From Nitrobacter winogradskyi (GTDB lineage Bacteria > Pseudomonadota > Alphaproteobacteria > Rhizobiales > Xanthobacteraceae): 64,000 nt of DNA. The stretch covers positions 1-64,000 of the forward strand of contig NZ_BJNF01000072.1 in the NCBI RefSeq assembly GCF_006539545.1. The letters are read 5' to 3'. Of this stretch, positions 1 through 64,000 are shown one piece after another. The notes beneath the pieces are model-generated. The model did no database searches. It saw only the letters and a program-made list of their open reading frames with translations, and was not told the DNA's origin. Positions within the stretch are counted from its first letter, which is position 1. Every line of letters begins with the position of its first letter. Both the position numbers and the translations under genes were made by a program.

Positions 1-27
1 CTTTGCTCGAAAACGCTGTAGCTTGGC
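1..27 (-). repeat. Partial family A intergenic palindromic repeat
   Basis: The first bases (gctcgaaaacgctgtag) match one end of the dispersed repeat that is complete at 8066-8190 and 53009-53136, in inverted orientation. It lies just beyond the stop codon of the minus-strand transporter gene and is cut by the window edge. Confidence 0.5.
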
Positions 28-56
28 ATGCCCCGGCTAATCATCTGCGGAATGCC

Positions 57-1394
57 CTATAGCGCCCACGCGATCGCCATCGCCACAACGCCGAGCGCCA
101 TGACGACGGTGGCGAGCCAACCGAGCCAATACAGCGGGCCCTCCACCCTGAACCCGCCCATGACATCATGGCGTCGCGCCATCGCCATCAGCAGCACCAT
201 CACCGGCACCGCAAGCACGCCGTTGATAACCGCGCTCCAATACAGCGCCTGGATGGGGTTTATGGGGGTGAAGTTCAGGAGAATGCCGATCGCTGCCGAC
301 AGCGCCAGCACCCCATAAAACGCCGCCGCCTTCTTCGGCTTGCGCGCCAGGCCCACCGGCCATCGCAACCCCTCTCCAATGGCATAGGCCGCCGAACCCG
401 CGAGCACGGGAACCGCCAGCAACCCGGTGCCGACAATACCGAGCGCGAAGACCGTTTCCGCGAACGGGCCCGCGATCGGTCGCAAGGCTTCCGCAGCCTG
501 TGCGGAGGTTTCGATATCGGTCTTGCCCGCCGCGTGAAAGGTCGCGGCAGCGGTAAGGATGATCGCGACCGCGATCAGGCCCGAAAACGCCATTCCGATG
601 ATGGTGTCGGCGCGAATGCGATGAAACTCCTCCTGCGCGCCATGGTGCCTTTGTATCAGGGGCCGTTTTCCGGCATCGACCCGCTGATCCTCCGCTTCCT
701 GCGAGGCCTGCCAGAAAAACAGATACGGTGAAATCGTCGTGCCAAGGATGGCCACGATAGTGGTGAGAAAGGGTGCGCTGAAGTCGACGCGCGGAATCAG
801 CAATCCCGCGATCGCTTCGCTCCACGACACCTGCGCGACAGCGAGCGCGGCGACATAGGCAAACAGACTCAGCGTCAACCACTTCAACACAGCGACGTAG
901 CGGCGGTAATCGAGAAAGATCTGCGCCGCAACCGAAGTGATGCCGAACATCAGCACGTAGGCAAAGGCGGGGCCCCCAATCAGCAGCCTGGACGCATCCG
1001 CCATGGCGCCAAGGTCGGCGGCGATGTTGATGGTGTTGGCGACAAACAGTAAGATCACAATGGCGATCAACAGGCTTGCGGGATAGTGACGACAGGCATT
1101 GCCGGCGATGCCGTGTCCGGTAACGCGACCGACCCGCGCCGAAATCTCCTGGATCGCCACCATCAGGGGAAACGTCAGCAGCATCGTCCAGCTCGCTCCG
1201 TAACCGAGTTGCGCACCTGTCTGGCTATAGGTGCCTATGCCGGAGGGATCGTCGTCGGCGGCTCCGGTGATAAGCCCAGGCCCGAGCGTTTTGAAGACAT
1301 CCCGATGCCGTCGTGAAGGCGCACCTGTCGGAGACGGTTCGCTCCGGCGCCACCTTCCACGTCGTCCGCGTGTTGTCGATTTTGAATGCGTCAT
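57..1394 (-). CDS. Nramp-related divalent cation transporter
   Basis: Predicted inner-membrane cation transporter of the Nramp superfamily, 445 residues and about 11 hydrophobic segments after a basic 35-residue N-terminus. The TM1 signature is present as DDDPSG (residues 47-52), where classical MntH proteins have DPGN. The TM6 signature reads ISPY (221-224), where MntH has MPHN, so the metal-binding Met, His and Asn are replaced. That argues against a typical Mn/Fe transporter and fits the Nramp-related branch, some of which move magnesium; substrate is inference. The start is the only ATG before the conserved region. It probably stands alone: the next gene upstream, pdeM, is 110 bases away on the same strand. 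Confidence 0.85.
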   Translation of the reverse strand: MTHSKSTTRGRRGRWRRSEPSPTGAPSRRHRDVFKTLGPGLITGAADDDPSGIGTYSQTGAQLGYGASWTMLLTFPLMVAIQEISARVGRVTGHGIAGNACRHYPASLLIAIVILLFVANTINIAADLGAMADASRLLIGGPAFAYVLMFGITSVAAQIFLDYRRYVAVLKWLTLSLFAYVAALAVAQVSWSEAIAGLLIPRVDFSAPFLTTIVAILGTTISPYLFFWQASQEAEDQRVDAGKRPLIQRHHGAQEEFHRIRADTIIGMAFSGLIAVAIILTAAATFHAAGKTDIETSAQAAEALRPIAGPFAETVFALGIVGTGLLAVPVLAGSAAYAIGEGLRWPVGLARKPKKAAAFYGVLALSAAIGILLNFTPINPIQALYWSAVINGVLAVPVMVLLMAMARRHDVMGGFRVEGPLYWLGWLATVVMALGVVAMAIAWAL

Positions 1395-1504
1395 GGCTAC
1401 GGCCGCCTCGACAACACGGACCGGCTCATTCCAGTTCCAAGCATCTCAGCGCCCGATGGACGAAAGCCGCGCCGCACCTGCCAAGCAGAAGAAGGTCGTC
1501 GCTG

Positions 1505-2176
1505 TCAGCTACAGCGCGAGGCCGCGATCGCGTGCAGGCGGCTGTGGCCGAGCACATGCGCCGTGAAATCGGCCGAGAAGATTCTGGCGAACGCCCCGTT
1601 TCGAATGCTCAGGCCTCCCGCGAAAGCGCCGAACGCCGGCATCACCATGCGCGCGCCGTCGCTGGCGAAACAACGCCGCTCCATCGAACGGCCTCGCGCC
1701 GAGACCCGCGCCTTGGGATGCAGATGGCCCGCGATTTCGCCGAAAGCGCCCGTCGGCTCATGACGAAACACAATCCCGCCGATCTCCCATTCGGTTGCGA
1801 CAAGGCCACCGAGTCCGGACGGCGGCGCCGGATCGTGATTGCCCGAAATCCAGATCCAGCGGCGACCTGCCTGCAAACCCGACAGCGCCTCGCGATCCCC
1901 CGCACACAGACGGTTGTGAGCGTCGCGATCGTGAAAACTGTCGCCGAGCGCAATCACCATGCGCGGATCGAAGCGCCGGATGACGGCGGCGAGCCGGTCG
2001 AGCGTCGCCACCGTATCATAGGGCGGCAGCAGCACGCCGCGCATCGCGAAGCTCGATCCCTTTTCCAGATGAAGGTCGGAGACAACGAGCAGGCGCTCCC
2101 GTTCCCAGAACAACGCGCCCGAGAGATCGGCGGCAAAGCCCGCGCCCGCGACGGTAACGGCGGCGACGCGGCTCAT
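1505..2176 (-). CDS. pdeM: Ligase-associated DNA damage response endonuclease PdeM
   Basis: Metallophosphoesterase-fold nuclease of about 223 residues, the size usual for the PdeM family linked to DNA-repair helicase/ligase clusters. The metal-binding motifs are in order: DLHLEKG, GDSFHD, GNHD and GHLHP. The ATG at 2176 was chosen because AGGGAGAG lies just upstream and because family members begin shortly before the conserved SGALFW stretch; an ATG at 2230 in the same frame is the alternative. It lies 61 bases after the stop of the Lhr-like helicase on the same strand, so the two are probably co-transcribed. The DNA ligase of the classic cluster is not in the window. Confidence 0.85.
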   Translation of the reverse strand: MSRVAAVTVAGAGFAADLSGALFWERERLLVVSDLHLEKGSSFAMRGVLLPPYDTVATLDRLAAVIRRFDPRMVIALGDSFHDRDAHNRLCAGDREALSGLQAGRRWIWISGNHDPAPPSGLGGLVATEWEIGGIVFRHEPTGAFGEIAGHLHPKARVSARGRSMERRCFASDGARMVMPAFGAFAGGLSIRNGAFARIFSADFTAHVLGHSRLHAIAASRCS

Positions 2177-2237
2177 CTGCTCTCCCTGGGGAGAAAGCGC
2201 GTCACGCGCACGGCGATCCATATCCAGCATGATCAGT

Positions 2238-4847
2238 TCATGTTCCCGTCGCCTCGCGGACGAGTTGCTCGGCGGCTTCGGCCAGCAATTCGTCCGACGC
2301 TTCGCCATAGACCGTCTCCCGCCCGATCTCCAGCATGACGGGCACCGCGAGCGGTGAAATGCGCTCGAGCGGCTTGTGATCGATCCGTCCCCGAATCCGC
2401 GCCAGCATATCGCTGAGGCGGCGGATATCCAGCAACCCCGTTGCTGCATCTGCCCGCGCGGCGCGCAGCAGCATGTGGTCGGGCTGATGCTTGCGCAGCA
2501 CGTCATAGACGAGATCGGTCGAGAACAGAACCTGCCGCCGGCTCTTTTCCGCTCCGGTGAACCGGCGGGCGATCAGGCCCGAAATGATCGCGCAACTGCG
2601 GAAAGTGCGCTTCATCAACGCGGATTCGGCAAGCCACGCTTCCAGATCATCACCCAGCATGTCCGGATCGAACAAGGCGTCGAGATCGAGCCGTCCCTGC
2701 CGGATCATCGACGAGGGATCGCCGAGCATCCAGACCGCGAGCGCATATTCGTTGGCGACGAAGCCAAGCGGCCGCGCCCGCGCGCGTTCCAATCGCCGCG
2801 TCAGCAACATGCCGAGAGTCTGGTGCGCAAGCCGTCCCTCGAACGGATAGCAGACCAGATAATGCTTGCCGGCGCGCGGAAAGGTTTCGACGATCATCTC
2901 GCGGGCATGCGGCACGCGTGAGAACCGCGACTGCAAATTCAACCATTCGCGCACCTGATGCGGCAGGCCGCGCCATGCGCGCTCGTCGTCGAGCAGGCGG
3001 CGAACGCGTTCGGCCAGATAGGTCGAGAGCGGAAACTTGCCGCCCATGTAGGACGGCACCTTCGGGCTCTCATCGTTCGCGCGTGAAACGTAGACCTGAT
3101 CTTCGACCAGCGCCTCAAAGCGCACGATCTCGCCGCCGAACACGAAGGTGTCGCCGGCCACGAGCCCCTCGATGAAATATTCCTCGATCTCGCCCAGCAT
3201 CCGGCCGCCGCGCGCGATCGCGCCGGTAGGACCTTTACCGCCGCCGTGCCGCGAGCGCACCAGCCTCACCTTCAGCATCGCCTCCTCGACGATGGTGCCG
3301 ACATTGAGGCGATAGCTCTGCCGCGCGCGCGGATTGGCGACACGCCAACGCCCCTCTTTGTCCTGCCTGATGCGGGCGAAGCGTTCATAGCTCTTCAGCG
3401 CATAGCCGCCGGTGGCGACGAAATCGACCACGCCGTCGAAGTCGGCGCGCGGCAGCGCCGCATAGGGGGCCGCGGTCCGCACTTCCTCGTAAAGGTCATC
3501 GGCGTGGAACGGCCCGCCGCAGGCGCAGCCCATGACATGCTGCGCAAGAACATCGAGCGCGCCCGTGCGCAGCGGCGGCGTGTCCTGCGCGTTTTCGTTG
3601 ACCGCGTCGATGGCGGCGCGGCATTCCAGCACTTCGAACCGGTTAGCCGGGACCAGAACCGCGCGCGAGGCTTCATCAAGGCGATGATTGGCGCGGCCGA
3701 TCCGCTGCATCAGCCGCGAGGCGCCTTTGGGCGCACCGATATTGATGACGAGATCGACATCGCCCCAATCGACCCCGAGATCGAGCGAGGAGGTGCAGAC
3801 CACGCCGCGCAGCCGTCCGGCCGTCATCGCCTGCTCCACCTTGCGGCGCTGCGCGACATCGAGCGAGCCGTGATGCAGCGCGATGGCGAGGCCGTCGTCG
3901 TTGATGCGCCAGAGATCCTGGAACAACATCTCCGCCTGGCTCCGGGTGTTGACGAACACCAGCGTCGTCCTGTTGCGCCTGATGAGATCGTAGATCTCGG
4001 TCAGCGCATGGCGCGCCGAGTGCCCCGCCCACGGCAGCCGTTCGCTCGTGTCCAGCATCTCGACAATCGGAGCAGCGGCGCCGTCGGCCTCGACGATGTC
4101 GGCCGAAACGGTTTTGCCTCGCGGCTGCGGCGCCAGGAATCGCGCCAGCGCGTGCGGATCGGCCACCGTCGCCGACAGGCCGATCGTGCGCATTTGCGGC
4201 GCGAGCCGCCATAACCGAGCCAATGCCAATGACAACAGATCGCCTCGCTTCGAGGTCGCCAGCGCATGCAGTTCATCGAGCACGACGCGCTGCAACGACG
4301 AGAACAGAAAGGACGCGTCATCGGAGGCCAGCAGCAACGCGATCTGTTCGGGGGTGGTCAGCAGGACATCCGGCGGGTAACGCCGCTGCCGCTGCCGCCG
4401 CGACACCGGCGTGTCGCCGGTGCGGGTCTCGACCCGGATCGGCAGATTCATTTCCGCGATCGGGGTCTCCAGATTGCGCGCGATATCGACCGCCAGCGCC
4501 TTCAATGGGGAAATATAGAGGGTGTGAAGGTGTTGTCCCTTGCCTGATATTTCCACCAGCGTCGGCAGGAATCCGGCCAGCGTCTTGCCCGCGCCGGTGG
4601 GGGCGATCAGCAGCGCCGGGCGGCCGTCACGCGCCTTTCGCAGCAAGGCCAGCTGATGTGCGCGCGGCGACCATCCCCGCGCCGCGAACCAGCGCAGAAA
4701 GCCGTCCGGCAGCAATGGCTGCGCTTCGCGATCAGCGATTCCCACGCTGCAAGAGGTAGGGCGTCCCGCCTGTCCGGTCGAGTTCGAACGCGACCAAAGC
4801 GTTTGCGAGCGAGCGGATGACCTGCTCGCGTGAAGAAAACGCGTCAA
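2238..4847 (-). CDS. Ligase-associated DEXH-box DNA helicase (Lhr family)
   Basis: Superfamily 2 helicase, about 835-869 residues. Visible motifs: Walker A APTGAGKT (residues 82-89 from the first ATG), the DELH box, GLSAT (motif III), and QRIGRANHR (motif VI), followed by the Lhr-type C-terminal region. Expected role is ATP-driven DNA translocation in repair together with PdeM. The start is uncertain. The ATG at 4847 lies inside a dispersed repeat (4826-4873) and its first 35 residues look unlike the family. A GTG at 4745 would give the compact N-terminus usual for this family, just before PLLPDGFLRWFAARGW. It reads away from the outer-membrane protein gene at 5114. Confidence 0.88.
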   Translation of the reverse strand: MTRFLHASRSSARSQTLWSRSNSTGQAGRPTSCSVGIADREAQPLLPDGFLRWFAARGWSPRAHQLALLRKARDGRPALLIAPTGAGKTLAGFLPTLVEISGKGQHLHTLYISPLKALAVDIARNLETPIAEMNLPIRVETRTGDTPVSRRQRQRRYPPDVLLTTPEQIALLLASDDASFLFSSLQRVVLDELHALATSKRGDLLSLALARLWRLAPQMRTIGLSATVADPHALARFLAPQPRGKTVSADIVEADGAAAPIVEMLDTSERLPWAGHSARHALTEIYDLIRRNRTTLVFVNTRSQAEMLFQDLWRINDDGLAIALHHGSLDVAQRRKVEQAMTAGRLRGVVCTSSLDLGVDWGDVDLVINIGAPKGASRLMQRIGRANHRLDEASRAVLVPANRFEVLECRAAIDAVNENAQDTPPLRTGALDVLAQHVMGCACGGPFHADDLYEEVRTAAPYAALPRADFDGVVDFVATGGYALKSYERFARIRQDKEGRWRVANPRARQSYRLNVGTIVEEAMLKVRLVRSRHGGGKGPTGAIARGGRMLGEIEEYFIEGLVAGDTFVFGGEIVRFEALVEDQVYVSRANDESPKVPSYMGGKFPLSTYLAERVRRLLDDERAWRGLPHQVREWLNLQSRFSRVPHAREMIVETFPRAGKHYLVCYPFEGRLAHQTLGMLLTRRLERARARPLGFVANEYALAVWMLGDPSSMIRQGRLDLDALFDPDMLGDDLEAWLAESALMKRTFRSCAIISGLIARRFTGAEKSRRQVLFSTDLVYDVLRKHQPDHMLLRAARADAATGLLDIRRLSDMLARIRGRIDHKPLERISPLAVPVMLEIGRETVYGEASDELLAEAAEQLVREATGT

Positions 4848-4873
4848 ACTACAATCAGAAGCGAAAATGCTCC
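4826..4873 (+). repeat. Partial family A repeat
   Basis: The sequence ctcgcgtgaagaaaacgcgt followed closely by aatcagaagcg matches the second half of the family A element seen complete at 53009-53136. The first half is missing. It contains the first possible ATG of the Lhr-like gene, so that start is doubtful. Confidence 0.65.
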
Positions 4874-5113
4874 AGCCGCGCGAAACGATGGCGAATCAGC
4901 GAACCCGGTACACCGGCCGGAACCGGCTTCGGCATGGCCGGGAGACGGCGGCAGAACCGCGCCGGGAGCCGGAATCGCCACGCAAGCCGCTGATTTTCGC
5001 GAGATTTTCATCTTCACGGCATCATTCCCGGCAGGTGTGGCTACCGAACCACAGACAAGTTTCCCATCGAAGGGTACAGTCTCCGGGTCATTTGCAGACG
5101 GGGACTATCCATA

Positions 5114-6463
5114 ATGAAAAAGATTCTGCTCGGCGTTCTGCTGGCCAGCACCGCGATGACCGCCCAGGCGGCGGATCTCGCACCTCGGCCCTACACCAAG
5201 GCTCCGCCGATAGCCCCGATCTACGACTGGACAGGCCTTTACTTCGGCGTGAACGTCGGCCTCGGGCTGGGCCGCAATCGTGTCGTGCATGATTTTGGCC
5301 CCGCGGCGATTTCGACCCAGCTGCAGCCGCTCGGCGCGATCGGAGGCGGCCAGATCGGCTACAACTGGCAGACCAACTCGTTCTTCGGCCCGCTCGTGTT
5401 CGGCGTCGAAGCCGACATCCAGGGCGCCGACATGACCGACAACCGGACCAACTTTGCCGGTGTCCTGCAATACAATCAGCGGCTCAACTGGTTCGGCACG
5501 GCGCGCGGCCGCATCGGTCTGGTCAACGGTCCGATGCTGACTTACGTCACCGGCGGTTGGGCCTACGGTAACGTTGGCACCACTGTCATTCAAGGCGGTG
5601 TGCCGTCCGCGTTCGGCGGCGGACGCAGCGGCTGGACCTTTGGCAGCGGCGTCGAAGCCACGCTCGGCGGCAACTGGACCGGCAAGATCGAATACCTTCA
5701 TCTCGATTTCGGCAACCGCACCGACTTCATCGGCGGTCAGGCCCTGCATTCCGAGCTGCGCGAAAATATCTTCCGCGCCGGCCTGAACTATCGCATCGGC
5801 GCCAGCAACCCCTACGCACCGGTCGCCACCACCAACTGGAACGGCCTGTATCTCGGCGGCAATATCGGCGGCGGCCTCGGTCGCAACCGCAACACCATTT
5901 CCAATCCGGCCGGCAACCTCGCCCAGTTCAATCTCGCGCCCAACGGCCTCATCGGCGGTGGCCAGATCGGCTACAACTGGCAGGCCGCCAATATCGTCTT
6001 CGGCCTCGAGACAGACTTCCAGGGCTCGACCCTTGAGGACAACAAGACCTGCTTCGGCTGCGTGCCCGGCGCCTCGATCGATTTCAATTCGAAGCTGCAG
6101 TGGTTCGGCACCGTGCGCGGCCGTCTCGGTTACGCCGTCGGAAACTCGATGTTCTATGCCACCGGCGGTTTCGCCTACGGCAACGTCCGGACCGCGCTCA
6201 ACAATTTGAGCTTCGCCGACACCCGGACCGGCTGGACGGCGGGCGGCGGCATCGAGACGCCGCTCCCACTGGTGAACCTGTTCGGTGGCCCCCTGTTCGG
6301 CCCGAACTGGACCTCGACGACGGAGTATCTCTACGTCGACCTCGGCCGCTCGAGCTTCAACATCGGTGGCGGGCCGAACGTACTGACGACTGGCGCGCAG
6401 GAGCACATCTTCCGCACCGGCCTGAACTATCACTTCAATACCCCGTTGGCTCCGGGCTATTGA
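5114..6463 (+). CDS. Outer-membrane beta-barrel protein with two tandem barrel modules
   Basis: Secreted outer-membrane protein of the Omp25/Omp31 (porin-like small barrel) family. A signal peptide is clear: MKKILL..., cleavage probably after AQA at residue 19. The mature part contains two similar modules, about residues 37-233 and 240-449. Each opens with a W-T/N-GLYxGxNxGxGLGRN motif (residues 39-55 and 242-258), then has IGGGQIGYNW, a VFGxExDxQG strand, a WFGTxRGRxG strand and a TGGxAYGNV strand, and ends with HxFRTGLNY-type strands. Single-module relatives are about 200-250 residues, so this is an internal duplication. It is followed by a strong terminator at 6534. Function (structural barrel or adhesin) cannot be read from sequence. 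Confidence 0.9.
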   Translation: MKKILLGVLLASTAMTAQAADLAPRPYTKAPPIAPIYDWTGLYFGVNVGLGLGRNRVVHDFGPAAISTQLQPLGAIGGGQIGYNWQTNSFFGPLVFGVEADIQGADMTDNRTNFAGVLQYNQRLNWFGTARGRIGLVNGPMLTYVTGGWAYGNVGTTVIQGGVPSAFGGGRSGWTFGSGVEATLGGNWTGKIEYLHLDFGNRTDFIGGQALHSELRENIFRAGLNYRIGASNPYAPVATTNWNGLYLGGNIGGGLGRNRNTISNPAGNLAQFNLAPNGLIGGGQIGYNWQAANIVFGLETDFQGSTLEDNKTCFGCVPGASIDFNSKLQWFGTVRGRLGYAVGNSMFYATGGFAYGNVRTALNNLSFADTRTGWTAGGGIETPLPLVNLFGGPLFGPNWTSTTEYLYVDLGRSSFNIGGGPNVLTTGAQEHIFRTGLNYHFNTPLAPGY

Positions 6464-6533
6464 CGGTAACGGTCCCAGGGACGGGGGTTTTCGAAGCCCT
6501 GGCCTGACGGGTTAAAATTCTGGGGGAGTGGGC

Positions 6534-6568
6534 AAGAAAGCCGCATCGCATCGCGATGCGGCTTTCTT
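6534..6568. terminator. Strong hairpin terminator after the outer-membrane protein gene
   Basis: A perfect 16-bp stem (6534-6549 with 6553-6568), loop of 3 bases, rich in GC in its upper part with a run of T on the 3' arm (ggctttctt). It lies 70 bases after the stop codon at 6463. Confidence 0.85.
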
Positions 6569-6617
6569 CATGAGCGGCCGTCGCAAGGAGAGGATTTGAC
6601 CAAAGCGTCGCGCTTCA

Positions 6618-6902
6618 CAGTCGAAAATCGATCCATGGGCGCTCGCTATCTATCGGCGCGGCGTGGGAATGGAACTGCTGCGCTGCCTGATGGACGAATG
6701 CGCGGCGCGTGGCTATCGGCAAAACGATCGCCCCCACCGGAGATTCCGCCAATGCGGCATCGATCGATTTATGCGCGCGGCGGAGCTTCGAGATGATCGT
6801 TATCCGCCTCTGCGTCGGCCTTAAATCCGGCCCGCTGGCTCGATAGCTTGATGATGCGGCTCGCACTCGACGAGGGCTACGCAACAATACCGACGAAGCG
6901 CC
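6618..6902 (+). pseudogene. Decayed GNAT acetyltransferase (phosphinothricin-acetyltransferase-like) C-terminal remnant
   Basis: Three reading frames in succession give the C-terminal half of a GNAT-family enzyme. The first reads GVGMELLRCLMDECAARGYR (ending 6719). After a one-base shift at about 6723-6726 comes IAPTGDSANAASIDL (6727-6771) with a following FEMI. After another shift near 6832 comes [15 protein letters not shown]. This order matches the acetyl-CoA-binding and C-terminal part of phosphinothricin/methionine-sulfoximine acetyltransferase-like proteins as I know the family. No N-terminal half, start codon or intact frame is left. The last piece is in frame with the htpX reading frame downstream, which would give a falsely long HtpX if followed upstream. 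Decay rather than sequencing error is inference. Confidence 0.65.
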
Positions 6903-6999
6903 GGGGATACCGCGGTGACAGTACCCGTTCCCCCGGCGTCCTGTTTCCTCCTCCGGGAGGAATGATCCCGGAATTTCCTCGCCGCGACCGGCCGCCGCA

Positions 7000-7029
7000 C
7001 TTGCGCGCCCTGATACGGAGTTCCCATGT
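7000..7029 (+). promoter_or_regulatory. Possible heat-shock (RpoH) promoter of htpX
   Basis: CTTGCGC at 7000-7006 and CCCATGTT at 7023-7030 are spaced like a sigma-32 promoter and would start transcription about 50 bases before htpX. The match is imperfect. htpX is a heat-shock gene in other bacteria. Confidence 0.3.
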
Positions 7030-7084
7030 TCTGGATGCCGGCCGCCATTCCGGCGAGCGTTCGACGAGTCTTTCGAGGAATCCG

Positions 7085-8005
7085 ATGAATTATTTTCGTA
7101 CTGCGATCCTGCTGGCGGGTCTCACGGGCCTGTTCATGGGCGTGGGCTATCTGATCGGCGGCGCCAGCGGCGCGACGATCGCGCTCGTCGTCGCAGCTGC
7201 GACCAACCTCTTCGCCTACTGGAACTCCGACCGCATGGTGCTGTCGATGTATGGCGCACATGAGGTCGATACCGGCACCGCGCCCGACCTGCACCGGCTG
7301 GTGGCCGAACTGGCTGCGCGCGCCAGCCTGCCGATGCCGCGCGTGTTCATCATGGATAATCCGCAGCCGAACGCGTTCGCCACCGGCCGCAATCCGGAGA
7401 ATGCCGCCGTGGCGGTGACGACGGGGCTCATGCAGTCGCTGAGCCGCGAGGAACTGGCCGGCGTGATCGCGCATGAACTCGCGCACATCAAGCATCACGA
7501 CACGCTGCTGATGACCATTACCGCAACCTTCGCCGGCGCGATCTCGATGCTGGCGCAGTTCGGCATGTTCTTCGGCGGCAACCGCGGCAACAACGGTCCC
7601 GGCATCATCGGCTCGCTAGCGATGATGATCCTCGCGCCGTTCGGAGCCATGCTGGTGCAGATGGCGATCAGCCGCACGCGCGAATACGCCGCCGACGAAA
7701 TGGGCGCGCGCATCTGCGGCCAGCCGATTTGGCTTGCCTCGGCGCTGGCCAAGATCGACAACGCCGCGCATCAGGTGCCGAACATGGAGGCCGAACGCGC
7801 GCCCGCGACCGCGCACATGTTCATCATCAACCCGCTGTCGGGGCGCGGCATGGACAACCTGTTCGCGACCCATCCCTCGACTGAAAACCGCATCGCCGCA
7901 TTGCAGAGGCTCGCCGGACAATCCGGCGGTGGCCCTGCCCCCCGTCCGGAGCCCAACCCGCGTAGCCCCTGGAACAGGGGCCCTCGCAGCGGTCCATGGG
8001 GCTGA
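7085..8005 (+). CDS. htpX: Membrane-bound zinc metalloprotease HtpX
   Basis: M48-family protease of the inner membrane that degrades misfolded membrane proteins, working beside FtsH. 306 residues, the usual size. Two hydrophobic segments at about 7-24 and 28-45, zinc motif HELAH (130-134), two more hydrophobic segments at about 143-192, and the third zinc ligand in EYAADE (from 200). The tail is rich in Gly, Pro and Arg. The ATG at 7085 is preceded by AGGAA and gives the standard [10 protein letters not shown] start. The open frame continues upstream to 6848 only because it runs into an acetyltransferase remnant. The gene is followed by repeats, with no operon partner visible. Confidence 0.93.
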
Positions 8006-8065
8006 AGCGGCAGCAAGGGTTGTGAACCGCAGGGGCGCGCCATCGTGGCGCGTGTGGCGCCTTCT

Positions 8066-8190
8066 CGCTTCTGGCGGAATCAGAAGCGAGGCTCCATGCG
8101 CTTGATGTAACGCGTTTTCTTCATGCGAACCGGTTTCCATCCTCGGGTCAAGCCCGAGGACATGCTTCGCTCGAAAACGCTATAATCCGC
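8066..8190 (-). repeat. Family A repeat, complete, inverted
   Basis: About 125 bp between htpX and the next gene. It has a small palindrome (cgcttctggcggaatcagaagcg, with mismatches) at one end, then gcgttttcttcatgcgaacc, an inner hairpin cctcggg-tcaag-cccgagg, and gaagcaagc-type sequence ending in gaaaacgctata. This is the inverted form of the copies at 9769, 21519 and 53009. Confidence 0.8.
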
Positions 8191-8251
8191 GATGCCCATC
8201 CGTCGACGCGCAAGATCAATCAACCGGATCTTCCGGGCTTCCGCCGTTCGC

Positions 8252-8291
8252 CCCGGAGTCTGATTTAACTGCGTCGAAATCAGACTCCGGG
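8252..8291. repeat. Family E palindrome (perfect 15-bp stem)
   Basis: cccggagtctgattt (8252-8266) is exactly repeated in inverse at 8277-8291, loop 10 bases. A related palindrome with the same gagtctgatt core lies at 31779-31809. It could end transcription from htpX, but the T-run is poor, so I class it as a repeat. Confidence 0.65.
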
Positions 8292-8327
8292 TTTAAATTT
8301 TGATCGTGCACGAATCTTGTCCGACAT

Positions 8328-8372
8328 CCGGTTTCCACTTTCCAGGATCATGCTCCGGCGTTTTCGACGCCA
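8328..8372. repeat. Partial family B / A composite repeat
   Basis: The sequence catccggtttccactttcc followed by ggatcatgctccggcgttttcgac combines the end of a family B element (compare 53857-53907) with the first bases of family A. The whole 8006-8539 stretch holds three repeat types and no gene I can support until the lipoprotein start. Confidence 0.5.
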
Positions 8373-8539
8373 CTCATGCCTTCCGGACAAAACCCGAGAA
8401 TAGACGCCGGTTGGCGCGTGCGGGGAAAATTCGGGGCGGACATGATCCGTTTGTTTTGGTTAAATGTGCGCCGGCATCATGGTTGATTCCCCCGCTGACT
8501 GGATTGTGCTCGGACCTGTCCGGATGGTCCGCTGCAAGG

Positions 8540-9763
8540 ATGATGATGAAAGACCCTTTCGGACCACAAACGGAGCGTCACGGCTCCACGCGGCGAACCG
8601 CGCTGGGCCTCGTCGTGGGTGCGCCTCTGCTCGGGGCCTGCTCGGGAGTCCAGCAAACGCTGACCAACAATTTTTCCAGCCCTCCCGGTTCTTCTCCGCA
8701 GCCCGAGTCGACCGGGGGGCCCCAGCAGGGAGCCACAATCGGCACCGGTCAGGTCAAGGTCGGCCTGATCCTTCCACTGTCGGCGGCAGGTAATGCGAGC
8801 ATTGCGGCGCAGTCGATGCGGAATGCGGCCGAGATGGCGCTATCGGAATTCCAGAATCCGAACGTCCAGGTGCTGGTCAAGGACGCGGCAGGCACGGCGC
8901 GGGGTGCGCAGCAGGGGGCTCAACAGGCGCTCGATGAAGGGGCCGAAATCATTCTCGGCCCGCTATTTGCGGCGTCGGTCCCGGGGGTTGCCCAGGTGGT
9001 GCGAACCCGCAATGTTTCGGTGATCGCATTTTCGACGGATTCGAGCATTGCCGGCAGAGGCGTCTATCTTCTGAGTTTTCTTCCTGAATCGGACATCACC
9101 CGGATCGTCGAATACGCCGCGAGCACCGGAAAGCGCTCGTTCGCCGCGATGGTGCCCGAGAACGCCTACGGTAATGTCGTGGAGGCGGCCTTCAAGCAGA
9201 CGGTTGGCCGTCGCGGAGGGCGGATCGCCGCATTCGAAAAGTACGGCTCCGATCGCGTCAGCGCGGCGCGGAACGTTGCTCAGTCGCTCCGCTCGGCCGA
9301 TGCGCTGCTGATCGCCGATGATGGCGATGCGGTGGTTTCCGTCGCCGACGCGCTCACGGCGGCGGGGGCGAATCTGCGCAACGTCCAGCTTCTCGGCACC
9401 GGGCTGTGGGACAATCCTCGCGTATTCGCAAGCACAGCGTTGCAGGGTGGTCTCTATGCCGCCCCAGACCCGGCGGGCTTTCGCGCCTTCGCAAACCGCT
9501 ACCGCACCAAGTTCGGCGGCGAGCCGGTGCGTACGGCGACCCTTGCCTATGATGCGGTCGCGCTGGTGGCCGCCCTCGCCCGCACTCAGGGATCGCAGCG
9601 CTTCGCCGCGGAAACGCTGACCAACGCCTCCGGGTTTGCCGGCATCGACGGCTTGTTTCGATTCCGTTCCGACGGCACCAATCAGCGCGGCCTCGCCGTC
9701 ATGCGCGTCGCATCCGGCGGCGGCCAGTCGGTGGCAGGCTCGCCAAAAAGTTTTGGCGCCTGA
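8540..9763 (+). CDS. Penicillin-binding protein activator-like lipoprotein (periplasmic-binding fold)
   Basis: Lipoprotein with a type 1 periplasmic-binding (Leu/Ile/Val-binding-like) fold, about 407 residues. Three ATGs in a row (8540, 8543, 8546) follow AAGG; which is used is unclear. The lipobox is LGAC, with the lipidated Cys at about residue 33, followed by a Ser/Pro/Gly-rich linker and a domain starting VKVGLILPLSAAGN. Proteins of this architecture in alphaproteobacteria are annotated as LpoA-like activators of peptidoglycan synthases; direct evidence of that role is not in the sequence. An amino-acid ABC transporter binding protein is the alternative, but no permease genes are nearby. 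It converges on hemW across a family A repeat. Confidence 0.8.
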   Translation: MMMKDPFGPQTERHGSTRRTALGLVVGAPLLGACSGVQQTLTNNFSSPPGSSPQPESTGGPQQGATIGTGQVKVGLILPLSAAGNASIAAQSMRNAAEMALSEFQNPNVQVLVKDAAGTARGAQQGAQQALDEGAEIILGPLFAASVPGVAQVVRTRNVSVIAFSTDSSIAGRGVYLLSFLPESDITRIVEYAASTGKRSFAAMVPENAYGNVVEAAFKQTVGRRGGRIAAFEKYGSDRVSAARNVAQSLRSADALLIADDGDAVVSVADALTAAGANLRNVQLLGTGLWDNPRVFASTALQGGLYAAPDPAGFRAFANRYRTKFGGEPVRTATLAYDAVALVAALARTQGSQRFAAETLTNASGFAGIDGLFRFRSDGTNQRGLAVMRVASGGGQSVAGSPKSFGA

Positions 9764-9768
9764 TCCAT

Positions 9769-9887
9769 AGTGTTTTCGAGCGAAGCATGTCCTCAGGCTT
9801 GACCCGAGGATGGAATCCGGTTCGCGTGAAGAAAACGCGTCAAATCGACATCATAGATGTCCTGCTTCCGATTCTGTCAGAAGCGGA
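9769..9887 (+). repeat. Family A repeat, complete
   Basis: It starts six bases after the lipoprotein stop (gttttcgagcgaagcatgtc), has the cctcagg/cccgagg inner stem, caccggttcgcgtgaag-type middle and a cttccgattctgtcagaagcgg tail, ending 4 bases before the hemW stop. It fills the whole convergent gap. Confidence 0.8.
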
Positions 9888-9891
9888 AATG

Positions 9892-11058
9892 TCATGCGGC
9901 TAGATCGGCCACCACGGCATCGAGAACGGGGAAGCCATCCTGCGTGACGCGCAAGCGGCCGTCGGTACTGATCATGATCGCGCCTTCGTCACGGAGGATC
10001 GCGATGCGCCGCGGATCAAGAGAGCGGCCCGACAGCGCCGCGTAGCGCCGCGGATCGATGCCCTCGCGCAAGCGCAGCCCCATGAGCAGGAATTCGTCGG
10101 CGCGCTCTTCGCTGTTCAGCAGATCGTCGGCGACCATTCCGTTGCCGATCGCCTCGACGCGCATGAGCCACGCCTCAGGCCGCTTTTCGGTGGCGATGGC
10201 GTGCCTGACGCCGTCGATGTCGAGGCGGCCGTGCGCTCCGGGGCCGATGCCCGCATACTCCTGGCCGCGCCAGTAAACCAGATTGTGCCGGCATTCCGCG
10301 CCCGGCCGCGCATGATTCGAGATCTCGTAAGCGGGCAGGCCATAACGCGCGCAGACGTCCTGCGTGACGTCGTACAGGTCGCGCGCGATCGCCTCATCGG
10401 GGGTCTTGAGCTTCCCGGCCGCATGCAGGTCGAAAAACGGCGTCCCCGCTTCGATCGTCAATTGATAAAGCGACAGATGCTCCGCCGCTTCCGATATCGC
10501 GCGCTGCAACTCCCCGGCCCACATCGCCGGTGTCTGGTCCGGACGCGCATAGATCAGATCGAAGGAATAGCGATCGAAGACCGAGCGCGCGATCGCAACC
10601 GCATCCTGCGCCTCGCGCGCGGTGTGCAGCCGGCCGAGCGCCTTCAGCGAGGAATCGTCGAGCGCCTGCACGCCGAGCGAGACCCGATTGACGCCCGCGG
10701 CGCGGTAGCCGCGGAATCGCGTGGCCTCCACGCTGGTCGGATTAGCTTCCAGCGTGACCTCAACGTCATCGGCAACGCTCCAATGTTTTCCGATTGCGTC
10801 GAGAATGGCGCCGACGGTCTGCGGCCGCATCAGGGACGGCGTGCCGCCGCCGAGGAAAATCGAGGACACCGTGCGCCCGCGCGAGCGGACCGCCGTGGTC
10901 TCGATCTCGCGCGCGAAAGCCCGTGTAAAGCGCTCTTCATCGATCGGCGCGTGGCGCACGTGACTGTTGAAATCGCAATACGGGCACTTCGACAGGCAGA
11001 ACGGCCAGTGGACGTAAACGCCGAACGCAGCGGCCGGATCAGCGGGGCTCAAGGGCAA
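9892..11058 (-). CDS. hemW: Radical SAM heme chaperone HemW
   Basis: Radical SAM protein of 388 residues, often named coproporphyrinogen III oxidase-like. Family work shows HemW binds heme and passes it to respiratory enzymes rather than acting as HemN. The [4Fe-4S] motif is CLSKCPYC (Cys 21, 25, 28), followed by the GGGTPSLM motif and a HemN C-terminal region. HemN itself would have an extra Cys (CxxxCxxCxC), absent here, which supports HemW. Its ATG overlaps the 3' end of rdgB by 20 bases, so the two are translated from one message, the order rdgB-hemW being common in bacteria. Confidence 0.92.
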
Positions 11059-11674
11059 TCTCCGCCAGTTTCACGAACGCGCGGGCGCGATGCGACAGGC
11101 CAAGACCGCCCGGCGGAAGCCCATGCTTCTCGATGCCGGCCATCTCGCCGAAGGTACGGCTGTGCCCGTCCGGCAGAAACACCGGATCATAACCGAAACC
11201 GGCCGTGCCCCGCGGCGGCCAGACCAGCGCGCCATCCACGCGGCCTTCGACTTCCTGGAGATGGCCGTCCGGCCACGCAACGCAGAGCGCCGAAACGAAG
11301 TGAGCCTTGCGCTTGTCCGCGCTGGTCGCGCCACGCTCCTGCAGCAGGCGCTCGATCCGCGTCATCGCCGCGGAAAAATCCGCAGGTTTGCCGGCCCATC
11401 GCGCGGAGTGGATGCCCGGCGCGCCGTCCAGCGCCTCGACGACCAGGCCGGAATCATCGGCAAAGGCCGGAAGCCTTGCGCTCAGGGCAGCAGAGGTCGC
11501 CTTGATCCGGGCATTGGCGCGGAAATCCTCGCCTGTTTCCTCAGGCTCGTCGAGACCGAGTTCGCCGGCGGAGACCACTTCGACGCCATACGGCGCAAGC
11601 AGCTCGCGAAGCTCGGCGAGCTTACCGGGATTGTGGGTGGCGATCACGAGCTTGCCGGCGATTCGACGATGCAT
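11039..11674 (-). CDS. rdgB: dITP/XTP pyrophosphatase (RdgB/HAM1 family)
   Basis: House-cleaning enzyme that hydrolyses dITP, XTP and other non-canonical purine nucleotides to monophosphates. 211 residues. The signature [14 protein letters not shown] is near the N-terminus, the catalytic [13 protein letters not shown] follows (residues ~71), then [11 protein letters not shown] and SHRARA near the end, all expected for the family. Gene order rph-rdgB-hemW on one strand is typical of alphaproteobacteria; the gap to rph is 117 bases and contains a partial repeat. Confidence 0.94.
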
Positions 11675-11704
11675 GACCGATCGGGTTTCAGCTTCTTGTT
11701 CTGA

Positions 11705-11757
11705 AAGGTTTTCCTGACGCGACGGGAGGCCCGCTTCGCCGGAAAACGCGACAGGAC
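11705..11757. repeat. Partial family C repeat
   Basis: gacgggaggcccgcttcgccggaaaacgcg resembles the half-element gcggatgacccgttcgccgcgggaaaacgcg at 59238 in part. It lies between rph and rdgB, which read through it. Confidence 0.4.
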
Positions 11758-11791
11758 GCGAGTCCTGCGGATGAACCGCGCAAGCGGCGAA

Positions 11792-12505
11792 TCACGCCAC
11801 CGCCATTTTCTGCAAATCCACCAGCCGCGCGACCCCTTTTTTCGCCAGCGCCATCAGCGCCAGAAACTCATCATCGGAGAAAGGCACCTTTTCGGCGGTT
11901 CCCTGCACCTCGATGATTCGTCCTTCGCCGGTCATGACGAAGTTTGCATCGGTATCGGCTTCCGAATCCTCGGCATAGTCCAGATCGAGGACGGGCGTGC
12001 CGTTGTAGATGCCGCATGAGATGGCTGCGACATTGCCTCGAAGCACGCTGGCCTTGAGCATGTTGCGGGCCTTCATCCAGTTGACGCAGTCGGCCAGCGC
12101 GACCCAGGCGCCGGTGATCGATGCGGTGCGCGTACCCCCATCGGCCTGAATGACGTCGCAATCGATCGTGATCTGGCGCTCGCCGAGCGCCTCGAGGTCG
12201 ACCGCCGCACGCAGGGAACGACCGATCAGGCGCTGGATTTCGACGGTCCGGCCGCCCTGCTTACCGGCGGAGGCCTCGCGCCGGGTCCGCTCCAGCGTGG
12301 CGCGCGGCAGCATTCCGTATTCGGCCGTCACCCAGCCCCGGCCCTGACCCTTGAGCCATGGCGGCAGCCGCTCCTCAAGCGTCGCGGTGACCAGCACATG
12401 GGTATCGCCGAATTTCACCATGCAGGAGCCTTCGGCGTATTTGACCACGCCACGTTCCAGCGACACGGCGCGCAGTTCATCCGGTGCACGACGGCTAGGT
12501 CGCAT
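11792..12505 (-). CDS. rph: Ribonuclease PH
   Basis: Phosphate-dependent 3'-5' exoribonuclease that trims tRNA 3' ends. 237 residues, full length. It starts [19 protein letters not shown], with the phosphate/RNA-binding region [20 protein letters not shown] and the conserved [18 protein letters not shown] (Asp residues of the active site). The start is 194 bases from the divergent hrcA start, the typical alphaproteobacterial rph/hrcA arrangement, so both promoters lie in 12506-12699. No CIRCE element (TTAGCACTC-N9-GAGTGCTAA) is visible there. Confidence 0.96.
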
Positions 12506-12699
12506 GGGAACCCCTCCAGCTATTCATGAGAATCCTCGTGCCGTGCTTTTAGGGGTGGGGAGCCGCACCGGCAAGGGTCAGACGTGCAATTGCCCTCAGA
12601 ACGGCAGTTACCCAAAGCCTGCTTGTAACTGGTGCGCGGGAGAGACAAATTAGAAGCGGTCTCAGGCACGATGAACATTATGCGCGGGAGAAAATAGCG

Positions 12700-13788
12700 T
12701 TGGCCCATCACGATCCGATCGGTCTGATTGCACCGAACGCCGGACTTGCCCAGTTGAACGAGCGCTCGCGCGATATTTTTCGCCAGATTGTCGAGAGCTA
12801 TCTTGCAACGGGCGAACCCGTGGGCTCCCGCAACATTTCCCGGCTGATCGCGGTGCCGCTCTCGCCGGCCTCGGTCCGCAATGTGATGTCGGATCTCGAA
12901 CAGCTCGGGCTGATTTATGCGCCGCACACCTCGGCCGGGCGCCTGCCGACCGAGCTCGGCCTGCGTTTTTTTGTCGATGCCCTGATGCAGGTTGGAGATC
13001 TCACCGAGCCGGAACGCCAGTCGATCCAGAACCAGCTCGCGTCGGTCGGCAAGGCGCAATCGGTCGAGGCCGCGCTGGAGGAAGCCTTGACGCGGCTGTC
13101 CGGATTGACCCGGGCGGCGGCGGTGGTTCTGACGGCCAAATCCAACGTACGCTTGAAGCATATCGAGTTTGTCAGGCTGGAGCCCGACAAGGCGCTGGTG
13201 GTGCTGGTCGCCGAAGACGGGCAGGTCGAAAATCGCGTGCTGACGCTCCCGTCCGGCGTTCCGGCTTCAGCGTTGACGGAGGCGTCAAATTTTCTGAATG
13301 CCCGGATTCGCGGCCGGACGCTCGCCGAGGCACGGCTCGAGCTGGAAACCGCGTTGACGCAAAGCAAGGCGGAGCTCGATCAGCTCACACAAAAAATCAT
13401 CGCAGCCGGAATTGCGAGCTGGTCCGGCGGCGACAGCGACGACCGGCAGTTGATCGTGCGCGGCCATGCCAACCTGCTCGAGGACCTGCATGCGATGGAG
13501 GACCTCGAACGCGTGCGGCTATTGTTCGACGACCTCGAAACCAAGCGCGGGGTGATCGATCTGCTTGGCCGCGCCGAGCGCGCAGACGGCGTGCGCATTT
13601 TCATCGGCTCGGAGAACAAGCTGTTCTCGCTGTCCGGATCCTCGACGATCATCGCGCCCTATAGCGATGGCGCCGGCCACATCGTCGGCGTTCTCGGCGT
13701 GATCGGACCGACCCGGCTGAACTACGCGCGCGTGATCCCGATGGTGGACTATGCCGCGCGCATCGTCAGCCGGATGCTCGGCAGATGA
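12700..13788 (+). CDS. hrcA: Heat-inducible transcription repressor HrcA
   Basis: Repressor that binds CIRCE operators of groESL-type operons and is folded by GroEL. 362 residues: N-terminal winged helix including [15 protein letters not shown] and SRNISR, the SSVRNVM-like [15 protein letters not shown] helix, then the GAF-like effector domain. Start is a TTG at 12700; a GGGAG stretch about 14 bases upstream is the only ribosome-site candidate. It is followed by grpE after 93 bases. Since no CIRCE sequence occurs in this window, its target genes lie elsewhere. Confidence 0.94.
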
Positions 13789-13881
13789 GCCGGACCCACC
13801 GCGCTTGATTTTTACGCCTGAACCACGATATCCCGCACGACCATTCCTTTCCATTCGAGACAACTGCGAGAAGGCTGCGTA

Positions 13882-14475
13882 ATGACCGATTCCGACGGCA
13901 AAACAGACAAGTCCGGCGAACCGGCTGCGGAGGTCGAGCCCGTGGTGTCCAAGCCTTACGTCATGCCGGACGATCCCGAGGACGATGCGCTCGACGCGCT
14001 GAACAAGCAACTCGCGGAGGCGAAGGATCGGACGTTGCGTACGCTGGCGGAGATGGAGAATCTGCGCAAGCGCACGGCGCGGGAGGTGTCGGACGCGCGA
14101 ACCTACGGCATTTCGGGCTTCGCGCGCGACGTTCTGGAGATCGCCGACAATCTGCAGCGCGCGCTTGATGCGGTGCCGGCGGACGCGCGCGCGGCGCCGG
14201 ATCCCGGCCTGAAAGCGCTGATCGAGGGCGTGGAGCTGACCGAACGCTCGCTGCACAACGCTCTCGAAAAGCACGGCGTGAAGAAATTCGATCCGGCCGG
14301 CGAAAAGTTCGATCCCAACGTCCATCAGGCCATGTACGAAGTTCCCGATCCGTCCGTCCCCGTCGGCACGGTCGCCCAGGTCATTCAGGCCGGCTACATG
14401 ATCGGCGAGCGGGTGCTGCGTCCGGCGCTGGTGGGCGTCGCCAAGGGCGGAGCCAAGGCAGCCGCGCCGGAATAA
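13882..14475 (+). CDS. grpE: Nucleotide exchange factor GrpE
   Basis: Co-chaperone that releases ADP from DnaK. 197 residues: an acidic, disordered first 45 residues, a coiled-coil segment ([25 protein letters not shown] region), and the C-terminal beta domain ending with [19 protein letters not shown], the family signature. The ATG at 13882 follows a GAGAAGG. The gap after hrcA contains CTTG at 13804-13807 with GATAT about 20 bases on, a poor match to an RpoH promoter. Confidence 0.96.
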
Positions 14476-14510
14476 CAGCCTCCGCGTTTTGAGGCTTTGC
14501 TGCGGCACTG

Positions 14511-14580
14511 GAGCATGATCCCGACCCGAAGAGCCGCGCCAGCGCAAAGTGGAAACCGGTTTTCGGGTAAGATCATGCTC
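14511..14580. repeat. Family B palindromic repeat
   Basis: gagcatgatcccgacccgaa (14511-) pairs with ttcgggtaagatcatgctc (ending 14580); the centre holds aaagtggaaaccggt. It lies 36 bases after grpE and is longer than the copy at 31711 because of an 18-base insertion. Confidence 0.8.
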
Positions 14581-14633
14581 AATCAAAAGAGATAAGCGGC
14601 CTGCGCAAGCAAGGCCGCGAGGAATGGATGTCA

Positions 14634-14703
14634 GCTCGCGTGAAGATAGCGCGTCGGGTCAAAATCACGGAGCCGCGCTTCTTCTGTCAGAAGCGAAAGA
14701 GCT
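14634..14703 (+). repeat. Partial family A repeat
   Basis: gctcgcgtgaagatagcgcg, tcaaaatcacggagccgcgc and cttcttctgtcagaagcgaa match the 3' two-thirds of family A. It overlaps the stop of the minus-strand gene that ends at 14702. Confidence 0.65.
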
Positions 14704-15640
14704 AACGCGGCAGGATCCCGTCGCGAACCGCGCGGAAGCGCGGAAAAACGTCCGACCATTCGTTCCGCGGCGTGCTCCCGATCAGGCGCATGGCTGTTTT
14801 TCCGCTGCCGAACACCAGCCACTGCACCACGGTCACCGGCGTATTCGTTCGCGTGTTGGTGCCGTCGATTCGCGTTTCAAAGCCGGGCGATCCGTTGATC
14901 CGAATCGGCTCCGACATGGTGATGCGTCCCTCACGCAGGTTCGGGATCGTGGCGGCGACATCGCGCGCGAACCGGCTCCGATCATCCGGCCGCTCCGGGA
15001 CCGAACCGATCGGGCTGATGATGATGAAGGCGCTGCCGTCGATGTTGTTTTCCGTTTCCGCATCGGACAACAGGATGACGGCTCCCGGCGTCAGCGTGCG
15101 GATCAGCTTGAAGGAGCTCAGTTCGCTCAGCTTGAAGGGCAGCAGGCCCAGTTGCTCCTCGAGCGGGACTTCCTTGCGCAGGGCGACCGTTGCGAACATC
15201 TTCTGCACGGCCTCGTCGGAATAGATCTTCCCGACGTTCTCCGGCACCTGCGCCGCGACGTATCCGGAAAAGGTGCCGCCGGAAATCACCATTGAATAAC
15301 GCCGGACATTGTCTTCGCCGTTCTTGGCGGTCTCGACGATGAAATAACCCGGTCCACTCGCGGTCTCGAGGCCTTGCGGCTTTAGACCTCGGGGGTCGGC
15401 GGCGTTCGATTTCGCGACAGTTTCCACGTCTCTGAAAGCGGCGACGGGGAGCTCGGCGACGACGACCTTGACGCGCTGATCCGCAGTCTCAAAACCCGGA
15501 AATGTCTTTGCCGGATTGAGGCCTATCAGCGGAACCAGCCCGATCCGGCTGCCCGGCGCATAGATCACGTCGCTGGCGAGCGACGGATTAGCGCCGGTCA
15601 GCAGGCAGAGAATGGCAAACACGTGCAGAAAATGTCTCAT
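14702..15640 (-). CDS. Conserved exported protein of unknown function
   Basis: 312 residues with a signal peptide (first ~22 residues, MRHFLHVFAILCLL..., cleavage near SLAS). The mature part is a mixed, soluble, globular-looking protein with no cysteine pairs, membrane segments or catalytic motif I recognise. It has a YAPGSRIGLVPL opening, a central EVPLEEQLGLLPFKL stretch and a C-terminal VVQWLVFGSGKTAMRLIG strand region. It lies on the minus strand between grpE and dnaK, which normally are close together, so it is an intrusion in the chaperone block. Its promoter would face dnaK's across 15641-16032. Confidence 0.75.
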   Translation of the reverse strand: MRHFLHVFAILCLLTGANPSLASDVIYAPGSRIGLVPLIGLNPAKTFPGFETADQRVKVVVAELPVAAFRDVETVAKSNAADPRGLKPQGLETASGPGYFIVETAKNGEDNVRRYSMVISGGTFSGYVAAQVPENVGKIYSDEAVQKMFATVALRKEVPLEEQLGLLPFKLSELSSFKLIRTLTPGAVILLSDAETENNIDGSAFIIISPIGSVPERPDDRSRFARDVAATIPNLREGRITMSEPIRINGSPGFETRIDGTNTRTNTPVTVVQWLVFGSGKTAMRLIGSTPRNEWSDVFPRFRAVRDGILPR

Positions 15641-15900
15641 GCGCGCTTATCTGGATTTGCATTGAGGCCGTTCAATGATCGTCAGGCCGGCGGGACCGTA
15701 AGATGATTCAGGGTATGCATTCTACGAAACCTGACTGCCGCATCAAGCGCATGAGCCGTTGGCGCAGGCGGCGGCGACCGTCTTCACCATGGCCCAAGAC
15801 GGCTGGTCCGGCTAGGTTAATTATCGCTTGTCCAGATCGTCCCTGGCTGGCAGGGGATGCAAAAGAATTGCGTTTTCAGACGGCGGAGAGATGTCCGGTC
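15641..15900. other. Gene-free stretch between the exported protein and the dnaK promoter
   Basis: About 260 bases divergent region. I see no convincing gene or repeat; the short open frame at 15703-15930 is Arg/Pro-rich without a ribosome site and is rejected. Confidence 0.6.
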
Positions 15901-15928
15901 CTTGCGGCCCCCACCCCCCCTCCTATAT
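15901..15928 (+). promoter_or_regulatory. RpoH (sigma-32) heat-shock promoter of dnaK
   Basis: CTTG at 15901-15904, 17 bases, then CCTATAT at 15922-15928. This matches the alphaproteobacterial RpoH consensus CTTG-N17/18-CYTATNT at every defined base. Transcription would start near 15935, about 98 bases before the dnaK ATG. Confidence 0.8.
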
Positions 15929-16032
15929 GAGGCTCACCGTCGCTATATCGCGAGTAATTGATATCTGGGGGTCTGGATGAGGGTGCCGTCAGGGCCTGCC
16001 CGGACTGCCGTAACAAGAAGGATATGAGGACC

Positions 16033-17925
<1,893 letters not shown>

Positions 17926-17941
17926 ACGGCAGAACTGACAT

Positions 17942-17988
17942 GACCCCGCCCCCGAACGAGTGCTCATCGCGTCTCGAAGGGCGGGGTC
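17942..17988. terminator. Hairpin between dnaK and dnaJ (attenuator or partial terminator)
   Basis: gaccccgccc (17942-17951) and gggcggggtc (17979-17988) form a perfect 10-bp GC stem around a 27-base loop, starting 17 bases after the dnaK stop. No T-run follows. It could lower dnaJ expression relative to dnaK or stabilise the dnaK message. Confidence 0.5.
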
Positions 17989-18079
17989 ACGCTTGTCTTA
18001 GCAAGACCCTTCATCCATCGATGAGCCAATTTTATCATGCGTCTTCCGTAATGAAGCGACGTTCGAGCGGAATGGACTG

Positions 18080-19216
18080 ATGTCGAACAAGCGCTGTTAC
18101 TACGAAACCCTTGAAGTCGATCGGAACGCGGACGAGACCAAGCTCAAGGCGGCCTTTCGCAAGCTGGCCATGAAATGGCACCCGGACAGGAATCCGGGCG
18201 ACGCGTCCAGTGAGGTGCGCTTCAAGGAAATCAATGAGGCCTATGAGGTCCTGAAAGACGGCAACAAGCGCGCGGCTTACGACCGCTTTGGCCATGCCGC
18301 GTTCGAGCAGGGTGGCATGGGCGGTGGCGGTGCCGGGTTCGGCGCAGGATTCGCTTCCTCATTCTCCGACATCTTCGAGGATCTGTTCGGCATGGCCGGA
18401 CAGCGCGGCCGGTCGGGTGGCCGCGAACGGGGCGGAGATCTTCGATATAATATGGAGATCACGCTTGAGGAGGCCTATCACGGCAAGACCGCACAGATCG
18501 AGATTCCGGTCTCGGTGACGTGCGAATCCTGCTCAGGCACCGGCGCCAAGGCCGGGACCAAGCCGAAGAACTGCGCGATGTGCGGCGGCGCCGGCCGGAT
18601 TCGTCAGGCTCAGGGCTTCTTCACACTGGAGCGCACCTGTCCCGGCTGTCAGGGGCGGGGCCAGATGATCGAGGATCCCTGCCCGCCCTGCGGCGGGTCG
18701 GGCCGCGTCAACCGGGAGCGCTCGCTGTCGGTCAATATTCCCGCCGGCGTCGAGGATGGCACCCGCATCCGCCTCGCTGGCGAGGGTGAGGCAGGAGTCC
18801 GTGGCGGTCCGCCTGGCGACCTCTACATTTTCCTCTCGCTGGTTCCGCATCAGTTCTTCCAGCGGGACGGCGCAGATCTGCATTGCCGTGTTCCGATCTC
18901 AATGGTCGCCGCCGCTCTTGGCGGGGAGATCGAGGTGCCGACCATCGACAAGGGCAACACCAAGGTGCGGGTGCCGTCCGGAACCCAATCCGGCCGCCGT
19001 TTTCGCATTGCAACAAAGGGAATGCCCGTGCTGCGCTCTCGTCAGACCGGCGACATGTATGTTCAGGTGATGGTGGAAACCCCGCAGAACCTGACCAAGC
19101 GACAACAGGATCTTTTGGCCGAGTTTGAAAAGCTGTCGTCGGGAGAGACCCAACCCGAGGCGGCGGGTTTCTTCACTAAGGTCAAGGACTTCTTCGGCAC
19201 TCGGGCGACCCCGTAA
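18080..19216 (+). CDS. dnaJ: Chaperone protein DnaJ
   Basis: Hsp40 co-chaperone of DnaK, 378 residues. J domain with HPD (in [10 protein letters not shown], about residue 34), Gly/Phe-rich linker ([14 protein letters not shown]), four zinc-binding CxxCxGxG repeats ([32 protein letters not shown]), and the C-terminal substrate-binding domain. It lies 154 bases after dnaK. That spacing and the hairpin leave open a separate promoter; CTTG at 17992 with ATCCATC downstream is only a weak RpoH candidate. Confidence 0.97.
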
Positions 19217-19308
19217 TCACCGTTTTGCTTGACCGGGCCGATCGTCGGATGTACCTGTGAATAACTTAAGCCTGCCTCCCTGCCAGTATTGACCCACCTG
19301 GGTGCGAA

Positions 19309-19911
19309 ATGCCTTTGCAATTGTCCGCGCGTGCGTCGAAGAAGCCCCTTCGTCTTGATGATGAGGTCCGCTTTCTCCGCTCGTGGATTGAGAAGCCGCT
19401 CCATATGGGCGCGGTCATGCCGTCCGGACGCATTCTGGCGCGCACGATGGCGCAGTATGTCGATGTCGCATCCACCGACCCGGTCATTGAGCTGGGACCG
19501 GGGACCGGGGCGATCACCAACGCGCTGATCGAGCACGGCGTCGATCCGAAACGTCTGGTGCTGGTCGAATACGATCCCGGCTTTTGTGCGCTGCTTCGCG
19601 ACCGCTACCCGCAGGCGACAGTCGTGCAGGGCGACGCCTACACGTTGCGGGACTCGCTGTGGAACGTGCTGAGCGCGCGCGCTTCGGCGATCGTCTCCGG
19701 CCTGCCGCTCGTCACCAAGCCGATGTTGACCCGGCTCAGGCTGATACGGGACGCCTTCGCGACGCTCGCCCCCGGCGCCCCCTTCGTGCAGTTCACCTAT
19801 TCGGTGGTGCCGCCCATCCCCAAATCTCTCCCGGGCATTTCGACCGAGGCGTCCGAGCGGATCTGGATGAACCTGCCTCCCGCGCGCGTCTGGGTGTATC
19901 GCAAGCGCTGA
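19309..19911 (+). CDS. pmtA: Phospholipid N-methyltransferase (Sinorhizobium-type PmtA)
   Basis: SAM-dependent methyltransferase, 200 residues, of the small soluble PmtA type that converts phosphatidylethanolamine stepwise to phosphatidylcholine. The start region RLDDEVRFLRSWIEKP and MGAVMPSG are typical; motif I is VIELGPGTGAIT (about residues 58-69), followed by LVEYDPGFC and a conserved FVQFTY strand and PPARVWVYRK end. It follows dnaJ by 92 bases. A small rRNA-adenine-dimethylase-like enzyme is the alternative, but the C-terminus and size favour PmtA. Which methylation steps it performs cannot be told. Confidence 0.8.
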   Translation: MPLQLSARASKKPLRLDDEVRFLRSWIEKPLHMGAVMPSGRILARTMAQYVDVASTDPVIELGPGTGAITNALIEHGVDPKRLVLVEYDPGFCALLRDRYPQATVVQGDAYTLRDSLWNVLSARASAIVSGLPLVTKPMLTRLRLIRDAFATLAPGAPFVQFTYSVVPPIPKSLPGISTEASERIWMNLPPARVWVYRKR

Positions 19912-19917
19912 TGGACT

Positions 19918-19968
19918 ATAGCGTTTCAAACGAAGTGTTTGACCGGTTCGCGTGAAGAAAACGCTATA
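19918..19968 (+). repeat. Short family A repeat variant
   Basis: atagcgtttcaaacgaag ... gaccggttcgcgtgaagaa ... aacgctata is a reduced copy with the ends of family A but without the inner hairpin and tail. It sits 7 bases after the pmtA stop. Confidence 0.7.
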
Positions 19969-19992
19969 GCGCGGGCCGCAGGTGTCCCTGCA

Positions 19993-20586
19993 ATGCGATC
20001 GACAGGCCTGTTCGCACCGAAAATCCTCATCATCCCCGGCTCGCTTCGCACCGGCTCGCAGAATGCAAGGCTTGCCGCGGTTATAGCCAAGGAGTTTATC
20101 CTGGCCGACGTTGAAGTCACCCGGATTTCGCTCGGAGACTTCCCGCTGCCGATCTACGACGCCGACCTGCAGGAAAATGCAGGCGTGCCCGCAAGCGCCG
20201 TCAACCTCAAGCAGATGATCGCCGCGCACCACGGGGTCCTCCTCGTGACGCCCGAATACAACGCTTCCCTGCCGCCATTGCTCAAGAACGCGATCGACTG
20301 GATATCACGCGTCCAAAGTCCGCATGAAGCGCGCGGCCAGGTTTTCCATGAGCGCGCATTTGCGATCGCGTCGGCCTCCACGGGCCGATTCGGCGGCGCA
20401 CGATGTCTTGCTCAGCTACGCCTGATCCTCACGGCGTGCGGAGCGATGGTGATCCCCAATCAGCTCGCTCTGTCATTCGCCGGGGACGCCTATGACGATA
20501 TGGAGCGGTTGAAGCGTTCGGCGGATGCCGATGCGCTTAAGAAGATGATACGCCAGTTGATCACGGTCGCCGGGAATATGCCGTGA
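19993..20586 (+). CDS. NADPH-dependent FMN reductase family protein
   Basis: Flavodoxin-like reductase, about 197 residues. The flavin phosphate-binding loop is PGSLRTGSQN and the second signature is TPEYNASLPPLLKNAIDW, both characteristic of the NAD(P)H-dependent FMN reductase (chromate/azo reductase-like) family. The ATG at 19993 was preferred over an ATG at 19939 because the latter lies inside the repeat. The in vivo substrate (quinone, flavin, azo compound) is unknown. It precedes dapB by 104 bases on the same strand. Confidence 0.85.
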   Translation: MRSTGLFAPKILIIPGSLRTGSQNARLAAVIAKEFILADVEVTRISLGDFPLPIYDADLQENAGVPASAVNLKQMIAAHHGVLLVTPEYNASLPPLLKNAIDWISRVQSPHEARGQVFHERAFAIASASTGRFGGARCLAQLRLILTACGAMVIPNQLALSFAGDAYDDMERLKRSADADALKKMIRQLITVAGNMP

Positions 20587-20690
20587 GACCATACTGAATG
20601 GGAACGGCACCGCGCGGCAGATGCCGGACCTGATTGGTTGCCGCGAAACGCAGCCCCCGCTATACCGCAGAAGCATTCGAGGACTCGGCC

Positions 20691-21503
20691 GTGGCTGACA
20701 TGCGTTTGATTGTTGCAGGAGCAGGCGGCCGGATGGGCCGCGCTTTGGTGCGCGCGATCGCGGAAACCGATGGCGCCGTGCTGGCTGGCGCGCTCGAGGC
20801 GCCGGAATCCGAGCTGATCGGGAAAGACGTTGGCGTTCTGGCCGGCCTTCCCGGCAGCGGAATCAACGTGTCAGCGGATCTCTGGTCATTGTCGGCGAAT
20901 GCCGACGGTATCCTGGATTTTACCGTTCCGGCCGCAACCATCGCGAATGTGGCCATCGCCGCCGAGCGGGGGCTGGTCCATGTCATCGGCACCACCGGCC
21001 TTTCGGCGTCGGATATGGCTGTGATCCGGAGCGTCACCTCACGCACGGCGGTCGTGCAGTCGGGTAATATGAGTTTGGGCGTCAACCTGCTCGCCGCGCT
21101 GGTGAAGCGCATGGCGCAGGCGCTCGACGAGAGTTTCGATATTGAAGTTCTCGAAATGCATCACAGGGCCAAGGTCGATGCGCCTTCGGGCACCGCGTTG
21201 ATGTTGGGGCAGGCGGCGGCTGACGGCCGCAAGGTCGATTTGAATCAGCGCGCGGCGCGCGGGCGCGACGGCCTTACCGGCGCCCGCGAGGCGGGCGACA
21301 TCGGTTTTGCCTCGCTTCGGGGCGGCACCGTTTCAGGAGATCACAGCGTCATCTTCGCGGGTCCATATGAGCGCATCACCCTGTCGCACCATGCCGAGGA
21401 CCGGATGATTTTCGCGCATGGGGCATTGAAGGCCGCAAAGTGGGCATTCGGTAAAGCGCCTGGCCTTTACTCGATGTCCGACGTGCTCGGGCTGGATGTT
21501 TAG
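20691..21503 (+). CDS. dapB: 4-hydroxy-tetrahydrodipicolinate reductase
   Basis: Lysine/diaminopimelate pathway enzyme reducing HTPA to tetrahydrodipicolinate with NAD(P)H. 270 residues from GTG at 20691 (MADMRL...); GAGGA lies 11-12 bases before it, and an ATG three codons later is the alternative. The dinucleotide loop is [10 protein letters not shown] and the signature [16 protein letters not shown] holds the catalytic His and Lys. The terminal TPGLYSM-type motif appears as [13 protein letters not shown]. Confidence 0.95.
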
Positions 21504-21518
21504 TATTGCGATTATTAC

Positions 21519-21635
21519 AGCGTTTTCGAACGAAGCATGTCCTCCGGCTTGATCCAAGGATGGATACCGGTTCGCGCGAAGACGCCGCGTCAAATCAAGA
21601 TCTGAGAGCCACGCTGCTGATTCGTCAGAAGCGGA
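21519..21635 (+). repeat. Family A repeat
   Basis: cgttttcgaacgaagcatgtc, caccggttcgcgcgaag-type middle, tcaaatcaagatctgagagcc and the tail ctgattcgtcagaagcgg. It lies between dapB (stop 21503) and gpmA (start 21670), both on the plus strand. Confidence 0.8.
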
Positions 21636-21669
21636 AAGGCTCCAGGAACTCAGGAATGGAGCAGGCAGA

Positions 21670-22293
21670 ATGAGCGAACGTCTTCTGGTGCTCGTGCGTC
21701 ACGGCCAGAGCGAATGGAATCTGAAAAACCTGTTCACAGGCTGGAAGGATCCGGATCTGACGGAGCTTGGCGTGGCTGAGGCGAAGGATGCGGGGCGCAA
21801 GCTGAAAGCGCAGGGCTTTGTTTTCGACATCGCCTTCACCTCGACGTTGATCCGCGCCCAGCACACGCTCGATCTTGTGCTGAAGGAATTGGACCAGGCC
21901 GGAATTCCGGTCAGGAAAGACCAGGCGCTGAACGAGCGGGACTATGGCGATCTTTCGGGCCTCAACAAGGACGAGGCTCGCAAGAAGTGGGGCGACGAAC
22001 AGGTGCTGATCTGGCGCCGGTCATATGACGTGCCGCCACCCGGCGGCGAGAGCCTGAAGGATACGCTGGCGCGCACGCTGCCGTACTTCGTGCAGGAAAT
22101 CCTGCCATGCGTCCTTCGCGGCGAGTGCACGCTCGTGGCGGCCCACGGCAACTCGCTGCGCGCGCTTGTCATGGTGCTGGAAAAACTGTCGCCGGAACAG
22201 ATTCTCGCGCGCGAACTGGCGACCGGCGCGCCCGTGATCTATCGGCTCAACGCCGATGCGACGGTGGCCTCGAAACTTGATCTCGCGGCCTGA
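21670..22293 (+). CDS. gpmA: 2,3-bisphosphoglycerate-dependent phosphoglycerate mutase
   Basis: Glycolytic enzyme interconverting 3- and 2-phosphoglycerate, 207 residues, of the short alphaproteobacterial form. The phosphohistidine motif VRHGQSEWN is at the N-terminus, [16 protein letters not shown] in the middle, and the second catalytic His in [12 protein letters not shown]. The start codon follows GGAGCAGGCAGA. It converges on the alkyltransferase gene with only 6 bases between stop codons. Confidence 0.95.
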
Positions 22294-22299
22294 CGCACC

Positions 22300-23205
22300 T
22301 CATTCCAGTCCAATCCGCCCGGCTTCCCACCCCAGCATCGCGTGCTTGCGGGTGACTCCCCAGTGATACCCCGTCAGCGCGCCACTTTTGCCGAGCACGC
22401 GATGGCAGGGCACGACGAATGACACCGGGTTCTTGCCGACAGCGGCGCCGACGGCGCGCGAGGCGGTCGGGCGATCGATACTGGCGGCGATGGTTGAGTA
22501 GGTCGTGACCTTTCCCATGGGAATCCTGAGCAGGGTCTGCCAGACCCGGACCTCGAAATCGGTCCCGATCAGAATCACGCGCAGCGGCTGGTCGGCTCGC
22601 CAAAGCCTCGTATCGAACACGCGCTGCGCGAGCGCCCCGGTGCGGCCTGCGTCCTCGACATAGGTCGCATTGGGCCACCGCCGCTTCATATCAGCGAGCG
22701 CGGCCTGCTCCTCGCCGCCGTCGGCGAACGCCAGTCCGGCGAGGCCACGGTCGCTGGCGATCACGATCGCGATGCCGAAGGGCGACGGATGAAAACCGAA
22801 AGCGAGCTTCATGCCGGAGCCGCCATTCTTCCATTCGCCGGGTGACATCGCTTCGTGCGTAACGAACAGGTCATGCAGGCGTCCCGGACCGGAGAGGCCG
22901 GAATCGAGGGCTGCATCGAGCACGCTGGCGGATTTGCGCAGGAGTCCCTTGGCGTGGTCGAGCGTCAGCGCCTGCATGAACAATTTCGGGGTCAGCCCCG
23001 CCCAGCGCCGGAATAGATGGTGCAACTCGTCCGGCGTCACGCCGGCGGCGTCAGCCATCGCTGCGATGGCAGGCTGCGAACGCCAGTTTTCGGAGATGAA
23101 GGCGATCGCTCGCCGCACCGCGTCATAGTCGCGCAATGCTGCACCCGGCGCGTCCGGCTGCGTCCACGGATCAGCCGGAGCAGGATTTTTCTCAAGCGTC
23201 ATCAT
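22300..23205 (-). CDS. AraC-type domain fused to O6-alkylguanine-DNA alkyltransferase (Ada-like, no N-terminal Ada domain)
   Basis: About 301 residues. Residues ~25-125 carry an AraC-like helix-turn-helix (the DELHHLFRRWAGLTPKLF region), then the ribonuclease-like and methyltransferase domains with the active-site motif PCHRV (Cys accepts the alkyl group) and the preceding GKVTTYSTIA helix-turn-helix. The N-terminal zinc/phosphotriester domain of true Ada (CxxC) is absent, so it should repair O6-alkylguanine but lack the methylphosphotriester switch. The ATG pair at 23202/23205 is the best start; a GTG at 23241 extends it. It faces away from the DUF2244 gene, which is on the same strand 54 bases upstream. 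Confidence 0.85.
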   Translation of the reverse strand: MMTLEKNPAPADPWTQPDAPGAALRDYDAVRRAIAFISENWRSQPAIAAMADAAGVTPDELHHLFRRWAGLTPKLFMQALTLDHAKGLLRKSASVLDAALDSGLSGPGRLHDLFVTHEAMSPGEWKNGGSGMKLAFGFHPSPFGIAIVIASDRGLAGLAFADGGEEQAALADMKRRWPNATYVEDAGRTGALAQRVFDTRLWRADQPLRVILIGTDFEVRVWQTLLRIPMGKVTTYSTIAASIDRPTASRAVGAAVGKNPVSFVVPCHRVLGKSGALTGYHWGVTRKHAMLGWEAGRIGLE

Positions 23206-23259
23206 GGCCAGGATGTAGGACGGTCGCCGTCTGCCGGCCACCCGATTTCCGGCGACCCT

Positions 23260-23784
23260 TCAGGTCACCGGATTGTAGATCGGCCCGCGCTTGGCGAGCT
23301 GGAGCGCAGAGGACAAGGCTTTGACGAAACTCAGCTTCTCGTCAGGCCCCAGGAAATTCGCGATCGATATCCGGCGGCCGCGCGAAACCAGATAAAGCCG
23401 CTCGATGCCGTATTCCTCGTGGACTCTCTGGTCGACATGCACCCACAGCGGATTCGAAACCCACTCGACGATGTGGCCGCGATGACTGGTGCGGCGCACC
23501 CTGAGCTCGGAATGGGTGATGGAAATTTCCTCGGTCGCGAGCGCGCGTTGGAAATTGATGCGGAAAGCCCAGTAAATCGCGAGAACATCGAGGCCGAGAA
23601 AGCCGAATACCGGCCAGGCTCCCATCAGCAGGAACACCATTCCGGTGGCGAAACTCGCCAGCGCCAATACAGCCATCAGCACCATGAAGCTGGCGTGACT
23701 TAATGAACGGTGCGGCGTCAGGAGCGCCGAAAACAGCGTCTGTTCGGCGGGTCCGAGGCCAGCCAGGTTATTGTCTACGGTCAT
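23260..23784 (-). CDS. DUF2244 integral membrane protein
   Basis: 174 residues. Two hydrophobic segments between about residues 32 and 70, followed by a soluble C-terminal part with EISITHSELRVRR and VEWVSNPLWVHVD, the conserved core of DUF2244 proteins. Function is unknown; the family is common in alphaproteobacteria, often near cytochrome oxidase or nth genes. It is divergent from nth, with 22 bases between the two starts chosen here, so promoters overlap the coding ends. Confidence 0.8.
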   Translation of the reverse strand: MTVDNNLAGLGPAEQTLFSALLTPHRSLSHASFMVLMAVLALASFATGMVFLLMGAWPVFGFLGLDVLAIYWAFRINFQRALATEEISITHSELRVRRTSHRGHIVEWVSNPLWVHVDQRVHEEYGIERLYLVSRGRRISIANFLGPDEKLSFVKALSSALQLAKRGPIYNPVT

Positions 23785-23806
23785 CGTTAATCACTATACC
23801 ACGATC

Positions 23807-24706
23807 ATGTCTAAAAACATCCGCCGCAGCTTTGCAAGGCAGAAGCCCGCCGCAGCCGGGACCGACAAATCAGTCAGGGAGGGCCCTGTGGCGAACCCTC
23901 GGAAGCAGGAACCCGCTGCGGCGACAGCAGGACAGGCCAAGGGAGTAAAGAAGAGAACCGGAAAGCCGCCCGCACGTCAGGCGGAGCCGATCTCCGGGGG
24001 CAAGCGGGCCGTCAAGCCGGCGCGAGAACCAGCGGGACCGCCGCCATCTTTCAGGCCGTGGACGCCGGCTGAAGTCCGCGAGGCGTTCGCGCGCTTCCGC
24101 AGAACCAATCCCGAGCCGAAAGGCGAGCTCGAACACATCAATTCCTACACATTGCTGGTCGCGGTGGTGTTGTCGGCCCAGGCGACCGACGCAGGCGTCA
24201 ACAAGGCCACGCGCGCCTTGTTCGCTGTCGCCGACACGCCCGCCAGAATGCTGGCGCTCGGGGAGGAGAAGGTCCGCGACTATATCAAGACCATCGGACT
24301 CTATCGCACCAAAGCGCGGAACATCATCGCGCTTTCGGAAAAACTGCTCGCGGACTTTGACGGCGAGGTTCCACCCAGCAGGGCGGGAATCGAATCGCTG
24401 CCCGGCGCGGGACGCAAGACCGCCAATGTCGTGCTCAACATGGCGTTCGGGGAGCGCACCATGGCGGTTGACACGCATGTTTTCCGCGTCGCCAACCGCA
24501 CCGGCATGGCGCCAGGGAAGACGCCGCTCGAGGTCGAACTCGGGCTTGAGCGCGTGATCCCCCACCAATTCATGCTGCATGCGCATCACTGGCTGATCCT
24601 GCACGGACGCTACACCTGCCTGGCGCGATCGCCGCGCTGCAAAGTGTGCCTGATTAACGACCTGTGCCGTTGGCCCGACAAGACGATAGAGGACGCGCCG
24701 TCATGA
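23807..24706 (+). CDS. nth: Endonuclease III
   Basis: Bifunctional DNA glycosylase/AP lyase for oxidised pyrimidines, about 299 residues. After a basic, disordered ~80-residue N-terminal extension comes the HhH-GPD fold: QATDAGVNKATRALF, the hairpin LPGAGRKTANVV with the catalytic Lys, VDTHVFRVANR with the catalytic Asp, and the [4Fe-4S] loop C-x6-C-x2-C-x5-C (CLARSPRCKVCLINDLC). E. coli Nth is 211 residues, so the extension is unusual in length. The ATG at 23807 gives MSKNIRRSF; an ATG at 23771 overlaps the DUF2244 start. Confidence 0.94.
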   Translation: MSKNIRRSFARQKPAAAGTDKSVREGPVANPRKQEPAAATAGQAKGVKKRTGKPPARQAEPISGGKRAVKPAREPAGPPPSFRPWTPAEVREAFARFRRTNPEPKGELEHINSYTLLVAVVLSAQATDAGVNKATRALFAVADTPARMLALGEEKVRDYIKTIGLYRTKARNIIALSEKLLADFDGEVPPSRAGIESLPGAGRKTANVVLNMAFGERTMAVDTHVFRVANRTGMAPGKTPLEVELGLERVIPHQFMLHAHHWLILHGRYTCLARSPRCKVCLINDLCRWPDKTIEDAPS

Positions 24707-24811
24707 TCGCCTCGTCCCGCAGGTACGCAGATATCTACACCTGACCAGAACGGCACACGCCGCCTTAAGTTCCGGCCGATTTGAATCGCAAATGCTCGTT
24801 CGGGAAACGAA

Positions 24812-24839
24812 AAAGGCCCCGGCGAAATCCGGGGCCTTT
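24812..24839. terminator. Bidirectional terminator between nth and rpsA
   Basis: aaaggccccgg (24812-24822) pairs perfectly with ccggggccttt (24829-24839), loop 6 bases. The A-run on one side and T-run on the other would stop transcripts from both convergent genes. Confidence 0.88.
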
Positions 24840-24849
24840 GGCTGCTGCT

Positions 24850-24953
24850 AGAGCATTTTCCGGCGAAGTGGATACCGGTTCGCCGCAAGAAAATGCGACC
24901 AGACAACCATTTCTAGAGCATGGTCCGATTCAACTTGATGGGATCATGCTCTA
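24850..24953. repeat. Family C composite repeat, complete
   Basis: It has two parts: agagcattttccggcgaagtggataccggttcgccgcaagaaaatgcg (palindromic), then about 15 bases and agagcatggtccgattcaac ... gatgggatcatgctct. It lies just before the rpsA stop. Copies with the same two parts are at 34028 and 59238. Confidence 0.8.
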
Positions 24954-24969
24954 GTTAAGAGGCGCGCGC

Positions 24970-26673
24970 TTACTTGTTGTCGGTGCGCTGTTTCAGCACG
25001 GTGCCGAGGATATCGCCCAGCGTTGCTCCCGAGTCGGACGAGCCATACTGCGCGATGGCTTCCTTCTCCTCGGCCACTTCGAGCGCCTTGATCGAGACCT
25101 GCACCTTGCGGGCCTTCTTGTCGAACTGGATGACGCGGGCATCGACCTTCTCGCCGACGGCGAAACGCTCGGTGCGCTGATCATTGCGGTCCCTCGCCAG
25201 TTCCGAACGCTTGATGAAGGTCTGGAACTCGGTGCCGGCAATCTGCACCTCGATGCCGCCGTCCTTGACCTCAAGCACCTCGCAGGTCACGACCGCGCCC
25301 TTCTTGACGTCGCCCGGTTCGGCGAACGGGTCGCCCTCGAGCTGCTTGACGCCGAGCGAGATGCGTTCCTTCTCGACATCGACGTCGAGCACGACGGCCT
25401 TGACCATGTCGCCGCGCTTGAAGTTGTCGATGACCTGCTCGCCCGGCTGCTTCCAGTCGAGGTCGGAGAGGTGGACCATGCCGTCGACATCGCCCTCCAG
25501 GCCCAGGAACAGTCCGAACTCGGTCTTGTTCTTGACCTCGCCTTCCACGGTCGAACCGACCGGGTGCTTCTCGACGAAGGCCTCCCAGGGATTGCGCATG
25601 GTCTGCTTGAGGCCGAGCGAAATGCGGCGCTTGACGGAATCGACTTCCAGCACCTGAACCTCGACTTCCTGCGAGGTCGAGACGATCTTGCCCGGATGCA
25701 TGTTCTTCTTGGTCCAGGACATTTCCGAGACGTGGATCAGACCCTCGATGCCCGGCTCCAGTTCCACGAACGCGCCGTAGTCGGTGATGTTGGTGACGCG
25801 GCCGGTGAAGCGGGCGCCCAGCGGATACTTGGCCTCGATGCCCTGCCACGGATCGTCCAGCAACTGCTTCATGCCGAGCGAGATGCGGTGGGTCTCGTGG
25901 TTGATCTTGATGATCTTGACCTTCACGGTCTGGCCGATCGCCAGCACCTCGGTCGGATGGTTGACGCGCCGCCAGGCGATGTCGGTGACGTGCAGCAGGC
26001 CGTCGATGCCTCCGAGATCGACGAACGCGCCGTAGTCGGTGATGTTCTTGACCACGCCGTCGATGACCTGACCCTCTTCGAGGTTCTGGACCAGTTCCTG
26101 ACGCTGCTCGGCGCGCGTCTCCTCCAGCACCGTGCGGCGGGAGACGACGATGTTGCCGCGGCGGCGATCCATCTTGAGGATCTGGAACGGCTGGGTGTTG
26201 TTCATCAGCGGACCGACGTCGCGAATGGGACGGATGTCCACCTGCGAGCGCGGCAGGAAGGCGACGGCGCCGTCGAGATCGACGGTGAAGCCACCCTTGA
26301 CCTGATTGAAGATGACGCCGTGCACCTTCTCGTTGTTGTTGAAGGCTTTCTCGAGCTTGCCCCAACTTTCCTCGCGGCGCGCCTTGTCGCGCGACAGCAC
26401 GGCCTCGCCGAGCGCGTTCTCGATGCGATCAAGGAACACCTCAACCTCGTCGCCGACCTTCAGCGTGCTCTCGCGACCTGGACCGGAGAATTCACGCAAC
26501 GCCACGCGGCCTTCGGTCTTGAGGCCGACGTCGATGACGGCCATGTCCTTCTCGATCGCAACCACCTTGCCTTTGATGACGGAGCTTTCCTGCAGGCTGC
26601 CGCCAGCGAAGGACTCATCGAGCATCGCGGCGAAATCGTCACGGGACGGATTGAGGGTATCAGTCGAAGCCAT
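24970..26673 (-). CDS. rpsA: 30S ribosomal protein S1
   Basis: RNA-binding ribosomal protein needed for translation initiation, 567 residues, with six S1 repeats seen as recurring pairs such as TDYGAFVDLGGIDGLLH, TDYGAFVELEPGIEGLIH, TEFGLFLGLEGDVDGMVH and RISLGxKQ endings. The ATG at 26673 is preceded by GGAGAA and gives MASTDTLNPS; the longer frame upstream is not used. It is the last gene of the aroA-cmk-FkbM run but is separated from FkbM by 370 bases, so it likely has its own promoter. Confidence 0.97.
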   Translation of the reverse strand: MASTDTLNPSRDDFAAMLDESFAGGSLQESSVIKGKVVAIEKDMAVIDVGLKTEGRVALREFSGPGRESTLKVGDEVEVFLDRIENALGEAVLSRDKARREESWGKLEKAFNNNEKVHGVIFNQVKGGFTVDLDGAVAFLPRSQVDIRPIRDVGPLMNNTQPFQILKMDRRRGNIVVSRRTVLEETRAEQRQELVQNLEEGQVIDGVVKNITDYGAFVDLGGIDGLLHVTDIAWRRVNHPTEVLAIGQTVKVKIIKINHETHRISLGMKQLLDDPWQGIEAKYPLGARFTGRVTNITDYGAFVELEPGIEGLIHVSEMSWTKKNMHPGKIVSTSQEVEVQVLEVDSVKRRISLGLKQTMRNPWEAFVEKHPVGSTVEGEVKNKTEFGLFLGLEGDVDGMVHLSDLDWKQPGEQVIDNFKRGDMVKAVVLDVDVEKERISLGVKQLEGDPFAEPGDVKKGAVVTCEVLEVKDGGIEVQIAGTEFQTFIKRSELARDRNDQRTERFAVGEKVDARVIQFDKKARKVQVSIKALEVAEEKEAIAQYGSSDSGATLGDILGTVLKQRTDNK

Positions 26674-27043
26674 GTGTTCTCCAATGCGGCGACCGGCAGT
26701 TCGGGTTGATATGCGTTTCGCGCGCGAAGGGTCAGGGGTCCGCAACCCTGACAACCGTCGCGCGGAACATGCAGCGACGGGCCGGCGTCAAGCCTTGACG
26801 TTCGAAACGATGATGTGGCCCGGAGTCTTTAACACAAGCGATCGACCGCAGAGCGATCGACATCAAGAGCGATCGACATCGAGGACGATCAATATCGAGA
26901 CTGAGCGGAACGTTCCTCCAATGGCGGCGGGAGCTTGAAACTCCGGCCGGTCCGCTCGGACAGCCTCGACACGTCGACGATGATCCGGACGCGGCGGATA
27001 TACCGTCAAAGCCGCAAGCGAACAAGGCTTTTGTAGGCTTCCC
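26674..27043. other. rpsA upstream region (370 bases without a gene)
   Basis: It contains the tandem repeat described at 26837-26899 and presumably the rpsA promoter and leader. I see no supported gene or known riboswitch. Confidence 0.5.
26837..26899. repeat. Four imperfect 15-16-bp tandem repeats upstream of rpsA
   Basis: Units: agcgatcgaccgcag, agcgatcgacatcaag, agcgatcgacatcgag and gacgatcaatatcgag, head to tail. The two middle units differ at one base. They start 164 bases upstream of the rpsA ATG. A repeated protein-binding site or slippage-derived sequence are both possible. Confidence 0.75.
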
Positions 27044-27751
27044 TCAGCCTCGCGGCCTGAACAGGAAGTTATTGCAGTAGTCCGGATGATCCCAGAATCG
27101 CGGACCCGACTGCTTCTGGTGAATCGCCGGATCAAACGCTGATACAGGGTGCAGGGAACCTTGCTTGAAGAAAAAACCTTCGTATCCGAGCCGATCGAGC
27201 AGCCCGAAGACATCCTCGACCGTGGTTTCCGCGAGGTGCCTCGTCTCACATTCGAAAACGAGCCACGGTCGCGCTTCGGACAGGATGCGCCGGGCGCCCT
27301 GGAAGATCGCCAGTTCCGCCCCTTCCGCGTCGATCTTGATCAATGAGACCCGCTGCCCCGGCCGCAAGTAGTCGTCGAGCGCGACGACGGGAACCTGAAT
27401 CCGCGTGCCGCCGGCCACGAGCGCGACCAGCGAGGCGCCGGGAGAATCGATCGCGGGGATGGCAAGATCGAGCACGCCGCTGCCCGACCATAACGCCTTC
27501 TGCTCAATGACGACGTTATGCCTTGGCGCGACCTCGCGCAGATAGGCGGCGAGAGAGGGCTGCGGCTCGAATGCGAGGACGCGGCCGGAACTGCCGACCC
27601 ACCGTGACAGCCAAAAGACATAGCTGCCCTTGTGAGCGCCTACGTCGCACACGGTATCGCCCGGTCTGACATGGCCGCCGATGACCGAAAGCTCGGCGCG
27701 CTGATCCCGCCATCGTGCTTTCAGCGCACGCCATACGAAACGCGCATTCAT
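27044..27751 (-). CDS. FkbM-family SAM-dependent methyltransferase
   Basis: About 235 residues. SAM-binding motif I is VCDVGAHKGSYVFWLSR, followed by VLAFEPQPSL, and the FkbM core LIKIDAEGAELAIFQGA and RPWLVFECE. Such enzymes methylate hydroxyl groups of sugars or small molecules; the target here is unknown. The ATG at 27751 has GGAGG nearby (CCGGAGGCAGCAATG); a GTG at 27781 would overlap the cmk stop. It follows cmk by 26 bases and so belongs to the aroA-cmk transcript, between cmk and rpsA, which are usually neighbours. Confidence 0.85.
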   Translation of the reverse strand: MNARFVWRALKARWRDQRAELSVIGGHVRPGDTVCDVGAHKGSYVFWLSRWVGSSGRVLAFEPQPSLAAYLREVAPRHNVVIEQKALWSGSGVLDLAIPAIDSPGASLVALVAGGTRIQVPVVALDDYLRPGQRVSLIKIDAEGAELAIFQGARRILSEARPWLVFECETRHLAETTVEDVFGLLDRLGYEGFFFKQGSLHPVSAFDPAIHQKQSGPRFWDHPDYCNNFLFRPRG

Positions 27752-27777
27752 TGCTGCCTCCGGAACCTTCCGATCGG

Positions 27778-28416
27778 TCACGCGCAGCCGGAACGGGCCT
27801 TCACCGACTCGACGATCGCGATCGCGGCCTTCAGGCCGGCCTCGATGTCGAGGTTGGAATTATCCAGCACATGGGCGTCCGCGGCCGCCTTCAGCGGGGC
27901 AACGGGCCGGTTGCGGTCCCGCTCGTCGCGCTTGAGAATATCCGCCAGAACCACCGCCTCATCGACCTCCTCGCCCCGCGCCCGCGCTTCCAGCGTGCGT
28001 CGCCTGGCTCGCACGACAGGATCGGCCTCGACGAAAATCTTTACCTCGGCGTTCGGGCAGATCACGGTTCCGATGTCGCGGCCGTCGAGCACCGCGCCCG
28101 GCGGCTCGGATGCGAACTGGCGCTGAAAGGTCAGAAGCGCCTCGCGCACCTTGGGAAATGTCGAGACGACCGACGCGGCCTCACCAATCGCGCGGGCCTT
28201 GAGAGCCGGATGGCCGAATTTCTCCGGATCGAGCTCAAGCGCGGCCGCGATCGCACGCGCCTCGTCCGCCGGATCCGCGCCGGCGTCGAGCAACGCTTTG
28301 GCGACCGCGCGATAGATCACGCCGGTGTCGAGATGACGAAAGTGATAGTGCGCGGCAAGGCGCTTGCCGAGGGTGCCCTTACCCGAAGCGGCAGGCCCGT
28401 CGATGGCGATGATCAT
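27778..28416 (-). CDS. cmk: Cytidylate kinase
   Basis: Phosphorylates CMP and dCMP, 212 residues. P-loop GPAASGKGT at the N-terminus, [11 protein letters not shown] (the substrate region), [16 protein letters not shown] (the conserved DGRDxG motif). Its start overlaps the aroA stop by 4 bases (ATGA), so translation is coupled. Confidence 0.96.
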
Positions 28417-29762
28417 GCGAAATTTGCTCCCAACCGCTGCATCATCGGCACGAAATCCGGGAAGCTCGTGGCGATGAAGGCGATGTCGTCGACCTTGACC
28501 GGCGCGTCCGAGGCGCAGCCCATCACCAGCGCCGACATCGCGATGCGATGATCCATGTGGGTGGTGACGAGACCGCCGCCGGGCACGCGGCCGCGACCCT
28601 CGACGATGAGGTCGTCGCCGGCGATCTCGACCGCGACGCCGCCCGCGCGCAACATCGCGGCGGCGGCTTCGAGGCGGTCGGATTCCTTGACCCGCAATTC
28701 GCGCAGGCCGCGCATCACCGTGGTGCCTTCGGCAAAGGCCGCGGCGACCGCGAGCACGAGATACTCATCGATCATCGAGGGCGCGCGCTCCGCCGGCACC
28801 TCGATCCCGCGCAGCCGCGACGCCTTCACGCGCAGTTGCGCCATCGGCTCGCCGGCATCAAGGCGCGTTTCACTTTCCTCGATCGACGCCCCCATCTCGC
28901 GCAGCGTGACGAACAGGCCGGTTCGCAACGGGTTCGTCATCATCTCATTCAGCACAATGTCGGAGCCTTCCGTGATCAGCGCGGCAACGATCGGAAACGC
29001 CGCCGATGACGGGTCGGCCGGCACCGTGACCCCCGCGCCGTGCAGCTCGGGCTGTCCGGTCAGCGAGATTTTCCGCCCATGCGCGCCCTCGGCCACGGAG
29101 ACGATATCGGCGCCAAAATGCTTCAGCATCAGCTCGGTATGGTCCCGGCTGGCCTCGCGCTCGATGACGGTGGTGACGCCCGGAGCCGACAGCCCCGCCA
29201 GCAGCACCGCCGATTTGATCTGCGCAGAAGCCACCGGCGTGCGATACACGATCGGCAGCGGATCGCGCGCGCCTTCGAGCGTCAGCGGCAGGCGGCCGCC
29301 GTCGCTTTGCGCGATCACCCGCGCGCCCATCAACTCCAGCGGGTCGAGTATCCGGCGCATCGGCCGCGAGCGCAGCGAGCCATCGCCATCGAAGGCCGCG
29401 CGGATCGGGCAGCCGGCCACCGCGCCCATCACCAGGCGGCATCCGGTGCCTGAATTGCCGAAATCCAGCGGCGCTTCCGGCGCCGCGAACCCGCCGGTGC
29501 CGACGCCGCGCACCGACCAGACGATCCCGCCATTATCATCGGTCCGCCGTTCGACCTTCGCTCCCAGCGCCTGCATCGCCTTCGCGGTGTTGAGTACGTC
29601 CTCACCCTCGAGAAGGCCGGAGATTCGGGTTTCACCGACCGCCAGCGCACCCAGAATCAGCGCGCGGTGGGAGATCGATTTATCCCCGGGCACCCTGACG
29701 CGTCCGGTCAATGACTGGCATTTTCGCGCCTCGAGCGGCATGGTCTGGCCGGAAAGAGTCAA
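28413..29762 (-). CDS. aroA: 3-phosphoshikimate 1-carboxyvinyltransferase (EPSP synthase)
   Basis: Shikimate-pathway enzyme joining PEP to shikimate 3-phosphate. About 449 residues, class II-type sequence (as in Agrobacterium/Bradyrhizobium). The PEP/S3P binding region [12 protein letters not shown] is near the N-terminus, [17 protein letters not shown] follows, and the C-terminal motif has RVKESDRL and DHRIAMSA. The start is uncertain: TTG at 29762 gives [14 protein letters not shown], similar to relatives; GTG at 29795 and ATG at 29741 are alternatives. It is divergent from the TIGR02300 gene at 29908, and TTGACA at 29842-29847 is a possible -35 box for the latter. Confidence 0.94.
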
Positions 29763-29907
29763 GCTGCATATCCCCGTTGTGGCGGCTGGTATCACAGGGA
29801 CGATGGCGCGTCACGCCTGCGGACCGGTCTTCAAAGCGCTATTGACAGGGCCGCTGCAACTAGCCAAGTGAAGCTCCGTTTTTTCAAGAACTCCCGGGAT
29901 TCCACAC

Positions 29908-30321
29908 GTGGCCAAATCCGAGCTCGGAACCAAGCGTATTTGCCCGACGACTGGCAAGAAGTTCTACGATCTGAACAAGAACCCGGTGATCTCGCCTTAC
30001 ACCGGCGAGGTCGTGCCGATCGTCGTGGCGCCGGTGCGAGGCCGCAGCGACGCCGCCCGCGCTGCCGCGGCGTCAGGGGCCGATGCGACGCCGGAGCCCG
30101 CCGAGGCCGAAGAAATGGTCTCGCTGGAGGAGGCCGACGCCGAGGAGAACACCGGAAAGGTCAAGAAGGCCGTTGTCCCCGAGTCGGAGGATGATATCGA
30201 GATCGATGATACCCTCGACGATGACGAGGACGATGATTCGACCTTTATCGCCGACGAGGAAGAGGGCGACGAGGACGTCACCGATATCATCGGAGACGTG
30301 GGAGACGACGAGGAGACTTGA
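29908..30321 (+). CDS. TIGR02300 family acidic protein
   Basis: 137 residues, start GTG. The N-terminal 40 residues hold the conserved LGTKRICPTTGKKFYDLNKN and PVISPYTGE stretch, one Cys only. The rest is very acidic and low complexity (DDTLDDDEDDDSTF, DEEEGDED), so disordered. The family is restricted to alphaproteobacteria and of unknown function; a role near ribosome or stress is guesswork. Downstream there is a small 7-bp hairpin at 30329-30346. Confidence 0.85.
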   Translation: MAKSELGTKRICPTTGKKFYDLNKNPVISPYTGEVVPIVVAPVRGRSDAARAAAASGADATPEPAEAEEMVSLEEADAEENTGKVKKAVVPESEDDIEIDDTLDDDEDDDSTFIADEEEGDEDVTDIIGDVGDDEET

Positions 30322-30390
30322 GATCGGTCCTGAACTGTGGTTCAGGGTCTCTGTGGATCGCGCCGTCCGATGAGGTGCGGCGCGGTCGAG

Positions 30391-30513
30391 AGCGGGAAGA
30401 GGTAAATTTTTAAAGTGCGGTGCGGTTTTCCATCCGCCATCCTGCCCTCAAATACTGGAATTGATCACGTTCATGATCGAGGATCGAATCGATCCAGAAC
30501 CATGAGCGTGATC
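30391..30513. repeat. Family D repeat
   Basis: gtgcggtgcggttttccatc, ...cctgccctcaaatactggaattgatcacgttc, ...gatcgaatcgatccagaaccatgag, gatcctgg. It is similar over about 120 bp to the copy at 31926-32050 and ends 3 bases before tRNA-Ala. Confidence 0.75.
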
Positions 30514-30515
30514 CT

Positions 30516-30591
<76 letters not shown>

Positions 30592-30706
30592 CGCGCCTTC
30601 CTTTCCAGGGATGGGGCAATATGCCGGGCGTGCATTCGTTCCGCGCCCGCGGCCCGCTAATCGTGTTCCTGTTCTGATATCAAGGCTTTGGTACCGCGCC
30701 GCACAT

Positions 30707-30737
30707 CTTGAACGGCGTGCAAATCATGCCATATTTG
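30707..30737 (+). promoter_or_regulatory. RpoH-type heat-shock promoter of hsp20
   Basis: CTTGAAC at 30707-30713, then GCCATAT at 30728-30734. This fits a sigma-32 promoter (CTTGAA and C-C-A-T-A-T with normal spacing) and would give a leader of about 180 bases. Confidence 0.65.
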
Positions 30738-30895
30738 ATTCGACCGTCTGGAAACGTCAGACGGCCAGCGGGGCGCCGCAAGGGCCCTGCGCTTGATCCG
30801 CCGAAATGTGGCGGTTCGGCCGATGGAACACGCGCCATCAACTCCGGCGCGCGACCGCACGCCCGACCGAAATCATTTTTGCTGGTCGCGCGCGT

Positions 30896-30919
30896 CAAAG
30901 TCGCTTCGAGAGGACTTTG
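30896..30919 (+). promoter_or_regulatory. ROSE-like RNA thermometer hairpin hiding the hsp20 ribosome binding site
   Basis: CAAAGUC-G-CUU / GAG-GACUUUG form a hairpin with loop CGA and one bulged G (30903), which pairs the Shine-Dalgarno GAGGA with the anti-SD on the other arm, two bases before the ATG. The UYGCU near the SD and the bulged G are the hallmarks of ROSE elements of rhizobial small heat-shock genes. The upstream leader is GC-rich and could form further stems. Confidence 0.65.
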
Positions 30920-30921
30920 TA

Positions 30922-31347
30922 ATGTCTCGTGTTCCTTCGTTATCCAGTCCGTTCCTGTTGGGATTCGACGAAATCGAGCGGGCGCTCGACCGCGTCGTCA
31001 AAGGCGCCGACGGCTATCCTCCCTACAACATCGAGCGGTGCGACCGCGACAGCGGCGAGCCCGAACGGCTGCGGATCACGCTGGCGGTGGCGGGGTTCAC
31101 CCGCGACCAGCTTGATGTGACCATTGAAGAAAATCAGCTTGTGATCCGGGGCCGGCAGCAGGAGGATAAAGCCCGGCAATATATCCATCGCGGCATTGCC
31201 GCGCGCCACTTCCAGCGCACCTTCGTGCTGGCGGAGGGGATGTTGGTGCTGGGCGCGGACCTGAAAAACGGGCTATTGTCCATCGATCTGGCCAGGCCGG
31301 AACCTGAAAGGGTCGTTAAGACAATCGCGATCAATGAACACGAATAA
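30922..31347 (+). CDS. Small heat-shock protein (Hsp20/alpha-crystallin family)
   Basis: ATP-independent holdase of 141 residues. Start MSRVPSLSSPFLLGFDEIERAL is the usual rhizobial N-terminal phasin-like pattern; the alpha-crystallin domain spans about residues 33-125 with LAVAGFTRDQLDVTIEENQLVIRG. An A-x-x-x-n-G-L motif is present as ADLKNGLLSIDL. The C-terminal I/V-x-I/V tail is visible as KTIAINE. The ATG at 30922 follows the regulated SD; open frame extending to 30793 is leader. Followed by the DUF1150 gene, its usual partner. Confidence 0.93.
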   Translation: MSRVPSLSSPFLLGFDEIERALDRVVKGADGYPPYNIERCDRDSGEPERLRITLAVAGFTRDQLDVTIEENQLVIRGRQQEDKARQYIHRGIAARHFQRTFVLAEGMLVLGADLKNGLLSIDLARPEPERVVKTIAINEHE

Positions 31348-31444
31348 TGCACAACCCGACAAACGCCGGTGAGCCGGCATAAAAGCTTTCGGGTGCAACA
31401 AGTAGCGGACTCGACCGCTTAGTCTGGTAAAAGGAGTCGAGACC

Positions 31445-31711
31445 ATGAGTGAAGTGATTTCCACGATCCGGCCTGAAAGCGTCTCCACCGAGTCGCTGGC
31501 GCAGCTCGGCGAAGGCCACATCGCCTATGTGAAGCAGGTGCGTTCCGAGGACGTGCCGGAACTGTTTCCGCAGGCTCCAAGAATCGCGCCCGGCCTCATG
31601 CTGTTCGCGCTGCACGCCGCCGACGGCACCCCGATCATGCTCACCGATTCGCGCGAGGCCGCGGTCGCGAGCGCGTGGAGCAACGAGTTGCAGGCCGTCA
31701 GCGTGCATTAG
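31445..31711 (+). CDS. DUF1150 family protein
   Basis: 88 residues; conserved stretches ESLAQLGEGHIAYVKQV and MLFALHAADGTPIML. The family is small, alphaproteobacterial, and commonly lies directly after hsp20, 97 bases away here. The ATG follows AAAAGGAGTCGAGACC, a good ribosome site. Function unknown; a role with heat-shock protein is inferred from neighbourhood only. The stop codon overlaps the first bases of a family B repeat. Confidence 0.85.
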   Translation: MSEVISTIRPESVSTESLAQLGEGHIAYVKQVRSEDVPELFPQAPRIAPGLMLFALHAADGTPIMLTDSREAAVASAWSNELQAVSVH

Positions 31712-31759
31712 AGCATGATCCCGAAAATTGGAAACCGGTTTTCGGAAAGGATCATGCTC
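31711..31759. repeat. Family B palindromic repeat
   Basis: gagcatgatcccgaaaattg / gaaaccggttttcggaaagg / atcatgctc: outer arms gagcatgatcc and ggatcatgctc pair. The shortest and cleanest copy; its first base is the last of the DUF1150 stop codon. Confidence 0.85.
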
Positions 31760-31778
31760 AAACAAGAAGATAAGCGAC

Positions 31779-31809
31779 GAGTCTGATTCAACGCAGTTGA
31801 AACAGACTC
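31779..31809. repeat. Family E palindrome, second copy
   Basis: gagtctgattcaac (31779-31792) pairs with gttgaaacagactc (31796-31809), one mismatch, loop gca. Same core as 8252-8291. Confidence 0.7.
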
Positions 31810-31813
31810 CGGC

Positions 31814-31858
31814 GCGTATTCCGCAAAAGTGGATACCGGTTTTGCGATCAGAATACGC
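31814..31858. repeat. Variant palindromic repeat (gcgtattc ... gaatacgc)
   Basis: Ends gcgtattc and gaatacgc pair, with inner ccgcaaaa / ttttgcga and the centre gtggataccgg shared with families A, B and C. Confidence 0.7.
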
Positions 31859-31925
31859 GCGAAACTATCGATTGAGAGACACGCCGCCGCTGCGCGCGAC
31901 ATCCGTTTAGCAGGAAGCGGCGGCT

Positions 31926-32050
31926 AGAGCGGGATGAGGAAAGGTGTAAAGTGTGGCGCGGTTTTCCGCCCGCATCCCGCGTCTCGAAATATTGGAATTG
32001 ATCACGTTCATGGTTCTGGATCGATTCGATCCAGAACCATCGTGATCTAG
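31926..32050. repeat. Family D repeat with a perfect palindrome
   Basis: agagcgggatgaggaaagg at the start, a gcggttttccgcccgc segment, and at 32000-32047 a long hairpin. Its outer arms are gatcacg / cgtgatc and its inner 15-bp arms atggttctggatcga / tcgatccagaaccat are perfect. It ends about 85 bases before ilvD, whose promoter may lie here. Confidence 0.8.
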
Positions 32051-32132
32051 TCGAGCGCAGCCGCTTTTCTGTTTTGCGGCCTCCGGCGGCGGGGGTATGG
32101 TCCCGCCAAACCACTGACCGTTCGGAAAAAAC

Positions 32133-33977
32133 ATGCCAGCCTATCGCTCCCGCACCTCCACCCACGGCCGCAACATGGCCGGCGCCCGCGGCCTGTGGCG
32201 CGCCACCGGCATGAAGAACGAGGATTTCGGCAAGCCGATCATTGCGGTGGTCAACTCCTTCACCCAGTTCGTGCCCGGCCACGTTCACCTCAAGGATCTC
32301 GGCCAGCTGGTGGCGCGCGAGATCGAGAAGGCCGGCGGTGTCGCCAAGGAATTCCATACCATCGCGGTGGATGACGGCATCGCGATGGGTCATGACGGGA
32401 TGCTCTACAGCCTGCCCTCGCGCGAGGTCATCGCCGACAGCGTCGAATACATGGTCAACGCGCATTGCGCCGACGCCATGGTCTGCATCTCCAATTGCGA
32501 CAAGATCACGCCCGGCATGCTGATGGCGTCGCTGCGCCTCAACATTCCCTCGGTGTTCGTCTCCGGAGGCCCGATGGAATCGGGCAAGGTCACGCTCAAC
32601 GGCAAGGTCAAGTCCGTCGACCTGATCGACGCCATGGTCGCCGCCGCCGATGACAGCGTGAGCGATGCCGACGTCGAGGCGATCGAACGATCGGCGTGCC
32701 CGACCTGCGGTTCGTGCTCGGGCATGTTCACCGCCAATTCGATGAACTGCCTGACCGAGGCGCTCGGACTTGCGCTGCCCGGCAACGGCTCGGTGCTCGC
32801 CACCCACGCCGACCGCAGGGGTCTGTTCGTCGAGGCCGGACATCTCATCGTCGATATGGCACGGCGCTACTACGAGCAGAACGACGAGCGTGTGCTGCCG
32901 CGTTCGGTCGCGAGCTTCAAGGCGTTCGAGAACGCGATGACGCTCGACATCTCGATGGGCGGCTCCACCAACACGGTGCTGCATCTGCTCGCCGCGGCTT
33001 ACGAAGGCGAGGTGCCGTTCACGATGGCGGATATCGACCGGCTGTCGCGGCGCGTGCCGGTGCTGTGCAAGGTCGCGCCCTCGGTCGCGGACGTGCATCT
33101 GGAAGATGTGCATCGCGCCGGCGGCATCATGGGCATTCTCGGCGAACTCGATCGCGCCGGACTGATCGACGCCAGCCTGCCGACGGTCCACAGCACCTCG
33201 CTGAAGGAAGCCCTGGAGCGCTGGGACATCAAGCAGACAAAAAGCGAGAGCGTGCGCACCTTCTACACGGCCGCGCCGGGAGGCGTCCGCACCGAAATCG
33301 CCTTCAGCCAGGACAAGCGGTTCGAGGAGCTCGACGCCGACCGCGCCAAAGGCTGCATCCGCGACGCCGAACACGCGTTCTCGAAGGACGGCGGTCTCGC
33401 CGTGCTCTACGGCAACATCGCGCGCGACGGCTGCATCGTGAAGACGGCCGGCGTCGACGACAGCATCCTGACCTTCTCAGGTCCCGCGCGCGTGTTCGAA
33501 AGTCAGGATGCCGCAGTGGACGCCATCCTGGGCAACAGGATCAAGCCGGGCGATGTGGTGCTGATTCGCTACGAGGGGCCGCGCGGCGGTCCGGGCATGC
33601 AGGAGATGCTTTATCCAACGAGCTATCTGAAATCGAAGGGACTGGGCAAACAGTGCGCGTTGATTACCGACGGTCGCTTCTCCGGCGGCTCATCGGGCCT
33701 GTCGATCGGCCACGTCTCGCCGGAAGCAGCGGAGGGCGGCGCGATCGGTCTCGTCGAGGAAGGCGATCTCATCGCGTTCGACATCCCGAACCGGAAGGTT
33801 CATCTCGATGTCAGCGATGCCGAACTCGAGCGACGCCGCGCGGCGATGGAGGCGAAAGGCGACAAGGCCTGGAAGCCGGCCGCTCCGCGCACGCGCCGCA
33901 TCACCATGGCGCTGAAAGCCTATGCCGCGCATACCAGCAGCGCCGCGCTCGGCGCCGTGCGGGTGGTGAAGGACTGA
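32133..33977 (+). CDS. ilvD: Dihydroxy-acid dehydratase
   Basis: Branched-chain amino-acid enzyme, removes water from dihydroxy acids to give 2-keto acids. 614 residues, full length. Iron-sulfur ligands are in [11 protein letters not shown] and [16 protein letters not shown]; a [17 protein letters not shown] stretch and [10 protein letters not shown] are characteristic. The start [19 protein letters not shown] is the standard form. No other ilv gene is close by. Confidence 0.96.
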
Positions 33978-34027
33978 GCGTACCACGCGGGCACACCACG
34001 CGAACCTTTCCGCTCCTGACGGAACCT

Positions 34028-34135
34028 GAGCATCTTCCGGCGAAATGGATGACCTGTTCGCCGGAAGAAAATGCGGCCCGGCAATAATTTCCGGAAACTC
34101 CCAGAGCGATTCAATTCGATCGGATCAAACTCTGG
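34028..34135. repeat. Family C composite repeat
   Basis: gagcatcttccggcgaaatgg and ttcgccggaagaaaatgcgg form one palindrome; the second module is agagcgattcaattcgatcggatcaaactctg. It occupies half the gap between ilvD and ptsN. Confidence 0.75.
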
Positions 34136-34264
34136 AAACAAGAATCGTTCGAAGATCGGGACTGATTCGATCAGAAGCGGCGCTGCGAAACGACGACGCG
34201 GGCTGAAAACCGCATCACGCTTTTTTCCTTCATCCCGCTCTTGCCGCCCCAATTCAACAACGGC

Positions 34265-34726
34265 TCAGGGAACCGTCGCTGGCGGCAGCGCCAGCACGGA
34301 ATAGATCGCCTCCGCGTCGCGCGAGGCGCGCAGCTTGTTGGCGATGTCCTGATCGCGCAAGAGCCGTGCGATGCGCGCCAGCGCCTTCAGATGATCCGCG
34401 CCGGCGCCTTCGGGAGCGAGCAGCAAAAAGATGAGGTCGACCGGCTGCCCGTCCATCGCTTCGAAATCGATCGGACGCTCGAGCCGTGCGAAAAGACCGA
34501 AGATCTTTTCAAGCTTCTGCAGCTTGCCATGCGGAATCGCAACGCCATAGCCGACCGCGGTGGTCCCGAGCTTCTCGCGCCGCAGCAGCACCTCGAAGAT
34601 CGCGCGGTCGTTCTGTCCTGTGAGCTCGGCAGCACGCGCCGCCAGTTCCTGCAGCGCCTGCTTCTTGCTGGTGACTTTCAAAGCGGGAAGGATCGCCTCG
34701 GGTGCGACCAGATCCGTAATCATCAT
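34265..34726 (-). CDS. ptsN: Nitrogen regulatory PTS IIA protein
   Basis: Phosphoacceptor of the PTS-Ntr pathway, 153 residues, cytoplasmic. The phosphorylated His is in GVAIPHGK; conserved LLRREKLGTTAVGYG and GAGADHLKALARIARLL follow the PTS EIIA type 2 fold. Last of the rpoN-hpf-ptsN set on the minus strand. The 248-base gap to hpf shows no obvious gene. Confidence 0.95.
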   Translation of the reverse strand: MMITDLVAPEAILPALKVTSKKQALQELAARAAELTGQNDRAIFEVLLRREKLGTTAVGYGVAIPHGKLQKLEKIFGLFARLERPIDFEAMDGQPVDLIFLLLAPEGAGADHLKALARIARLLRDQDIANKLRASRDAEAIYSVLALPPATVP

Positions 34727-34974
34727 ATGACGTTCCGAGGTGAGGTTTGCCGTCAGGTTGCGAAAGACACGTCAGACAAGCAGCACAAACGTGAGCCCAC
34801 ATACGGGCGAACGCACACGGTAAGCGGTTCGCGGCCCTCCGGCCAGGATGACCGGCCTTATAGTCTAACGCGCGCCCGATGCCAAATCCCGGACTTTCGT
34901 CCGGACCGGTGGAAAACCGGGCGCGAAGGCCGCGGACCATATGGATCGCCGTTCCAGGCGTCAATGGCGGCGGG

Positions 34975-35583
34975 TCAGGCAGAGCCGTTGACGGCCGGCG
35001 GGTCGATCCAGCCCACATTTCCATCAGGCCTGCGATAGATCATGTTCACGCGGCCACTGGAGCCATGCTGGAACACCAATACGGGCGCGCCGGTAAAATC
35101 GAGTTCCATCACCGCTTCGCTGACCGAGAGCCGCCTCAGCGAGGTGATGGTTTCCGCGATGATCACCGGATTGAAAGCGGTGACCTCGCCGTCGCCGTCC
35201 ATCGCCGGCGCTTCGATCACGTAGCTCGGCGCGTCGAGCCCGGCGATCGTTTCCGCGGCCGCGCGCGCCTTGCGCGCCGAGTGATCCTTGAGACGGCTTT
35301 TGTAGCGGCGCAGCCGCTTTTCGATCTGCAACAGCGCCTGATCGGCGCTGGCATAGGCATCCGCGGCATTCGATTCGGCTTCGAGCGTCACTCCGGAATC
35401 CAGATGCAGCGCGCAGTCGGTGCGGAAGCCGAAACCGTCCTTGCTCAGCGTGATGTGGCCCGAATACTGGCCATCGAAATATTTCCGGAGGACTTCGTCG
35501 GTCCGACTGTTGAGACGCCCTCGCAGCGCCTCGCCGACATTGATGCTCTTGCCCGAAATTCGAAGTGTCATGACAAGCCTCAT
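34975..35583 (-). CDS. hpf: Ribosome hibernation-promoting factor, long form
   Basis: Binds the 30S decoding site and dimerises ribosomes in stationary phase. 202 residues: N-terminal Yfia/S30Ae domain (MTLRISGKSINVGEALRGRLN region), a charged linker, and the C-terminal dimerisation domain with VNMIYRRPDGNVGWIDPP. It lies between rpoN and ptsN, 44 bases after rpoN stop, as in most alphaproteobacteria. Confidence 0.95.
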   Translation of the reverse strand: MRLVMTLRISGKSINVGEALRGRLNSRTDEVLRKYFDGQYSGHITLSKDGFGFRTDCALHLDSGVTLEAESNAADAYASADQALLQIEKRLRRYKSRLKDHSARKARAAAETIAGLDAPSYVIEAPAMDGDGEVTAFNPVIIAETITSLRRLSVSEAVMELDFTGAPVLVFQHGSSGRVNMIYRRPDGNVGWIDPPAVNGSA

Positions 35584-35627
35584 CGATCATGAGTGGGAAG
35601 AGATTATCGGGTGTCGCGGGTGCGCAA

Positions 35628-37265
35628 TCAAGCCGGTGCGGCATCGCGCGGGCGGTTCGGCGGCGTCCCGGTCTCCGTCCGCGCGCCGCCGGGCAGATTC
35701 TGCTTTTCGCGGCGGCGCTGCACCGAGGAAGGGATTCGCAGCGCTTCGCGATATTTCGCCACCGTGCGGCGTGCGATATCAATTCCGGCCTCGCGCAGCC
35801 GTTCCACGATGGTGTCGTCGGATAGAATCGCCGACGGCGATTCGGCATCGATCAGCCGCTTGATGTGGTGCCGGACCGCTTCCGCCGAGTGGGCGGAGCC
35901 GCCGTCGGCCGCGGCGATCGAGGCCGTGAAGAAGTATTTCAATTCGAAGATGCCGCGATTCGTCGCCATGTACTTGTTGGCGGTGACGCGGGACACGGTG
36001 GATTCATGCATCTGGATCGCATCCGCCACGGTCCTGAGATTGAGCGGTCTCAAATGGGCGATGCCGTGCGCGAAAAAGCCGTCCTGCTGCCGCACGATCT
36101 CGGTCGCCACCTTGAGAATGGTGCGGGCGCGCTGATCGAGCGCGCGGACCAGCCAGGTCGCGTTTTGCAGACAGTCCGTGAAATAGGTTTTGTCGCCGTC
36201 CTTGCGGATCGTCTTCGACAATTCGGCATAATAGGTGTGGTTGACCAGCACGCGCGGCAGCGTCTCGCTGTTGAGTTCCACGAGCCAGCCGCCGTCCGGG
36301 CCGGGACGCACATACACGTCCGGCACCACCGACTGCGTGCGCGCGGCGCCGAACCGCAAGCCCGGCTTGGGATCGAGATGACGGATTTCACCGATCATCT
36401 CGGCGAGGTCTTCATCGTCGACGCCGCAGATCCTGCGCAGGGCCGCGAAGTCGCGCCTCGCCAGCAGCTCGAGATGCTCGACCAGCGCCTGCATCGCCGG
36501 ATCGTAGCGGTTCTTCTCGCGCAACTGGATCGCAAGGCATTCGCTCAGGCTGCGGGCGCAGATGCCGGGCGGATCGAATGTCTGCAACACCGCGACAGCG
36601 GCCGCCACGTCGCTTTCGTTGGCGCCGAGCCTGTCGCCGGCTTCGCCGAGGTCGGCCGGCAGGTAACCGGCCTCATCGACGAGATCGATCAGATACCGTC
36701 CGATCATGCGCTGCGCCGGCGACGTGAGAGCCACCGCAAGCTGTTCGGCGAGATGTTCACTGAGCGTTATCTCCGCCGCGACGAAAGCTTCGAGATTGTA
36801 GCTGTCATCGCTCGAGGCGCCGCCTCCCCATTCCGTGAACGCGCTCGGCGCGGCATCCTGCGCGGTCCGCGCCGCGGCCTCGGCCGGTTCTTCCGGAAAA
36901 ACATTCTCCAGACCGCTGTCGAAGGTCTGCTCGATCTCCGCACGGCTGCCGAGATCGCGGTTCATCCATTCGTCGGGCGTGGGCGGATCCTGACCGCCGG
37001 TGCGCTCGTCCCCGCCGCCGGGGGCCTCGAACGCCGCTTCGTCGCCTTCTGAATATTCAGCACCGCTTGCGGCCGATGCTTCGGCGGCCGGCGGGTCAGG
37101 GTCGTCGCCGGCGCGCTCCAGCAACGGATTCCGTTCCAGTTCCTCCTCGACATATACTGAGAGGTCCAGATTAGACAGTTGCAGCAGCTTGATCGCCTGC
37201 ATCAGCTGCGGCGTCATCACCAGCGACTGGGACTGTCGAAATTCGAGTTTCTGCGTCAGCGCCAT
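35628..37265 (-). CDS. rpoN: RNA polymerase sigma-54 factor
   Basis: 545 residues from ATG at 37265 (MALTQKLEFRQSQSLVMTPQLMQAIKLLQLSNLDL), the Gln-rich activator-binding region I. An acidic region II (~55-150) precedes the core-binding domain, the helix-turn-helix, and the RpoN box ARRTVAKYRE near the C-terminus. The upstream frame to 37433 runs into repeat sequence and is not coding. The usual lptB-rpoN neighbour relation is interrupted here by two small genes. Confidence 0.96.
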   Translation of the reverse strand: MALTQKLEFRQSQSLVMTPQLMQAIKLLQLSNLDLSVYVEEELERNPLLERAGDDPDPPAAEASAASGAEYSEGDEAAFEAPGGGDERTGGQDPPTPDEWMNRDLGSRAEIEQTFDSGLENVFPEEPAEAAARTAQDAAPSAFTEWGGGASSDDSYNLEAFVAAEITLSEHLAEQLAVALTSPAQRMIGRYLIDLVDEAGYLPADLGEAGDRLGANESDVAAAVAVLQTFDPPGICARSLSECLAIQLREKNRYDPAMQALVEHLELLARRDFAALRRICGVDDEDLAEMIGEIRHLDPKPGLRFGAARTQSVVPDVYVRPGPDGGWLVELNSETLPRVLVNHTYYAELSKTIRKDGDKTYFTDCLQNATWLVRALDQRARTILKVATEIVRQQDGFFAHGIAHLRPLNLRTVADAIQMHESTVSRVTANKYMATNRGIFELKYFFTASIAAADGGSAHSAEAVRHHIKRLIDAESPSAILSDDTIVERLREAGIDIARRTVAKYREALRIPSSVQRRREKQNLPGGARTETGTPPNRPRDAAPA

Positions 37266-37339
37266 GCCAGCATCGGTCCAACGGTCCGATTCTTGCTTAG
37301 CTTTTCTGCGGACGGATGTACACGCTTGACGGCGACGAA

Positions 37340-37425
37340 TCCGGTTTCCGGCAATAACCGGCCCGGCCGGGACCCGCGTGAGCAACCGCGTCAGATCAAA
37401 ATCTGAGAGGCTCGCTTCCAATGAA
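37340..37425. repeat. Degenerate family A-like repeat upstream of rpoN
   Basis: cgaatccggtttccggcaataaccgg followed by gcgtcagatcaaaatctgagagg and ctcgcttcc matches parts of families A and B out of order. A strongly decayed copy. Confidence 0.4.
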
Positions 37426-37428
37426 TCA

Positions 37429-37477
37429 CGCATTTTCCTGCGGCGAACCGGTCATCCACTTCGCCGGAAAATGCTCC
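37429..37477. repeat. Family C repeat half, inverted
   Basis: gcattttcctgcggcgaacc ... ggtcatccacttcgccggaaaatgc: arms gcattttcc and ggaaaatgc pair. Located immediately 3' of the small exported gene's stop at 37479. Confidence 0.75.
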
Positions 37478-37478
37478 A

Positions 37479-37859
37479 CTAATCCAAGGCTTGCACCGGA
37501 GGTATGGATGGCCTGGGATGAACCGAATGCGGTTCGGCGGCCGTCGCTGCCGCCGGTGCCGCGTTCCGGCTTGCCGTCTGCGCATCGGGTGTGCGGCGGC
37601 TGCCGTTCGCAGTCGTTCGCGACCGATGCGATCGTTTGGAGGATTGCCGTTGCCTGGCCGATGAACGGCGCAGGCCCCACGAACGCGCGATCGATGGCCC
37701 TGCGGTATAACCGACCACCGCGCCTGCGACCGCGCCGACAGGACCCAGCACCACCGCGCCCGACAGCGCGCCGAGCGCCGCGCTGCCGGCCCGCTCCTGC
37801 GCCATCGCCGCCGACGATAGCAACGCCAGCGACGCAACCACGGCAATGACTGTCTTCAT
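37479..37859 (-). CDS. Small exported glycine-zipper protein
   Basis: 126 residues with a signal peptide (MKTVIAVVASLALLSSAAMAQ). After it come alternating Gly/Ala residues (GSAALGALSGAVVLGPVGAVAGAVVG), a glycine-zipper-like membrane or outer-membrane associating segment, then GYTAGPSIARSWG and a basic, Ala/Pro-rich tail. Function unknown. It is divergent from the exported protein at 38024 and lies between lptB and rpoN. Confidence 0.7.
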   Translation of the reverse strand: MKTVIAVVASLALLSSAAMAQERAGSAALGALSGAVVLGPVGAVAGAVVGYTAGPSIARSWGLRRSSARQRQSSKRSHRSRTTANGSRRTPDAQTASRNAAPAAATAAEPHSVHPRPSIPPVQALD

Positions 37860-38023
37860 TTCACGCTCCCCGTTTCGCCGACGAGAAACGAAGAATGCGG
37901 CGAGACCGGGGTCTTGCCGCCACCGACATACCCAGGGAACCTCCCAATTCGGCCATCGGCACGGTTCAGCTTGGGCGGATTCTCGCCGGCTGCCCGGCGC
38001 GAATCACACGAGGAAAACGTCAT

Positions 38024-38308
38024 ATGCTCAAGACCGGCCTTATAGCGGTTGCCGCCGCGGGCTTTCTTCTCGCGCTCCCCGCGTCCGCCGCGGACTTCTT
38101 CTTCACGGAGGAGGCCCCGCAGATGATTTGCGACGACGACGGGAACTGCCATCACGCGCACCCGCCGCGTTTCGCCGAGCGCTGGCAGGACGACGAGGGT
38201 GGCGATGACGCCTATGAGCGCCCCGACTACCGTTCCGGCTATCATGCGCCGCCCAGCGGATTCTACCGCCACGACGGCCCGGTGCCGGGCGATGGCGACC
38301 CCTGGTGA
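38024..38308 (+). CDS. Small exported protein of unknown function
   Basis: 94 residues. Signal peptide MLKTGLIAVAAAGFLLALPASA, then a mature part rich in Asp, His and aromatic residues (MICDDDGNCHHAHPPRF, two Cys). The start ATG at 38024 follows AGGAAAACG. The acidic His-rich composition could bind metal, which is guesswork. The frame upstream of the ATG is GC-driven and not used. Confidence 0.65.
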   Translation: MLKTGLIAVAAAGFLLALPASAADFFFTEEAPQMICDDDGNCHHAHPPRFAERWQDDEGGDDAYERPDYRSGYHAPPSGFYRHDGPVPGDGDPW

Positions 38309-38365
38309 GATTTCGAATCGCACACCGCGCCGCAGGAGCCAGGCAGAAAACGTTTGCCGCCTGCT

Positions 38366-39370
38366 CTAAAGCCGGAATTCCTCGCCCAGATACAGACGCC
38401 GCACGTCGGGATCGTTGACGATCGCCTCGGGGCTGCCCTCGGTCAGGATTTCGCCCGCATAGACGATGTAGGCGCGGTCGGTCAGGCCGAGCGTTTCACG
38501 GACGTTATGGTCGGTGATCAGCACGCCGATGCCGCGATTGGTCAGATGGCGCACGAGATCCTGAATATCACCGACCGCGATCGGATCGATGCCGGCGAAA
38601 GGTTCATCCAGCAGCATGTAGTTCGGACGCGTCGCCAGCGCGCGCGCGATTTCCACGCGCCGCCGCTCGCCGCCGGACAGCGCAATCGATGGCGATTTGC
38701 GCAGGCGCGTGATGTTGAATTCCTCAAGCAGCGCATCGAGCTCGGCTTCGCGTTTTTTCTTGCTGGGCTCGACGACCTCGAGCACGGCACGGATGTTCTG
38801 CTCGACGGTGAGGCCACGGAAGATCGAAGCTTCCTGCGGCAGGTAGCCGATACCAAGCCGCGCCCGCTGATACATCGGCAGCCTGGTCACGTCGTGACCG
38901 TCAAGCTCGATGGCGCCGCGATCCGCCGGGATCAGGCCGGTGATCATGTAGAACACGGTGGTCTTGCCGGCGCCGTTCGGACCCAGAAGCCCGACCGCCT
39001 CGCCCCGCCGGACATAGATGCTGACGCCGCGCACCACCTGGCGGGAACCGAAACTTTTTTCCACCCCGTGGACGGCAAGATAGCCGGGACGCGTGGCCAT
39101 CCGCGGCGCGGCAGCTCCGCTGGAGGCGGCGCGCGTCCGGGAAGTTTCAGGCGCCGGGCGCGCCGGAGCCCGGGATGGCGGAACAGGCTGTGGAGCCCGC
39201 GGAGCGTCGCGGCGAGACCCGCGCGCGACCGGCGGTGCGTCGCGCACCGGATGGGTCAGCATGTCGCCGATGGCGTCGCCGAGCGCCGTGATGTCCGTCC
39301 GGGTGCGCGCGATCCCCTGCGTCCCGCGTTTCTGCGGTCGTTTGCGGAATACATTGAAGATATCCACCAT
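38366..39370 (-). CDS. lptB: LPS export ABC transporter ATP-binding protein LptB
   Basis: ATPase of the LptBFG complex that extracts lipopolysaccharide from the inner membrane. Walker A GPNGAGKT, signature LSGGERRR, Walker B YMLLDEPF and the H-loop (ITDHNVR) are all present; residues ~95-334 are standard LptB (~240). The first ~90 residues are an extra Pro/Ala/Arg-rich disordered region absent from E. coli LptB. Start ATG at 39370. Order lptC-lptA-lptB continues from upstream. Confidence 0.94.
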   Translation of the reverse strand: MVDIFNVFRKRPQKRGTQGIARTRTDITALGDAIGDMLTHPVRDAPPVARGSRRDAPRAPQPVPPSRAPARPAPETSRTRAASSGAAAPRMATRPGYLAVHGVEKSFGSRQVVRGVSIYVRRGEAVGLLGPNGAGKTTVFYMITGLIPADRGAIELDGHDVTRLPMYQRARLGIGYLPQEASIFRGLTVEQNIRAVLEVVEPSKKKREAELDALLEEFNITRLRKSPSIALSGGERRRVEIARALATRPNYMLLDEPFAGIDPIAVGDIQDLVRHLTNRGIGVLITDHNVRETLGLTDRAYIVYAGEILTEGSPEAIVNDPDVRRLYLGEEFRL

Positions 39371-39536
39371 GGGCGCCTGTTCAGCCTCTCACGGTTGCTC
39401 GCATGCATTCCCCGGCGCGTCTGATTCGTGGTGTCACCATGTAACCGGATTCTAACATTCGCATCCCATTTCAACGAACTTTCTTGCGAGTGTCAGGATC
39501 GGAGGACCGCCCTCAGAGTGGCGGGACACCACGATG

Positions 39537-40214
39537 CTACTTGGGTTTTTTGGGGGCAAGGGGGATGGCCGGCCCTGGGGAAGCACAATCCTGATCGCCC
39601 TGGATGAAAAGACCCTGGACCCTGCCGCTATTGGATTCCACTCGCGAGACCCCGGTGGTCATGTCGACCAGAAGGCGGTCCCCCCGCAACACATTCTTGC
39701 ACTGGCTCAAGACGACCTTGCCCTGCATCGTGATCAGATTGGTCGTGGTATCGAACACGGCGGTATCGCCTGTGACGACCTGATCCTTCTGGGTCACAAC
39801 CACGTTGCCCTTCGCCTCGAGCCGCTTGATCGAGGACGCGCCCGAGGGCGCCGGCGCCGCCGTGGCGGGTTTTTTCTTCGACGGCGCGCCGCCCTTGGCC
39901 GTATCGCTGCTCTGATAATAGACGACGAGAGTCTTTGACGTCATCGTGGTGTCGCCCTGCACCACCTTGACGTTGCCCGAGAACGTCGCCTCCTTTTTCT
40001 TGTCGCGCATCTCCAGGCTGGCGGCTTCGATCTGAATCGGCTGATCACGATTCTGCGAAAAGCCCTGCATCGCGTTAGGGACACCCTGCATCGTGCTTTG
40101 CGCGGACGCTTCACCCGCCGCCATCAAAACGACGGCGACCAGCCCTCCGCGCAGCAGGACGGCCATGCGGGAGCCCGGCGGAAAGCAGCGAAAGCTCTGC
40201 ACGGCCGAATTCAT
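39537..40214 (-). CDS. lptA: LPS transport periplasmic protein LptA
   Basis: Periplasmic bridge protein carrying LPS. 225 residues with a signal segment (hydrophobic stretch ~17-37, cleavage near ASAQ), then the OstA-type jelly roll: IQIEAASLEMRDKKKEATFSGNVKVVQGD and later repeats such as KGNVVVTQKDQVVTGD. It overlaps lptC by 4 bases and is separated from lptB by 166 bases. Confidence 0.9.
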   Translation of the reverse strand: MNSAVQSFRCFPPGSRMAVLLRGGLVAVVLMAAGEASAQSTMQGVPNAMQGFSQNRDQPIQIEAASLEMRDKKKEATFSGNVKVVQGDTTMTSKTLVVYYQSSDTAKGGAPSKKKPATAAPAPSGASSIKRLEAKGNVVVTQKDQVVTGDTAVFDTTTNLITMQGKVVLSQCKNVLRGDRLLVDMTTGVSRVESNSGRVQGLFIQGDQDCASPGPAIPLAPKKPK

Positions 40215-40903
40215 TCCTTGTCGCCGTCCGCGCCGGCGGTTGGGGGGGGACGATCCATCACCAGGTGCATGACGACATTGTTCTCGAAACGCACCACATC
40301 GCCCTTCTCGGTGACCTCCATGGTATCGGCGGTCAGCGTTCCGTTCAGCAGCTTGACATCCACCGGCTGGTCCGAGGTAACGGTGCCCCGGCCCATATCG
40401 ACGATCGCATGGGTCAGCCGCGCCTCGTATCCGGTCGAAGACTGCATGAAGATATCCTTGCGCAGGTCGAGTACTTGCGTTTTCGTGTTGAACACTCCGG
40501 TGCGGGAATTCAGGGTCACCGTCGTGCGGTCCTCCATCAGCACCTTGGCGCGCAAGGTGTGCAGTTCGACATGATCGGGATCGGCGACGTCCTGCGTCGC
40601 CGTCGTGGCCTGCATCTCGTAGGGCCGCTTGTCCGGCGTGAAACCGGCAAGGCGGGGCGATTCCATCGTAATCTTGGTGCCGGAGACCACGAGATTATCC
40701 ATATCGAGCGGCAGATTCGCCAGCGTACGAAAGGGGTTGAAGGTCGCAATACCGATCAGCCCGGCCATCGCCAGCCCGACCGCCGCCGGCACCGCGATCC
40801 GCAAGGTCCGCACCATGCGGCTGTGGCGGGCCGCGCGGGCAAACCTGGCTTCCAGCCCGGTTCGCACTCCGGCTTGGTAGGTGGGATTTTGAACCGGGTA
40901 CAC
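40211..40903 (-). CDS. lptC: LPS export protein LptC
   Basis: Bitopic inner-membrane protein linking LptBFG to LptA. 230 residues; one transmembrane segment at about 32-52 (TLRIAVPAAVGLAMAGLIG region), then the LptC domain with a beta-jelly roll (LARITLRAKVLMEDRTTV-like strands, DMGRGTVTSDQPVDV). Start is a GTG at 40903. Its stop overlaps the lptA start (translational coupling). RNase D lies 208 bases upstream on the same strand. Confidence 0.88.
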   Translation of the reverse strand: MYPVQNPTYQAGVRTGLEARFARAARHSRMVRTLRIAVPAAVGLAMAGLIGIATFNPFRTLANLPLDMDNLVVSGTKITMESPRLAGFTPDKRPYEMQATTATQDVADPDHVELHTLRAKVLMEDRTTVTLNSRTGVFNTKTQVLDLRKDIFMQSSTGYEARLTHAIVDMGRGTVTSDQPVDVKLLNGTLTADTMEVTEKGDVVRFENNVVMHLVMDRPPPTAGADGDKE

Positions 40904-41111
40904 TACTGCTCCAAGGCGGCCTGTTCTGATTTATCCTACCCCGAAATGCGGGGCTTCGCAGCCCGGACATCGTGCGGCGGCACATCATGGCGCTTCCTGA
41001 CCGCTTTCGACCCCGAAAGCGTGCCCCACCGGGAACGAGGAGTGTGACCGAAAGGGGGCGAAAGGTGTAACGGTCGACCACGAGGCAGCGATCATCGACG
41101 CGACTTGTGGC

Positions 41112-41732
41112 TTATGAGTGCGCGAAGATGTCCTCGGTTTCCCAGCCGGACAGATCGAGCATCGCCCGCGACGGCAGGAACTCGAAACACGCCTGCGCGA
41201 GCGCTGAACGATCCTCGCGCGCCAGGGTGGCCTCGAGCTTATCGCGCAAGGCGTGCAGATGCAGCACGTCGGACGCGGCGTAGGCGAGTTGTGCGTCGCT
41301 CAGGGCCGGCGATCCCCAGTCGCTCGATTGCTGCTGTTTCGACAAATCGATGTTGAGCAGTTCGCGCACGAGATCCTTTAGGCCGTGCCGATCGGTGTAG
41401 GTGCGAATCAGCCGCGAGGCGATCTTGGTGCAGTAGACCGGCTTGGGCATCACGCCGAATGCGTTGTACAGCGCGGCGAGGTCGAATCGCGCGAAGTGGA
41501 AGATCTTGACGATGGCGGGGTCTTTGAGAAGCTTGATCAGGTTCGGCGCCTCACGCTGCCCGCGCGCGATCTGGATCACGTCGGCCGAACCGTCGCCCGG
41601 CGACATCTGCACCACGCACAACCGGTCGCGGTGCGGCTTGAGCCCCATGGTCTCGGTATCGATCGCCGCCGAACCGGTGTAGCGCGCAAGATCCTGATGC
41701 GGCAGGTCGCCGCGGTGCAGGCGGATGGTCAT
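41112..41732 (-). CDS. rnd: Ribonuclease D family 3'-5' exonuclease
   Basis: 206 residues, the short catalytic-domain-only form (no HRDC). DEDDy motifs: DTET (Exo I, about 25), HFARFDLAAL (Exo II, about 79), and YAASDVLHL (Exo III, about 151). Expected role is tRNA/RNA 3' maturation. Conserved in alphaproteobacteria next to the lpt genes. Upstream lies a family A repeat at 41801. Confidence 0.88.
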   Translation of the reverse strand: MTIRLHRGDLPHQDLARYTGSAAIDTETMGLKPHRDRLCVVQMSPGDGSADVIQIARGQREAPNLIKLLKDPAIVKIFHFARFDLAALYNAFGVMPKPVYCTKIASRLIRTYTDRHGLKDLVRELLNIDLSKQQQSSDWGSPALSDAQLAYAASDVLHLHALRDKLEATLAREDRSALAQACFEFLPSRAMLDLSGWETEDIFAHS

Positions 41733-41800
41733 GATGTCTCGGCCTTCATGGTGTCCTGACGTCGTCGAATCGGTGGCAGCTAAATTATCGTTGAATGACT

Positions 41801-41907
41801 ATAACGTTTTCGAACGAAGCATGTCCTCGGGATGGGCACCGGTTCAAACGAAGAAAAGCGTTAAATCAAGATCATAAAGCCCCGCTTCTGATTCCGTCAG
41901 AAGCTGA
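41801..41907 (+). repeat. Family A repeat, shortened middle
   Basis: ataacgttttcgaacgaagc, atgtcctcgggatgggcacc (inner hairpin lost), ggttcaaacgaagaaaagcg, and a tail cgcttctgattccgtcagaag. Between RNase D and the NYN protein; the remaining 41908-42142 shows nothing I recognise. Confidence 0.75.
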
Positions 41908-42142
41908 AGCGCTCTCACATACGAGCGGCCCGATCCTTTGAAAGACCTGGATGGCCGGCGTCCGGCTCGCATCATCTCGAATGACTGATGAATACCTTCA
42001 ACACGCTGGAAATGCCGGATCATTCTGCAAGATTTAGCTAACCCCAGTCCTCGTTTGTATGCACGACAACGACCCGATTTCAATAATATCAACGATAACG
42101 AGGCAAAATCGGCGGATTGCGCAGTTTGATCAAGGGTGCCGG

Positions 42143-42958
42143 ATGAAAGCCGAACCACGACAGCGGTTGCCACGTTTCGCCGTTTTCATTGATGCTGAGA
42201 ATGTTTCGCCGAAATTTGCCGACGGAATCTTCAAGAAAATCGCCCAACTGGGCAATGCGCCGGTCCGGCTCATCTATGGAAATCTCTCGAGTCCGAGCTT
42301 GAAGGGCTGGGCCAGCGTATTACCTGATCATTCGCTCGAAAGGCGCGATTCTGCGGTGAAAGGCAGGAATTCGGCGGACATGGCGATCGTCATCGACGCC
42401 ATGGACCTCTTGCATGACGGCCGGATCAATGGATTTTGTCTGGTCTCGTCCGATAGCGATTTCACAGGTCTCGCTGCCCGGCTGCGGCGTGAGGGCGCGA
42501 AGGTTTATGGATTCGGCGAAAAGAAAACGCCGGACTGCTTTCAGCGAGCTTGCGATAGTTTCATCTCGCTTGAAAGTCTCCTTCCGAGAAAGCCCGCACT
42601 CAAACCCTTAGTTGTTCCGCCATCGATACCGCCCAACTCAAAAGCCCTGAAGCCGCCGAGCGCCGCCGTTCCGATCCTCGCCAAGGCGCTTTCGCAGATC
42701 GAAAGCGAGGATGGATGGGCGCTTCTCGGTCCTGTAGGGCAGCAGATACCCAAACTGTTCTCGGATTTCGATATCCGTACCTATGGCCTCAGCAAGCTCA
42801 GCAGCCTTGTCAGAAAGACAGGGGCATTCGAGATCGACGAGAACAACGGGCCGATGCGAATCCGCCGTGCAAAACGATGGAATCCGACGCCCCCAGGTCG
42901 TCAAGTCCAGGATTTGAATCAACCGGCAGGCAGTTCGGCCCGCCAAAGGTCGTCCTGA
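42143..42958 (+). CDS. NYN domain protein with a LOTUS/OST-HTH-like C-terminal domain
   Basis: About 271 residues. N-terminal NYN (PIN-like RNase) domain: FAVFIDAENVSPKF, MAIVIDAMDLLHDG and LVSSDSDFTGLAARLRREG, with the acidic residues of the metal site present. The C-terminal half has GWALLGPVGQQIPKLFSDFDI and GLSKLSSLVRKTGAFEI, resembling the LOTUS/OST-HTH RNA-binding domain that follows NYN in many bacteria. Probable RNA-processing or degrading enzyme; target unknown. The ATG at 42143 is chosen for a closer match to relatives; one at 42059 is possible. A small membrane protein follows 66 bases later. Confidence 0.82.
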   Translation: MKAEPRQRLPRFAVFIDAENVSPKFADGIFKKIAQLGNAPVRLIYGNLSSPSLKGWASVLPDHSLERRDSAVKGRNSADMAIVIDAMDLLHDGRINGFCLVSSDSDFTGLAARLRREGAKVYGFGEKKTPDCFQRACDSFISLESLLPRKPALKPLVVPPSIPPNSKALKPPSAAVPILAKALSQIESEDGWALLGPVGQQIPKLFSDFDIRTYGLSKLSSLVRKTGAFEIDENNGPMRIRRAKRWNPTPPGRQVQDLNQPAGSSARQRSS

Positions 42959-43024
42959 TCCTTGCATAGCGGGCCTCTCAGCGATACGATTCGGATAATA
43001 GATCAGCCGGAGGCGAAAGCAGCG

Positions 43025-43384
43025 ATGCAGGCGGACGTCAAGAAGCAGATGCTTTCCATACTGAACTTCCGGCTGCTGGCGCTGTTGGTGCCGGCGCTGG
43101 CCCTGTCGATCCTGGCGGGCATGGTGATGTATGCCCTCGGATATTTCTCGATGGTCTACGGCGAGGTGGTGCTCGTCCTGAAGATACTGATGCACCTCCT
43201 GCTGGCCGTCTGGTCGGCGTTGAAGGCGATCCTTCTGGGGATTGTCGTCTTCGGCCTTCTGCTGGTTTTTCTATCGCCGGTCCTGATCGTGTTGTGGGAA
43301 TTGCGCAAGACACGAAACCTGCCGTCCGACGACTCAATCCTGCCGCCCCAACCCTCGTCCGGCGCGGCGGGGGAAACCCCGTAA
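43025..43384 (+). CDS. Small membrane protein of unknown function
   Basis: About 119 residues with three hydrophobic segments (roughly residues 13-38, 45-62 and 68-90) and a short polar C-terminus rich in Pro/Ser. No family recognised. ATG at 43025 is preceded by GGAGGCGAA about 15 bases upstream; an earlier TTG at 42962 is possible. It lies 66 bases after the NYN gene on the same strand, so a two-gene unit is plausible. Downstream is a long hairpin repeat. Confidence 0.55.
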   Translation: MQADVKKQMLSILNFRLLALLVPALALSILAGMVMYALGYFSMVYGEVVLVLKILMHLLLAVWSALKAILLGIVVFGLLLVFLSPVLIVLWELRKTRNLPSDDSILPPQPSSGAAGETP

Positions 43385-43436
43385 AGACGCCGCACCTCAG
43401 GGTTCGGCTGCTGATCCGGCAAGGATCGGGGCTCCT

Positions 43437-43532
43437 AGAGCATTCGCTTCTGATAGCATCAAAGGCGGACTCTATGATTTTGATTTCACGCGTCTTTTTC
43501 AAGCGAACCGGTGTCCGCTTCGCTTGAAAAAG
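43437..43532. repeat. Composite repeat with a perfect 13-bp hairpin
   Basis: It begins agagcattcgcttctgatag, and ends with a hairpin at 43494-43532 whose arms ctttttcaagcga and tcgcttgaaaaag pair perfectly around accggtgtccgct. The ends and the accggt centre link it to families A and C. It separates two convergent genes and may end their transcripts. Confidence 0.7.
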
Positions 43533-43549
43533 AACCGCCGGCGGCGCCC

Positions 43550-44122
43550 CTACTGGGCGCCAGGAAGGCCGGCCAGATTATCCCGTGATCGCGCGACATC
43601 GGGGTGATCGGGACCGAGCGACTTCTCCCGGATCGCCAGCGCGGTCTTATAGAGCGGCTCAGCCTCGGCGTAACGCGCTTCCGCCTTGTAGATCGAGGCC
43701 AGATTGTCCAGCGCCGATGCGACCGAGGGATGATTGGGGCCGAGCGACTTCCCGAATATCGCGATCGCCCGCTTGTAGAGCGGTTCGGCCTCGGCGTAAC
43801 GACCCTGGACGCTGTACATATTAGCCAGACTGTTCAGCGACTGCACGATATCAGGATGATGCGGTCCGACGGCTTTCTTCCAGATCACCAACGCCCGCTG
43901 GTAAAGCGGCTCGGCCTCGTCATAGCGGCTCTGGAGGGTGTACAATTCGGCAAGATCGGTCAGCGCCAGCGCGACTGAGGGATGATCTAACCCGCGCGCC
44001 TTGGCGAAAATCGCCAGCGCCTGCTTGTAGAGCGGCTCGGCCTCGTCATAGCGTCCCTTTTCCCTGAAGAGTTCGGCCTGATCGTTGAGCCTCGCCGCCA
44101 GCATGATATCGGACACAGCCAT
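43550..44122 (-). CDS. Kinesin-light-chain-type tetratricopeptide repeat protein
   Basis: 190 residues from ATG at 44122, essentially four 42-residue TPR units with the pattern ...GRYAEAEPLYKRALAI..KSLGPDHPxVAxxLxNLAxxY. Protein-protein interaction role; no catalytic domain or signal. The last repeat ends abruptly with NLAGLPGAQ, so it may be a truncated member of a longer TPR family. A TTG at 44230 would extend the N-terminus. Next gene upstream is a tRNA. Confidence 0.8.
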   Translation of the reverse strand: MAVSDIMLAARLNDQAELFREKGRYDEAEPLYKQALAIFAKARGLDHPSVALALTDLAELYTLQSRYDEAEPLYQRALVIWKKAVGPHHPDIVQSLNSLANMYSVQGRYAEAEPLYKRAIAIFGKSLGPNHPSVASALDNLASIYKAEARYAEAEPLYKTALAIREKSLGPDHPDVARSRDNLAGLPGAQ

Positions 44123-44309
44123 GAACGATGCACTCCTGACGCATGGGTGAATAAGCAAGAAAACCGGACAACCGTATGCCACTAATCCGCGCACATTGGC
44201 AGAGGATGTTTCGGGCGGCCCAGCAAGCAACGAATGCCGACATCAATCAGTTTGCCAAACGCATCGACGATCGGGGAAATTTGGCTTCAAACAAACGTTT
44301 GAAGCCTCG

Positions 44310-44396
<87 letters not shown>

Positions 44397-44547
44397 CCGG
44401 GCGGGTTAGTAGGCATCGAGCGCGCGCTTGTCAAATCCTTGAAGCGTTGCTCGAATGGCGGGCTGGACGGCCCGCCGGTTGACGTGCCGCGGAACGGCGG
44501 AATATCCCTTCTCCCGACCTGATACCAACGCCTTTGAGGACCACATC

Positions 44548-45516
44548 ATGGCATCGAATTCGGACACGCTCGTCACGGTTTTCGGAGGCTCGGGCTTCCT
44601 CGGCCGATATGTGGTGCGCGCTCTCGCCAAGCGGGATTACCGCATCCGTGTCGGCGTCCGGCGGCCCGAACTGGCCGGGCATCTGCAACCGCTCGGCAAG
44701 GTCGGCCAGATCCATGCCGTCCAGGTCAATCTGCGCCATCCGGCGTCGGTCCGCGCGGCCATGCGCGGATCTGACGTGGCCGTCAACCTGGTCGGCATCC
44801 TGACCAAGAGCGGCCGGCAGACGTTCGACGCCGTGGTAGCCAAAGGCGCCGCCACCGTCGCGGAAACGGCCGCGGCCGCCGGCGCGCGCCTGGTGCACGT
44901 TTCGGCGATCGGCGCCGACCCGGCGTCAGCCTCGGCCTACGCCCGCGCCAAGGCGTCCGGAGAAAAGGCGGTCCTGGCTGCGGTGCCGTCCGCGACCATC
45001 CTGCGGCCGTCGGTGATGTTCGGTCCCGAGGACCAGTTCGCCAACCGGTTCGCCGCCCTGGCGCTGATGTCGCCCATGCTGCCGCTGATCGGCGGTGGCG
45101 CGACCAGGATGCAGCCGGTCTATGTCGGCGACGTCGCGGCCGCCGTGGCCGACGCGGTCGACGGCAGAACCAAAGCGGGCGCCGTCTATGAACTCGGCGG
45201 CCCCGAGGTGCTCTCGATGCGCGAGATCATGCAGATCATCCTGCGCGTGATCGAACGCGAGCGGATGCTGGTGCCGCTGCCGTTCGCAATTGCGCGCCTC
45301 AAAGCGATGTTCCTGCAGTTCGCGCCGGGGCCTCTGAAACTGACGCCGGACCAGGTCGCGCTGCTCAGGACCGACGCCGTCGTTTCCAACACGGCGACGG
45401 CCGCGGGCCTGACGCTGCAAGGATTGGGGATCGCGCCTGACTCGATGGAGGCCGTGGTGCCGCAATATCTCTGGCGCTTCCGCAAGGCCGGCCAGTTCGC
45501 AGCGAAGGGCGCGTGA
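44548..45516 (+). CDS. NAD-dependent epimerase/SDR protein, complex I NDUFA9-like
   Basis: 322 residues of the atypical short-chain dehydrogenase group. The Rossmann motif is VFGGSGFLGRYVVRAL; an extended domain follows with LVHVSAIGADPASASAYARAKASGEKAV. The family includes the mitochondrial complex I accessory subunit NDUFA9 and bacterial homologues. ATG at 44548 is preceded by GAGGACCACATC. Substrate unknown; a quinone or respiratory link is inference. It converges on uppP. Confidence 0.82.
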   Translation: MASNSDTLVTVFGGSGFLGRYVVRALAKRDYRIRVGVRRPELAGHLQPLGKVGQIHAVQVNLRHPASVRAAMRGSDVAVNLVGILTKSGRQTFDAVVAKGAATVAETAAAAGARLVHVSAIGADPASASAYARAKASGEKAVLAAVPSATILRPSVMFGPEDQFANRFAALALMSPMLPLIGGGATRMQPVYVGDVAAAVADAVDGRTKAGAVYELGGPEVLSMREIMQIILRVIERERMLVPLPFAIARLKAMFLQFAPGPLKLTPDQVALLRTDAVVSNTATAAGLTLQGLGIAPDSMEAVVPQYLWRFRKAGQFAAKGA

Positions 45517-45535
45517 GTTTCGCGCCCCGTCAGCT

Positions 45536-46342
45536 CTACCGTCCCAGCGCCAGCGCGATCAGACCGAGCGTGCCGACGATCACCCGCCACCACGCGAAGA
45601 ACGTAAAGCCGTTGCGCGTGACATAGCTCAGGAACGCCTTGACCACGACGATAGCCGTGACGAACGACACCACGAAGCCGATCGCGACGGTCCCGAGATC
45701 GTCGGTCGTCATGTCGGCGTGGTTCTTGTAGAAGTCATAGGCGAAGGCGCCGGTCATGGTGGGAATCGCGAGGAAGAACGAAAATTCAGCCGCCGCGCGC
45801 TTGTCGGCGCCGAGCAACATCGCAGAGACAATGGTGGCGCCGGAGCGCGACACGCCGGGAATCATCGCGACGCATTGCGCGATTCCAATCCAGACATACA
45901 TCGGCAGCGGAAACGCCGTGGCGTCGTGTTCACGCGGCCGGTGATCGAGCTGATCGACCCACATCAGCACCGCGCCGCCGACGATCAGCGAGAAACACAC
46001 CACCCACGGATTGAACAACAGTTCCTTGATGTACTTGCCGGCGATCAGGCCGACGATCACCGCGGGCAGGAAGGCCGCGAGCACGCCGATGACGAAGCGC
46101 CGGTCCGCGGGATTGGAGAACATGCCGAGCGCGACCCGCCACAGTTTGGCAAAATAGATCACCACAATCGCCAGAATCGCGCCAGGCTGAATCAGCACGG
46201 TGAACGTGTCCCAGAAGTTCCCCGAACCGAGATCGAAGAAACGCTCCGCCAACAGCAGATGGCCGGTTGAGGACACCGGCAGGAATTCGGTGACGCCCTC
46301 GATGACGCCGAGAATCACGGCTCTGATCGCATCGGAAATCAT
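45536..46342 (-). CDS. uppP: Undecaprenyl-diphosphatase (BacA/UppP)
   Basis: Integral membrane phosphatase recycling undecaprenyl diphosphate for cell-wall synthesis; confers bacitracin resistance when overexpressed. 268 residues, about 8 membrane segments. Signatures EGVTEFLPVSSTGHLLL near the N-terminus and PGVSRSGATIVSAML in the second half. Length is normal. The gap to the divergent GST gene (264 bases) shows nothing I recognise. Confidence 0.95.
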   Translation of the reverse strand: MISDAIRAVILGVIEGVTEFLPVSSTGHLLLAERFFDLGSGNFWDTFTVLIQPGAILAIVVIYFAKLWRVALGMFSNPADRRFVIGVLAAFLPAVIVGLIAGKYIKELLFNPWVVCFSLIVGGAVLMWVDQLDHRPREHDATAFPLPMYVWIGIAQCVAMIPGVSRSGATIVSAMLLGADKRAAAEFSFFLAIPTMTGAFAYDFYKNHADMTTDDLGTVAIGFVVSFVTAIVVVKAFLSYVTRNGFTFFAWWRVIVGTLGLIALALGR

Positions 46343-46606
46343 GAAAATAGCCTGCTCTGAATTCTATTCGACTGCGAACGATTGGTCCTTCTCGCTTATT
46401 CGCCGCAGAGCAGCAATGCCCAAAATACATGAATGCGCCGGGAGCAGCCTCAGATTCCGTTCGGATGCTGTTTCAGCAGGCTTCGCGTGCATGGAAGGGA
46501 GGCGGCGGCTAAGGCGGATTCACCCGCTGCCCGACAGATCGGAAGCGAGTCGCCGTTAACGCTTTAGAGATACTTTCTTAAGCATCGCAAACCTATCAAG
46601 GGCGCC

Positions 46607-47299
46607 ATGTTCACGCTGCTTCACCATCCATTCTGTCCGCAATCGCGCTTCATCCGCCTGATTCTCGGCGAGCATGGACTCGATGTCAGGCCGGTGGAAG
46701 AGCGGGTGTGGGAGCGGCGTGAGGCGTTCCTGCGACTCAACCCGGCGGGCACAACGCCGGTGCTGATCGCCGACGGCATCCCGGCGGTTCCCGGCGCCGC
46801 GATCATTGCGGACTATCTCGACGAGACCTATGGCGAACGCGTCGGCGAGCGCCGGCTGCTGCCGACCTCGATGCCCGAGCGCATCGAGGTGCGCCGTCTG
46901 ATGGCGTGGTTCAACGAGAAGTTCTTCGAGGAGGTCTCCGGCCCGCTCGTGACCGAACGCATCTACAAGCGCTTCATGGCAGAGGAGATCGGCGGCGGTC
47001 CGCCCGAGACCGACGTGATGCGCGCCGCGCGGACGAACGTGCGCTATCACCTCGCCTATATCGGCTGGCTGGCGCGAACGCGCAACTATCTGGCCGGAGA
47101 TCGGCTGACCTATGCCGATCTCGCCGCGGCGGCGCATCTGTCGGCGATCGATTACCTCGGCGACGTGCCATGGGCCGAGGACGAGGCGGCGAAGGCGTGG
47201 TATGCGCGGGTCAAGTCGCGGCCCTCATTCCGCCCGCTGCTGAGCGAATGGCTGGCGGGCGTGCCGGCGTCGCGCACCTATGTCGACCTGGACTTCTGA
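46607..47299 (+). CDS. Glutathione S-transferase family protein
   Basis: 230 residues. N-terminal thioredoxin-like fold MFTLLHHPFCPQSRFIRLIL with the CPQS region, the GSH-binding LNPAGTTPVLIADG and GAAIIADYL, then an all-helical C-terminal domain with ADLAAAAHLSAIDYLGDV. Substrate unknown. Tail-to-tail with the ketopantoate-reductase-like gene at 43 bases. Confidence 0.88.
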   Translation: MFTLLHHPFCPQSRFIRLILGEHGLDVRPVEERVWERREAFLRLNPAGTTPVLIADGIPAVPGAAIIADYLDETYGERVGERRLLPTSMPERIEVRRLMAWFNEKFFEEVSGPLVTERIYKRFMAEEIGGGPPETDVMRAARTNVRYHLAYIGWLARTRNYLAGDRLTYADLAAAAHLSAIDYLGDVPWAEDEAAKAWYARVKSRPSFRPLLSEWLAGVPASRTYVDLDF

Positions 47300-47342
47300 A
47301 CGCGGCGGGTCTGAATGCGGTGGGCATCGCACATGCCTCGCA

Positions 47343-48263
47343 TCACCCTCGCCGGTTCTCATACGCCTTCAAATGCGTATGGATGGTGCGGAGCTTCGGC
47401 ACCGGGAGCTTCGCGGCCTCGGCGCGAGCGATGAGATCACCCATGATGTGGTCGGCTTCGACCCGCGCGCCGGTCTCGATATCGCGGAACATGGATGCGG
47501 TGAGCTGCGAGCCCGCCGCCGTCAGCATCGCGGTTGCGCCGCTCAGGAATTCTTCGCGCGGTGCATAACCTGCCGCTTTCGCGATACCGGCGGCCTCGTC
47601 CGTCAAGGCCAGAATGAAATCGCGGCCGCCGGGCGCGGCGACGATCTGGCCGATGGATGCGCGCATCACGCAGGTCGCGCCAGCGAGCGTCGCCAGAAAC
47701 ACCCACTTCTCCCACATGTCCTGGATGATGGCTTCGGACGGCTGCGCGCCGCACCTTGCGGCGGCGAAGGCTTCGGCGATGGCCCGGACGCGCTCGCTCG
47801 CGCCACCGTCGCGCTCGCCGAAGCGAAGCGAGTGCATCGGCGCGAGATGGACGACCTCGCGCTTCTCATTGAGAGTGACCGCGAGCGAACACAGGCCGCC
47901 GAGCACGCGCGCGCGGCCGAATGTCGCGTCGAGCGTCTCCAGGTGCCGCATCCCGTTGAGCAGCGGAATGATCACCGTCCGCGGTCCCACCGCCCGCGCG
48001 AACGCTGCGATCGCGTCTTCCAGATCGAACGCCTTGCAACTCAGCAGAACGAGATCGAATGCCCCGCTCACGCCATCGGCCTGGACCGTCGGCGGATTAT
48101 CGAGCGTGAAGTCGCCGTGCGGGCTCCTGACGACAAGACCGGCGCTCGCCAGCTCAGTGGCGCGTTTGGGGCGCACCAGGAAGGTTACATCCTGACCGGC
48201 CTGTAACAGCCTGCCGCCGAAATAGCCGCCGGTCGCGCCGGCTCCGACGACGAGAATGCGCAT
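47343..48263 (-). CDS. Ketopantoate reductase family (ApbA/PanE) protein
   Basis: 306 residues. N-terminal Rossmann motif LVVGAGATGGYFGGRL and the C-terminal ApbA domain (EEFLSGATAMLTAAGSQLTASMF region, ending RVEADHIMGDLIARA). Reduces 2-ketopantoate or a related 2-keto acid with NADPH. ATG at 48263 follows GGGAGCAG. Because several paralogues exist in such genomes, the panE symbol is not assigned. MATE gene lies upstream on the same strand, 85 bases away. Confidence 0.85.
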   Translation of the reverse strand: MRILVVGAGATGGYFGGRLLQAGQDVTFLVRPKRATELASAGLVVRSPHGDFTLDNPPTVQADGVSGAFDLVLLSCKAFDLEDAIAAFARAVGPRTVIIPLLNGMRHLETLDATFGRARVLGGLCSLAVTLNEKREVVHLAPMHSLRFGERDGGASERVRAIAEAFAAARCGAQPSEAIIQDMWEKWVFLATLAGATCVMRASIGQIVAAPGGRDFILALTDEAAGIAKAAGYAPREEFLSGATAMLTAAGSQLTASMFRDIETGARVEADHIMGDLIARAEAAKLPVPKLRTIHTHLKAYENRRG

Positions 48264-48291
48264 CGATCTGCTCCCTGTTTGGCCATGCCCC

Positions 48292-48330
48292 AGAGCATTC
48301 TCCGGCGAAGTGGATATCCGTGCGCGCGGC
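48292..48330. repeat. Partial family C repeat
   Basis: agagcattctccggcgaagt then ggatatccgtgcgcgcgg: one arm of family C, in the short gap between the panE-like gene and the MATE gene, which continue in the same direction. Confidence 0.6.
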
Positions 48331-48348
48331 AAGGCTCATCCTTCTTCG

Positions 48349-49698
48349 TCAGATCAGCCGCCTGATCTCCTGCTTGCGCCAGACCATCAGATAGAAGGCC
48401 ATCTGCAGCGCCATCATGGCGCAGAACGCGGCCGGATAGGCGATCCAGACGCCCTCCACCCCGATCTGGCGGCTGAGCACGATGGCGACCGGCACCTCGA
48501 CCACAACGATCGCGAGAATCGACAGCAGCATCGGCACCATCACCGTGCCGCTCGCCCGCATGGTGGCGGCGAATACGCACGCCATGCCGAACGGGACCGT
48601 GCTCCAGAGCACGATGTACAGCAGCGTCTGCGTCACTTCGAGCACCTCCGGGCTGGTGATGAAGAGCCCGATGATGGTCCGTGAAAACACGTAGCCAAGA
48701 ACGACCAGACCGCCGGTCAGCAACAGGTTGAGCCACATCGCGGTGCGCACGACCGGGCCGATCCGTTCGATCTCGCCCGCGCCGATCGCCTGCGCCGTGA
48801 AGATCGACGCGGTGATGGCGATCGAGATCGCCGGGAATTGCGCGTAGCCCAGCACCTGGTTGACAGCGCCATAGGCGGCCGTGGCGTCGGAGCCGAAGCC
48901 ATTGACGATCCCGAGCAGCACGATCTCGGCGAGTGACATCACCACAAGCTGGACGGCGCTCGGAATCCCGATGCGCAGCACTTTGCCGAGCAGTTCGCGA
49001 TCGAGCCGCATCGCGCGCAGCAGCACCTTATCGGGCGCCAACGGATGGTTCATCCACCGCATGTGCAGCCCGAGCCACAGCAGCGTCACCACCGCCGAGA
49101 TCGCGGACGCGATCGCGGCGCTGACCACGCCGAACTGGGGCAATCCAAACCATCCACGGATGAGCGCCGGCGTCACGATGAGCCCCATCGCCGTCGAGAT
49201 CGCAAGCGCCCACAACGGCGTGACCGTGTCGCCGACGCCACGCATCATCGCGGTCGCGAGCAGGAACGTGAAGATCGCCGGCATGGTGATCATCATGATG
49301 CGGGCATAGTCCGTCGCATCGTCGAGAATGTTGGATGGCACGGCCAGCGCCATCATCAGCTCGCGTGCGAACAGTCCCCCGCCGACCGCGATGACGCCGC
49401 CGCCGAGCAATGTCAGGGCAAGCGTGGTCCCCGCGATCGCCTTCGCCTTGCCGGCATCACGCGCGCCCCACGCCTGGCCGATCAGCATCGACGAACCCGC
49501 GCCGAGTCCAAGGATGAAGGAGAGGAAGAAGAACATCACCGGAAAGAAGATGGAGACGGCGGCGAGCGCATCGACGCCGATCATCTGGCCGAGATAGATG
49601 CCGTTGACGGTGCCGAACAGCGACTGGAGGACGTTGCTCAGCATCATCGGCATCAGGAAGAGGACATACGCCCGCCACAGCGGTTGCGTGGTCATCAT
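48349..49698 (-). CDS. MATE family multidrug efflux transporter
   Basis: 449 residues, about 12 membrane segments in two similar halves, length and pattern typical of MATE antiporters. Conserved SIFFPVMFFFLSFILGLGAGSSMLIGQ in the first half and ATAAYGAVNQVLGYAQFPA in the second. Substrate and driving ion cannot be told. Confidence 0.9.
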   Translation of the reverse strand: MMTTQPLWRAYVLFLMPMMLSNVLQSLFGTVNGIYLGQMIGVDALAAVSIFFPVMFFFLSFILGLGAGSSMLIGQAWGARDAGKAKAIAGTTLALTLLGGGVIAVGGGLFARELMMALAVPSNILDDATDYARIMMITMPAIFTFLLATAMMRGVGDTVTPLWALAISTAMGLIVTPALIRGWFGLPQFGVVSAAIASAISAVVTLLWLGLHMRWMNHPLAPDKVLLRAMRLDRELLGKVLRIGIPSAVQLVVMSLAEIVLLGIVNGFGSDATAAYGAVNQVLGYAQFPAISIAITASIFTAQAIGAGEIERIGPVVRTAMWLNLLLTGGLVVLGYVFSRTIIGLFITSPEVLEVTQTLLYIVLWSTVPFGMACVFAATMRASGTVMVPMLLSILAIVVVEVPVAIVLSRQIGVEGVWIAYPAAFCAMMALQMAFYLMVWRKQEIRRLI

Positions 49699-49742
49699 GA
49701 TCGAATCCTTGTGGAGGCTCAGTGCCCGCGCAGGTCACCACC

Positions 49743-51497
49743 TCAATATCCGGCGGCGCTTGACCCGCGGGTCCGCGGATCCGGCGCACCGAACAAGCCA
49801 TCCGGGGTGATGGCGATGGAGTTGGCCGAGGTCTGTCCCATCGGGATAACGACGGTGTGGCCTCGCGCCCTCAATTCCGCGATGACGTCATCGGGAAATC
49901 CTTGTTCGGCGCGGACTTCATCCGGCAGCCACTGATGATGCAGCCGCGGCGCGTGAACCGCGGCGGCGATGTTCATATCGTAATCGAGCACGTTGACGAT
50001 CACCTGAAGCACGGTGGAGACGATGCGGCTGCCGCCGGGCGATCCCGTCGCCAGCACCGGCTTGCCGTCCTTCAGAACGATGGTCGGCGTCATCGAGGAC
50101 AGCGGCCGCTTGCCGGGACCGGGCAGGTTGGCCTCGAATCCGACCAGTCCGAAGGCGTTCGCCGCGCCGGGCGCCGCGGTGAAATCGTCAAGCTCGTTGT
50201 TGAGCAGGACGCCGGTGCCCTCCGCCACCAGTCCGACGCCGTAGCTGAAGTTCAGCGTATAGGTGTTGCTGACGACGTTGCCGAAGGCGTCGGCCACGGA
50301 AAAATGCGTGGTGTTGTCTCCCTCGCGTGGCGGCGGGAACACGGCGGCCGCGGGCGTCGCGTGCGCCATATCGATCGAGGCGCGCTGTTTCGCGGCATAG
50401 TCCTTCGCGAGCAGGGTTTCGATCGGGGCTTTGGTAAAAGCGGGATCGCCAAGAAAGCGCGCGCGATCTGCATAGGCGCGCTTCATCGCCTCGATCAGCA
50501 CATGCAGCGAATCCGGCGATCCCTGATGCAGGTCGCGCATCGGGAAGCCTTCGAGGATGTTCAGCGATTCGAGGAGCACGGTGCCGCCAGACGAGGATAG
50601 CGGCATCGAGATGATGTCATAGCCCCGATACCTGCCCCGCACCGGCTCCCGGATCAGCGGCCGATAGGACTTGAGGTCCTCAAGCGTCATGATTCCGCCG
50701 GCCCCGCCGATCCCCTTCACCAGCTTCGAGGCCACCGGACCTTCATAGAAGCCTTGCGGCCCCTGCCCGGCGATCGCGGTCAGGGTCGCGGCCAGATCGG
50801 CCTGGACCAGCCGATCGCCCTCGCGCAAGACGGCGCCGTCGGGACGCGCGAAAATCTTCATCGAGGACGGCCAGCGCGCAAGACGGTCATGCGACCCCGA
50901 CAACGTGTCGGCGCTGTCGTCGGCGACCGTGATCCCCTCGCGCGCCAGCGTAATCGCAGGCTGAAGAAGGCGGGCAAGAGTGAACCTGCCGGAGCCGTAC
51001 CTGTCGAGCGCCAGCGCTAGTCCCGCGACGGTGCCGGGCACGCCGATGCCGAGCGCGGAATCCCGCGACTTCGCCGGGTCCGGCTTGCCGTCGGCGCCGA
51101 GGAAGATGTCGCGTCCGGTCGCGCCTGGCGCGGTCTCGCGATAGTCGATGGCGATGTCACGGTTGGAATCGGACAGGTGAATCAGCATGAACCCGCCGCC
51201 GCCGATGTTTCCGGCGCGCGGATAGGTGACCGCTAGGGCGAAACCGGTCGCGACCGCCGCATCGACGGCGTTGCCGCCCTGCGCGAGTACGTCCGCGCCG
51301 ATCCTGGCCGCGAGCCGCTCCTGCGCCACCACCATGCCGTGTTTGGCGGCGACCGGACGAATCGCGTCGGAGATCGCTGCCGGGACCGCGCCGCGCGCAT
51401 CCTGCGCGAAGGCGGGCGACGACAACGGCGCCCATGCGACGATCACGCCCATCGCAAACAGGGAAAATATATACCGGCGTAGCTCGCGGCGGATCAT
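49743..51497 (-). CDS. ggt: Gamma-glutamyltransferase
   Basis: Periplasmic enzyme that hydrolyses glutathione and transfers gamma-glutamyl groups. 584 residues with a signal peptide (first ~31, cleavage near PAFAQ). The autocatalytic cleavage Thr is in NTTHFSVAD; the oxyanion SSGG loop is in LSSSGGTVLLESLNILEG. Ser/Gly tail and ~200-residue small subunit fit the family. Starts 107 bases from the divergent UMF1 gene. Confidence 0.94.
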   Translation of the reverse strand: MIRRELRRYIFSLFAMGVIVAWAPLSSPAFAQDARGAVPAAISDAIRPVAAKHGMVVAQERLAARIGADVLAQGGNAVDAAVATGFALAVTYPRAGNIGGGGFMLIHLSDSNRDIAIDYRETAPGATGRDIFLGADGKPDPAKSRDSALGIGVPGTVAGLALALDRYGSGRFTLARLLQPAITLAREGITVADDSADTLSGSHDRLARWPSSMKIFARPDGAVLREGDRLVQADLAATLTAIAGQGPQGFYEGPVASKLVKGIGGAGGIMTLEDLKSYRPLIREPVRGRYRGYDIISMPLSSSGGTVLLESLNILEGFPMRDLHQGSPDSLHVLIEAMKRAYADRARFLGDPAFTKAPIETLLAKDYAAKQRASIDMAHATPAAAVFPPPREGDNTTHFSVADAFGNVVSNTYTLNFSYGVGLVAEGTGVLLNNELDDFTAAPGAANAFGLVGFEANLPGPGKRPLSSMTPTIVLKDGKPVLATGSPGGSRIVSTVLQVIVNVLDYDMNIAAAVHAPRLHHQWLPDEVRAEQGFPDDVIAELRARGHTVVIPMGQTSANSIAITPDGLFGAPDPRTRGSSAAGY

Positions 51498-51604
51498 CCA
51501 TTGGTCCCGTATCTGGAGGATTCGTTGTCGTTAACGGGAACGATGCTATAGGATTTGAGGCGCAGGGTCAGACTCCTCACGCGATTCGACGAAACATATC
51601 GAGC

Positions 51605-53008
51605 ATGAACATATCGGGCATGGCGGTGACGACAGCCTTACCGGCGGACGGCGCGGAACCCGGAGAGCGCTATGCCTCTCGCGCCGCCATCAATAGCTGG
51701 ATCATGTTCGACTGGGCGGCGCAGCCCTATTTCACGCTGATCACGACCTTCGTGTTCGCGCCGTACTTCGCTACTTTCGTGGCGGCGACGCCGGCCGAGG
51801 GGCAATCGCTGTGGGGATTTGCGACCGGCTCCGCCGGCCTCGTGATCGCGCTCGCCTCGCCCGTGCTGGGCGCCATCGCCGACGCCAGCGGCCGGCGCAA
51901 ACCGTGGATCGCGGCCTTCGGCGCGCTGCTGGTGATCGGCTCCAGCCTGATGTGGCTCGGCAAGCCCGGCGACGCCGGCGTGATCCTGCCGCTGCTGATC
52001 GCCTACGGCATCGCCACCATCGGCGTCGAATTCGCCACCGTGTTCAACAACGCAATGATGCCGTCGCTGGTGCCGCCGCACAGGATCGGCCGCCTGTCGG
52101 GGACCGGATGGGCCACCGGCTATGTCGGCGGCATCCTCAGCCTGATCCTGGTGTTGGGTTTCCTCGCCGCCAATCCGGCCACCGGCAAGACGCTGTTCGG
52201 CCTGACGCCGTTGTTCGGTCTCGATCCCGCCACCCACGAGGGCGATCGCATCACCGGTCCGCTGACGGGCCTCTGGTTCGTCGTCTTCGTCCTGCCGATG
52301 TTCCTGCTGACGCCGGATCTTCCGGCGAAACGCTCGGTGCGGATGGCGCTCCGCGAAGGACTAATCGAGTTGCGCGGCACGCTCCGCGAACTGCCGCAGC
52401 GGCGATCGCTGGCGACCTTCCTGCTCGCCAACATGATCTACACCGACGGGCTGGTGTCGCTGTTCGCGTTCGGCGGCATCTATGCCGCGGGCACCTTCGG
52501 CTGGCACACCATCGAGATCGGAACGTTCGGGATGCTGCTGGCGATCGCCGGCGCGCTCGGCGCGTGGATCGGCGGCAAACTCGACGACCGGGTGGGGCCC
52601 AAGGCCGTCATCGCGACCAGCATGACGGTCTTGTTATTATCGATCATCATGATCCTGATGGTGGACAAGGACTCGATCCTGTTCGTGAGCGTGACGCCTC
52701 CCGTACCCGGCGGCGGCCTGTTCGCCGCACCGGCGGAGAAGGCCTATCTCATCCTCGGATGCCTGATCGGCGGCGCGGGCGGGCCGTTGCAGGCGGCCTC
52801 GCGCACGCTGCTGATCCGGATGGCGCCGAAGGATCGCATCACCCAGTTCTTCGGATTGTTCGCGCTGACCGGAAAAGTGACATCGTTCGTCGGTCCGCTG
52901 CTGATCGGCTTCATCACCGCCGTCACAGCCAGCCAGAAAGCGGGCATGGCGGTGCTGGTGCTGTTCTTCGTCGCAGGGCTTGCACTGCTGTCGCGCGTGC
53001 GGGATTAA
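51605..53008 (+). CDS. MFS transporter, UMF1 (Atg22-like) family
   Basis: About 467 residues, 12 predicted membrane segments. The N-terminal INSWIMFDWAAQPYFTLITTF and APYFATFV are typical of Atg22-like UMF1 proteins, as is FGLFALTGKVTSFVGPL in the last third. Family members in bacteria have unknown substrates; the yeast relative exports amino acids from vacuoles. ATGs at 51605 and 51620 are both possible, neither with a clear ribosome site; the frame runs further up but overlaps ggt. The stop touches the next repeat. Confidence 0.85.
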   Translation: MNISGMAVTTALPADGAEPGERYASRAAINSWIMFDWAAQPYFTLITTFVFAPYFATFVAATPAEGQSLWGFATGSAGLVIALASPVLGAIADASGRRKPWIAAFGALLVIGSSLMWLGKPGDAGVILPLLIAYGIATIGVEFATVFNNAMMPSLVPPHRIGRLSGTGWATGYVGGILSLILVLGFLAANPATGKTLFGLTPLFGLDPATHEGDRITGPLTGLWFVVFVLPMFLLTPDLPAKRSVRMALREGLIELRGTLRELPQRRSLATFLLANMIYTDGLVSLFAFGGIYAAGTFGWHTIEIGTFGMLLAIAGALGAWIGGKLDDRVGPKAVIATSMTVLLLSIIMILMVDKDSILFVSVTPPVPGGGLFAAPAEKAYLILGCLIGGAGGPLQAASRTLLIRMAPKDRITQFFGLFALTGKVTSFVGPLLIGFITAVTASQKAGMAVLVLFFVAGLALLSRVRD

Positions 53009-53136
53009 AGCGTTTTCGAGCGAAGCATGTCCTCGGGCTTGACCCGAGGGTGGACACCGGTTCGCGTGAAGAAAACGCGTCAAATCAATATCATGGAGCT
53101 TCGCTTCTGATTCAATCAGAAGCGATCATGCTCTAG
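53009..53136 (+). repeat. Family A repeat, complete (clearest copy)
   Basis: Starts right after the UMF1 stop. Structure: gcgttttc / gaaaacgc arms; inner hairpin cctcggg-cttga-cccgagg (53031-53049); caccggttcgcgtgaag middle; tcaaatcaatatcatggagc; and a palindromic tail cgcttctgattcaatcagaagcg (53102-53124) followed by atcatgctc, the end of family B. Confidence 0.9.
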
Positions 53137-53151
53137 CCACCCGCATGCGGA

Positions 53152-53811
53152 TCACGGCTTGCTGGCTTCAGGAGTCGGGGCAGGCGCTGCAATGGGCAGG
53201 CTCTCGTAATAGGCGGCGACGCTTTTGATCTGGTCGTCGCTCAGCTTGTTCGCGACATCGGCCATCACGCCACCGGGATCGTTCTTGCGGTCGCCGGCTT
53301 TCCATGACCGAAGCATTTTCTCGATATAGAGCGCCGATTGTCCCGCGAGGCGGGGAAAATCCGATCCCGCGCCGAGCCCCTCAGCACCATGGCACTGCCC
53401 ACACCCCTGCAGGTCTTTCGACGGATCGCCGTTCGCGGCAAGCTCGGCTCCGGCCGCGATCACGGCTCGATCGGCGGGCGTGGTTTGGGGTTTCGGTGTC
53501 ATCATGCCCGCATAGTAGCTGGCGAGCGCCTTGCTTTCGTCGTCCGACAGATCCGATGCGATCATCAGCATGATGCGGTTTCTGCGCGTGCCGTTCTTGA
53601 AACTCGCGAGCTGACGTTCAAAGTAGTCGGCATTGAGACCGGCAAGGCGTGGAATGCCTCGCACCGGCTGTCCTTCTCCGTTCAGGCCGTGACACGGCGT
53701 GCAGGATGCCGCTCTGCCGGGTGGCTTGGTGATGCCCTTGCCGTCATCCGCAAGCGCAGGCAACGACGACACGCCGACGAAGAGCAGCGCTCCGCCTATC
53801 ACCGATCTCAT
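53152..53811 (-). CDS. Diheme cytochrome c (c4-like)
   Basis: 219 residues with a signal peptide (MRSVIGGALLFVGVSSLPALAD). Two cytochrome c domains with CxxCH: CTPCH (haem 1) and CGQCH (haem 2), both followed by PRLAGxxAxY, the repeated pattern of c4 cytochromes. Periplasmic electron carrier; in nitrite or sulfur oxidisers such proteins often serve terminal oxidases, which is only an inference here. The ATG at 53811 is chosen because the earlier ATG at 53862 lies in a repeat. Confidence 0.9.
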   Translation of the reverse strand: MRSVIGGALLFVGVSSLPALADDGKGITKPPGRAASCTPCHGLNGEGQPVRGIPRLAGLNADYFERQLASFKNGTRRNRIMLMIASDLSDDESKALASYYAGMMTPKPQTTPADRAVIAAGAELAANGDPSKDLQGCGQCHGAEGLGAGSDFPRLAGQSALYIEKMLRSWKAGDRKNDPGGVMADVANKLSDDQIKSVAAYYESLPIAAPAPTPEASKP

Positions 53812-53856
53812 CCGTTTGGTTCGGCTCGAAAACGCTCTAGCCTTAACTTTTTGATG

Positions 53857-53907
53857 GAGCATGATCTTATCCGAAAACCGGTTTCCACTTTCGGGTCCGA
53901 TGCTCTA
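53857..53907. repeat. Family B palindromic repeat
   Basis: gagcatgatcttatccgaaaaccg pairs with the following ccggtttccactttcgg...tccgatgctc (inverted copy). It overlaps the stop of purH by a few bases. Confidence 0.8.
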
Positions 53908-55497
53908 ATGACGGAAATGCCTGACGCCGGTGAACACCATGGCGATGCCATGCTCGTCGGCGGCCTTGATCACTTCCTCGTCGCGCATGGAGCCGCCCGG
54001 CTGGATGACCGCGGTGGCGCCGGCTTTGATACAGGCGAGCATGCCGTCGGCGAACGGGAAGAACGCATCCGACGCCACGACCGAGCCTTTGGTCAAGGGC
54101 TCGGCGAGCTTCAGATCGCGCGCGGCATCTTCCGCCTTGCGCGCCGCGATGCGCGCGGAATCGACGCGGCTCATCTGACCCGCGCCGATGCCGACGGTGG
54201 CGAGATCCCTGGCATAGACGATGGTGTTCGACTTGACGTGCTTGGCGACGCGGAAGGCGAACCGCAGGTCGCGCATCTCGGCCTCGGTCGGCGGGCGCTT
54301 CGTCGCCACCTTCAGCGACATATCATCAATGACGGCGTTGTCACGGCCCTGCACCAGAAGCCCGCCGGCCACCGTCTTCGCGGTCAGTCCGCGCGCGCGC
54401 GGATCGGGCAGGCCGCCGGTCAGCAGCAGCCGCAGGTTCTTGCGCTTGCCGATGATGGCGATCGCTTCCTCGGTCGCATCGGGCGCGATGATGACTTCGG
54501 TGAAGATGCCGGCCACCGCATTGGCCGCGTCGGCGTCGATGGTGCGGTTGAAGGCGATGATGCCGCCATAGGCCGAGGTCTGGTCGCAGGCGAGCGCCCG
54601 GCGATAGGCCTCGGTGAGGCTTGAGCCCTCCGCGACGCCGCAAGGGTTGGCGTGCTTGATGATGACGCAGGCCGCGGTGCGCGCCGCATCGAATTCGGCG
54701 ACGCACTCGTAAGCTGCATCGGTGTCGTTGATGTTGTTGTAGGATAGTTCCTTGCCCTGCAACTGCCGCGCGGTGGCCACGCCGGCGCGCCGCTCCGGCG
54801 TGCGATAGAACGCGGCCGTCTGGTGCGGATTCTCCCCGTAACGCAACGTCTGCGCGAGACGGCCGCCGACGGCGCGATAGTCGGGCGCATCGGTCTCAAG
54901 CTGCACCGCGAACCAGTTGGAGATCGCCGCATCATAGGCGGCGGTCCGGGCGTAGGCTTTCGCGGCGAGGCGCTTGCGCAAGCTCAACGTCGTCGCGCCC
55001 GCGTTGGCCTTAAGTTCGTCAAGCACGGCCTGATAATCCTGTGGTTCGACCACGACCGCGACGTCATCATGGTTTTTCGCGGCGGCACGGATCATCGCGG
55101 GGCCACCGATGTCGATATTCTCGATGCACTCCTCGTAGGCAGCATCTTTATCGACCGTTGATTCGAACGGATAGAGATTGACGACCAGCAGGTCGATCGG
55201 AGCGATGCCGTGGTCCTTCATGGCCTTCGCATGATCGGCGTGGTCGCGGATGGCGAGCAGGCCGCCATGCACCTTCGGATGCAGCGTCTTGACCCGGCCG
55301 TCCATCATTTCCGGAAAACCCGTCAGGTCGGAGACGTCGCTGACCTTCAGCCCCGCCGCCGCGATGGCCTTGGCGGTGCCGCCGGTCGAGACCAGCTCGA
55401 TGCCCAGGCCGGCAAGCGCGTGGGCGAACTCGATCAGGCCGGCCTTGTCGGAAACGGAAAGCAAGGCGCGGGTCACGCGGCGGGGTCGGTCGGTCAT
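53905..55497 (-). CDS. purH: Bifunctional AICAR formyltransferase / IMP cyclohydrolase
   Basis: Last two steps of purine synthesis. 530 residues: N-terminal IMP cyclohydrolase ([44 protein letters not shown]), C-terminal formyltransferase with [25 protein letters not shown] and the end [11 protein letters not shown]. The ATG at 55497 follows AGGA and gives [17 protein letters not shown]; another at 55521 is weaker. Confidence 0.96.
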
Positions 55498-55599
55498 GAT
55501 CGTCGATCCTGGGGAAATCAAGGCCGCCCGTTAACATGATTTCGCAGCGCATGAAACCGGCGTTGTCCGATGTGCAGGCGCCTGCCACGGAATGCGCGC

Positions 55600-57354
55600 C
55601 TACAGCGGCAATTCAGGCTCGCGCCGCGCCTGACGGCGGGCATTGGTGGCCGCGGCCGAGGTGGCCGAACGCACGAAGCCCCAGCGCACCCGGGAGACTT
55701 CCCGCGCATTCTGGTAGATCACGATCTGCACGGTGCGCCGCGGACCGTCGTTGCCGGCGAGAAAAACGCTGTCCTCGAGCTCGACCCGGTCTTGAGTCGC
55801 CTCGAACGTCCAGACCTCGCGGTTCGGAAGAACCAGCATCACCCCATGCGCGTCATCGAGGCGGGTGGCCTTGACGGACGGATGCAGGTGAAACCGCAGC
55901 GCGTAACGAATCTGGCTGCCTTTGATGCGGCCGCCACGGGCTGGCTCCAGCATGTCCTCGCCCTCCAGCCGCGAACCGTCATGCGCCATCGTCAGCACGC
56001 GTCGGTGGATCAGGCCAAACCGCGCGAGATAGCCGTCATGCGAAGTCGTCAGCCGCTCGCCGCCGTCGATGGTTTCGCGCAGGCTTTCGACATGGGCCGG
56101 ACCACTGACGATCGGCGCCCCCTGGAGCAGCCGCTTCATCGCCGACTGTTCGACGAACTGACACGAGGACGTCTGATGGCAGACGAGCGCGGAGTGCGCG
56201 GCTGTCGAGCGCGCGAACACGCGCCACGTGTCGCGTCCGGTCGAGGACATTCCGCAGTTGGTGACGATCCGGTTCAGTCCGGAGGACAGCTCGAACGACA
56301 GGCAGCCGGCATGCGCCTCCTCGCTGAGGTTCGGCGGCGGCGGAGGCCCGGCATCGACGATCAGGATCGTCGCGCCGGCGTCGATCCGCTGGAAGCCCGT
56401 GTGCGGCATGCTGGCCATCGGTATGCCGCGGGTGTCGTCATAAGCCAGGAGCGTCGCCAGAAGGTCGGACGGCGTGCTGCTCATGCCGTTGAACAGCGCG
56501 AAGCTGCCGTCTCCGTGACGAAAGAAACGCAGCATCGGCATCATGCGATCGATGGCATTCAAGAGCGCCGACGGCGGCGCGATGTTGCGCGCGGCGAAGG
56601 TCTGCCGCAGCGGGAGCAAGTCGATCAGCAGTTCGATCAGCGCGCCGGGATTGCGCGAGACATGACCGCCGTCGGGCAGGATTTGCCGCCGCAGCTCCTC
56701 GGAGAGCTTGCGGGTCGCGCCGCGGATGGTGCGAGCCTGGTTGGCAAGGCACAGTGAGGCGTAACACAACGCGATCACGACCTGCAGCCGTGACACCCCG
56801 TCAGGAGCGTCGTGCAGACCAAACCGCAGCAGGCGGATGTCACGGGCAAGCGCGCGCAGATAACGGCGATAGAATTTTCCATCCGCGTCGCCGAGCACGA
56901 GCGGGGCCTGAGACAGCAGCGAGATCACGCGCCGCGACATGACGTCGGCGCGCCGGCCCGCAGGCCGCCTGCGCGCCGGATTCGAGATCCAGTCCTCCAC
57001 CAGCGATCGCGCATTGGCGCGGGTGATCGCGGTGTCGGCGGCGCGCAGATGCCGCAGCCAGCCAAAGCCTAGCAGGGCGGCTTCCCAGTCCTCGGACGGC
57101 GGTTCGAGGTCGAAGACCGAGCGGGAATGACAGGTGACGATCTTGCCCGCGAACACGAAGCGGCCGGCATAGATCTCGGCGGCGCGGGTGGCGTCGGCCG
57201 TCCGAAGGTCGTGCGGCGCGATGGTCAGGCGGTCGGCGCGGCCGGGCCATAGCCGCGAAAGCGCCGCAGGCCCGTCGCCGGCGCGCGCCATCGTCCGGCG
57301 CGCGAAACGGCTGACGACCAGAGCTGAAATGCGTCTGCGATGAGCGACCGACAC
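55600..57354 (-). CDS. Heparinase II/III family protein
   Basis: 584 residues. N-terminal helical (alpha/alpha toroid) part with WLRHLRAADTAITRANARSLVEDWI and RVISLLSQAP, C-terminal beta-sandwich region with GRDTWRVFARSTAAHS and HPSVKATRLDDAHGVMLVL. This is the Heparinase_II_III architecture. In these bacteria the substrate is probably not heparin; alginate-like or other uronic polysaccharide is guesswork. GTG start at 57354. Order rsmB-heparinase-purH on one strand is common in Bradyrhizobium relatives. Confidence 0.85.
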   Translation of the reverse strand: MSVAHRRRISALVVSRFARRTMARAGDGPAALSRLWPGRADRLTIAPHDLRTADATRAAEIYAGRFVFAGKIVTCHSRSVFDLEPPSEDWEAALLGFGWLRHLRAADTAITRANARSLVEDWISNPARRRPAGRRADVMSRRVISLLSQAPLVLGDADGKFYRRYLRALARDIRLLRFGLHDAPDGVSRLQVVIALCYASLCLANQARTIRGATRKLSEELRRQILPDGGHVSRNPGALIELLIDLLPLRQTFAARNIAPPSALLNAIDRMMPMLRFFRHGDGSFALFNGMSSTPSDLLATLLAYDDTRGIPMASMPHTGFQRIDAGATILIVDAGPPPPPNLSEEAHAGCLSFELSSGLNRIVTNCGMSSTGRDTWRVFARSTAAHSALVCHQTSSCQFVEQSAMKRLLQGAPIVSGPAHVESLRETIDGGERLTTSHDGYLARFGLIHRRVLTMAHDGSRLEGEDMLEPARGGRIKGSQIRYALRFHLHPSVKATRLDDAHGVMLVLPNREVWTFEATQDRVELEDSVFLAGNDGPRRTVQIVIYQNAREVSRVRWGFVRSATSAAATNARRQARREPELPL

Positions 57355-57480
57355 GCGCGCCTTCGATGTGGGGATTGCAGCGAATCCCTTTGCGGAGATG
57401 AGGACTGAATCCTTTTAATCCGGAAAGGCCGGCAACGCACCATCTTGAAATGCCGCGAATCTCCGCTTCCGCCGTGCGAA

Positions 57481-58833
57481 TCAGGATCTGGTCAATCGCG
57501 CCGCGTAGAAGCCGTCTAATCCGCCGAGCGTGGGATCATCATGCGCAAGATGGCAGGGCAGCGTGCGCAGATCGCCCGCAGGCGTCACGATATCCGCAAG
57601 CCCCGCCACTTCGTCCACGCCGACCGGCACGCGCCGGATCCCCGTGTCGGACGCAAGCAGCGCGGCAACGACCTGTTCACCTTCCTCCGGTTCCAGCGAA
57701 CAGGTGCAGTAGACCAGCGTTCCGCCGGGCCTGAGCAGCGTGATCGCCCTGTTGAGAAGCCTTTGCTGCAAGGCCGTCAGCGCCGCGATATCGGAATCCT
57801 GCTTGAGCCAGGCCACGTCCGGATGACGGCGGATGGTGCCGGTCGCGGAACAAGGCGCGTCGACGAGCACGCCGTCGAAACCGTGGCCTGCGGCGTCATC
57901 CTGCCATTCGATGGCGTCGGCCACGAGCGATCGCGCCTCCAGCGACAGACGGCCGAGATTTTCGCGCAGCCGCGCCACCCGGTTCGGCGACCGATCGATC
58001 GCGGTCACCTCCGCGCCGGCCTGCGCGAGCTGGGCGGTCTTGCCGCCGGGCGCCGCGCAGAGGTCGATAACGCGTCGTCCCTTGATGTCGCCGAACAGGC
58101 GCGCGGGCAGCGCGGCGGCGGCGTCCTGGACCCACCACTGCCCCTCGGAAAATCCCGGCAGCATCGTCACCGAGCCTTGCAACGAGGTGCGAACGGTCCC
58201 GGTCGGCAAGGTTTCGCCGTGCAGCCGCGTCGCCCAGTGAGCCGCGTTCGCTTTGACGGTGAGATCGAGGGCCGGCTCGTGGCTAAGCGCGGCGGCAATC
58301 GCTTTCGCCGCGCTCTCGCCGTAGTGTCCGCTCCAGCGCGCCATCAGCCATGACGGCGTATCGAGCGACTCCGAGCGGACCTCATCGATCAGGGACTGGC
58401 CTTCGCGCGCGCAACGGCGCAACACCGCGTTGACCAGTCCGGCATATTTCGCCGCGCGGCGATCGGATTGCACCAGCCGCACCGCCAGATCGACCGCGGC
58501 ATGATCCGGAACGTCCATCCACAGAATCTGCGCCGCCCCGATCAAAAGCGCGCTCTGCGCGCGCGGCGCATCGGTCGGAATGCCGCGATCGAGCAGCCGC
58601 GACAGCAAATGGCCGAGGGTTCCGAGCCGGCGCAGGATCGTCGCCACCAGGCGCCGCATCAAGGCGCGGTCGCGGTCGGCAAGCGCTTTCAGGCCGGGAT
58701 GCGCGGTCGGGCCTTCGAGCTGTTCATCGAGAGTGCGCCGCTTATGCAGGACGCCGTCGAGGATATCCGCTGCGATGCGCCGGGCCGCGAGGCCCGGAAC
58801 CTCGGTCGGCGGCGCGAATCTGGTGGACGGCAT
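57481..58833 (-). CDS. rsmB: 16S rRNA (cytosine(967)-C5)-methyltransferase-like protein
   Basis: 450 residues. N-terminal NusB-like RNA-binding domain (about 8-165) and a C-terminal SAM-dependent domain with motif I VIDLCAAPGGKTAQLA, the catalytic Cys in VDAPCSATGTI and a second Cys in CTCSLEPEEGE. This architecture is RsmB/Fmu. Assignment to C967 rather than another cytosine rests on family knowledge. ATG at 58833. Confidence 0.9.
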   Translation of the reverse strand: MPSTRFAPPTEVPGLAARRIAADILDGVLHKRRTLDEQLEGPTAHPGLKALADRDRALMRRLVATILRRLGTLGHLLSRLLDRGIPTDAPRAQSALLIGAAQILWMDVPDHAAVDLAVRLVQSDRRAAKYAGLVNAVLRRCAREGQSLIDEVRSESLDTPSWLMARWSGHYGESAAKAIAAALSHEPALDLTVKANAAHWATRLHGETLPTGTVRTSLQGSVTMLPGFSEGQWWVQDAAAALPARLFGDIKGRRVIDLCAAPGGKTAQLAQAGAEVTAIDRSPNRVARLRENLGRLSLEARSLVADAIEWQDDAAGHGFDGVLVDAPCSATGTIRRHPDVAWLKQDSDIAALTALQQRLLNRAITLLRPGGTLVYCTCSLEPEEGEQVVAALLASDTGIRRVPVGVDEVAGLADIVTPAGDLRTLPCHLAHDDPTLGGLDGFYAARLTRS

Positions 58834-59021
58834 GAGGCAGGCACATCGCTTAAGGGAAACAGGGGCGGTGGACGCATTTGCTGTACGCCCGCCGCGGCAG
58901 ATTCGTGGCATGCGAATATGCCAAATATAAGAATCGTCACCGTCTTCGCGCTTTTCGCGTCATGATCTGTGGAGATGATCTTTCATGCGATACGTTCGTC
59001 GCGCCGATCGAAGGAGGTGAC

Positions 59022-59237
59022 ATGACCAGTGAACCTTCCGCGTCATCGCGGACCGGAGAGACCCGCTCCCGCAAGCAGCTTTCTCCGGAGGCCCGGCGCG
59101 CGCTCGCCGAAGCGGAAGCTCGCCGCGCCGCGCAGACCGATGCCTCAGCGCCGCCCCAAGAGGTTCAGGGGCCGGAAGGTCCCGAACCGACCCGGTTCGG
59201 CGACTGGGAACGCGGCGGCATCGCATCGGATTTCTGA
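59022..59237 (+). CDS. DUF1674 / SDHAF4-like succinate dehydrogenase assembly factor
   Basis: 71 residues; basic/Ala-rich N-terminus, and the invariant C-terminal PTRFGDWERGGIASDF motif, the hallmark of DUF1674 (mitochondrial SDHAF4/Sdh8 relatives). The ATG at 59022 has a near-perfect ribosome site (AAGGAGGTGAC). Likely helps flavinylated SdhA assemble; by homology only. Directly followed by a family C repeat. Confidence 0.88.
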   Translation: MTSEPSASSRTGETRSRKQLSPEARRALAEAEARRAAQTDASAPPQEVQGPEGPEPTRFGDWERGGIASDF

Positions 59238-59339
59238 CACGTTTCCGGCGAAGCGGATGACCCGTTCGCCGCGGGAAAACGCGACCGGATAGTAATCTCC
59301 AGAGCATGGTCCGATTCAACTTGAACGTATCATGCCCTG
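59238..59339. repeat. Family C composite repeat
   Basis: acacgtttccggcgaagcgg, atgacccgttcgccgcgggaaaacgcg, and agagcatggtccgattcaac ... tatcatgccct. It starts one base after the SDHAF4-like stop and has the same two-module structure as 24850-24953. Confidence 0.8.
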
Positions 59340-59413
59340 AGCGGCGGGCTTTTCGCTCCGAGCGCGGCTTGCGCGGGCTTGCCGGACGGCGCGACTCGCT
59401 CTATTCTAGGAAT

Positions 59414-59989
59414 ATGTACCCATACAGCAGAATAAATACATGGTCCGGGCCTCGCTGGCGCAACCTGTTGTCGCCGGTTCTGCCGTGGATTTTTATCGTG
59501 GGCGTGGCGGCCGGAACCATGCTCCCGATCCGGAGCTGGATCGTCGGACCTCAGGCCGTCACCCCCCGGACGCCCACGGAGACACGGGCGATCTGGGCTC
59601 GCGCCGCCGATGCGGCGGGGCGGCACCAGGTCGAGGTGATCAGGACGATCGACGGCGATACCTTCGAGGCGCTGGTGCATTTATGGCCCGGCCTCGACAT
59701 GACGACGCGCGTGCGGCTGCGCGGCATCGACACGGCGGAAATGAAAGCCTCGTGCGCCGAAGAATTTCGGCTGGCGAAAGCCGCCAGCGCCCGGTTGCGC
59801 GATCTGCTCGGCGAGGGCGGCGTCACCATCGCCAATATCGGCCCCGACAAATATCAGGGGCGTGTGGTCGCGGATGCCGCGACGGCGCGAACGCCTGATG
59901 TCTCGGCGGCGATGCTGGCGAGCGGCCACGCCCGCGTCTATCACGGCGGTCGTCGCCAAAGCTGGTGCAACGGCGCGGGCCGCCGGTGA
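59414..59989 (+). CDS. Membrane-anchored thermonuclease-like protein
   Basis: 191 residues. One membrane segment (~18-38), then a staphylococcal nuclease domain: VIRTIDGDTFEALV, VRLRGIDTAEM (the catalytic Arg and Glu), and DKYQGRVVADA (second catalytic Arg). All three active-site positions of SNase are kept. Likely a periplasmic-facing nuclease; topology is inference. ATG at 59414 follows AGGAAT. The upstream frame lies in repeat sequence. Confidence 0.85.
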   Translation: MYPYSRINTWSGPRWRNLLSPVLPWIFIVGVAAGTMLPIRSWIVGPQAVTPRTPTETRAIWARAADAAGRHQVEVIRTIDGDTFEALVHLWPGLDMTTRVRLRGIDTAEMKASCAEEFRLAKAASARLRDLLGEGGVTIANIGPDKYQGRVVADAATARTPDVSAAMLASGHARVYHGGRRQSWCNGAGRR

Positions 59990-60023
59990 TTATCGGGCCG
60001 AGGGCTTTTCAATAAAAAGAGGC

Positions 60024-60587
60024 TTACGAAGCCAGAAACTCTTCCGCCTTGAACAGCGAATCGAATTCAATGTTCTTGTCTTTATAGAGAACAGCCGCTC
60101 CCTCGCCCCTGTCGACGATCGAGAGAACCATCACGACTTCCGCGCCCTCGGCCTGCGCGGCCGAGACCGCGATCATGGCGGACCCGCCGCTTGTCGTGAC
60201 ATCCTCCAGGATAACGACCCTCTTGCCGCGAAGGTCATCGACGGGGAGCCCCTCGATGAGTTTCCTGGTTCCGTGCTTCTTGACGTCCTTGCGAACGAAG
60301 AAGCCGGGAAGCGGTTCATTCCTGACGTGGCTGAGAAGGCTGACGGTCGAAATCAGCGGCACCGCTCCCATCTCCAACCCGCCGATGTAGTCGATGCCCT
60401 TGCCGGAAAGCCGCGCCAGAATGAGTTCGGACAGGACATGGGCCCCTTCAGGAGACAGCATGGTCGGCTTCATGTCGAAGTAGAACGTGCTGGTTTTGCC
60501 GGAAGCCAGTTTGATGTCGCCGCGGCCGAATGATCTGGTCTTGATAATCTCGAAAGCCCTTTGGCGGACTTTTATGTCTTCAGGCAT
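60024..60587 (-). CDS. pyrE: Orotate phosphoribosyltransferase
   Basis: Pyrimidine synthesis enzyme making OMP from orotate and PRPP, 187 residues. The PRPP-binding motif is VVILEDVTTSGGSA; FYFDMKPTMLSPEG and YIGGLEMGAVPLI near the N-terminus are typical of the type seen in alphaproteobacteria. The ATG at 60587 gives MPEDIKVRQ; an extra 29 codons upstream do not match the family. The gap to the downstream L,D-transpeptidase gene is 175 bases with no gene seen. Confidence 0.93.
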   Translation of the reverse strand: MPEDIKVRQRAFEIIKTRSFGRGDIKLASGKTSTFYFDMKPTMLSPEGAHVLSELILARLSGKGIDYIGGLEMGAVPLISTVSLLSHVRNEPLPGFFVRKDVKKHGTRKLIEGLPVDDLRGKRVVILEDVTTSGGSAMIAVSAAQAEGAEVVMVLSIVDRGEGAAVLYKDKNIEFDSLFKAEEFLAS

Positions 60588-60762
60588 GGCTTTCGGGCTC
60601 GGTCGATGTGAATTGAAGCTGTCGTGCCGGATGGAGGGTCGCCGGTCTATACGCTCAACCGGTCGCCATGACAACGAACCAGACGATTCCTGTGGTGCAG
60701 CGTTTCGGGAAGCGGGCGCAGGTCGCGGATCGGCGAGTCCTGGTCGCTGTGAAGCGATCCGA

Positions 60763-61281
60763 TCAGCGTTGCGTCACCACCACGGGCGTGCCGACCGACA
60801 CTCGCCGATAGAGATCGTCGATGTCGTCATTATACATGCGGATGCAGCCATAGGACACGAAGCGGCCGATCGACCCCGGCCGGTTGGTGCCGTGAATGGC
60901 GTATTGCCCGCCGCCGGAGAGAGTCATCGCCGCGACGCCCATCGGATTCGCCGGCGAACCGCCCGCGATCACGTCCGCAATTCTTGGATTGTCGCGTTTG
61001 ACTTCCGCCGGCGGCGCCCATGCCGGGTTGCGATACTTCCCCTCGATGCGCGCGGCGCCGCTCCATTGCTTGCCGGCCCTGCCGACGCCAACGGGATATC
61101 GCAGAGCGCGGTCCGAATCGATGATCAGATACAGCCGGCGCTCGCTGGTTTTCACGACGATGGTGCCGGGCGCATAGCCGCCCTGATAGCCGACCATATC
61201 AGGCCGCGCTTCGGCCGCTGCGATCCCGAGCAAGCCCGCTCCCCAAATGGCGGCCAGCACCGCCGCAGCCCGCGTCAACAT
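60763..61281 (-). CDS. L,D-transpeptidase (ErfK/YbiS/YcfS/YnhG family)
   Basis: Periplasmic cross-linking enzyme of 172 residues with a signal peptide (MLTRAAAVLAAIWGAGLLG). YkuD domain: VKTSERRLYLI at the start, IHGTN, then the catalytic motif SYGCIRM (Cys nucleophile, with His of HGTN upstream). ATG at 61281 is preceded by GGAGCAAAGA. It would form 3-3 cross-links or attach lipoproteins; which is not visible. Confidence 0.9.
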   Translation of the reverse strand: MLTRAAAVLAAIWGAGLLGIAAAEARPDMVGYQGGYAPGTIVVKTSERRLYLIIDSDRALRYPVGVGRAGKQWSGAARIEGKYRNPAWAPPAEVKRDNPRIADVIAGGSPANPMGVAAMTLSGGGQYAIHGTNRPGSIGRFVSYGCIRMYNDDIDDLYRRVSVGTPVVVTQR

Positions 61282-61369
61282 TCTTTGCTCCAAATCCGCT
61301 TCAAAACACGTCCTGCTTCAAATCTGTTCGCATCAAATGAACAATTGGAAAACGACTTCCCCTCTTGAT

Positions 61370-61440
61370 CGAGGATGATCTTATCCGAAAACCGTTCCAC
61401 GTTGCGCGGGCGCGGTCCTTCGCGTCGGGATCATGCTCTA
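61370..61440. repeat. Family B repeat with 22-base insertion
   Basis: gatgatcttatccgaaaaccg ... tcgggatcatgctcta with extra cgcgggcgcggtcc inside. Touches the lysS stop. Confidence 0.75.
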
Positions 61441-63069
61441 ACCCGCCCGCGCCAATGCGCCGTCGATCATCGCGATGGCGTTCTGCAAGCCGTAGACAGC
61501 GACGAAGGAGCCGAAGCGCGGTCCCTTCTCCTGACCGAGCAGCACCTGATAGAGCATGTTGAACCAATCGAGCGAGACTCCGGGCCGTCCGTCCTTCGCG
61601 AGCTTCTTGTGATTGAGGAAGGGTTCGCGGCGACCGATCTCGTAGACCGTGTTCTGGATGTCTTCAGCCGAAGCGTTCGCGGCCAGTTGCGACAGCGCTT
61701 CGCGCAGATCCTGCAAGGCGTCGCGCTCGCTCGCGGTCGGCTCGCGGAATGTTTTCGTCGGCGCCACGAAGTCGCGGTAGTAGTTGATGGCATAGCCGAC
61801 CAGCGCATCGAGCTTCGGATGGGTCTGCGGCGTGACGCCCGGCCGGTAGCGGCCGATGAAGCCCCACAGCGTTTCGGCATTCTCCGCGTTAGAGGAAGAG
61901 ACCAGCGTCAGCAGCAACTGGAACGTGACCGGCATATCGGCCGCGGGCGGACGGCCGGCATGAATGTGCCAGACCGGGTTGGCGAGCTGCTGCCTCGCAT
62001 CCTGACGCGGATAACCTTCGAGGAACTGCTGGTAATCGTCGACGTTGCGCGGGATCACATCAAAATACAGCCGCTTCGCCGCCTTCGGTTCGCGGTACAT
62101 GAACAGCGACAATGATTCCGGCGAGGCATAGCGCAGCCACTCATCGATGGTCAGGCCATTGCCCTTCGACTTGGAAATCTTCTGGCCCTTGTCGTCGAGG
62201 AACAGTTCGTAGTTGAAGCCTTCCGGCGGCGTGCCGCCGAGCGCCGAACAGATTTTGCCGGACAGCTTGACGGAATCGATCAGGTCCTTGCCGGCCATCT
62301 CATAATCGACGCCGAGCGCGGTCCAGCGCATCGCCCAGTCCGGCTTCCATTGCAGTTTGCAGTGCCCGCCGGTGACGGGCACGGTGACGCGCTCGCCGGT
62401 CTCGGGATCGTCGTAGGAGACTGTGCCGGCTTTCGCGTCATGCGCCGAGATCGGCACCTGCAGCACGATGCCGGTGCGCGGGCAGATAGGCAGGAACGGC
62501 GAGTAGCTCGCCGCGCGTTCCTCGCGCAGCGACGGCAGCATGATCGCCATCACCCTGTCGATGTTCTCGAGCACCTTCAGAAGCGTCGCGTCGAAGCGGC
62601 CAGAGGTGTAATAGGCGGTCGAACTGGCGAACTCGTAATCGAACCCGAAAGTGTCGAGAAAAGCGCGCAGCCGGGCGTTGTTATGCTCGCCAAAGCTCGG
62701 ATGGGTGCCGAAGGGATCCGCTACCTTTGTCAGCGGCTTGCCGAGATCCCGCGTCAGCAGCTCCTTGTTGGGCACATTGTCCGGCACCTTGCGCAGGCCG
62801 TCCATGTCGTCGGAGAACGCGAGCAGCCGCGTCTTGATCCTGTCTTCGGTCAGCACCCGGAACGCATGACGCACCATGGTGGTGCGCGCGACCTCGCCGA
62901 AGGTGCCGATATGCGGCAGGCCGGAGGGGCCGTAGCCGGTCTCGAACAGCACCTCGTCCTTCGGCGTTTTCTTCAGCCGCGCGACGATCTGCTTCGCCTG
63001 CTCGAATGGCCACGCATTGGATTGCTCGGCGAGCGCACGCAGATCGCTCGCGGACATCAGGTCTGACAT
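61438..63069 (-). CDS. lysS: Lysyl-tRNA synthetase, class I (archaeal type)
   Basis: 543 residues. Class I Rossmann enzyme with [13 protein letters not shown] (HIGH-equivalent) at ~40 and KISKSKGNG (KMSKS-equivalent) at ~280. The unrelated class II LysRS has neither. It charges tRNA-Lys. Class I is found in alphaproteobacteria as well as archaea. The ATG at 63069 is preceded by GGAGAAAATA. Upstream codons to 63108 are repeat-adjacent and not used. Confidence 0.95.
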
Positions 63070-63126
63070 TATTTTCTCCATGGCGTGCGGCATCATCCGG
63101 CGCGCCACCCGTATCTCTTTTGATTA

Positions 63127-63174
63127 AGCATGATCTTATCCGAAAACCGATTCCCACTTTTCGGGATCATGCTT
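63127..63174. repeat. Family B palindromic repeat
   Basis: agcatgatcttatccgaaaac ... ttttcgggatcatgct: arms agcatgatc / gatcatgct pair around the centre ccgattcccac. Touches the stop of the substrate-binding protein gene at 63174. Confidence 0.85.
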
Positions 63175-64000
63175 TAAAACGGACTGACGGAAAAATACCG
63201 CAGCCACAGATCGGTATAGCGGCCTTTCTCCCAGATTCGGAAGAGCGCCCAGTTCAGCGCCTGGCGCAGCACGTCATTGCCCCTTTTCACGGCAATGCCG
63301 ATGCCTTCGCCGAAATAGCGGCTTTCAATAAAGGGGCCACCGCTGAACGCGCAGCAGCTTTCCGAATCAGTGCCGTTGATCCAGAACGCCAATGAAATCG
63401 CGTCACCGAAAATGAGGTCCACCTCGTTCTGCCGCAGCGCCTGCCGCAGCGTCTCCTCGTTCGGATAGCCGTGAAGTTCGGCGTCGGTAAAGAAAACCTT
63501 GAGATAGGCTTCGTGCGCGGACCCCGCGATGACGCCGACCTTCTTGCCTTCCAGATATTCCGGGCGCACCTCGGCCATGGCGGCGTCGCGCCGCGACACG
63601 AACCGGGCCGGCGTCCGATAATAGGGATCAGTGAAATCGATACGTTTGCGTAACTCGGGGGTGACCGCGAGGGAGGCGATGATGGCGTCGCCGCGGTTAC
63701 TCGACAGCGCGTCCACCAGCGTCTCGAACCGCCGCATCTGAATCGTGCAGGTGACCTTGATCTCCTCGCACAAGGTGCGCGCCAGATCGACATTGAAGCC
63801 GGCCGGATTGCCGTCGGGACCGGTATAGTTGAAGGGTGGATAGTCGGTCTCCGTCAAAAACCGGATCACGGTGAGGCGGGACAAATCAGGGCGGTCGGGA
63901 CGGTGTCGCGGATCCCAGAAGCCCGGCACGGCCTGCGGCGCGGCGGTCGTGGTTTCCACCGTGGTCTGAGCACGCGCGCGGTCAAGCGCGGCTCCAGCGC
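63174..64000 (-). CDS. Periplasmic amino-acid-type solute-binding protein (partial, runs past the window end)
   Basis: Type 2 periplasmic-binding protein (ABC transporter substrate-binding), 261 residues from the first possible GTG at 63959. The frame continues to the window end, where AGAALDRARAQ reads like the end of a signal peptide, so the real start is beyond 64000. Domain begins VIRFLTETDYPPFNYTGPDGNPAGFNVDLARTL and contains LAVTPELRKRIDFTDPYYRTPARF and GKKVGVIAGSAHEAYLK, typical of polar amino-acid binding proteins. No permease or ATPase gene is in view. Ligand unknown. Confidence 0.85.
   Translation of the reverse strand, partial: AGAALDRARAQTTVETTTAAPQAVPGFWDPRHRPDRPDLSRLTVIRFLTETDYPPFNYTGPDGNPAGFNVDLARTLCEEIKVTCTIQMRRFETLVDALSSNRGDAIIASLAVTPELRKRIDFTDPYYRTPARFVSRRDAAMAEVRPEYLEGKKVGVIAGSAHEAYLKVFFTDAELHGYPNEETLRQALRQNEVDLIFGDAISLAFWINGTDSESCCAFSGGPFIESRYFGEGIGIAVKRGNDVLRQALNWALFRIWEKGRYTDLWLRYFSVSPF

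Follow-up and report, generated by a model that had tools for sequence, protein, structure and literature searches.

A likely ROSE-type RNA thermometer at the ribosome-binding site of hsp20 in the hsp20-larA gene pair of Nitrobacter winogradskyi

The 64,000-nucleotide stretch of Nitrobacter winogradskyi DNA that we analyzed (the window) contains a small heat-shock protein (sHSP) gene, hsp20, whose Shine-Dalgarno sequence (SD) lies within a hairpin, and this raises the question of whether translation of hsp20 is controlled by an RNA thermometer. ROSE-like thermometers are defined by a U(U/C)GCU motif that pairs imperfectly with the SD, a predicted bulged G, a location in an sHSP 5′ UTR with two to four hairpins, and temperature-dependent translation (PMC11342760, PMC3669281). 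In our judgment, the final hairpin in the hsp20 leader is quite probably a ROSE-type RNA thermometer that closes the hsp20 ribosome-binding site, with its opening by heat ascribed to it from the behavior of the family. The locus also resembles the Caulobacter sHSP2-larA operon, which is under sigma-32 and whose LarA is a DUF1150 protein that activates Lon (PMC10665427). Here too a DUF1150 gene comes after an HSP20 gene, with a sigma-32-type promoter in front, a likeness of arrangement. The features of the locus are collected in Table 1.

Table 1. Features of the hsp20-larA locus, in window coordinates.
Feature	Position	Strand	Basis
RpoH (sigma-32)-type promoter, CTTGAA ... CCATAT	30707..30734	+	sequence and pattern match
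GC-rich hairpin GGGGCGCCGCAAGGGCCC of the leader, 5′ of the putative thermometer stem	30770..30787	+	pattern in orthologue leaders
Some 100 additional leader bases, present in part of the Nitrobacter group	30788..30893	+	leader comparison, fold
ROSE-type hairpin closing the hsp20 SD	30896..30919	+	fold, core motif, conservation, class-wide covariation
hsp20, small heat-shock protein gene, DUF1150 gene next	30922..31347	+	Pfam HSP20, E 5.9e-17
Second hairpin, a candidate for closing the larA SD, CUCGACCGCU ... AGGAGUCGAG, just 5′ of larA	31410..31441	+	fold, arm words
larA (DUF1150), presumed Lon activator	31445..31711	+	Pfam DUF1150, E 2.6e-32

The sequence of the hsp20 hairpin, CAAAGTCGCTTCGAGAGGACTTTG, folds to (((((((.(((...)))))))))) at -7.6 kcal/mol, giving a 10-bp stem in which 30896-30902 pair with 30913-30919 and 30904-30906 pair with 30910-30912. 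The UCGCU core occupies 30901-30905 with G30903 unpaired, and the SD, GAGGA at 30910-30914, is paired throughout. Sequence and fold thus confirm a hairpin with a bulged G and a paired GAGGA as described in the first-pass annotation, and the UYGCU motif and bulged G that it placed opposite the SD are present. It had also taken the hairpin to be the 24 bases before the ATG; the position of the hairpin holds, but UA (30920-30921) intervenes before the start codon at 30922-30924. With respect to the ROSE-like definition, UCGCU pairs imperfectly with AGGA at 30911-30914, G30903 supplies the predicted bulged G, and the leader of this Pfam HSP20 gene forms further hairpins in its folds. The same G is found in all rows of two class-wide sets of 17 and 19 described below, which were, however, selected for UYGCU.

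Seven of 200 dinucleotide shuffles matched the energy of the hairpin (z -2.27), and 24 of 200 equaled the folding energy of 30820-30930. Folding energy alone is weak evidence, and it is conservation together with class-wide covariation that lifts the hairpin above chance. In the 210-base leader the hairpin is retained in the best fold at 25, 37 and 50°C. In ViennaRNA predictions for the short leader, the mean probability of being unpaired in the SD rose from 0.09 at 25°C to 0.14 at 42°C, leaving the SD mostly paired; for the first two SD bases of the long leader this probability rose from 0.13 to about 0.29 toward 42°C. Five Rfam-positive ROSE leaders (for two of which the SD register chosen by script is doubtful) showed predicted opening no larger than that of the hsp20 leader. 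The hsp20 leader was not separable from these five by predicted melting, which we used neither for nor against a thermometer.

Among close relatives the hairpin is strongly conserved. The four named records nearest to the hsp20 protein are from Nitrobacter (99-100%), and in the 80 named orthologue loci, which are the best 80 of 467 confirmed and hence close relatives, the hairpin is present in all 80, with identical letters in 66. One SD base differs in eight, changing a U-A pair to U-G, and the remaining six differ in loop length and sequence. We built a covariance model from 14 rows hand-picked from order-level relatives. In these 139 of 140 cells are paired and three pairs vary on one side, with no pair changed on both sides and thus no compensatory change. 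Searched against its own genome, the model gave the hsp20 site 2.9e-9 and the next site 0.087, a match by construction since the model includes the window's own 28-mer. Over 41 genomes the sHSP2 site was the best match in 27, of which 18 carry a 28-mer already included in the model and nine do not.

To reach beyond close relatives we assembled 133 leaders across the Alphaproteobacteria, 37 from the 41-genome set (own genome included; three genomes, G011, G032 and G038, matched at paralogue level only and G027 was unmatched) and 96 from a class sample of 190 genomes, 97 of which, own included, contain an hsp20 relative at 1e-33. Removal of one leader that was too short and two duplicates left 130 unique leaders, with start codons chosen by script and a few of them probably wrong. 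Of the 130, 103 have UYGCU no more than 45 bases from the start, and in 99 it is followed by AGRR. The motif was found in 4-12 of 129-130 sequences in five upstream control windows and in 3-11 of 123-125 in three coding ones, and UYGCU followed by AGRR in 0-2 in all eight. Shuffled leaders gave UYGCU in a mean of 14.7 (maximum 24) and UYGCU with AGRR in a mean of 4.0 (maximum 10). Looser forms, such as CCGCU with AGGG, are present in 12 of the 31 leaders outside the 99, leaving 19 of the 130 with neither UYGCU-then-AGRR nor any of the looser forms searched.

For covariation we anchored 93 rows on the core; an earlier MAFFT alignment of 61 hairpins was dropped, as differing loop lengths had misplaced the SD. 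Because the 93 rows were chosen for UYGCU and AGG[AG], the core pairs hold by selection and only the other pairs are informative. Next outward from the core, a standard pair is formed in 81 of 93 rows (G-C in 36, C-G in 40); shuffles gave 46% on average and 66% at most. Stem pairs 2-5 are paired in 51-59% of rows with shuffle maxima of 53-63%, so that they lie at, barely above or below the maximum, with pair 3 scoring better in a slid register (0.65 versus 0.56); pairs 6-7 are equal to shuffles or below. We then took the two equal-loop sets, namely all 17 rows with a loop of 7 and all 19 with a loop of 6 among the 93. The named structure gave covariation scores of 0.399 and 0.386, slid pairings reached at most 0.204, and none of 500 shuffles scored as high; the core-adjacent pair is standard in 17/17 and 19/19 rows. 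The number of pairs changed on both sides was not above shuffles in these sets (389 and 274 of 500 shuffles equal or exceed it). The switch between G-C and C-G requires at least five changes on a protein tree with 126 rows, 72 of which are labelled, but well-supported branches force only one, so the class-wide covariation may rest on few events. Covarying pairs in relatives, which the first-pass annotation had named as a check, are thus seen class-wide and not among the 14 close relatives. Taken together these data support the view that a ROSE-type stem closing the SD has been kept by selection.

Rfam models give a more qualified picture. A permissive scan (E up to 10) of 30600-31000 returned a sole match, to ROSE, which is full length (30831-30922) and scores 16.8 bits with an E of 4.1 over all families. 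The gathering threshold of ROSE (RF00435) is 45 bits, and the leader is accordingly not a member of RF00435. At gathering thresholds the entire 64-kb window contains two tRNAs and no ROSE family. The ROSE model search proposed in the first-pass annotation yielded this full-length match, but at Rfam's own threshold its outcome is no ROSE hit. ROSE_2 (RF01832) and ROSE_3 (RF02523) have no match in the window, and a search of the own genome, with 150 of 237 first-look candidates scored, gave no ROSE match at E 10. None of 32 further sHSP2 orthologue loci (16 in one Rfam scan and 19 in another, with three in both) reached a ROSE cut-off. ROSE_3 was above cut-off in none of the 190 class genomes, which hold 13 weaker ROSE_3 matches, one of them on the sHSP2 leader of genome G056. 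ROSE copies above cut-off do precede other hsp20 genes in related genomes, scoring 57-73 bits at three loci, with four such copies in genome G004 and two in G005.

Farther upstream, the RpoH-type promoter that had been claimed at 30707 is indeed found, with CTTGAA starting at 30707 and CCATAT at 30729, and the hsp20 transcript start is placed from this pattern. CTTG-N14-19-CN{1,2}AT[AC]T is present in 64 of 132 orthologue leaders, compared with a mean of 1.9 and a maximum of 6 in mononucleotide shuffles and 2 on the reverse complement. The pattern of the GC-rich hairpin recurs in 74 of 132 leaders; mononucleotide shuffles averaged 4.6 and reached at most 12, and the reverse complement gave 9. 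Between this hairpin and the putative thermometer, the extra leader segment holds a strong GCGCGCGACC/GGTCGCGCGC stem just 5′ of the thermometer hairpin; the segment is missing in the sister loci L007 and L010 and shorter in L005 and L006. We rejected a repeat element as its origin, as the own genome has no second copy (the best other match is 23 bases at 91%, E 0.03).

The earlier reading of a ROSE-like thermometer at hsp20 is thus supported by the UYGCU motif, the unpaired G, the paired SD, the sHSP gene, the RpoH-type promoter and the class-wide covarying stem. Sequence, core motif, conservation, covariation and promoter pattern are seen directly, and we infer opening by heat and an effect on translation. 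At growth temperature the UCGCU strand would pair with the SD while the outer CAAAG/CUUUG stem would clamp the hairpin, and the unpaired G together with A-U and U-G pairs would keep the core labile. Warming would then free GAGGA and allow ribosomes to start on hsp20. Heat would also raise transcription through the RpoH-type promoter, so that hsp20 would be controlled at two levels, as would larA if, as we presume, the two genes are co-transcribed and share a message.

Closure of the SD need not imply melting, and we considered whether the stem merely reduces basal translation or stabilizes the mRNA, with heat control exerted through RpoH alone. We judge this improbable. In its favor, the opening that the energy model gives for 42°C is small. 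The Caulobacter operon is described as sigma-32 controlled, and the words "thermometer" and "rose" are absent from the main text of that report (PMC10665427). Furthermore, A. tumefaciens hspC, which may or may not be the same orthologue, is reported not to be heat-inducible (PMC3504140, PMC2885654), and in M. loti a microarray showed no heat induction of hspH, an sHSP gene that bears a ROSE element (PMC3989490). However, the core motif recurs class-wide while the adjacent pair switches between G-C and C-G, as expected of a stem kept for its stability, and thermometers with this core have been tested in other sHSP leaders (PMC3669281). Still less credible, and in our view very unlikely, is closure of the SD by the start of the ORF (GGACU with AGUCC at about 30946-30950) in place of the upstream UCGCU arm. 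This pairing gives the best fold of 30890-30951, a short leader with 30 ORF bases (-13.3 versus -8.3 kcal/mol for the hairpin alone), but the upstream hairpin is the one retained when the leader is folded at 210 bases. An AG[CU]CC word does occur in the first 40 ORF bases of 80/80 named loci, though it encodes conserved residues. The ORF start also shows loose five-base complementarity to the SD more often (22/36 and 26/40) than the control does (1/31 and 8/40); yet G[UC]CC is equally common with an SD of AGGAG (31/40) and AGGAC (30/36), and CUCC is not enriched with AGGAG (5/40 versus 5/36), whereas the upstream arm follows the SD change.

A different possibility, which we regard as rather unlikely, is that the leader serves mainly as a feedback-repression site for the sHSP itself, as with E. 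coli IbpA on its mRNA 5′ UTR. In that case heat would act by drawing the sHSP to unfolded proteins and not through hairpin melting, a role that is compatible with a thermometer. IbpA R93 is essential for RNA binding, and both R93 and Y34 are described as conserved among alpha-proteobacterial IbpAs (PMC10474464). The window sHSP has an R and a Y matching these two residues. Class-wide, an R stands at the place of R93 in every one of the 125 proteins, out of 133, where the motif could be located (one of two search forms demanded R or K), and Y or F precedes PPYN in 122 of 133. Set against this, IbpA K98, which is needed in E. coli with R tolerated, is a T in the window sHSP and is K or R in 7 of 125; R93 may have been kept for other reasons; and we found no binding data for the window sHSP.

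A ROSE-type thermometer would place the hsp20 leader beside several known systems. Like ROSE (RF00435), which precedes class A sHSP genes of rhizobia, it has a UYGCU core with a G opposite the SD, forms the last of several leader hairpins before an sHSP gene, and matches the full-length model weakly. It differs in its outer stem and in its low score, the copies above cut-off in related genomes being those of other hsp20 genes. The short ROSE-like thermometers of Pseudomonas ibpA likewise set U(U/C)GCU against the SD in a 3′ hairpin, but they belong to another gene lineage with another outer stem and were reporter-tested, whereas the window hairpin is known from sequence (PMC3669281). The hsp20 product is 45% identical to E. 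coli IbpA. The ROSE_2 model matches the E. coli ibpA leader but neither the window nor the scanned orthologue loci, and the second cistron here is a DUF1150 gene. Both E. coli leaders, of ibpA and ibpB, have UCGCU shortly before the SD, so that a hairpin for each cistron may have a parallel there. In the ibpB leader of E. coli K-12 (3970-4923 of locus L278) we noted CUCGCUU before AAGGAG, much as UCGCU precedes AGGAG in ibpA, perhaps as one hairpin per cistron. A 2005 survey by Waldminghaus et al. reportedly covered more than 40 ROSE-like candidates. In the titles and abstract openings returned by literature searches, a thermometer of this operon is not named. The kind of element is already known, and what is added here is the class-wide support, the link to larA and the second hairpin, the latter two absent from the first-pass annotation. 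ROSE-type control is thereby extended, with covariation support, to an hsp20 gene with close relatives in 97 of 190 sampled alphaproteobacterial genomes, mostly beside larA, and the comparison points to a group that current Rfam ROSE models do not recover among the loci scanned. A thermometer in the hsp20-larA pair would link mRNA temperature sensing both to a chaperone and to control of the Lon protease by its regulator.

The assignment of larA is supported by NCBIfam BQ00720_DUF1150 (121.5 bits, cut-off 80), and of the 126 orthologue loci with sufficient sequence, 102 have a LarA relative downstream (tblastn, E up to 0.01). Just before larA, CUCGACCGCU (31410-31419) can pair with AGGAGUCGAG (31432-31441), the arm that contains the larA SD. 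The arm words are present in all 80 named loci (the best 80 of 467) with a variable spacer of 10-12 bases, and they are nearly invariant, leaving too little variation for covariation. The region 31404-31447 folds at -12.9 kcal/mol, an energy equaled by 8 of 200 shuffles. When the pattern was loosened, it matched the larA site in 17 of 41 genomes and eight sites elsewhere, against six matches for a reversed control pattern. A competing GCGG/CCGC stem is possible before larA, as the invariant block extends upstream (GCGGA in 80/80 named loci). We consider the larA leader hairpin no more than a candidate thermometer or coupling device. Tentatively, and as something possible rather than probable, the sHSP2-larA gene pairs of the Bradyrhizobium/Nitrobacter group may carry one SD-closing hairpin per cistron, giving the chaperone and the Lon activator separate heat thresholds. 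On this proposal the first hairpin would represent a ROSE lineage that is class-wide and probably ancestral in Alphaproteobacteria, one missed by the Rfam ROSE models at 32/32 loci scanned, and the sHSP might also bind the leader and repress itself as IbpA does. Elsewhere in the same genome, a second hsp20 (L122; contig C71, 49677-50176, minus strand) has a ROSE-like hairpin, GGUUC..GUCGCUCAAUGGAGGAC..GAACC, directly 5′ of an ATG.
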